Source of the DNA: a virus
DNA: 27,606 nt
Reading direction: 5' to 3' (one strand)
Virus record (IMG/VR): IMGVR_UViG_3300042475_000733
Coordinates: 1 to 27,606 of that record
A program made the translations under genes and the position numbers. Below are positions 1 through 27,606 of this stretch, piece by piece (the stretch's first letter is position 1; each line of letters starts with the position of its first letter). A model generated the notes under the pieces. That model ran no database searches, had not been told where the DNA came from, and saw only the letters and a list, made by a program, of their open reading frames with translations.

Positions 1-1
1 T

Positions 2-169
2 GATGAATTATCGCCGTATAAATCTTTGCTTACTAGGTATGCTGATTTGGTTGTGGAAAATAAGGAGCTGAAAGCCTTGGTTAAAGATTTAAAGAATGAA
101 CGTTCTGAGCTAGTTAAACGTAATGTAGCTGCTGGGTTGGAGTTAAAGGAATTGTATCGTAGTAAATAA
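2..169 (+). CDS. 3' end of a coiled-coil protein, function unknown (partial)
   Basis: An open frame enters from the left edge of the window and ends at a TAA at 167-169, so only the last 55 residues are visible. They are rich in Lys, Glu and Leu, for example ENKELKALVKDLKNERSEL, with a heptad-like spacing of Leu and Val that predicts a coiled coil. There is no Pro or Gly in the helical part. It lies 4 bases before the next small gene on the same strand, suggesting one transcript. No family can be named from this fragment. The start codon and most of the protein may lie outside the window, so its role in the virion or in regulation is unknown. Confidence 0.6.
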   Translation, partial: DELSPYKSLLTRYADLVVENKELKALVKDLKNERSELVKRNVAAGLELKELYRSK

Positions 170-173
170 AAAT

Positions 174-359
174 ATGAAAATTACATTAGAGCCAACTTTG
201 TTTACAAATAGTCCAGATACGACATCACCAAAGGTTATTATTGATTTGCCATTTGACTATTTGGATTTGACGCAGATTATGGAATACTTGGTTAAGCCAG
301 CTTTGATAGGCTATGGGTTTAGTCGTGAAGGTATTGATATTTATTTTGATGCGGAATAG
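174..359 (+). CDS. Small hypothetical protein (61 aa)
   Basis: A 61-residue acidic protein begins at an ATG 4 bases after the stop of the upstream coiled-coil gene. The leader is only A-rich (AAATAAAAAT) with no Shine-Dalgarno sequence, as for most genes here. The N-terminal half is beta-like (MKITLEPTLF, KVIIDLPFDY). The second half contains a probable helix (LTQIMEYLVKPAL) and ends IDIYFDAE. There is no signal peptide, membrane segment or cysteine pair. I do not recognise the family. Its place directly upstream of tail genes makes a late gene plausible, but the possible promoter just downstream could separate it from them. Confidence 0.6.
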   Translation: MKITLEPTLFTNSPDTTSPKVIIDLPFDYLDLTQIMEYLVKPALIGYGFSREGIDIYFDAE

Positions 360-375
360 GCGGTTTGCATAGTGG

Positions 376-404
376 TTGACAAGTTAGTGGCGATAGGTTA
401 ATAC
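376..404 (+). promoter_or_regulatory. Possible sigma70-type promoter ahead of the tail genes
   Basis: A perfect -35 hexamer TTGACA lies at 376-381, followed after 17 bases by TAATAC at 399-404, a weak -10 box matching the consensus at 3 of 6 positions. An alternative -10, GTTAAT at 397-402, matches 4 of 6 but at 15-base spacing. It sits in the 55-base gap before the gene at 415, one of the longer gaps in the late block. It could start transcription of the tail genes. The perfect -35 makes it the best promoter candidate on the plus strand, but a chance match is possible. Confidence 0.35.
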
Positions 405-414
405 CGTCTTACTT

Positions 415-666
415 ATGAGTTCTACAGCTTTTAATTTACAAGGAGGCTCAGGCGGCCACGTTCTTAATTCGGGTGAAGGCGCACAGACGGGCAAGACCTA
501 TCGGTGGATTCAGATCGTTGAGGACACCGTATTTAGCAACCTTGCTGGTAACCTTACAAACATTGCAGATTTGCAAACAATTACGCACCTGGCAGGAACT
601 GGGCTTGGAGGCAACTTCACAGCGGTTACTGTATCGAGTGGCACTTGCATTGCATACGATCAATAA
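415..666 (+). CDS. Small structural-type protein (83 aa)
   Basis: An 83-residue Gly, Ser and Thr-rich protein with no cysteine until near the C-terminus. It starts with a Gly-rich tail (MSSTAFNLQGGSGGHVLNSG) and continues as predicted short beta strands (YRWIQIVEDTVFSNL, NFTAVTVSSGTCIAYD). This layout, a flexible N-terminus followed by a small beta fold ending in a T-V-S-S-G-T strand, is common in small phage structural or decoration proteins placed beside tail genes. It ends 3 bases before the tail-hub gene, so the two are probably translated together. The leader has no Shine-Dalgarno sequence. A virion role is inferred from position and composition; no specific family is claimed. Confidence 0.65.
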   Translation: MSSTAFNLQGGSGGHVLNSGEGAQTGKTYRWIQIVEDTVFSNLAGNLTNIADLQTITHLAGTGLGGNFTAVTVSSGTCIAYDQ

Positions 667-669
667 GCC

Positions 670-3192
670 GTGGCATCCTATCGCTCATTTGGTGGTTTAG
701 ACGATCAACCATTGATTGATGGGGACGTAGGCTTTGTTGGTATTAACCAGCGTGAGCGTCCTAGTCAGTTAAAGGCTGGCGAGATTGTGCTTAGTAAGAA
801 CGGGCGTATAGACGGTTACTGGCAGCCAAGGAAAGGCATTGATTTAAAAAGTGGGCAACTAGCGAACAGTGCTAACCCATTGATCCTGCCGTTTATTGTT
901 ATTGATTCGCCTAAGACCATAAGCACGGCATCGAGGACGAGTAATGTTGTTACGATTAACCTATCTGCTGCCCATGGTATTGCAAGCTTAGACTTACCAG
1001 CTTATATTACCTTGGGAACACCGAGCGTTGCTACGCAACCAATCACAGGGATTGATGCTGGTTCTTACTTAATGAGTTACGTTGATGCCGATAGCTTGAG
1101 CTTTGCTAATGTTGGGACGGACAGTGGTAGCTTAACGGTTAATGGCACATATGGTAAGATAGCCACCATTATAGATAACAATGCGGTAAGTGCTATTTAC
1201 GGATCGTGCTTGTTTAGTAACCCTGCTTCCAACTTAGATGAAAGCATTATTGTAGCTACAAACAACGAAGCTAAAAGCATTAACCTTTTTGATTACAGCA
1301 TTACAGATTTGCCATACCCAACTGGTGAAGTTGTTTCCACAAGCGTAGAGATGCTACAAGCCTTTGACCGTATTTACTTATTCCGCGAAAAAGCTAGGGC
1401 ATTTGAGTATATTCCGCAAGGGCGTAACGTATTAGCATCGTCTTACACGAGCGCAACAGGCATAGTTAATGTTACGGTTAAAGACCATGGCTTGAAAGCT
1501 GGTGATAGCATTACTGTTTCTGGTATTACTTTTTCTGGAACGCCGCCAATAGCAGACCCAAATGGAACGCATATAGTAACAACTAACGTTGATGCTGATA
1601 ACTTTCAGTATGTAATTGCAACAGGAAGCGGAAATGAAACCTACACCGTAGCAACTGGCTTGATGGTAGCTGCTGGCTTTACATTAGTTCCAGCTGGGGT
1701 ATACACCCAACCGCAATTCTTTAACATAGGCGGCAATAAATATGGTGTTACAAACGGTTTAGTTCGATTTGAAGTTGCAGGTAATACTACTATTGTAGCT
1801 GGTGATACGATAAAAATTACAAATACCGATGTTTCTATTCTGACTGCTTTTATTGGGGAGCAATATACCGTAACATCTGCTACCGCTACTGATATTTACT
1901 TTGAAGCACCTATTCCCAACGTTACATTTGGCAGCGGAACTGGTTCTGACTTTATTGAGTTTGGTAGTCGTTTTAGCATAGGGCTTGGATTTACCCACAT
2001 GCCAGCTCCTAAGTATGGCGTTTACTTCCAGCGTAGGTTGTGGTGTCCGTATTTCTACGAGCCAGAAGGAACTTCTGTTTCACCTACCTATACAGATAGG
2101 AAATTACGTGATGAAATTTGTGCTAGTGATATTCTTGATTCAAGCACCTTTGATTCTATTGCTTCCCAGTTTAGAATTACGGCTGGAATAGCTGATTACC
2201 TTGTTGCAATGCACCCATTCTATGAGGACAACATGATTGTTTTCAACAGAAACAGTATTCATATGATTACTGGAACACAAGGAACGCTAAGTGATACGGT
2301 TCTGCGTGAAATGACCAGAGAAGTTGGCTGTGTTGCACGTAAATCTATTGTGACAAAAGGTAATACTATTCTATTTTTGAGTGATGATGGGGTTTACGCC
2401 CTTGATTTCATTGACCAATACAACTTACGTGGGACAGAAGAGCCACTTAGCAAGGCAATTCAGCCGTTTATTGACAGAATTAACAAAGGTTTAGCGGCAA
2501 GCTCCGTAGCAATCTACTTTGATAACCGTTATTTCCTAGCTGTTCCGTTGGATAGTGCGGTTGGTGCTAACGATGCCCAAGGAAATAACTCTTTACTTGT
2601 ATTCAACATGAAAAACAAGGCGTGGGAAAGTATTGATACCTTTGGTGACAACGATTTTAACATTACTAACCTACTTAAAGGCCAAGCAGAGGAAAGAAAT
2701 GAGCTATACATCGTAAATGATAACGGTGGTATTCACCTAGCTGACGCTAACGAAGAAGCCCAAGACAATTACTCGATCAGCACTACGGGTTCTGAATTAC
2801 AGGCAGCTATTGACTACGAATTACAGACTAGGGGTTACACCTTTAAGGATTACGGCAGAAAAAAATTTAAAAAAGCCACGATCCAAATGCAATCTGGTGA
2901 ATTTAACGCATCCGATGTGGACTTTCTTTTTTCAACTGAAGATCCAGATAGTGCAAACGGTTTTGTTACTGATATTGCTACCATGCTAGATCCTAGTATT
3001 GGATTACCTGGGCAACTTGATGGTGGCGAGAACGCAGACTTTAGTTTTAGACTTGGAAATCCACGTGGAGTTTACGGTGTATTGACAATCAAGCGAAAAA
3101 TTGTAGGATCGGCTGCGATAGGTCGCCCTAAAGTTACATCCATTGCTATTGAATCTACAAAGACCAATGGGCAAACTATTACACAATACTAA
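670..3192 (+). CDS. Tail hub / tail stabilisation-type protein (P22 gp10-like or T7 gp12-like)
   Basis: This 840-residue protein begins at a GTG (MASYRSFGGLDDQPLIDGD), which fits short-tailed phage hub proteins that start with a similar line. The region around residues 435-720 has the hub pattern: YFQRRLWCP (452-460), an HPFYEDNMIVFNRNSIHMIT segment (515-534), then FLSDDGVYALD (569-579) and a NRYFLAVP strand, resembling a beta-propeller. In P22 and T7 such proteins join the portal/adaptor to the tail needle or fibres. Residues roughly 85-150, 255-318 and 365-412 look like three small beta modules with the pattern H-G-(L/I)...G-D-x-I-T...D-A-D-x-F, apparently inserted into the hub. The gene is followed 3 bases later by the fibre-like gene. 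The family assignment is from sequence pattern, not from a search. Confidence 0.72.
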   Translation: MASYRSFGGLDDQPLIDGDVGFVGINQRERPSQLKAGEIVLSKNGRIDGYWQPRKGIDLKSGQLANSANPLILPFIVIDSPKTISTASRTSNVVTINLSAAHGIASLDLPAYITLGTPSVATQPITGIDAGSYLMSYVDADSLSFANVGTDSGSLTVNGTYGKIATIIDNNAVSAIYGSCLFSNPASNLDESIIVATNNEAKSINLFDYSITDLPYPTGEVVSTSVEMLQAFDRIYLFREKARAFEYIPQGRNVLASSYTSATGIVNVTVKDHGLKAGDSITVSGITFSGTPPIADPNGTHIVTTNVDADNFQYVIATGSGNETYTVATGLMVAAGFTLVPAGVYTQPQFFNIGGNKYGVTNGLVRFEVAGNTTIVAGDTIKITNTDVSILTAFIGEQYTVTSATATDIYFEAPIPNVTFGSGTGSDFIEFGSRFSIGLGFTHMPAPKYGVYFQRRLWCPYFYEPEGTSVSPTYTDRKLRDEICASDILDSSTFDSIASQFRITAGIADYLVAMHPFYEDNMIVFNRNSIHMITGTQGTLSDTVLREMTREVGCVARKSIVTKGNTILFLSDDGVYALDFIDQYNLRGTEEPLSKAIQPFIDRINKGLAASSVAIYFDNRYFLAVPLDSAVGANDAQGNNSLLVFNMKNKAWESIDTFGDNDFNITNLLKGQAEERNELYIVNDNGGIHLADANEEAQDNYSISTTGSELQAAIDYELQTRGYTFKDYGRKKFKKATIQMQSGEFNASDVDFLFSTEDPDSANGFVTDIATMLDPSIGLPGQLDGGENADFSFRLGNPRGVYGVLTIKRKIVGSAAIGRPKVTSIAIESTKTNGQTITQY

Positions 3193-3195
3193 TTT

Positions 3196-4089
3196 ATGGC
3201 TATTCTTACAAAGGGACAAACATTTGCCAACGCTGATTCGGTTACAAGCACAAAGTTGAACAACCTTGTTGATTCTGCGGCGTTTGTTTCGGGTGCGAGT
3301 GGCACTACTGACAACACTTCGCTTGAGGTAAACGGAAGTGGACGCTTGCAGGTTAAAGACCTTGGTATTACTTCGGCTAAGATTGCTGCTAGTGCAGTTA
3401 CTACTTCTAAATTACCCGATTCAACCTTAGCTACTGATGGAGTTACCTATGCCAAAGTGCAACGGGTAGCTAACATGAAAGCATTAGGCAATGTTTCTGG
3501 TTCATTAGGAGTTGTAGCAGAAGTTTCTATCCTTGATGAGGATAATATGGCAAGCGACAGTGCAACGTCATTAGCTACACAGCAAAGCATTAAAGCTTAT
3601 ACTGATACCAAAGTAGCAGCAGTAATCACAAGAGGAACAGCGGTAGCTACAACTAGCGGAACAAGTGTTGATTTTACATCTATACCATCCACGGTTAAAC
3701 GCATTACCGTAATGCTGTCTGGAGTTAGCACAAACGGAACTAGCCCTGTTATTCTCCAACTTGGTGATTCTGGTGGTTTTGAAATAACTGATTACTTAGG
3801 TAGTGCCACAGAAGTAAGATCAACTCCCGATTCTGATTTGTTCACGACTGGATTTGGTGTATTGACATCTTTATCCGCAAGTGATGTAGCCTACGGTATT
3901 GCAACAATAGTTAATTTATCTGGCAATATATGGGTTTACTCCTTTGCTGGAGGTTGCTCTAACGCAGCACAAACCTATGTAGGTGGCGGTAGCAAAACAC
4001 TATCCGCAACACTAGACCGCATACGCCTTACTACTGCTGGTGGCGTTAATACCTTTGACGCAGGATCAGTAAACATCATGTATGAGTAA
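3196..4089 (+). CDS. Tail fibre-like protein
   Basis: A 297-residue protein whose N-terminus (MAILTKGQTFANADSVTSTK) is typical of phage fibre proteins, with LNNLVDSAAF following. Residues 35-75 are Ser/Thr/Gly-rich with LEVNGSGRLQVKDLGITSAKI, a repeat style seen in fibre shafts. A TQQSIKAYTDTKV segment near residues 127-140 resembles the coiled trimerising stretch of many fibres. The C-terminal half is beta-rich and probably forms the host- or virion-facing head domain. It follows the tail hub by 3 bases and overlaps the next gene by 8 bases. No enzymatic motif is visible. A role in adsorption is inferred from the N-terminal pattern and neighbours. Confidence 0.68.
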   Translation: MAILTKGQTFANADSVTSTKLNNLVDSAAFVSGASGTTDNTSLEVNGSGRLQVKDLGITSAKIAASAVTTSKLPDSTLATDGVTYAKVQRVANMKALGNVSGSLGVVAEVSILDEDNMASDSATSLATQQSIKAYTDTKVAAVITRGTAVATTSGTSVDFTSIPSTVKRITVMLSGVSTNGTSPVILQLGDSGGFEITDYLGSATEVRSTPDSDLFTTGFGVLTSLSASDVAYGIATIVNLSGNIWVYSFAGGCSNAAQTYVGGGSKTLSATLDRIRLTTAGGVNTFDAGSVNIMYE

Positions 4090-4423
4090 TACATTCCTTA
4101 CAATGATTGATAAAGCTAAGAACATATATGCCCTTGCTGGTGGAGATTTCCATAAGCAAATTGGGTGGCATCTTGTTCACGGTTTTGTTATATCTATTCC
4201 AGTAGCTTTCTGTATGGGTTACTGGTGCGTAAAGGGCAAAGAGCAAGTAGCAGTTCCTTTAGAGGAAGCTAATTGCTTGTGCATGACTTACCTTTGCGGG
4301 TCTATGAAAGACGGACTTGAATTGCTTGTAGATAATGTTCCTTATGTAACCTTTCAAAGAGAAATAAAAGGCGATCCTCGCTTTAGAACATACAATTTTA
4401 AACAACTATACTCAAAAATATAA
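4082..4423 (+). CDS. Small cysteine-containing membrane protein, unknown
   Basis: This 113-residue protein overlaps the fibre gene by 8 bases and its last base is the first base of the next gene (TAATG), which implies translational coupling. One clear hydrophobic segment, about residues 31-50 (LVHGFVISIPVAFCMGYWCV), is followed by KGK, consistent with a single membrane helix and positive-inside anchoring. Cysteines occur at about 44, 49, 65, 67 and 72, a high number for so short a protein. The C-terminal 60 residues are soluble and mixed in charge. It sits between fibre and ejection-protein genes, so it could be a minor virion or entry factor, or a late membrane protein. I do not recognise a family. 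Confidence 0.65.
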   Translation: MSNTFLTMIDKAKNIYALAGGDFHKQIGWHLVHGFVISIPVAFCMGYWCVKGKEQVAVPLEEANCLCMTYLCGSMKDGLELLVDNVPYVTFQREIKGDPRFRTYNFKQLYSKI

Positions 4424-5268
4424 TGGGCGGATTAAAAACACTTATATCGGGGCCAGATAAGGTTAAAGCACCTAAAATGGATATTGGTGGTGACATAAAT
4501 AAATATGTTACTGGCTATAAACAAGCATTGCCTGGAGTATTATCTGCTGAACGGCAATACCGCCCAGAGTTCCTTGGTTTAAACCTTGGAGACGTAAATA
4601 CGTTCTTGCAGGGAACACAAGGTCAGCAAGGTCTATACGATCTTGGTAGAACAGCACAGCAACAAACTGGACAAAGCATTGCAGACGCTAGAGCTGCTGA
4701 ATTAGCTTCCATGACGGGGCAAACTGGTGCGTTTCGTGGATTTGCACAAGCACTATCCCCAGAGGCACAAGCACAAGTAGATGCTTCCACCCAAGCAGCC
4801 GCCGCAGCTACCCAAGCAGCACGGCAACTTACCCCAGAAGAGCAACGTATGAGCGATCAAGCGTCACGTGAGGCATTTGCTTCCCGTGGTATGCTAGATA
4901 GCAGAGGATCGGTTGGAGCTGAAGTATTAGGCAGATCAAACGTAATGGCAGCCAAACGACAAGAAGCCGACGCAGCACGCACTGGAGCGTTTAATATGGC
5001 TCAAAACTTCTACACCGCACCTGGACTACAAGCCCTTGGCAATACACCGTTGTCTTATCAACTTGGCCAAGACCAACTTAAACTTGGTTTGGGTGCTATT
5101 GGTAGTGCTGTTCCGCAAATGATCAACCCAGATACTGGCGTTAATCTCGGCATGCAGAACAGAGCTAACCAAGTTGCTGCTGCTGGAGCAAACGCCCAAG
5201 CACAATCAACTTACGCATCTGGAATATTCCAAGGAATTGGTAGTGCAGCTGGTGGATTTATGGCTTGA
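4423..5268 (+). CDS. Ejection / internal virion-type protein (281 aa)
   Basis: A 281-residue protein rich in Ala and Gln. It has a long low-complexity helical middle (residues about 75-190, for example VDASTQAAAAATQAARQL) and a C-terminus of small residues (SAAGGFMA). The stretch LTPEEQRMSDQASREAFASR, then GMLDSRGSVGAEVLGRS, is of the kind seen in phage proteins encoded just before large ejection proteins. In the DNA the phrase ACCCAAGCAGC occurs twice within about 30 bases, so the Ala/Gln tract may vary by slippage. By analogy with P22 gp7/gp20/gp16 and T7 gp14/15/16, three such genes in a row followed by packaging genes suggest proteins injected with the DNA. The assignment rests on context and composition. 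Confidence 0.55.
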   Translation: MGGLKTLISGPDKVKAPKMDIGGDINKYVTGYKQALPGVLSAERQYRPEFLGLNLGDVNTFLQGTQGQQGLYDLGRTAQQQTGQSIADARAAELASMTGQTGAFRGFAQALSPEAQAQVDASTQAAAAATQAARQLTPEEQRMSDQASREAFASRGMLDSRGSVGAEVLGRSNVMAAKRQEADAARTGAFNMAQNFYTAPGLQALGNTPLSYQLGQDQLKLGLGAIGSAVPQMINPDTGVNLGMQNRANQVAAAGANAQAQSTYASGIFQGIGSAAGGFMA

Positions 5269-5305
5269 AGATAGATAACATAATACTTTTACTAATTAAA
5301 ATAAT

Positions 5306-7060
5306 ATGCCATACGGAAGCGGACAGAGACTAGGCGAGACGATTGACCCAAGGTTTATGCAAGCCGATTATAGCGGCTTTACTAATGCTGCTGCGATTAC
5401 AGGAAACGCTCTTGCTAACATTGGGCAGCAAATTGGTGACACTATTAAAAAACGCAATGAAAATGAAAAAGAAATTGCGGGTGGAATAAAAATGGCGACT
5501 GCTATGAAGAAAGCCGTTCCAGCATTAGGTAGTATGGCTGATGAAGTAATTGACAATCTTTCAAATGCCGATCATTCTACAAATGATAAACTACTTGCTT
5601 TAGCAGGAGTTAAAGAAGCAATGCAAATGTCACTTCTTGGCAATCAAGAGCGTAGAGCAGATGTAGCACTTAAAATTCAACAAGATGAATTAGCGGCTAA
5701 AATTGCAGCAGCTCAAAATAAAGAAACAGTAATGGTTTATACTCCCGCTGAATTGGATAGCTTTAGAAAAGCTGGTTACGATCCTAAAATTGTAGGTAGA
5801 GATCAATTCGGGAACTTAATGGTTGAAACATTGCAAGGAAAAGGAGTCGGTGCAGGTGGAGTTACTCCATTTATGAAAGATGGAGTATTTGGTTTCGCTC
5901 CACAAAACCCATCTAGTTTCTTACCTACTCCAGGTGCTAGTAACAATTTTCCAAATGGTATTCGAACTGCGACTGATACTCCAATAACAGGAGTTAATAC
6001 CTATCCAGACGGTTCTGTTGATAACGCAACACCAGCAATATTTATTGATGGCGCGCCAGGCGTATTGCCTCCGCTTCAAGGAACAGTGCAACAAAGCCCC
6101 TATGCACAACGAGTTATAAACGATGTTAATAACGGATTTGCATTTGGCACTAGAACTGGTGCACCCGTTACTCCACCACCTAGCCAAACAGCAGCTAGTG
6201 TTAATAATGGTTTAAATATGGGTGGAGCTGCTCCAACGGTTGCACCAAATCAAATCAATGGGTTTAACCCAAACAATATTACTGCGGAGCAAGCAAAGCT
6301 TTTGCAAGCAGTTGGAGAAGATAAGCTTATTCCAAGTTTTGATTCAAATGGACAAATAACAGCATACGCAATACCTGGAACACCAGCAGAACAACAACAG
6401 AAACTTAATAGTTTAGCTATTAAGAAAGCCGAGCTTGATGCTGAAGGTGAAAAACGCAAAAACGAAGGAGAGAATGAAAAGAAATTAAGATTAGAAGATT
6501 ATAAAAATAGTCAAGCTAATGCGATTCTTTACAACATTAACAATGCCTTAACTGATATTTCTAAAGTTCCTCAAGGAGAAGGATTTGCTGGAGGAGCATG
6601 GAGAGCAGCTTTAGGCAAATACGTTCCAAACTCAAGCGTTGCTCAACTTGACCAATCACTTGAAACAATTAACAATGTTATTGCTTCTGATTCCCTCTAT
6701 AAAATGAGAATATCTTCACCTACTGGGGGAGCATTGGGAAACACTTCTAACGCAGATATTCAACTTCTTAAGAATTCTATTGTTTCTCTTAACTCAGTTA
6801 AAGATCCTAAAAAATTACAGGAAGGTCTTTATGTAGTGCAAATGAGATTTTTAGATACCATTCATGGAACTGAATCAGAAAGAAAAGCTAAATTAAAATC
6901 GGGTGATATTGACCAAGAATCATTTGATTATGTTGAAAGTTTATACCCACCTATTAAAATTAATGATAGGGGACAAGCTGTTCCTAGAGAAACAAAAGAA
7001 ATAAATATATTTGAAAGGATTGAAATAAATCCAGAGATTCAAAAAATGCTAAACCAATAA
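5306..7060 (+). CDS. Ejection / internal virion-type protein (584 aa)
   Basis: A 584-residue soluble protein. Its N-terminus (MPYGSGQRLGETIDPRFMQA) is followed by an Ala-rich helix, then a Lys/Glu-rich coiled-coil segment (TIKKRNENEKEIAGGIKMA). Residues about 200-320 are Pro, Asn and Gly-rich and probably disordered. A second charged helix lies near 365-400, and a compact helical domain near 400-530 contains ALGKYVP and GGALGNTSNADIQLLKNSIV. That last style of helical domain is common in phage internal virion proteins. There is no enzymatic motif and no signal peptide. The leader is A/T-rich with no Shine-Dalgarno sequence. It sits second in the three-gene ejection block. The injection role is inferred. 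Confidence 0.55.
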   Translation: MPYGSGQRLGETIDPRFMQADYSGFTNAAAITGNALANIGQQIGDTIKKRNENEKEIAGGIKMATAMKKAVPALGSMADEVIDNLSNADHSTNDKLLALAGVKEAMQMSLLGNQERRADVALKIQQDELAAKIAAAQNKETVMVYTPAELDSFRKAGYDPKIVGRDQFGNLMVETLQGKGVGAGGVTPFMKDGVFGFAPQNPSSFLPTPGASNNFPNGIRTATDTPITGVNTYPDGSVDNATPAIFIDGAPGVLPPLQGTVQQSPYAQRVINDVNNGFAFGTRTGAPVTPPPSQTAASVNNGLNMGGAAPTVAPNQINGFNPNNITAEQAKLLQAVGEDKLIPSFDSNGQITAYAIPGTPAEQQQKLNSLAIKKAELDAEGEKRKNEGENEKKLRLEDYKNSQANAILYNINNALTDISKVPQGEGFAGGAWRAALGKYVPNSSVAQLDQSLETINNVIASDSLYKMRISSPTGGALGNTSNADIQLLKNSIVSLNSVKDPKKLQEGLYVVQMRFLDTIHGTESERKAKLKSGDIDQESFDYVESLYPPIKINDRGQAVPRETKEINIFERIEINPEIQKMLNQ

Positions 7061-7079
7061 TTTTAATAGGAATTTATTA

Positions 7080-10000
7080 ATGGAATCCATTGTAAAAAAA
7101 ATAACTCAAAAGACCCAAGATTCACTAAGCGCTCTAAAAGCTAAATCTGATGAACTTCAGAATCAAGCATTAGAACTTATGAATAAAAATCTTACTGTTG
7201 AGGCAAGTAAGCTAACTAATGAAAAAATAGCTCCTATTATTAATGAATACGAAAGGATTCAAAAAGCATCTAATCAAGAGATTGAGTCTATATCGAGAAA
7301 ATCATTAGAGGGTATTGCTAGTGGTGAAAGCATTAGCGATAAAGAAACACGCAAACAATATGTTCCATCATATGGTATGCCAGGAGTTCCATCATCTTAT
7401 GAGCAACCAGTATCAATAATTAATAATAAAAAACTTGCAGGAGAGATTTCAAATTTTACAGGCAAAGACGTTAAGAAAATAAACGTAACTGATGGATTAA
7501 GTTATGGAAGAACAATTAATCTTGAAGGATTAGGCGATCAAGTAGCTCAACTTGAACTATTGCAACAGAAATATCCTAATAAAGTCATTCCATTAACAGT
7601 AGCTGGAAAAAATAACTTTTTAGTTGAAGATGAAGAGGGAATTTCAAGATTAGTTTTTCCTACTGGAATTCAAGGTAAGGATGTTGTTGCCACAGCTACA
7701 ACTGAAGCACCAGCTTTAATTGCGGGAGGAACTGCTGCCATAGCTGCTGCTGGCCCTTCATACGGAACAGCATCCATTCCTGCATTTAATGCTGCTTATT
7801 CAGCGACTAAAGGATTGCAAACAGCAGCTTACAGAGGAGCTAATGATGTCGAGATGCGTCCAGGACAAATAGCAACACAAGCAGGAACTGATTTCGTTGT
7901 TGGAACTGGATTAGATTACGCTACACTAGGAGGTGGTAAATTTTTTAAAAACAAACTACTCACCGAAGGAGTAGAAAACCTTGTTGAAACTGATCTTAGA
8001 GTTGCTCAAGCAAATCTTAATAGAGCGGGTATAAATACCGAATTCCCATTTACTGCAAGAACTGGACAAGCTGGACTTGATTTCTATAACCGCCTTGCTG
8101 GACAATTCCCTAATTCTTCACTTGGAAGAAGAAACGAAGCATCAAGACAAGCACTTGCTGGTTTCATGGATACAACTATTAATAAATCAAAAGGAGAAAT
8201 ACCAAAACAAGTTGTTCAAAAAATTGATACTGATTTAAAAAATCTACAAGGACTTGCTAAATCTTCTGACGTTAGAATTCAAAATAGTGTTAAAAACTCA
8301 ACAGAAAGAGCTTTTAATCGTATTGCAGTTGATCCTATTGACCAGATTAAAGCGGGAGAAATGACTGCTGATATTGTGACTCAAGCAAAAAATGCTATAA
8401 CAGAAAAGAAAAACCAAGCGTTTTCTGGGTTTGAAGATTCAGCAGATCAAGCAGGATTAGTTATTCAACCAGAAAGATTTGCAAAAGCTATTGAAGATGT
8501 AGTTTTAAATTCGAAAGTTGCCAGAAATCCTAAAATAGATAATCTTCTTCTAAGGCTTTCAAATGCACCAACAGATGCTCAACAAGCAAATATTTTAAGG
8601 CAGCAAATAGCTCAAATGGAAAACAGTGGGCAAACTGTTTCAACAGAACTTAAATTACAACTTAGAGATTTAGAGGCTTATTCACAACCATTTGGGGCTA
8701 AAGCTGCTAGAGATTTAATTGATGAAGTACGTCAACTTGTTCCAGATGTAATGGTTGGAACAGGAAGAAAAGATTTAATTTCAGCGGATTCCGCAGATGC
8801 AGTAGAAAAAGTTCTTCGGAATGAAGTAGATAAAGTTGGATTAACTCAACAATGGGATGAGGTTAAGTCAGTATATGGAGATGAATTTGTTCCATTTCGT
8901 GAAGGTCAACTAGGTCAAATGTCTAGGGATCAATTTGGCAAGCTACAAATGTCCCCAGAGAAAATTGTACAAACAGCACTTGCAGATTCAGCATCAATTA
9001 ATTCCGTATTAAAAGGAGTAAGAGATTCTGGTGATGAAGCTGGGTATGAACAATTAAAAAATACATTTCAAAAAGCTTATCTTCAAGAATTAGGATTTTC
9101 AAATAATAAGGCCGTAGGAGGAAAACTTAAAGACCCCGATCCTGCTAAAATGCAAGCTCTTTTTGGTCTTAGAGCAGATTATGTAACAAAAAATATTAAT
9201 GATCTTAACAAATTAACTAATGTCGATGTTGCAAATATATCTCAAAAAGATGCAATGGCGTTGACTGAATTAATGCCAGAAGTTGAAAAAAGAAAACTAT
9301 TCAAAAGCATTGCAGTAAGAGATCAAGCTATTAAAGAAGAAGATAAATTAGCTCAAAATCTTTATATAAAACAAATTAAAGGTGGGAATATTGATCTTCT
9401 TGATAATGAGGCTGTCTTAAAATCATTGCAAACAGCAAGAACAACTGACGTTTTAGAGATAGCACAAAAATTACCACCACAAATCAGAAAAGATTTCGGG
9501 ACTGATATGATGGCTGTAATGTTTAAACAATATAGCGATACTTCAAATAGAACAAGGCTTGGACAACCATTGTGGGATCATAATAAATTCAATAAAGATA
9601 TTGGTTCTTGGACAAGAGGAAAACCAAACGCGCCAAACATTGTTCAAAAACTAGATGCTATATCTGGAAGTAAGGAACTTGCAGACCTTTTCATTTCAGC
9701 TTCTAAAAACTTATCCGCAGTTACCCCTACTGGAGAACCTTTGTATCAAACATTGCGAACCATGGCTAGTCCTGGTCAAAATGGTGGGTTAGCATTCAAG
9801 ATATATTCAACCCTAGAGTATCCTATGCAATGGACTTTAGCTTCAGCATACGGTTCTAATACATTAAAACCATTTTTGAAGTCACTATCTAAAAATATTA
9901 GTGAGGAAACGTATAGAAGAAATACGGATATACTCATTAAATCTACCGTTGCGACAAGTGCTGGTATTAAATTAGCTGCTGAACAAGCTAGAAATGACCC

Positions 10001-10082
10001 AGAATTTGCACAGCAATTCCCAGAGATTCTTAGGATTGTTAAAGAGGAATCCATCAAATCTCTTGAGACACAACAGAAATAA
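7080..10082 (+). CDS. Large ejection / internal virion protein (1000 aa)
   Basis: The largest protein in the window at 1000 residues. The first 90 residues are charged and helical (SLSALKAKSDELQNQALELM). Residues about 205-260 form an Ala/Gly-rich, weakly hydrophobic stretch (APALIAGGTAAIAAAGPSYG) that could insert in a membrane during DNA entry. The rest is long helices rich in Lys, Gln and Glu, as in T7 gp16-like or P22 ejection proteins. I see no lysozyme or transglycosylase catalytic motif. The DNA is markedly A/T-rich and uses AGA for many arginines, unlike the terminase and portal. It has one of the few plausible ribosome-binding sites on this strand (TAGGAA about 10 bases upstream). 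It ends 40 bases before the small terminase. Confidence 0.6.
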   Translation: MESIVKKITQKTQDSLSALKAKSDELQNQALELMNKNLTVEASKLTNEKIAPIINEYERIQKASNQEIESISRKSLEGIASGESISDKETRKQYVPSYGMPGVPSSYEQPVSIINNKKLAGEISNFTGKDVKKINVTDGLSYGRTINLEGLGDQVAQLELLQQKYPNKVIPLTVAGKNNFLVEDEEGISRLVFPTGIQGKDVVATATTEAPALIAGGTAAIAAAGPSYGTASIPAFNAAYSATKGLQTAAYRGANDVEMRPGQIATQAGTDFVVGTGLDYATLGGGKFFKNKLLTEGVENLVETDLRVAQANLNRAGINTEFPFTARTGQAGLDFYNRLAGQFPNSSLGRRNEASRQALAGFMDTTINKSKGEIPKQVVQKIDTDLKNLQGLAKSSDVRIQNSVKNSTERAFNRIAVDPIDQIKAGEMTADIVTQAKNAITEKKNQAFSGFEDSADQAGLVIQPERFAKAIEDVVLNSKVARNPKIDNLLLRLSNAPTDAQQANILRQQIAQMENSGQTVSTELKLQLRDLEAYSQPFGAKAARDLIDEVRQLVPDVMVGTGRKDLISADSADAVEKVLRNEVDKVGLTQQWDEVKSVYGDEFVPFREGQLGQMSRDQFGKLQMSPEKIVQTALADSASINSVLKGVRDSGDEAGYEQLKNTFQKAYLQELGFSNNKAVGGKLKDPDPAKMQALFGLRADYVTKNINDLNKLTNVDVANISQKDAMALTELMPEVEKRKLFKSIAVRDQAIKEEDKLAQNLYIKQIKGGNIDLLDNEAVLKSLQTARTTDVLEIAQKLPPQIRKDFGTDMMAVMFKQYSDTSNRTRLGQPLWDHNKFNKDIGSWTRGKPNAPNIVQKLDAISGSKELADLFISASKNLSAVTPTGEPLYQTLRTMASPGQNGGLAFKIYSTLEYPMQWTLASAYGSNTLKPFLKSLSKNISEETYRRNTDILIKSTVATSAGIKLAAEQARNDPEFAQQFPEILRIVKEESIKSLETQQK

Positions 10083-10122
10083 TAGCTTGCTAAAAGCAGC
10101 ATTATAGATACATTCCAGCTTT

Positions 10123-10665
10123 ATGGATGACGGTAAAGACAACTCACTAATCGACAGTAAGGCAGCTATGATTAAGTTCATGGATGCCATTAAGGATCGT
10201 GCCAAGGACTTGCCGTCTAATAGTATTGAGAATACCAAGCCAGACGTTGCGGTTAAAGCATTGTGGTTATTATCCCAAGGCGCACCATACACGGAGATTC
10301 GCCGTATTACTCGGTTGTCGCATGAGACGATTAGGCGTTTGGAGTGGGATCACAACACTACGCTGGAGAAGAAACGTAAGGAGTTCTCTACCCGCTATGC
10401 TATGGCAGCAATGGAATATACCGACCTGCTATTTATGAAGGCAGAGCGTATCCACGATAACCCAGACTTGCTTGACGACATTTCGCCAGAGAAGTTAGCT
10501 ACTACGGTTGGTATCATGCAGGACAAATCATCCTCGCTTGCTGGCATTACTGACGCTGGAGTTGGACAAAAAGCTGGACTGTCTATCGAGGACGCATTAG
10601 TGCTGATTGAAGCATCCAAGCAGAAACGCGCACAAAAGGTTATTGATGCGGAAGTGGTAGAATAA
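10123..10665 (+). CDS. Terminase small subunit-like protein
   Basis: A 180-residue protein with a helix-turn-helix near residues 56-74 (YTEIRRITRLSHETIRRLEW), followed by a charged helical region (LEKKRKEFSTRYAMAAME) that could form the oligomerisation core. Small terminases bind the packaging site through an N-terminal HTH and assemble as rings that feed DNA to the large subunit. Length and position fit this: the large terminase lies just downstream, with only the sigma-like gene between. The C-terminus is Lys/Glu-rich (KQKRAQKVIDAEVVE), a likely contact for the large subunit. No ribosome-binding site is visible. A different HTH regulator is possible, but context favours small terminase. Confidence 0.65.
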   Translation: MDDGKDNSLIDSKAAMIKFMDAIKDRAKDLPSNSIENTKPDVAVKALWLLSQGAPYTEIRRITRLSHETIRRLEWDHNTTLEKKRKEFSTRYAMAAMEYTDLLFMKAERIHDNPDLLDDISPEKLATTVGIMQDKSSSLAGITDAGVGQKAGLSIEDALVLIEASKQKRAQKVIDAEVVE

Positions 10666-10672
10666 AAAGACA

Positions 10673-11167
10673 ATGAACAACAAACTGACAAACGAAAGAC
10701 GAATCGAACTTAGAACTATTGATAAAACAGTAGATGAACTTATAGGTAAGGAACACTTATACGGATTAACTTATGAGCCAAACAATAGCGAAAGCCAAGA
10801 AGTTGATAGTATTATATCTAGCGTATTAAATACATTATCAGAAAAAGAACAAGAAATAATAAGGAGAAGATTCTTCCTTAGTGAGACGCTTGCGACTATC
10901 GCAAAGGCTATGGGCGTAGGAAGTGAAAGAATAAGACAAGTTGAAGCAAGAGCATTAAGGAAGTTGCGCCATCCAGACCGCATAAGAAAGTTAAATGAAT
11001 TAGCTGGTTTATTTGGGCTGTCTATTGGTGATGATGATGTGGATTATAAAAAGAATATGGAGAGGAACAGGGATGAAATTACAGTGAATAAAGAACGCTT
11101 AAAATACGAAGATTGGATTAAGGAGATAGTAAGTAATGAACCATTAAGATTACTGTTCCATGCTTAA
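10673..11167 (+). CDS. Sigma-70 region 4-only protein (phage transcription factor)
   Basis: This 164-residue protein carries a textbook sigma-70 region 4 at residues about 52-101. Region 4.1 contains LSEKEQEIIRRRFF and region 4.2 is a helix-turn-helix ending SERIRQVEARALRKLRHP, close to the end of bacterial RpoD. In sigma factors this part contacts the -35 element and the RNA polymerase beta-flap. Region 2, needed for -10 recognition and melting, is absent: the first 50 residues are short and charged. A charged C-terminal extension of about 55 residues follows region 4. It could redirect host polymerase, act with another sigma, or compete for the beta-flap. It lies 7 bases after the small terminase and overlaps the large terminase by 8 bases. 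Its arginine codons are 13 AGA/AGG of 17, unlike the terminase. Confidence 0.85.
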   Translation: MNNKLTNERRIELRTIDKTVDELIGKEHLYGLTYEPNNSESQEVDSIISSVLNTLSEKEQEIIRRRFFLSETLATIAKAMGVGSERIRQVEARALRKLRHPDRIRKLNELAGLFGLSIGDDDVDYKKNMERNRDEITVNKERLKYEDWIKEIVSNEPLRLLFHA

Positions 11168-12761
11168 TTGGACACCCCACGAAATACTAAGCATCCCGTC
11201 TGACGATGAGATTGCTGAAATGGAAGCTAGTGAGCTTGTTGAGCTATACGCTGCACGGGAAGAGGCTATCCGTAACTCTAATAAAGACCCGTTTAGGTAT
11301 GGGTTTAAGTTTAAGCATTGGCAGAAAGTATGGGATGAGCTTGTAGTTCGTGATGAAGCATTGGTGCTTGGAGGAAATCGCTCAAGCAAAACTCAGTTTG
11401 GTGCGTATAGTGTAGTAAAAGCAGCAATGGAAAACCCTGCGTCTATCATCATGTGCTTTGCCCAAAGCTCTGAGGTTAGCATCCGTCAGCAACAAAGTGC
11501 GGTATATAACTGGCTACCACCAGAGTATCGCATGAAGCAGACTAGCAGCAATGCTTACATTAGCTACACACTGAAGAACGGCTTTACGGATAACAGCTTG
11601 ATCCTTCCAAACAAAAGCCAGATTCTATTTAAGACCTACTCGCAGTATCAAAACAATCCTACGTTTATCGAAGGTGCAGAGCTTGGTTCTAAAAGTGCTA
11701 CGTGGCACAATATCGGGGTTTGGCTAGATGAGTATCTACTTGGTGAGGACTTGATTAGCACGATGCGTTTCCGTCTTGCTACCCGTAACAGTAAGATGCT
11801 TGTGACGTTCACGCCGATTGATGGCTGGACTGAAGTTATTAAGGACTACTTAGATAAAGCTAAGACCATTGAGACACGCGAGGCTGAATTGCTAAACGGG
11901 GAGATACTGCCATACATCCAGCATAGCCACAAACGTAACGCTTCCATCCACTACTTCCACACCATAGATAACCCGTTCTCTGGTTACGAAAGGCTTGCAA
12001 ACGATCTTAGGAACGAGAGCCGCGAGAAGATACTTATCCGTGCTTATGGCGTTCCAGTAAAGTCACAAGCTACCAAGTTCCCTAAGTTTAACAAGGAAGT
12101 CAACGTAGTGCCGCATGAGACTATGCCAAGCAAAGGCATTACTCGGTATCACATTATCGACCCTGCTGGCAGTAAGAACTGGTTCATGTCGTGGATCGCG
12201 GTTGATGGCAGCGGAACGTATTACGTTTATCGTGAATGGCCTGACACAACCATTGGCGATTGGGCTGAGTGGAAGAACGGCAAGTGGGCATCTGGAGAAG
12301 GAGCTAAGGGGCTAGGCTACGGTATGAAAGACTACGTTGACCTTATCCATGAGCTTGAGGGTGACGAGGAAATCTACGGTAGGATTATCGACCCCCGCCT
12401 TGGAGCTGCAAAGTATCAAGCACAGGATGGCAGTAGTTCGATCATTGAGGATCTAGCTGAGAACGATATTATCTGCATCCCTGCACCTGGCTTAGATATC
12501 GAGGATGGATTGCAAGCACTTATCTCCAAGATGAGTTGGGATACCAGTAAGCCAATGGACAGTTTAAACCGTCCGAAGTTCTACGTTAGCGAAGAATGCG
12601 GTAACGTCATATCGGCATTATCGGAATACACAGGTGAGCAAGGATTAAAGGAGGCATGGAAAGATCCGTTGGATACCTTGCGTTACGCTGCTGTTTATGG
12701 TATTGACCACGTAGGGGCAGGTTCACTTGAAATAACCAGACAAGGTTCTGGAGGATATTAA
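11160..12761 (+). CDS. Terminase large subunit (packaging ATPase-nuclease)
   Basis: A 533-residue large terminase with all expected motifs. The Walker A variant GGNRSSKT lies at residues 71-78, Walker B VWLDE at 187-191, and the coupling motif LVTFTPIDG at about 214-222. The C-terminal RNase H-like nuclease shows D334 (HIIDPAG), D411 (RIIDPRL) and D502/D505 (KDPLDTLRYA). It powers DNA translocation into the prohead through the portal and cuts the concatemer. The start is the ATG at 11160 inside the end of the sigma-like gene, an 8-base overlap that suggests translational coupling. The small-protein gene follows after 3 bases. The Walker A has Ser-Ser-Lys-Thr in place of Gly-Lys-Thr, as in many phage terminases. 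Confidence 0.95.
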   Translation: MLNWTPHEILSIPSDDEIAEMEASELVELYAAREEAIRNSNKDPFRYGFKFKHWQKVWDELVVRDEALVLGGNRSSKTQFGAYSVVKAAMENPASIIMCFAQSSEVSIRQQQSAVYNWLPPEYRMKQTSSNAYISYTLKNGFTDNSLILPNKSQILFKTYSQYQNNPTFIEGAELGSKSATWHNIGVWLDEYLLGEDLISTMRFRLATRNSKMLVTFTPIDGWTEVIKDYLDKAKTIETREAELLNGEILPYIQHSHKRNASIHYFHTIDNPFSGYERLANDLRNESREKILIRAYGVPVKSQATKFPKFNKEVNVVPHETMPSKGITRYHIIDPAGSKNWFMSWIAVDGSGTYYVYREWPDTTIGDWAEWKNGKWASGEGAKGLGYGMKDYVDLIHELEGDEEIYGRIIDPRLGAAKYQAQDGSSSIIEDLAENDIICIPAPGLDIEDGLQALISKMSWDTSKPMDSLNRPKFYVSEECGNVISALSEYTGEQGLKEAWKDPLDTLRYAAVYGIDHVGAGSLEITRQGSGGY

Positions 12762-12764
12762 ATT

Positions 12765-13013
12765 ATGAAAAAAGAAATTAAAAAGAGTATTGAAAAGGCT
12801 AAACTTATCGAGGAACAAATTGACGAGGCAGTAGATGTGTACGCCATTGGCGTATGTCCTAACCCAGTTTGGATGCGTGGCATGACAAGGGATTCAGCTA
12901 AGTGTGCTATCCAAGTTCCAAAGGCTAGTATGCGTAACTCGTTAATCGGTAAATGGATGAAAGCGACTAGGATTGACGGCGAGGAAGAAAACCATTACAA
13001 GTTCCTAGCATGA
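12765..13013 (+). CDS. Small protein between terminase and portal (82 aa)
   Basis: An 82-residue basic protein. A Lys/Glu-rich helix (KKEIKKSIEKAKLIEEQ) is followed by a small domain with IGVCPNPVWMRG and a C-terminal LIGKWMKATRID strand. The pattern C-P-N-P followed by a later L-(I/V)-G-K is shared by small phage proteins near terminase or portal genes whose function is not known to me. It begins 3 bases after the large terminase and its stop overlaps the portal start (ATGA at 13010-13013), so it is likely translated with the portal. A GGA about 10 bases upstream is only a weak ribosome-binding signal. No enzymatic motif is seen. Confidence 0.65.
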   Translation: MKKEIKKSIEKAKLIEEQIDEAVDVYAIGVCPNPVWMRGMTRDSAKCAIQVPKASMRNSLIGKWMKATRIDGEEENHYKFLA

Positions 13014-15067
13014 GTTACCAAGAAGACGCTGATGAAGCAACAGTCTATACCGATGGCGAGCCTAATATCTCGATCCTACAAAACGTATATGACAGAGCAA
13101 AGCTAGACCAAGAGTGGTATATTGAATCTTGTGAACGTGCGTATAATGACCGCCGCAACATCTGGCCTGGCAAAGGTGACGATCTAAGGAAACATGGTTC
13201 TAATGCTTTCCCTTGGGAGGGAGCTTCCGACATGGAGGTTAATATCATTGGTGAGCGTATTGATACTTACGTGGCATTGCTATCACAGGCACTAGACCGT
13301 AGTAATATCAAAGCTTTTCCTACATCCCATGCTTCCGTAGCTAAGGCTTCTGTAACATCGCTATTCCTTAAATGGATGTGCAAGAGTTACATCCCTGACT
13401 TTAAACGGCAGATGGAGCTAGGTGCTAACCACCTGCTTGAGAAAGGTATCATGGTATCCTACGTTGGTTGGAAACGTGAGAAGCGTACGTTCTTGCAGAC
13501 GGTTACTCTTGAAGAACTACAAGGACAAATGCCAGAACTTGTTGAAGCTATTTTAGGCGAGAATACCCAAGAAGCCGAGGACTTTATCGCCAATGCCTAC
13601 CCAGACATGAAACGTTCTAGGGTTCGTAAGGCAATTAAAGACCTACGCTTTAAAGGTGTAGCCGAAGTGAGTATCCCACGTATATCCGTTGACTGCCCGA
13701 TTGTGCATAGCTGTGAGCCAGATGGTGAGATTATCTTTCCTTCCTACGTTACCGATCCACAACGCGCACCATACGTTTTCTGGAGAACATTTTACACTGC
13801 CCAAGAGCTTGAGAAAAAAGTAGCTACCGAAGGCTGGGACAGGAAATGGGTTGATAACGCAATTGAAAACCTACGTGGCGTTGATTCCAATGAAATGGAT
13901 ACAGCTAGTGACCGTGGCAAACAAAACGATCTAAGTGACGATAACGACCTTATTCTAGTTGTATATGCTTACCAGCGTTTGATTGACGAGGAAGATGGCA
14001 GCGAAGGTATTTATTGCACCGCTTTTCATCCAACCACAGAAGGATTTGCCAAGCATGAATTGCTTAACGGCTACGATGATTATCCCTTCATTGTGACTAG
14101 GCTGAATGATAACCAAAAACGTATGTATGAAACGACATCGTTTGCTGACATTCTACGTGGCCCGCAATACCAAGTTAAGACAGAACGTGATAGTCGTATT
14201 GACCGTGCGAGCTTGGCAACATTGCCACCGCTCCTGCATCCTGCTGGGCATCCACCAAAAGATTGGGGGCCTGGCAGACGTATCCCGTATCGCCGTATGG
14301 GTGAAGTTGCTTTTGCTCCGATTCCACAGTTTGATCCTGGCAGTGAGCGTATCGAAGCCCAGATGATTAGCCAAGCTGACAAAGCTGTTGGTCTGGACAT
14401 GGAGAACCCGTTAGCTTCTGTAAGGCAGCAATTCATCGTTAATAAGTTCCTTGACCACGTTAAAGATATTCTTTCGTTGTCGTTCAAGTTGTTCCAACGC
14501 ATGGGGCAAGATGAAGTATTCTTCCAAGTTACAGGTAGTCCAGAAAACCAAGTGATGACTAAGGGTGATGCTGATGATAACTTTAGCATCATGGTGACGT
14601 TTGACTCACGCGAGACAGATCCAAACACCATTGAGACGCAGATGAAGAACATGGCTACATTGATGCAGATCGACCGTAATGGACGTATTGACGTTAATAA
14701 ACTGCTTGAGCTTCTCACGGCACAGATTAACCCATTTATGGCAGACTATATCTTGCAGCCACAACAAGAGGCACAAGACAAGATGCTTAAAGATGTATCG
14801 GACGACCTTGCTAAAATCTATGCAGGTATCGAAATGCCAGCACGTCCGAACGGTGCAGACTTTGCAATGCAGCTTGTCCAATCATACGCGCAACAACCAG
14901 ACATTGCCCAACGCTTACAACAAGACGAGACGTTTGCGGCACGTATCCAGAAATACGCAGGTCAGTATCAGATGATGATAATGCAAGCACAGAACGCTGT
15001 GACGGGACGTATCGGAACGCAGGAAGCTAATATGGGTGGAGTATCTACCCAGAACATGGGAGAATAA
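13010..15067 (+). CDS. Portal protein (head-to-tail connector)
   Basis: A 685-residue protein that matches podovirus-type portals in length, position and pattern. It has an N-terminal helical segment (YNDRRNIWPGKGDDLRKHG), then FPWEGASD (67-74) and NIIGERIDTYVALLSQAL, followed by a large mixed core. The core includes YDDYPFIVTRLND and the long helix before KAVGLDMENPLASVRQQF. A C-terminal Gln-rich helical part (after about residue 585) probably forms the barrel or crown. Portals make a dodecameric ring at one capsid vertex through which terminase pumps DNA. It directly follows the large terminase by one small gene and overlaps that gene by 4 bases. Arginine codons are mainly CGT and CGC, as in the terminase. 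Confidence 0.88.
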   Translation: MSYQEDADEATVYTDGEPNISILQNVYDRAKLDQEWYIESCERAYNDRRNIWPGKGDDLRKHGSNAFPWEGASDMEVNIIGERIDTYVALLSQALDRSNIKAFPTSHASVAKASVTSLFLKWMCKSYIPDFKRQMELGANHLLEKGIMVSYVGWKREKRTFLQTVTLEELQGQMPELVEAILGENTQEAEDFIANAYPDMKRSRVRKAIKDLRFKGVAEVSIPRISVDCPIVHSCEPDGEIIFPSYVTDPQRAPYVFWRTFYTAQELEKKVATEGWDRKWVDNAIENLRGVDSNEMDTASDRGKQNDLSDDNDLILVVYAYQRLIDEEDGSEGIYCTAFHPTTEGFAKHELLNGYDDYPFIVTRLNDNQKRMYETTSFADILRGPQYQVKTERDSRIDRASLATLPPLLHPAGHPPKDWGPGRRIPYRRMGEVAFAPIPQFDPGSERIEAQMISQADKAVGLDMENPLASVRQQFIVNKFLDHVKDILSLSFKLFQRMGQDEVFFQVTGSPENQVMTKGDADDNFSIMVTFDSRETDPNTIETQMKNMATLMQIDRNGRIDVNKLLELLTAQINPFMADYILQPQQEAQDKMLKDVSDDLAKIYAGIEMPARPNGADFAMQLVQSYAQQPDIAQRLQQDETFAARIQKYAGQYQMMIMQAQNAVTGRIGTQEANMGGVSTQNMGE

Positions 15068-15069
15068 TT

Positions 15070-15672
15070 ATGCCAATGTTCTCACCATTAAAAGCGTTTG
15101 GACAGCCTAGTGCTATGGATCTTTATGGAGTTAAACCTTTAACTTCTTATGGTGGTTATCCTGTTATCTCTGCTAAAAGTATGCAGCTTGAAGATTTTTA
15201 CAATAAAGATGGTAAGGAAGTAGCAGGAATGGCATGGGGAGGAACTAAAAATCCTATTGGTCAAGGACGAGGCGAGAAGCCGTCTATTATTCCAAACCAA
15301 AACTATTTTAAGGGAGATCCTCGTGGATATAACGCCTTGGTTAAGCTAGAGGCATCTCGCCATTGGATGAGTGAAAACGATTACAATCCAAAATTTAATA
15401 TAACTCCCCAAATGCAAAAATGGAGAGAAAAAAACTTTAAAAATGCTGGTTCAGCGGGGGAAGCTTATTTAAATGACGACAACGCTTTTAGACAAACTGT
15501 TATTTCAAGATTTATAGGAGGAGATCCAAACGTCCCAGATTTTACCGATGAGCTTAAAAATGAAATAAAAAAAGTTGAAACAAAGCTTGTAGATCAAGAA
15601 AATAAGAGCAAGCCAAACACATCAGAAATGATAATGAACGCAGTAAAACTTGCTACTGCATACAGAAAATAA
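15070..15672 (+). CDS. Hypothetical protein after the portal (200 aa)
   Basis: A 200-residue soluble protein beginning 2 bases after the portal stop. The N-terminal half is Gly, Pro and aromatic-rich (MPMFSPLKAFGQPSAMDLYG, MAWGGTKNPIGQGRGEKPSI). The middle has an aromatic and basic segment (LEASRHWMSENDYNPKF), and the C-terminus is a Lys/Glu helix. A-rich DNA and AGA arginine codons set it apart from the portal. GGGAG about 9 bases before the ATG may be a real ribosome-binding site, but it also encodes the portal C-terminus. Possible roles are a minor head or packaging protein. I do not recognise its family and no catalytic motif stands out. Confidence 0.65.
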   Translation: MPMFSPLKAFGQPSAMDLYGVKPLTSYGGYPVISAKSMQLEDFYNKDGKEVAGMAWGGTKNPIGQGRGEKPSIIPNQNYFKGDPRGYNALVKLEASRHWMSENDYNPKFNITPQMQKWREKNFKNAGSAGEAYLNDDNAFRQTVISRFIGGDPNVPDFTDELKNEIKKVETKLVDQENKSKPNTSEMIMNAVKLATAYRK

Positions 15673-15686
15673 ATAAAAATAATAAT

Positions 15687-15833
15687 ATGAAACAAGGACT
15701 GTATAGTAATATCAATGCTAAACGCAAACGTATCGCAGCAGGTAGCGGCGAGAAGATGAACAAGGTTGGGAGCAAAAAAGCACCGACTGCAAAAGACTTC
15801 CGCGACTCAGCTAAGACTGCCAAAAAGAAATGA
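15687..15833 (+). CDS. Tiny lysine-rich basic protein (48 aa)
   Basis: A 48-residue protein beginning MKQGLYSNINAKRKRIAAGS and ending in KTAKKK. I count 12 Lys and 3 Arg against 3 acidic residues. The opening K-Q-G-L-Y-x-N-I-x-A-K-R-K and the later K-K-A-P-T-A-K-D-F resemble small basic proteins that recur near portal and capsid genes of podoviruses. It starts after an A/T-only leader, and its stop overlaps the next gene by 4 bases (ATGA at 15830-15833). A nucleic-acid-binding or packaging-associated role is an inference from charge and position. Confidence 0.75.
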   Translation: MKQGLYSNINAKRKRIAAGSGEKMNKVGSKKAPTAKDFRDSAKTAKKK

Positions 15834-16072
15834 AGAAGCGATTTAAGAAGGTAGTTACCAACCCAGAAACGGGAAGGAAGAACACAATTCGCTATGGCTT
15901 GGCAGGAATGGCAAGTGATGGCAAAGACCGCATTAGACCTTCTACCAAAAAAGCTGATGCGTACTGCGCTCGTAGTGCTAAGATCAAGGGTGATTGGAGA
16001 GACGATCCTAATAGCCCAAACAATCTTAGCCGTAAAAAATGGAAGTGCAAAGGTAGCAAATCAACTAAATGA
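15830..16072 (+). CDS. Small basic phage protein with YCARS...LSRKKWKC signature (80 aa)
   Basis: An 80-residue basic protein, 16 Lys and 8 Arg by my count. It contains a distinctive run, residues about 42-76: ADAYCARSAKIKGDW, then DDPNSPNNLSRKKWKCKGSK. I recall the same signature (D-x-Y-C-A-R-S, then D-P-N-S-P-x-x-L-S-R-K-K-W-x-C) in many small phage proteins of unknown function near structural genes. The two cysteines could pair or bind metal. The start overlaps the stop of the 48-residue gene (ATGA), and the following 42-residue gene starts 4 bases downstream, so the three small basic genes form one coupled unit. No function is established to my knowledge. Confidence 0.82.
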   Translation: MKKRFKKVVTNPETGRKNTIRYGLAGMASDGKDRIRPSTKKADAYCARSAKIKGDWRDDPNSPNNLSRKKWKCKGSKSTK

Positions 16073-16076
16073 ATCT

Positions 16077-16205
16077 ATGAAAAACAAAAAAAATAGCTGC
16101 GAAAACGAAAGCAAAGAATACGGAAAAGGCAAAAAAGGTAAGGGCTATGTCGAGATTGAAATCAAGATGGGTAGGATGCCTAAAAAGAAAGCTAAACGTA
16201 AATAA
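16077..16205 (+). CDS. Tiny lysine-rich protein (42 aa)
   Basis: A 42-residue protein from the ATG at 16077, 4 bases after the preceding stop. I count 14 Lys and 2 Arg against 5 Glu. The centre is Gly/Lys repetitive (YGKGKKGKGYVEIEIKMGRM) and the end is PKKKAKRK. The same frame is open upstream, but that part overlaps the preceding gene and shows no relation to it, so the short start is preferred. Third of a run of basic micro-proteins between portal and scaffold. A role in binding DNA or RNA is suggested only by charge. Confidence 0.5.
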   Translation: MKNKKNSCENESKEYGKGKKGKGYVEIEIKMGRMPKKKAKRK

Positions 16206-16226
16206 ATAATCCTTACTAAAATACTA

Positions 16227-16427
16227 ATGATTCCAAAACCAACACTAGAACAATCCGTGCAAGGTTTGTCTGAGCGTGACGAATACAAAGTAATTGTGCA
16301 GTATATCAAAGACGAGCGTGACCGTTTCTTTAGCGATTTACGCCAAGCTGAGACTCCGCACGATGTAATGAAGATTGCTGGTTCGATAGCATCTATGGAT
16401 GAATTGCTAGGATTTCTTGACAAATAG
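16227..16427 (+). CDS. Small helical protein (66 aa)
   Basis: A 66-residue, probably all-helical protein (SERDEYKVIVQYIKDERDRF, then MKIAGSIASMDELLGFL). Such short proteins with a D-E-R-D-x-F-F helix are often found just upstream of scaffold and capsid genes in phages; I cannot name the family. It is the last gene before a strong intrinsic terminator about 65 bases downstream, so it ends the terminase-portal transcript. The leader is A/T-rich with no ribosome-binding site. A role in head assembly is possible from position only. Confidence 0.65.
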   Translation: MIPKPTLEQSVQGLSERDEYKVIVQYIKDERDRFFSDLRQAETPHDVMKIAGSIASMDELLGFLDK

Positions 16428-16638
16428 TCGGTAATACATTATTTTATCCAGCAGTATGTGAGTTTTTTGTCTTTCCCACATACGGTTTGTGCAAAGGGTT
16501 AATCGGGTAAAACTGGTTAGCCCTTTGTTTTGCCTATTTGTCAAACGCACGTTTTACATTAGTGCTTCACTAATCATTAGCAATCTGCTTATGTATATCC
16601 ATTCGCCACCGCCAAGGCGTAAACTGGTGTAACAAAAT
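16428..16638 (+). other. Intergenic region with hairpins between packaging and capsid genes
   Basis: The longest gap on the plus strand, 211 bases, has no credible gene. It holds an inverted repeat GTATGTG/CACATAC at 16454-16460 and 16477-16483 with a T-rich 16-base loop, the intrinsic terminator listed separately, and a tight inverted repeat ATTAGTG-CTT-CACTAAT at 16558-16574. The scaffold gene needs a promoter after the terminator. A weak candidate is TTCACT (16566-16571) with TATGTA (16590-16595), 18-base spacing, but I do not call it a promoter. The second inverted repeat could be an operator or an RNA 5' hairpin. Confidence 0.5.
16492..16531 (+). terminator. Strong intrinsic terminator
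   Basis: CAAAGGGTTAATC at 16492-16504 pairs with GGTTAGCCCTTTG at 16515-16527, giving a 13-pair stem with two G-T wobbles around a 10-base loop, followed at once by TTTT. It ends the transcript carrying terminase, portal and the small basic genes, and isolates the capsid genes downstream. The reverse strand lacks a matching T-tract, so it acts on plus-strand transcripts. Confidence 0.8.
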
Positions 16639-17667
16639 ATGAAAGCAAACCAAGACTCCATCGCTGGGGAGGAATCCAGTGTTAATGACAACCTTAGTAT
16701 GGAGGCCTTAATCAGCCAACTTACCCAAGGAGAACCACAAGAGGTAGAAGCTGAAGAAGCAGAAACTGAAGTAGAAGAAGAAGAGCAAGAAGAAGGGTTT
16801 GAAGAAACCGAAACTGAAGAGCTTTCTGATGATACTGAGGAAGAAGCAACCGAAGAAGAAACCGCTGACGAAATAGACCTACTTAGTCTTGAGCCAGAGC
16901 AATTCCAAGCATTAGCTAAAAAGCATAAGAGCCGCCTACTTGAGCGTGTCGGGGAACTGACAGCGAAAAACAAAGCACTCCAGGCACAAGCTGAAGAAGC
17001 TGGGATGAAGCAATCGAGCGTAAGGACTATACCGACAGAACAGAATCCATTTGGACAACTTAAAACCGCTGAGGAAATCAAAGCTAAGTTTGAAGCGTTT
17101 GAATCGACTTTGGAAACTACGGATAGGCTACTTGAGGAATATGATGATTACAGCAACGATGATATTATTGAGGTTGGCGATCAACAGTTCACCAAGAAGC
17201 AGGTCAAACTAGCCAATAGAAACGCAAGGGATGCGGTAGCTAAATACTTACCAGCCCAAGCAGCTCACCTGCAAACTCTGCAAAACTACGTTGTAGCAAA
17301 CCAGCAATGGCAGGACATGGCGAAACAAGAAGTGCCTGAGATTTCTGACGAAAAAACGGAAATCGGTAAAGCATACAGTCAGCTTGTGAATGATCCTTTA
17401 GTAATTGAACTGAAAGAGAAGCTCCCACAACTAGGGGTTCAGATAGAATACTTACTCGCTCACGCCGCAAGGTCTAAGTTTGGAAGTGCCAAGAAAGTAG
17501 TGCAAGGCGCAGGACAGAAGTTGAAGGTGAAACCACCCGCTTCCCCTGTTGGAGCTGGAGCATCACGGCAAGGGCAGGGACAAACCAGCAAATATGCTGA
17601 TGCCATGAAGCGTTTTGAAAGTAGTGGTTCTGCTGAAGATTGGGTTGCTGCACAAAAATATAAATAA
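16639..17667 (+). CDS. Capsid scaffolding protein
   Basis: A 342-residue protein directly upstream of the major capsid gene. Residues about 33-80 are extremely acidic (EVEAEEAETEVEEEEQEEGF). A central helical region contains HKSRLLERVGELTAKNKALQ and a later LETTDRLLEEYDDYS. The C-terminus is basic (KVVQGAGQKLKVKPPASP) and ends in a short helix (DAMKRFESSGSAEDWVAAQK). An acidic N-terminus, helical rod and basic C-terminal tail that touches the capsid protein are typical of phage scaffolds, which direct prohead assembly and then leave. It starts after an A/T-rich leader (ACAAAAT) without a Shine-Dalgarno sequence and lies 19 bases before the capsid gene. Confidence 0.82.
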   Translation: MKANQDSIAGEESSVNDNLSMEALISQLTQGEPQEVEAEEAETEVEEEEQEEGFEETETEELSDDTEEEATEEETADEIDLLSLEPEQFQALAKKHKSRLLERVGELTAKNKALQAQAEEAGMKQSSVRTIPTEQNPFGQLKTAEEIKAKFEAFESTLETTDRLLEEYDDYSNDDIIEVGDQQFTKKQVKLANRNARDAVAKYLPAQAAHLQTLQNYVVANQQWQDMAKQEVPEISDEKTEIGKAYSQLVNDPLVIELKEKLPQLGVQIEYLLAHAARSKFGSAKKVVQGAGQKLKVKPPASPVGAGASRQGQGQTSKYADAMKRFESSGSAEDWVAAQKYK

Positions 17668-17686
17668 ATTCTAAACACCTAATAAT

Positions 17687-18673
17687 ATGCCTATTTCAAA
17701 TACATATAGCCCTAGTGTTCCTAGCACTAGTTCATCCGTTGGATCAAACAAAGGTAACCGCGAAGATCTTTCTTCGATGTTGACCATGCTTGAGCCAGAA
17801 CAAACCCCTATCACTTCCCTTTGCGCTAAAGCAAAAGCTAATGGAGTTCTCCATGAGTGGGTAATTGATGGTCTTGAAGCTCCTAACGCAGATGGTATTG
17901 GTGAGACTTCCGATGTTACTTCGTTCAGCAACAAGTTTGCTTCGCGTGGTCGCCTTGGTAACTACACCCAAATCTTCCGTAAGGATTACCTTGTTTCCGA
18001 CTTGCAGAACGCAAGCGCAAGCGTTGGCCCAGCAGACGTTGCCCAAGCAAAAGCTAAAGCATTGCGTGAAATCAAACGCGACATCGAGTTAGCAGTTGCT
18101 TCCAACAATGACCGCCAAGCTGAAGATGGCACGAATCCTTACAAGCTCCGTGGACTCGGTGATTGGCTTGATTCCGCTGGCCCATCTGATGTGCCTGCTG
18201 CTTATCGCACGCCGTCTGCTTCTATCCTTGGCGCAACCGTAACCGAAGCTACCCTTAACAACTTGCTTGGAAGTATCTTCTCCGAGACTGGTGAAATGGG
18301 TAATCTTACGCTTGTTGCTAACGTAGCACTTCGTAAAGTTATCGCTAACTTTACCCGTGCTGAAGGAACGACCACCGCTAAAGCATACAACGTAAACGAA
18401 GATGCTGTGTCACGTAGAATCACCCTTAGCGTATCGCTCTTCGATACTGACTTCGGTGTTATCAAACTTGTAAACGGCAACCCAGCTTGTATGCCAACCG
18501 CAACCACCAATGTTGGTTACGTCCTTGATCCTAAGTATCTTGGTATTGGTACCTTGCTTCCACTTGAGTCTGTTGTCCTTGAGAACCAAGGTGCAGGTGA
18601 GCGTGGATACGTCAAAACGGCTTGCACCCTTGTTTGCAAATCGCCACAAGCACACGGTAAAATTGCTTACTAA
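17687..18673 (+). CDS. Major capsid protein (SU10-like, HK97 fold)
   Basis: A 328-residue protein with the signature of the SU10 major capsid family (DUF5309): REDLSSMLTMLEPEQTPITS (25-44), a VLHEW motif (54-58), and RLGNYTQIFRKDYLVSD (89-105) followed by a helix of the AKALREIKRDIELAVA kind. These correspond to the N-arm, the E-loop and the spine helix of the HK97 fold. Several hundred copies build the icosahedral shell. Position after the scaffold and before a decoration-type protein supports the call. Codons are of the CGT/CGC-rich, well-expressed type. There is no Shine-Dalgarno sequence even here (leader CACCTAATAAT), which is striking for the most abundant virion protein. Confidence 0.92.
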   Translation: MPISNTYSPSVPSTSSSVGSNKGNREDLSSMLTMLEPEQTPITSLCAKAKANGVLHEWVIDGLEAPNADGIGETSDVTSFSNKFASRGRLGNYTQIFRKDYLVSDLQNASASVGPADVAQAKAKALREIKRDIELAVASNNDRQAEDGTNPYKLRGLGDWLDSAGPSDVPAAYRTPSASILGATVTEATLNNLLGSIFSETGEMGNLTLVANVALRKVIANFTRAEGTTTAKAYNVNEDAVSRRITLSVSLFDTDFGVIKLVNGNPACMPTATTNVGYVLDPKYLGIGTLLPLESVVLENQGAGERGYVKTACTLVCKSPQAHGKIAY

Positions 18674-18702
18674 TTATAACTAAATACTAAATAAATAAAA
18701 TT

Positions 18703-19161
18703 ATGGCTAAACTTGCAAATAACGAACGTTCCCCTTACACGGACGCAATCACACTTAACGCAGCAGACCTCATCGCTATCGGCAACGGTGGAACTAAAGT
18801 AATTGGTTCTATCCCCGCTGGTGGTGCTGTTGAACTGGTAGCGGTTATTGAAACTGTTGCTATCGCTGGATCAACAAGCCTTGTCATTGATATTGGCACT
18901 ACCCTTGCTGACCCCGATGAGTTCATCAACGCACTTGATGTTGATGCAATGACCACTGGTCTGCCGACCTTTAACACTGGTGACACAATGCTTCAGTCCG
19001 CTGGAACTACGACTGTTCTTGCTGGCGTAAGCCCTGCAAAACCCGTGTCTGCTGATACCCCAATCTACATCAAAGTAACTGATGCTGCTGTTGCAAGTAT
19101 CACTGCTGGTCAGATTGTTATCGGGATGCGTATCCTTAATCTTACTCAGTTCGCTGAGTAA
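18703..19161 (+). CDS. Head decoration-type protein (152 aa)
   Basis: A 152-residue protein rich in Ala, Thr, Gly and Val with alternating predicted beta strands (VIGSIPAGGAVELVAVIETV, PIYIKVTDAAVASITAGQIV). The beta-sandwich-like pattern, the small size, the place right after the major capsid gene and the similarly strong codon bias fit a capsid-decorating or cement protein. There are no cysteines and no membrane segment. It is the last gene before a hairpin terminator, so it closes the capsid transcript. The leader is only A and T (AATAAATAAAATT). An alternative is a minor head-tail protein. Confidence 0.6.
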   Translation: MAKLANNERSPYTDAITLNAADLIAIGNGGTKVIGSIPAGGAVELVAVIETVAIAGSTSLVIDIGTTLADPDEFINALDVDAMTTGLPTFNTGDTMLQSAGTTTVLAGVSPAKPVSADTPIYIKVTDAAVASITAGQIVIGMRILNLTQFAE

Positions 19162-19170
19162 AACTAAATT

Positions 19171-19213
19171 GGGCGGTGTAGGGTTCTATCCCCTATGCCG
19201 TCCTTATCCTTTT
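19171..19213 (+). terminator. Intrinsic terminator after the capsid genes
   Basis: GGGCGGTGTAGGG at 19171-19183 pairs with CCCTATGCCGTCC at 19191-19203, a 13-pair stem (three G-T wobbles) with a 7-base loop, followed by TTATCCTTTT. The stem is GC-rich and begins 9 bases after the decoration-protein stop. The T-tract is interrupted, so termination may be partial and allow some read-through into the tail genes. Confidence 0.72.
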
Positions 19214-19223
19214 CCACAAACCA

Positions 19224-19538
19224 ATGATTTTAAAAGCAAGCGAAGATGCAATGACAGATGCTCTAATTAAAGAGCTATGTTCTGGTAGGCAGTTCTTAGA
19301 TTCGTTGCAGAAGCGGCGTGAGATTGAAGCTGCCCAAATTGCGAAAGACTACCGTAATATCGGACGGCGCAAAGGAGCAAAGATGATTCACCTAGCGGAA
19401 ATCCCGCAGCGTGAGTATCTACAAATGGCACAAAAGTATGGAGCTGAGTGCTGGGACGACAGGGAGTTTGTCCGTGATTTCCAAAAGAATGAGCCAACAA
19501 TGGCGAGTAACAAGATTTCGATGGCACGTGAGATTTAA
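19224..19538 (+). CDS. Small hypothetical protein (104 aa)
   Basis: A 104-residue, mostly helical charged protein (ALIKELCSGRQFLDSLQKRR, then EIEAAQIAKDYRNIGRRKG). The C-terminal half includes REYLQMAQKYGAECWDDREF, VRDFQKN and MASNKISMAREI. It begins 10 bases after the end of the terminator T-tract and ends 5 bases before the adaptor gene, so it opens the tail part of the operon. There is no ribosome-binding site. I do not recognise a named family; small proteins of this kind sit between capsid and adaptor genes in some phages. A virion role is likely only from position. Confidence 0.65.
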   Translation: MILKASEDAMTDALIKELCSGRQFLDSLQKRREIEAAQIAKDYRNIGRRKGAKMIHLAEIPQREYLQMAQKYGAECWDDREFVRDFQKNEPTMASNKISMAREI

Positions 19539-19543
19539 TATCT

Positions 19544-20170
19544 ATGCAAACTAAAAACTACACAACTGACCTTTTGCCGTTAATCAAGTCACTTTGCGGG
19601 GCTGAATTTGCAGCTATTGAGTTACCACGGATTAAGGCAATGATTAACAGTCGTGCCAAACGTGCGTTTAGAATGAGTGACTTCTGGCCTAGGTTCTTAG
19701 TTGTAGCAGAAGAAAGAAATATAACGAATGGATATGTGCCGTGGGATCAGACTTCTCTTAGTTCGATTGATACTTATATCCGCATCCATCGGACTGCACC
19801 TTATGAGATCGCTAGCGCACAAGATTTGGACTTCTACGTGGATAACACGGGTGCTAAACTACTTGACGGTGGGTTGAACAGCACAAGCACATTCGTTACC
19901 TACAAGAAGCAATTAACAAGCACGTATGGGGATGGCACAAGCGGAACTGAAGTTCTTGTTCCAGACGAGTGGTTTGAGTATCTAGCTCATGGCACTTATT
20001 CCGATTACCTCCGTGCTGAAGGGCAAATGGAAAAGGCTACTTTAGCTGATGCTGAAGCTATCGACAAGGTAACTGATGAGTTGCTTAGGATTGACGAGAT
20101 GCGAACTAGCGGGCTAATCTCGCCTCGTATATCTACAAACGCAAGTATGCAATCACGTTGGAGTTACTAA
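19544..20170 (+). CDS. Head-tail adaptor-like protein
   Basis: A 208-residue protein that looks like a podovirus adaptor (P22 gp4 / T7 gp11 role). The N-terminal helical part (DLLPLIKSLCGAEFAAIELP) is followed by MINSRAKRAFRMSDFWPRFL. A middle beta region contains VPWDQTSLSSIDTYIRI, and a C-terminal helix follows FEYLAHGTYSDYLRAEGQ. Such adaptors bind below the portal as a ring and receive the tail hub and fibres. It follows a short gene by 5 bases and lies 1 base before the receptor-type gene. Length (P22 gp4 166, T7 gp11 196) agrees. The family is inferred from pattern and order, not from a search. Confidence 0.55.
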   Translation: MQTKNYTTDLLPLIKSLCGAEFAAIELPRIKAMINSRAKRAFRMSDFWPRFLVVAEERNITNGYVPWDQTSLSSIDTYIRIHRTAPYEIASAQDLDFYVDNTGAKLLDGGLNSTSTFVTYKKQLTSTYGDGTSGTEVLVPDEWFEYLAHGTYSDYLRAEGQMEKATLADAEAIDKVTDELLRIDEMRTSGLISPRISTNASMQSRWSY

Positions 20171-20171
20171 T

Positions 20172-21452
20172 ATGAATTATTCTTTAGGAAATATGCTTGG
20201 TGGGAATAACGGCAGTCTTAACCCAGACAAGCTTTCCCTTAACCTCCAGTTCGCTACCGACAAGACCCTTACGGCTCGCAAAGGTCCTACCCCTACGTTT
20301 ACGCGAGCATCTACGGCTACCTTTGTTGGGAGTGATGGACTAATCCAATCTGCTGCTATTAACGCTGCACGATTCGACCACGACCCCGTCACCCTCGCAA
20401 GCAAGGGGCTTCTCATTGAGGAGAGTAGGACGAATTTAGCAACTTACTCCGAGGATCTTGCTTTAGCTTTCACTGTTGAAAGAGCCAGCGTCCTATCCAA
20501 CAACGCGACATCTCCTGATGGTGCGACAACCGCAGATAAACTGGTGGAGGACACCACGGCTACTAATAGTCATCGCCTTACACGACAATTAAATCTTTCT
20601 GCTATCCCTTACACTTTCTCAGTGTTTGCTAAAGCCTCTGAAAGATCTTGGATACGCATGACGTTGTTTGATGGCGTAACAAGTCGGCAAGTTTGGTTTG
20701 ACGTAAGCGCAGGAACAATCGGAACGCAATCTGGTGCAACAGGTCAAATTGCATCTTTTGGCAACGGGTGGTGGAGATGTTCTATTACCGCAACTGGTTT
20801 AGCATTTGTCTCTAGTCAGGTGAATATCGCACTAGCAACCGCAGATAATATCTCAGCTTATACTGGAGATGGAACAAGTGGGCTATTCCTCTGGGGTGCG
20901 CAACTAGAAGCAGGGAGCTTCCCCACGTCCTACATCCCGACCACCACAGCGTCCGTGGTTCGCAGTGCGGATCTTTGCTCGATTACTGGGGCTTCTTTTA
21001 CGGGGTTCTACAACCAAAGCGAGGGGACTTACCAAGGAACTTATTCGTTTGTTTCGGGGTATTCTAATACTGGTATATCAATGGTATTAGCTCAAGCATC
21101 TAATAATACTTTTAATGAGCTTACGAGGATCGGAACTGCAACAAGTGGATCGCTTCAAAGATTAGATACAATAGTAGGTGGAGTATTAACACGAATAACT
21201 ACAACAAATGCTCAATCTTTAACTTCCCAAAACAAGGTTTCTGGTGCATATAAAGTTGGAGAAAACGCTATTTCATTGAACGGTAGTAGTGTTATTACTG
21301 GTTCCCCAGCAAACATAACATCATTAGCCAATAGGCTTGATATAGGTTCCATTCAAGATGGAACTTCAAAAATAAACGGACACATAGCATCCCTCCGCTA
21401 CTTCAAAAAACGCTTGCCAAACGCAAAACTCCAAACGCTTACGACATTATGA
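20172..21452 (+). CDS. Receptor-binding / tail protein with carbohydrate-binding-like domain
   Basis: A 426-residue protein. Residues 43-89 carry a line typical of phage tail proteins: FTRASTATFVGSDGLIQSA, RFDHDP, then GLLIEESRTNL. Residues about 95-240 form a jelly-roll-like domain (YTFSVFAKASERSWIRMTLF, NGWWRCSITATG), closed by WGAQLEAGSFPTSYIPT at 241-257. This layout is known from carbohydrate-binding-like domains of phage appendages. Residues about 270-426 resemble a concanavalin/LamG-type sandwich and end LRYFKKRLPNAKLQTL. It probably binds surface sugars. Base composition changes inside the gene: the first part and the stretch near 20880-21000 are GC-richer, while 21050-21360 is A/T-rich, suggesting mosaic assembly. 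The next gene overlaps by 4 bases. Confidence 0.7.
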   Translation: MNYSLGNMLGGNNGSLNPDKLSLNLQFATDKTLTARKGPTPTFTRASTATFVGSDGLIQSAAINAARFDHDPVTLASKGLLIEESRTNLATYSEDLALAFTVERASVLSNNATSPDGATTADKLVEDTTATNSHRLTRQLNLSAIPYTFSVFAKASERSWIRMTLFDGVTSRQVWFDVSAGTIGTQSGATGQIASFGNGWWRCSITATGLAFVSSQVNIALATADNISAYTGDGTSGLFLWGAQLEAGSFPTSYIPTTTASVVRSADLCSITGASFTGFYNQSEGTYQGTYSFVSGYSNTGISMVLAQASNNTFNELTRIGTATSGSLQRLDTIVGGVLTRITTTNAQSLTSQNKVSGAYKVGENAISLNGSSVITGSPANITSLANRLDIGSIQDGTSKINGHIASLRYFKKRLPNAKLQTLTTL

Positions 21453-21769
21453 CTGATTATATTTTACGTTTTCCAAGCAAAGCTATAGCAGAACAGTTCG
21501 GCATCGCCAGCGGTTACGCAGTGGATAACGAGGGTGTCATCGAGACAACCCTAGCAACCCACGAATACGCCTTGCACGAGATCGGTGAGCATAACGGGAC
21601 TGACTTCTGGGTGCTATTCCGCGACCTTGTGGGGCTTCCGATTCCAGCAGGTGCTGACCAGTTTATTTATTGGTCGTCAGCATGGACTGTGACCGATGAG
21701 GATGGTAATGAGATACCAATTCCTCGACCAGAAGATCAACCCGATGTTCCGAATATCTTTTGGGCATAA
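21449..21769 (+). CDS. Small tail-associated protein (106 aa)
   Basis: A 106-residue acidic protein overlapping the receptor-type gene by 4 bases (ATGA). It begins YILRFPSKAIAEQFGIASG and ends with an acidic, Pro-rich tail, IPIPRPEDQPDVPNIFWA. The ending P-x-x-P-x-x-x-W-A resembles the C-terminus of small proteins found after tail fibre genes in other phages. The middle contains FWVLFRDLVGLPIPAGADQF. It could be a fibre-assembly helper or a small tail component; this is inference from position and the C-terminal pattern. No signal peptide or membrane segment is present. Confidence 0.65.
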   Translation: MTDYILRFPSKAIAEQFGIASGYAVDNEGVIETTLATHEYALHEIGEHNGTDFWVLFRDLVGLPIPAGADQFIYWSSAWTVTDEDGNEIPIPRPEDQPDVPNIFWA

Positions 21770-21787
21770 CCACTTACTATTACGACA

Positions 21788-21973
21788 ATGCACGAGCATA
21801 GCACAACATACAACGTCCTTAACGGCCTTATCGGTGCTAGTGCATCATTTCTAGGGGTCGTTACACAGTTCCAAGAACAGCTCGATTGGGCTTTAAAAAC
21901 AACCTCGACTTCTCTGCTTATTTGTGTTTCAATCGTGACGCTTTACAACCTCTTAAAGAAAAAGAAACCATGA
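21788..21973 (+). CDS. Small membrane protein, possible holin (61 aa)
   Basis: A 61-residue protein with one or two hydrophobic segments: a weaker one at residues about 11-27 (LNGLIGASASFLGVVTQ) and a clear one at about 40-56 (STSLLICVSIVTLYNLL), ending KKKKP. A small size, membrane helices and a lysine-rich C-terminus fit a holin or antiholin. It opens the lysis cassette and overlaps the next holin-like gene by 4 bases (ATGA at 21970-21973). With a second small membrane gene next to it, a holin/antiholin pair is possible. No ribosome-binding site is visible (leader TACGACA). Confidence 0.55.
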   Translation: MHEHSTTYNVLNGLIGASASFLGVVTQFQEQLDWALKTTSTSLLICVSIVTLYNLLKKKKP

Positions 21974-22131
21974 AAACGATCCTAGAATATCTAAAACAAG
22001 AATCTACTTGGCGCGGAATCATTGCCATTGCAACTGCTTTCGGCATCCAACTAGCACCAGAACAAGCTGAGTCTATCATCGCTGCTGGGCTTGCTGCCAT
22101 TGGTTTAATCAATACCTTTAAAAAGGATTGA
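21970..22131 (+). CDS. Small holin-like protein (53 aa)
   Basis: From the ATG at 21970 the protein is 53 residues, starting MKTILEYLKQESTWRGIIAI and ending INTFKKD. The pattern E-S-T-W-R-G, then a hydrophobic helix, L-(A/S)-P-E-Q, and a second helix (SIIAAGLAAIGLI) is one I recognise from small two-helix proteins in lysis cassettes of Gram-negative phages. The frame is open further upstream, but that part overlaps the preceding gene and lacks sequence typical of the family, so this start is chosen, coupled by an ATGA overlap. It probably makes the membrane lesion that releases the amidase. Confidence 0.75.
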   Translation: MKTILEYLKQESTWRGIIAIATAFGIQLAPEQAESIIAAGLAAIGLINTFKKD

Positions 22132-22343
22132 ACCTAATAACCACAATCAACCTTGCTCTCCGTGCTTACATATTGTGGGTTGAGAGTTCGGTTGAGCGTG
22201 AACTAGATACCCTTGAAGATGAAATTGATGCCCTTGCTGCTAACGGTTCTCCTGCTTCAAAGCTGCGTATCGAAAGACTCGCTTCAAGGCTTGCCCGTAA
22301 ACGAGAGTGCGTTATACGATCCAGAGACGATTCACCTACTTGA
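22128..22343 (+). CDS. Probable inner-membrane spanin subunit-like protein (71 aa)
   Basis: A 71-residue protein with a TTG start overlapping the holin-like stop (TTGA at 22128-22131). The N-terminal segment is moderately hydrophobic (LITTINLALRAYILWVES), followed by a heptad-type coiled coil (ERELDTLEDEIDALAANGSP, then KLRIERLASRLARKRE). I recall this pattern, A-L-R-A-Y-x-x-W followed by L-E-D-E-I and A-S-K-L-R-(I/L)-E-R-L, from small phage lysis-cassette proteins. A membrane anchor plus coiled coil fits an i-spanin, though it is shorter than lambda Rz (153). The lipoprotein gene starts inside it in another frame. No in-frame ATG is available, which supports the TTG. Confidence 0.6.
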   Translation: MNLITTINLALRAYILWVESSVERELDTLEDEIDALAANGSPASKLRIERLASRLARKRECVIRSRDDSPT

Positions 22344-22461
22344 AGGTATCGAGTATAAGTTTGCTGAAGGAACTTTGATTGGAAGAGGGCAACGCTTTCA
22401 TAACGATTACTCTTACCGCCGTGCTGTGATTATCGGAGAGAAAGGAAACCCAACTAAATGA
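22213..22461 (+). CDS. Lipoprotein, probable outer-membrane spanin subunit
   Basis: An 82-residue protein with a lipoprotein signal peptide: MKMKLMPLLLTVLLLQSC, with lipobox L-Q-S-C and the lipidated Cys at about 18. The mature part is 65 residues (SKDSLQGLPVNESALYDPET and onward). It starts within the preceding gene in a different frame, sharing 131 bases, as Rz1 starts inside Rz in lambda. An o-spanin of this kind would pair with the coiled-coil partner to fuse inner and outer membranes at lysis. Its stop overlaps the amidase start (ATGATAG). A lipoprotein argues for a Gram-negative host. Confidence 0.65.
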   Translation: MKMKLMPLLLTVLLLQSCVSKDSLQGLPVNESALYDPETIHLLEGIEYKFAEGTLIGRGQRFHNDYSYRRAVIIGEKGNPTK

Positions 22462-23012
22462 TAGCAATTTGCATAGGACACAGCAGGAAGATCAGCGGCA
22501 GATATGACGGCGGTGCTTACTCGGAGCATCTAAAGATTAGTGAGCGCGACTTTAATTTAAAGGTCGCAACTAAGTTATCCGCAGAGCTAACCCGCAAAGG
22601 CATCCCATCAAAGATATTTGACCACTACGACGGCAATGGTTACGGCTATGCCATGTCAGATATTGCTGACAAAGTTAAGGCGGCACAAGCTACCATGGCT
22701 ATCGAGCTGCACTTCAACTCAGCTACCCCTAGTGCTACTGGGCATGAATGGCTTTACTGGCATAGCTCCGTTAAAGGTAAGGCTATCGCTGAGAAGTTTA
22801 ACGATTGCTTTAGTAAAAACTTCCCGAACATCAAATCTAGGGGATTGAAGCCGATTAAGAAAACTGACCGTGGTGGCAAGTTCCTTGAGCTTACCCATTG
22901 CCCAGCTATTATCGTCGAGCCATTCTTCGGTAGCAATGAGGGCGACTGCAAGCAAGTGAACACCGATAACATTGCCGAAACCTACGCTAAAGCACTAGCC
23001 TCGCTGCAATAA
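22458..23012 (+). CDS. Endolysin: N-acetylmuramoyl-L-alanine amidase (Amidase_3 type)
   Basis: A 184-residue single-domain amidase. Zinc-site residues can be read at H8 (AICIGHSRK), a glutamate in the YSEHLKISER segment (E23 or E29) and H85 (AIELHFNS), with the catalytic E154 in IIVEPFFGSN. This is the Amidase_3 order H...E...H...E. It cuts the bond between N-acetylmuramic acid and L-alanine in peptidoglycan. There is no signal peptide, so export should depend on the holin. No separate wall-binding domain is present, as is usual for phages of Gram-negative hosts. It overlaps the lipoprotein gene by 4 bases and ends immediately before the next start. Confidence 0.88.
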   Translation: MIAICIGHSRKISGRYDGGAYSEHLKISERDFNLKVATKLSAELTRKGIPSKIFDHYDGNGYGYAMSDIADKVKAAQATMAIELHFNSATPSATGHEWLYWHSSVKGKAIAEKFNDCFSKNFPNIKSRGLKPIKKTDRGGKFLELTHCPAIIVEPFFGSNEGDCKQVNTDNIAETYAKALASLQ

Positions 23013-23333
23013 ATGAAACAATCGTTTGTAATCCCATCTAGCTTACTCATTGCAGGGCAGAAGATTAGGATTCGGGTGCGTGACTTTGACGGCGAGCTTT
23101 ACGGCCAGTTCCACTTTGATAAGAAGATTATCGACATTGACGTTAAGGTTGCCGCCAACAAGAAGCTGTTCATTGAAACGATGAGGCATGAGATATTTGA
23201 AGCTTGCTTGCTGCTAAGTGGCGTTGGTTGGGGGGATGTTTACCAAGCAGAGCAGGTAGTTCGCTGCATGGATGAGCTTTGCTATCCAGCAGTAGAGCGT
23301 TTGCTAAAGGTTATTGACAAACTAAATTCCTAA
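23013..23333 (+). CDS. HExxE-containing small protein, possible metallopeptidase-like
   Basis: A 106-residue protein starting directly after the amidase stop. The N-terminal half is beta-rich (KIRIRVRDFDGELYGQFHF, then KKIIDIDVKV), followed by a helix with TMRHEIFEACLLLSG. H59-E60-x-x-E63 is like a zinc-peptidase HExxH with Glu in place of the second His. I recall phage proteins of the form L-H-E-I-I-E-A-x, so this variant may be usual for its family. A later helix contains YQAEQVVRCMDELC. The gene ends overlapping the convergent ATPase gene by 23 bases. It could be a peptidase-like protein of the late block; activity is not shown by the sequence. Confidence 0.55.
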   Translation: MKQSFVIPSSLLIAGQKIRIRVRDFDGELYGQFHFDKKIIDIDVKVAANKKLFIETMRHEIFEACLLLSGVGWGDVYQAEQVVRCMDELCYPAVERLLKVIDKLNS

Positions 23334-23886
23334 AGCTAGCCCAATCAAAGCTAAAGCCCTTGCCGTTCTCACGAATTCTGGAGATAACTGGAGCAGGTAG
23401 TAGCTCATACAGCTTATTTTTGTCGTGGTTAGTAATCATTATAGTTGGTAAGTTAGCCATATAGCGTTCATCTATGATCCGCTTCAGCTTACGCTGCCCG
23501 AACTCGCTTTTAACGCAAGCATCTAGCTCATCTATCACTAGCAGGGAAGCGGTGCAGAACTCTTCCGTCACGTTGCGTTCGCTTTTAGCGTCATTATCGC
23601 CGCTGTAAGACGATCTTAAAGCCTCTAGCATCTTGTCTGCTGTGGTGTAGATGGCTGGGCATATCTTATTTAAGCCGTAAACATACTCTGTGCGTTCTTT
23701 ATGGAGTTTCGCTAGTTCGTAGCTCATGCGTGTCTTGCCTGTCCCACAATCGCCCACAAAGACAGCTATGCCTCCCTGCTTGATTAGCTTCCTAGCATTA
23801 GTGAAATGTTCTAGCCATCCATCGCCCGTGCAGTCCTCTGCCTTCGTGCCTTTAAACCTTGCGGGAAATCCCTTTAGTGTTGCCAT
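23311..23886 (-). CDS. DnaC/IstB-like AAA+ ATPase (probable helicase loader)
   Basis: A 191-residue AAA+ ATPase with Walker A GDCGTGKT (45-52) and Walker B LLVIDELDA (115-123). A sensor 1-type ITNHD follows, and a candidate sensor or finger arginine lies in VISRIREN. The length and motif order match the ATPase core of DnaC and IstB-like helicase loaders, which place the replicative helicase on DNA. A T4 gp59-type or DnaC N-terminal helicase-binding region is short here (about 40 residues). AAGGA about 8 bases before the ATG is one of the few good ribosome-binding sites in the window. It is the last gene of the minus-strand operon and overlaps both the preceding small gene (35 bases) and the convergent HExxE gene. 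Confidence 0.8.
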   Translation of the reverse strand: MATLKGFPARFKGTKAEDCTGDGWLEHFTNARKLIKQGGIAVFVGDCGTGKTRMSYELAKLHKERTEYVYGLNKICPAIYTTADKMLEALRSSYSGDNDAKSERNVTEEFCTASLLVIDELDACVKSEFGQRKLKRIIDERYMANLPTIMITNHDKNKLYELLPAPVISRIRENGKGFSFDWASFRNLVCQ

Positions 23887-24193
23887 TTGTTTTCCTTGTC
23901 TTTTGAAATAAATTGTATGATGCGTAATTACCCACTTCAGCCTTAACCTTATCCATCCACGTAGTAGTAACGTCTGGAGTCATGGCTTTAGCTTCTTCCG
24001 TGTTAAGCATTCGCTCTAGTGCCTTACTAAACGAGATACCGTCTTGGCAAGCCAGCTTATGTATCCGCTTGAACGTCTCTGGCAGAAAGTCTATCTGCTT
24101 CCGCACCTTCTCCTTGTTGATCGGATCGGCTACCTTCCTCGGAATGAAGCGGTATTTCTTCTGGTCTATTCTCTTTTCTTCTGAAAATTTCAT
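23852..24193 (-). CDS. Ribbon-helix-helix-like small protein (113 aa)
   Basis: A 113-residue basic protein. Residues about 31-66 resemble a ribbon-helix-helix fold: a strand (KQIDFLP), helix A (ETFKRIHKLACQDG) and helix B (SFSKALERMLN), in the style of CopG/Arc-type DNA-binding proteins. The first 30 residues are charged and basic (IDQKKYRFIPRKVADPINKE). The ATG at 24193 has no ribosome-binding site and lies inside another small gene in a different frame. The 3' end overlaps the start of the ATPase gene by 35 bases. A DNA-binding or regulatory role is inferred from the fold pattern. Because the first 137 bases are shared with the overprinted gene, a later start is possible. Confidence 0.55.
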   Translation of the reverse strand: MKFSEEKRIDQKKYRFIPRKVADPINKEKVRKQIDFLPETFKRIHKLACQDGISFSKALERMLNTEEAKAMTPDVTTTWMDKVKAEVGNYASYNLFQKTRKTNGNTKGISRKV

Positions 24194-24254
24194 CGTAGTT
24201 ATTCTGATATGATTTGTGGTCGTTTACACGTGACCAGTCTCCTTTGTGGCTCAT
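24057..24254 (-). CDS. Small SHKGDWSR protein (65 aa), overprinted on the next gene
   Basis: From the ATG at 24254 the protein is 65 residues and begins MSHKGDWSRVNDHKSYQNNY, then DEIFRRKENR. I recognise the line S-H-K-G-D-x-S-R-V-x-D-x-K-x-(F/Y)-x-x-N-Y-D-x-I-F from small phage proteins of about 35-40 residues, function unknown. Here the frame stays open for a further 30 or so residues, where it overlaps the 113-residue gene in another frame, so the tail may be only a by-product of that gene. The ATG overlaps the stop of the RuvC-like gene (ATGA) and a GGGAG lies about 8 bases upstream, giving a convincing start. The frame is open 7 codons further up, but that part lies inside the resolvase gene. 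Confidence 0.7.
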   Translation of the reverse strand: MSHKGDWSRVNDHKSYQNNYDEIFRRKENRPEEIPLHSEEGSRSDQQGEGAEADRLSARDVQADT

Positions 24255-24913
24255 TCGTTTTGCTCCCTTCCCCAATTAGCAATTAAGACAGCATCAATTA
24301 CACCGTCATGCAATTTCTTACCAGTAGGTCTAAGCGTAACCCATTGCTCATCTGGCCATAGCTTCTTAGCTAGTTCCTGCTCGGTAATTTTGCTTGCTGG
24401 TATCTTAGTCTTACCCATTAGTGCCTTCTGCCACTTCCTAGCTGGGACTCCATACCAGTTTAAGTCTTTCGTTTCGAGCATACCACGGATCGAATGGAAG
24501 CTGGAAGCCATAGACAACGCCGCCCCAAGTGATTTACTGCCACAAGGTTCTTCGATGTAGTAGCTTGCCGAAGTAAAACGACCGTTTAATTTATCACGTA
24601 TCCATTGGTAAAGGGTGTAAACATCCACCTCGTTTTTACCCCCACGCTGCTTGCAAGGCATAGCTGCACTAGCAATGATACCGCCATTGTGCTGGCTAAG
24701 GATAGCAACGCCACCAGATACGCCATTGTCGATACCCACAACGCATGGTAACGGTGCGTATTCCTCTACAAGATGCCCGAACGCATCCAGCATATTGGTA
24801 GCATCGTTGATGTCGATCTCCTTAGTGACATGATTAGGGTAGTTCGCTATGGTATAGTGGATAACGCTTGCCTCATCCATTAGCTTGCCGTCTATGTAGA
24901 TCATGGTTTTCAT
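24251..24913 (-). CDS. RuvC-like Holliday junction resolvase with N-terminal extension
   Basis: A 220-residue protein whose residues 56-215 match RuvC-like nucleases. The first acidic site is D62 in VVGIDNGVSGGVAIL, the second E121/E122 in YYIEEP, and the third D203/D207 in KLHDGVIDAVLIANWG. A VPARKWQKALMG line near 156-167 is also typical of phage and mitochondrial RuvC-type enzymes. It would resolve branched DNA before packaging. The first 55 residues (MIYIDGKLMDEASVIHYTIA and onward) are an addition not found in minimal RuvC. The start overlaps the upstream membrane gene by 4 bases, so the operon is coupled. The upstream stretch AGGTGGGG may act as a ribosome-binding site. Confidence 0.8.
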   Translation of the reverse strand: MKTMIYIDGKLMDEASVIHYTIANYPNHVTKEIDINDATNMLDAFGHLVEEYAPLPCVVGIDNGVSGGVAILSQHNGGIIASAAMPCKQRGGKNEVDVYTLYQWIRDKLNGRFTSASYYIEEPCGSKSLGAALSMASSFHSIRGMLETKDLNWYGVPARKWQKALMGKTKIPASKITEQELAKKLWPDEQWVTLRPTGKKLHDGVIDAVLIANWGREQNE

Positions 24914-25176
24914 TTACGTCCCCACCTTTCGTTAGCTTCAGCGACTGCTTGTATCATCTCATGACGGCGAATCTCCATTACGATCTTTAACCAAATGAAT
25001 ACAAATCGTAAAAAGTTATGCGAAACGATTACCAAAAACAAACCAGTAGTAAAGAAGCTAATTAACTCCTGTGCCAAATAGTATTTTATAACGAGATAGG
25101 TAAATACTGCTGTTAAACCAAGCGATATAATCGTAACCCAACCAGTTAAACGCGCGTTTGATTTTAGTTCGTTCAT
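24910..25176 (-). CDS. Two-helix membrane protein (88 aa)
   Basis: An 88-residue protein with two clear hydrophobic helices: about residues 11-33 (TGWVTIISLGLTAVFTYLVI) and about 37-61 (LISFFTTGLFLVIVSHNFLR). A charged cytoplasmic-type tail follows (EIRRHEMIQAVAEANERWGR). It starts in a TAATG overlap with the zinc-ribbon gene and ends overlapping the resolvase start. It lies in the replication-type operon, so it is unlikely to be the main holin. It might anchor replication proteins at the membrane or affect the host envelope early. That is speculation; no family is recognised. Confidence 0.65.
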   Translation of the reverse strand: MNELKSNARLTGWVTIISLGLTAVFTYLVIKYYLAQELISFFTTGLFLVIVSHNFLRFVFIWLKIVMEIRRHEMIQAVAEANERWGRK

Positions 25177-25424
25177 TACCTTGAGTGTTTGGTTCTAAAG
25201 CTTGTGCAATTAGGGCAGACCATATCAACCCAGCCTAGCTTCTCCATTGTGATCTCTAATGATTCTTCTACTGCCTCCATGTCAACAGCGTTGTCATACT
25301 CTAGCTCGATTGATTCATCGCCTTGGATAGTTTCTTCCAGCCGACATTCCTGGCAGGTGATAGTAGTTTGCGGTATCACAAAGATCGGTTCTCTGTGCAG
25401 GTATCCGTGTAGGGTGATAGTCAT
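25176..25424 (-). CDS. Zinc-ribbon-type small protein (82 aa)
   Basis: An 82-residue protein with two CxxC pairs: C24-x-x-C27 (TITCQECRLEE) and C70-x-x-C73 (MVCPNCTSF), as in a zinc ribbon. The region between is acidic (GDESIELEYDNAVDMEAVEE), which is long for a ribbon loop, so two half-sites brought together by a helix are likely. Such small zinc proteins in phages can bind nucleic acid or polymerase, but no target can be named. The ATG has no ribosome-binding site (leader TATAAACC), and the next gene starts within its stop codon (TAATG). Confidence 0.65.
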   Translation of the reverse strand: MTITLHGYLHREPIFVIPQTTITCQECRLEETIQGDESIELEYDNAVDMEAVEESLEITMEKLGWVDMVCPNCTSFRTKHSR

Positions 25425-25427
25425 GGT

Positions 25428-25823
25428 TTATAGAAGGGTAAATGATAGTAAAGCTTCAGTGTGTTTAAACGCTGCTTCAATAGTTAGGTGGAGTAAACCT
25501 TTAAACCTATACCTATGATCGTGTCCATTATTATCCCAAGTTATTATATCATACTTAGATCCACAACCTAATCTAGGGATATAATAAGTTTGACCTATTT
25601 TCATCTCACCACGATACGGCTCTGGCACTTCGTGTCCATTGATGTTGATCGTCTGTGCCTTACGGCGGTATTTTACGGACTCAAACCAAGATGGTGTAAT
25701 CGAATGACAAGTTAACCAATGTGGTGAATCAGATTTATACTCCCATCTTTCCCAAGGCTTATCAGTCTCCATGGCATCCTTGGCGTATTGCATCATTAGT
25801 TCTGCGTGTATGTGTGCTTTCAT
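25428..25823 (-). CDS. Phage protein of unknown function (131 aa)
   Basis: A 131-residue protein. Lines such as DKPWERWEYKSDSPHWLTCH, then PSWFESVKYRRKAQTININGHEVPEP, recur in many phage and prophage small proteins that share the pattern K-P-W-E-x-W-E ... W-x-x-x-x-Y-R-R-K, an inner strand N-G-x-x-V-P-x-P, and a later G-x-x-Y-Y-(I/V)-P. Function unknown to me. The second half is beta-rich with a helix (TIEAAFKHTEALLSF). It overlaps the 45-residue upstream gene by ATGA and lies 3 bases from the zinc-ribbon gene, so it is part of the same operon. Confidence 0.72.
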   Translation of the reverse strand: MKAHIHAELMMQYAKDAMETDKPWERWEYKSDSPHWLTCHSITPSWFESVKYRRKAQTININGHEVPEPYRGEMKIGQTYYIPRLGCGSKYDIITWDNNGHDHRYRFKGLLHLTIEAAFKHTEALLSFTLL

Positions 25824-25957
25824 GGTTCTTGGATTTCCTCGTTGTCGATTGATTCTTGTTCGTTAAATGCGTGTGCTACGTCCATCGGATCAGGGCTATC
25901 TGGATAGCCGTATTCTGGTGGAGCTTCATATCTGCGGGTATCTTCATCTAGTGGCAT
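25820..25957 (-). CDS. Tiny acidic protein (45 aa)
   Basis: A 45-residue frame from the ATG at 25957 ends in an ATGA overlap with the next gene. The protein is acidic and Pro-rich: MPLDEDTRRYEAPPEYGYPD, then SPDPMDVAHAFNEQESIDNE and EIQEP. It fills an otherwise empty gap of about 135 bases in a dense operon and its start is only 4 bases after the upstream gene. No fold is predicted; it is probably disordered. Acidic small early proteins can inhibit host DNA-binding enzymes, but nothing here shows that. Confidence 0.5.
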   Translation of the reverse strand: MPLDEDTRRYEAPPEYGYPDSPDPMDVAHAFNEQESIDNEEIQEP

Positions 25958-25961
25958 AATT

Positions 25962-26159
25962 TTATTTGTCGAATAAGTCTTTAAATGGATTTGCTGTAGT
26001 AGAGAAGCTTGGTTTTACTTTGTATTTAACATACCCTTCATCCCAAGCTTGCTCTAATAAGCGTCTTAAACCACGGGACTTTAGCTTGATTACATATTCC
26101 TCATCTTTAGCTTGAGGGTAACGATCAATAAAAGCGTCCCATAGTTCTTGCTTGTTCAT
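25962..26159 (-). CDS. Small helical protein (65 aa)
   Basis: A 65-residue protein. It is mainly helical at the N-terminus (MNKQELWDAFIDRYPQAKDE) and in the middle (KLKSRGLRRLLEQAWDEGY), and ends in ANPFKDLFDK. The line L-L-E-Q-A-W-D-E-G-Y is found in various small phage proteins. The ATG overlaps the stop of the HTH gene by 4 bases (ATGA), so it is translationally coupled. The basic helix could bind nucleic acid. I do not recognise a family and no function is proposed. Confidence 0.65.
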   Translation of the reverse strand: MNKQELWDAFIDRYPQAKDEEYVIKLKSRGLRRLLEQAWDEGYVKYKVKPSFSTTANPFKDLFDK

Positions 26160-26347
26160 CTTAGGTAGTAGGATGCGAATGTTTTACCATTCTTTTTGAC
26201 CATGTTCTTATCCACGTTGTAGCCAGCGTTTTTGATTTCAAGAATTCTAGCAGCGAGGCGTAAGCACCCGTATTTCTTAAACGCATCAAGTGCGGTTATC
26301 CGTTTACCTTTTTCAAGGTCTTTTAGTATTTGTTGTTCTTGGCTCAT
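26156..26347 (-). CDS. Helix-turn-helix protein (63 aa)
   Basis: Starting at the ATG at 26347 the protein has 63 residues: MSQEQQILKDLEKGKRITAL, then DAFKKYGCLRLAARILEIKN, and AGYNVDKNM with a C-terminal NGKTFASYYLR. The pattern G-x-x-I-T-x-x-D-A-(x)-x-x-(Y/F)-G-x-x-R-L-(A/S)-A-R-I-x-(D/E)-I-(K/R) is a small phage helix-turn-helix known from many replication regions. The frame is open 20 codons further upstream, but that part overlaps the preceding gene and its sequence is unrelated to the family, so the shorter start is preferred. It may bind DNA as a regulator of the minus-strand operon. Confidence 0.8.
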   Translation of the reverse strand: MSQEQQILKDLEKGKRITALDAFKKYGCLRLAARILEIKNAGYNVDKNMVKKNGKTFASYYLR

Positions 26348-26373
26348 ATTTTTGTCTTTCTGTTTTGTTTGGT

Positions 26374-26667
26374 TTATTTGCGAAGCTTTGAGATATAACG
26401 AACGCACTTCATCCCTGTATCTGGATCAATGTCCATCTCGGAATTGTGCCTCCACATTTCTACGCCGTTGTCAACTTGCACCACAACGCTTTTTGTGCCT
26501 TGCATTGTTTCGCATTGCCGTTGCCATAGTAGGCGTTCTCTGTTGCGTAGTTCGATGTTCGGGCTTTCGATTTTGTAAGGCACTGTAAGGCTTTGATAGC
26601 CATTATTAGTTGCATCTTCTGGGGTTAGGACTTGGTATTTATACATATAGTAAAGTGGTGATGTCAT
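26374..26667 (-). CDS. Hypothetical protein (97 aa)
   Basis: A 97-residue protein with mixed predicted structure. It begins MTSPLYYMYKYQVLTPEDAT and contains IELRNRERLLWQRQCETMQG, then VVVQVDNGVEMWRHNSEMDI and a basic end (VRYISKLRK). There are no membrane segments. It lies 37 bases after the metallophosphoesterase and 26 bases before the HTH gene. The leader (AACCAATCTAA) has no ribosome-binding site. I do not recognise a family. It belongs to the minus-strand early-type block by position. Confidence 0.6.
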   Translation of the reverse strand: MTSPLYYMYKYQVLTPEDATNNGYQSLTVPYKIESPNIELRNRERLLWQRQCETMQGTKSVVVQVDNGVEMWRHNSEMDIDPDTGMKCVRYISKLRK

Positions 26668-26704
26668 TTAGATTGGTTAATAAATTAAAGTTAGCAAGAA
26701 TTAT

Positions 26705-27606
26705 TTACGCTGGTTGGAAGAATCTTGTCATAAGGCCATAATCTTTATGGAATTCAAAACCGCTTGCACCGCGCTGACTGCCGACAAAACCTGCGTTTGC
26801 GTGCCATGAATCCGTAGCTGCAAGAGCTTCCAAGTATTCAACGTGCAAACCAGACTGCTCATCTACAATAACAGGAGCAAACGCTTTCTTATGGTGAACG
26901 TGACCGCATTTGTGATAGCGATATTTTGTCATTCCCCACTCCTTAGCAAACTCGGTAGCAATAATCATAGCCCACTTATTAGCTGGGATTTTGTCGCCGT
27001 GCGCCCACGTTAGTAGATTGTTGCCGAACACCATCATCCTACGTGGCGATCTACCAAGCTGAACCTTTACATTTGGACATTCGGAATAGTAAGCATCAAG
27101 CACTTGTGCTAACCAGACTTCACTATGCCAACTGTGGTTTCCAGATAGCACGATGATTTCAACTTCTGGAGCAATGCTGGCAGCAATGTTCACAACGTCA
27201 CGGGATGCAGCAATGATGTATTCAACAATACGGTGGTAGCGGGTATCAACATCCAGAACGTGTCCAGATAGCTCAGTCTTATTGTTGCGGGTATCGCTGT
27301 GAAGCATATCGCCGCCGAATACTAGGACGCATTTACCTGGACGTTGCGCCCGTCTAGCTAACCCTTCAGCTACTTCAACCATACGCTTTGCAGCAATATC
27401 GCAATCGTAGTTCTCGTCTAGTGTTTCCTTCTCGTCAGCAAACATTCCAACGTGTGCATCGAAAATATCCAACTCGAAAAGAATATCTTTACTGTCGGTC
27501 TTGCGTTCGGTTCGCTTAGGAACTTTACCCTTGCCGCGAGCTTTATCACATAGCCCATCAACAATGTCAGATAGCTGCTGTGCTTGTGGTTCTAGCCGTC
27601 TCCATT
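26705..27606 (-). CDS. Metallophosphoesterase (partial, 5' end outside the window)
   Basis: An open frame runs from the right window edge to 26705, giving 299 visible residues. A TTG at 27470-27472 could look like a start, but the frame continues upstream without a stop, so the true start is probably outside. The calcineurin-type motifs are in order: DAH at 49-51 (the D-x-H motif), GGD at 97-99, GNH at 155-157, AHGD at 201-204 and GHVH at 234-237. These bind two metal ions and cleave phosphodiester or phosphomonoester bonds. In phages such enzymes occur near replication genes and may act as exonucleases or nucleotide phosphatases. The substrate cannot be told from the sequence. Confidence 0.82.
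   Translation of the reverse strand, partial: WRRLEPQAQQLSDIVDGLCDKARGKGKVPKRTERKTDSKDILFELDIFDAHVGMFADEKETLDENYDCDIAAKRMVEVAEGLARRAQRPGKCVLVFGGDMLHSDTRNNKTELSGHVLDVDTRYHRIVEYIIAASRDVVNIAASIAPEVEIIVLSGNHSWHSEVWLAQVLDAYYSECPNVKVQLGRSPRRMMVFGNNLLTWAHGDKIPANKWAMIIATEFAKEWGMTKYRYHKCGHVHHKKAFAPVIVDEQSGLHVEYLEALAATDSWHANAGFVGSQRGASGFEFHKDYGLMTRFFQPA

Follow-up and report, generated by a model that had tools for sequence, protein, structure and literature searches.

We found that two adjacent genes for small basic proteins, here called A and C, recur as a pair, either one coming first, among the head or packaging genes of several phage groups that are not related to one another. In the window, that is the whole stretch of 27,606 nucleotides analysed here, they stand in a run of three with another basic gene, D (Table 1). 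The run of three is lineage-specific and the recurring unit is the A+C pair. Judging from sequence comparisons, A and C may well be small folded virion modules that would be packaged with the genome, bound to DNA or to the inside of the head, a reading that we hold tentatively.

Table 1. Genes and junctions around A, C and D in the window
Feature	Positions	Strand	Description
Portal protein	13010..15067	+	24% identical to annotated portals, E 8e-23
Gene upstream of A	15070..15672	+	200 aa, no assigned function; matched by strict profile in 16 loci, the window among them
Gene A (P0001)	15687..15833	+	48 aa, basic, phrog_16028 type
ATGA overlap coupling A and C	15830..15833	+	
Gene C (P0002)	15830..16072	+	80 aa, basic; DUF6321-related C-terminal core
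4-base gap, C to D	16073..16076	+	
Gene D	16077..16205	+	42 aa, basic; conserved GYVEIEIKM; this phage lineage only
Gene downstream of D	16227..16427	+	66 aa, no assigned function; matched by strict profile in 38 loci, the window among them
Probable scaffold	16639..17667	+	phrog_3927 E 0.011 (weak), position, composition
Major capsid protein, SU10_MCP family	17687..18673	+	Pfam PF17236 E 1.8e-51; phrog_1328 E 9.1e-52

The original prediction described three coupled lysine-rich micro-genes between portal and scaffold, and its open reading frames, ATGA overlap, 4-base gap and Lys+Arg counts are all as claimed. Counted from the translations, A, C and D have 15, 24 and 16 Lys+Arg and 3, 7 and 5 acidic residues, with calculated pI values of 10.7, 10.5 and 10.1, respectively. 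The placement in a head and packaging block is upheld by homology for the portal, the large terminase (28%, E 4e-12) and the SU10_MCP capsid protein. As to the flanks, the portal label stands and the scaffold label comes from a weak profile match, place and composition. The window also encodes a protein with sigma-70 region 4 (Pfam Sigma70_r4, E 2.4e-15; 10673-11167, +), whose gene immediately precedes that of the large terminase and which may regulate late genes, and an Amidase_3 lysis enzyme (22458-23012, +; E 7.5e-21).

A, C and D are all genuine genes and not chance open reading frames. Purifying selection is strong on both A and C, with dN of 0.009–0.19 and dS of 0.49 to saturation for A, and dN of 0.07–0.26 and dS of 0.77 to saturation for C (six codon comparisons each). 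C is no chance frame because its dN is far below its dS, and A on the same ground, together with a full-length profile match and relatives in many phage records. D is no chance frame because its relatives in 16 other loci (17 with the window) keep the same start and the GYVEIEIKM core. These all belong to the window's own lineage, and wider relatives were not found beyond it among the loci compared.

Gene A matches phrog_16028 over its full length (residues 1-48 on profile positions 2-49 of 50, E 1.4e-22) and follows the pattern GLYxNIxAKRxRIxxGSGEKM..G..AP.....SAKTAKKK. Its relatives occur in 127 of 50,697 phage records, chiefly of Synechococcus, Prochlorococcus, Pelagibacter and Roseobacter phages, and a scan of virus contigs confirmed at least 590 of them, the best 80 of which are analysed below.

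Some A genes are misannotated as the ribonucleotide reductase alpha subunit, namely those of CRP-810 (L167 3995-4153), WH11-B (L168 4995-5144) and S-B28 (L178 2292-2570). In Syn1, the ribonucleotide reductase label is on a gene next to the A-bearing one, and this neighbour has a T4-GC number in common with the A-bearing P-HM2_164; this common number is a possible source of the wrong name. In CRP-5, another tiny Lys-rich protein (PAGYHYMPDGKLMKGSKHPTK...) is encoded directly 3′ of A (L163 5153-5278).

Genes of the P0002 type were found in 12 phage records and in 149 confirmed stretches of virus contigs; the analyses below use the best 80 of these stretches. C has a predicted N-terminal RYG/RFGQ hairpin and a C-terminal YCARS..W.C core. 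As originally noted, the YCARS...WKC signature recurs widely across phages with no known function. When separate sequence sets were aligned profile to profile by hhalign, the core matched DUF6321 (PF19846) over 36 columns with a probability of 96.8% and E 2.5e-10, and a reversed control gave 0.2%; an iterated DUF6321-type profile absorbs the C family. The DUF6321 Pfam model itself matches 5 of 44 C-family members (best 7.5e-12), and P0002 gave no match to it at E up to 1, short of the curated cut-off, so we call C a remote relative of DUF6321 and not a member. In the profile-profile comparison, the N-terminal half resembles a third set, the RFGQ...KARH proteins found in CRP-5 and CRP-810, with a value of only 54%.

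The C module also ends open frames of 619-780 aa (L153 3378-5234, L154 3363-5237 and L097 88-2427), two of the three being on contigs of 184-198 kb, and starts a frame of at least 1368 aa (L114 5001-9104); none of these long frames has a clear family match. In CRP-7 (L165 3199-3586), stand-alone small proteins between C and the large terminase match modules of S-SCSM1 ORF29, and one of them comes near the DUF5872 cut-off (27.3 vs 27.5 bits).

The linkage of A and C is close. Among the best 80 of at least 590 A-seeded virus loci, chosen by A alone and counted for all C-type genes, 71 hold a C-type gene. It lies no more than 300 bases from A in 61 of them, within 1 kb in a further 7 and farther off in 3; the stretch examined holds none in the other 9. 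In these same 80 loci, the C-type gene is on the same strand in 71 of 71 and occurs in both orders, and its density around A is 0.81 per kb at 0-500 bases, 0.053 at 0.5-1 kb and 0-0.017 at 1-5 kb. With strict profiles, 36 of the 80 C-seeded loci (best 80 of 149) hold A, always upstream and on the same strand, and 15 of the 80 A-seeded loci (best 80 of at least 590) hold C. Co-occurrence of the three genes had been proposed as a check, and lack of a conserved order in relatives as a refutation; the neighbourhood proves conserved for A and C (paired in 71 of 80 loci) and not for D beyond its own lineage.

Since the loci are related, they were also grouped into lineage clusters by their shared larger proteins at three thresholds. 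The strictest gave 27 clusters, 22 of them with A and 15 with adjacency; the looser thresholds merge clusters, leaving 8 A-bearing ones with 5 adjacent or 10 with 6. In bacterial genome records, a C-type gene accompanies A in 27 of 56 loci (within 300 bases in 21, in the same open frame in 2) and is absent from the stretch examined in the other 29.

Named phages with A next to or near a C-type gene are S-SBP1, P-SCSP1d, HTVC031P, WH11-B, CRP-5 and CRP-810, and in S-SBP1, HTVC031P, P-SCSP1d, WH11-B and CRP-810 the pair was found beside scaffold, capsid or tail-tube genes. Both modules are joined in one protein in locus L051 and in phrog_11180. The two modules also form a single protein in T4-like cyanophages, where ACG-2014e_98 and S-CAM7_133, for instance, are A...DUF6321 fusions encoded between TerS and TerL, an interval described as a gene-content hot-spot in the available part of an earlier study (PMC3037559). 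Phage C75C1, the nearest relative of the window by capsid, has its YCARS...WKC gene elsewhere and no A within the 16,957 bases examined.

AlphaFold2 predicts for A a helix at residues 5-17, a conserved loop and a helix at 35-45 (mean pLDDT 85), and for C a hairpin with two short helices (mean pLDDT 79). The predicted C fold is tentative because four of its five models score lower (62-76) than the best one. Foldseek searches of the PDB with both models returned nothing at E 0.001, and PDB sequence searches, run with the single sequences as well as with the A and C profiles, gave no credible match to a solved chain. Nor did any family annotated as DNA-binding match. Weak Pfam matches in this analysis, to SRP_SPB (0.023-0.051) and divDNAB (0.09-0.16), were under the cut-offs and are taken as chance.

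The net charge is positive in 61 of 61 A members and 44 of 44 C members. However, plain neutralisation of DNA charge, one of the roles originally suggested, does not fit the constraint, as only 2 of 13 invariant residues of A and 2 of 9 of C are Lys or Arg. The invariant positions include Gly, Ser, Glu, Met, Pro, Tyr, Cys, Asn and Trp. Because they are mostly not Lys or Arg, shape or specific contacts would be what is conserved in A and C. Charge neutralisation is unlikely as the whole explanation, though the mean column conservation differs little between Lys/Arg and other residues (0.84 and 0.84 in A, 0.74 and 0.80 in C). A protamine-like neutraliser was rejected likewise, the constraint not falling mainly on basic residues.

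Some cellular relatives of A are tied to DNA. In Ramlibacter pallidus HM2 (L239 1868-4138), A lies in frame and C-terminal to the ligase and primase-polymerase domains of an end-joining LigD as identified by Pfam, a single case whose LigD-A junction has an internal ATG. A is present in 10 of 399 genomes of the family of genome G001, several of which, like Variovorax sp. KK3, have a stand-alone A with a Lys/Arg/Ala-rich tail; the tail is Lys/Ala-rich in the cellular relatives L248, L255 and L256. The Variovorax A has ordinary chromosomal genes as neighbours. These relatives are the only hints, and indirect ones, that A may act on DNA.

The virion proteomes bear on relatives of the pair. We scanned the whole genomes of S-CREM2, S-SCSM1 and S-SZBM1 with profiles of A, C, the DUF6321 type, the DUF5872 type and one further module; the RFGQ...KARH profile was applied to just two of them, S-SCSM1 and S-SZBM1. 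In S-CREM2 there are two module carriers, gp137 and gp160, and the available part of its virion mass-spectrometry table includes both, with 4 and 7 unique peptides, respectively (PMC10665884). The sole carrier of S-SCSM1, ORF29, is labelled 'virion protein' in its record, which presumably marks detection, and the accessible text on this virion counts 45 detected proteins (PMC9602691). The sole carrier of S-SZBM1, gp192 (DUF6321), is absent from the list of 30 detected virion proteins as given in the available part of that report (PMC9146016).

Thus, larger DUF6321-/DUF5872-type proteins were detected in cyanophage virions in three of four cases. The chance of detecting at least three of four is 0.023 assuming equal detectability, in a small sample and with long proteins being easier to detect. 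S-SZBM1_139, detected in the virion, has the further module seen beside A, but this module was added afterwards and the protein is left out of the three of four. It may also be that the modules are not what puts the long multi-module proteins into the particle.

None of the four carriers contains A, so its presence in virions is a point that we infer. The available parts of the virion tables of S-CREM2, S-SCSM1 and S-SZBM1 hold no A-bearing or P0002-type polypeptide, and no virion protein list was found in the accessible portion of the P-SSP7 purification paper (PMC13002823). Absence from proteomes, originally proposed as a refutation, is a weak one because only 2 of the 15 tryptic pieces of A reach 7 residues. 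S-SCSM1 also encodes ORF93 (L180 41626-41835), a 69-aa basic protein labelled as a virion protein, which we take to resemble DUF3008.

As virion modules, A and C would be stand-alone versions of small cationic folded units, made late together with the portal, scaffold and capsid proteins. They would attach to DNA or to the head surface that faces it, be packaged with the genome and probably be ejected along with it. A would be a two-helix unit acting on DNA and C a hairpin-plus-helix unit with the invariant YCxRS...WxC core. The two would work together, which would explain their adjacency in either order or their fusion, and D might be a lineage-specific accessory of the same kind.

The next most likely reading, itself doubtful, is that A and C are cofactors that bind the acidic scaffold, the portal or the terminase in prohead assembly or DNA entry and are absent from the finished particle. 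Several lineages have them next to a scaffold, portal or terminase gene, the N-terminal half of the window scaffold is strongly acidic and gp192 is missing from the S-SZBM1 list as far as that source is available, all of which suits a cofactor. However, the neighbouring head gene varies by lineage among scaffold, capsid, tail tube and terminase, which leaves no single partner as a constant neighbour, and related modules are present in virion proteins. A virion-internal role, on the DNA or lining the head, appears the most likely.

A role for A and C as a small cement or lining on the lattice of the major capsid protein is improbable. Their head-block location and strong sequence constraint agree with such a capsid glue, but their profiles match no solved chain and the carriers differ in capsid family. 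Moreover, P-SCSP1u (H126) carries both genes, and no mention of extra or unknown proteins was found in the accessible text of its cryo-EM paper (PMC10575957). An action outside the particle, with A and C as injected or late-made effectors that target the nucleoid, ribosome or RNA of the host, is also quite improbable. Small basic proteins are able to bind RNA or the nucleoid and cellular A copies sit in an ordinary chromosomal context, but in several lineages A and C are inside head blocks and not among early genes. This location also speaks against a toxin or an early effector.

A broader extension of the virion-module reading is possible, if unlikely. A would be a DNA-acting micro-domain common to phage particles and bacterial chromosomal proteins, the latter being those with H1-like tails and the LigD fusion, and A, C/DUF6321, DUF5872-type and other units would form a mix-and-match kit. 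In aquatic phages the units would work singly, each as its own micro-protein, or strung together within one polypeptide, and their task would be to line or load the genome in the head and to bring cargo into the cell. DUF5872 and DUF5754 are listed among the genes of an algal giant virus in the available part of one report (PMC12085832).

The A and C families, to which no function has been assigned, are very common in phages infecting Synechococcus, Prochlorococcus, Pelagibacter and Roseobacter, all abundant bacteria of aquatic habitats. A literature search, with most subscription papers outside its reach, found no account of the A+C pair, no mention of DUF6321 or of the motifs, and nothing on function under the family names. 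The pairing, the fusion, the head or terminase location and the DNA-tied cellular relatives turn a 'hypothetical protein' into a testable proposal on what accompanies DNA in marine phage heads. As a small two-protein system, A and C can be made and tested in vitro.

Compared with known systems, A is a full-length match to phrog_16028, but that family has no recorded function and its label is silent on the partner gene. C shares with DUF6321, itself of unknown function, the Y/F-C-x-R-S/M ... W-x-C core, whereas the N-terminal half of P0002 resembles the RFGQ...KARH proteins (54%). The Kyanoviridae TerS-TerL interval proteins (phrog_11180 and phrog_727) have A and/or DUF6321 modules in one chain, but they are fused, longer and often with further modules, DUF5872-type and others. 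The internal virion proteins of T4 and T7 are small, made late and carried in the head; A and C would be like them in size and timing, with no sequence link found. The histone H1-like bacterial nucleoid proteins are a class with a long, low-complexity tail rich in Lys, Ala and Pro. Such a tail is present in some cellular A copies, whereas P0001 is without it and has instead a conserved core that looks folded.
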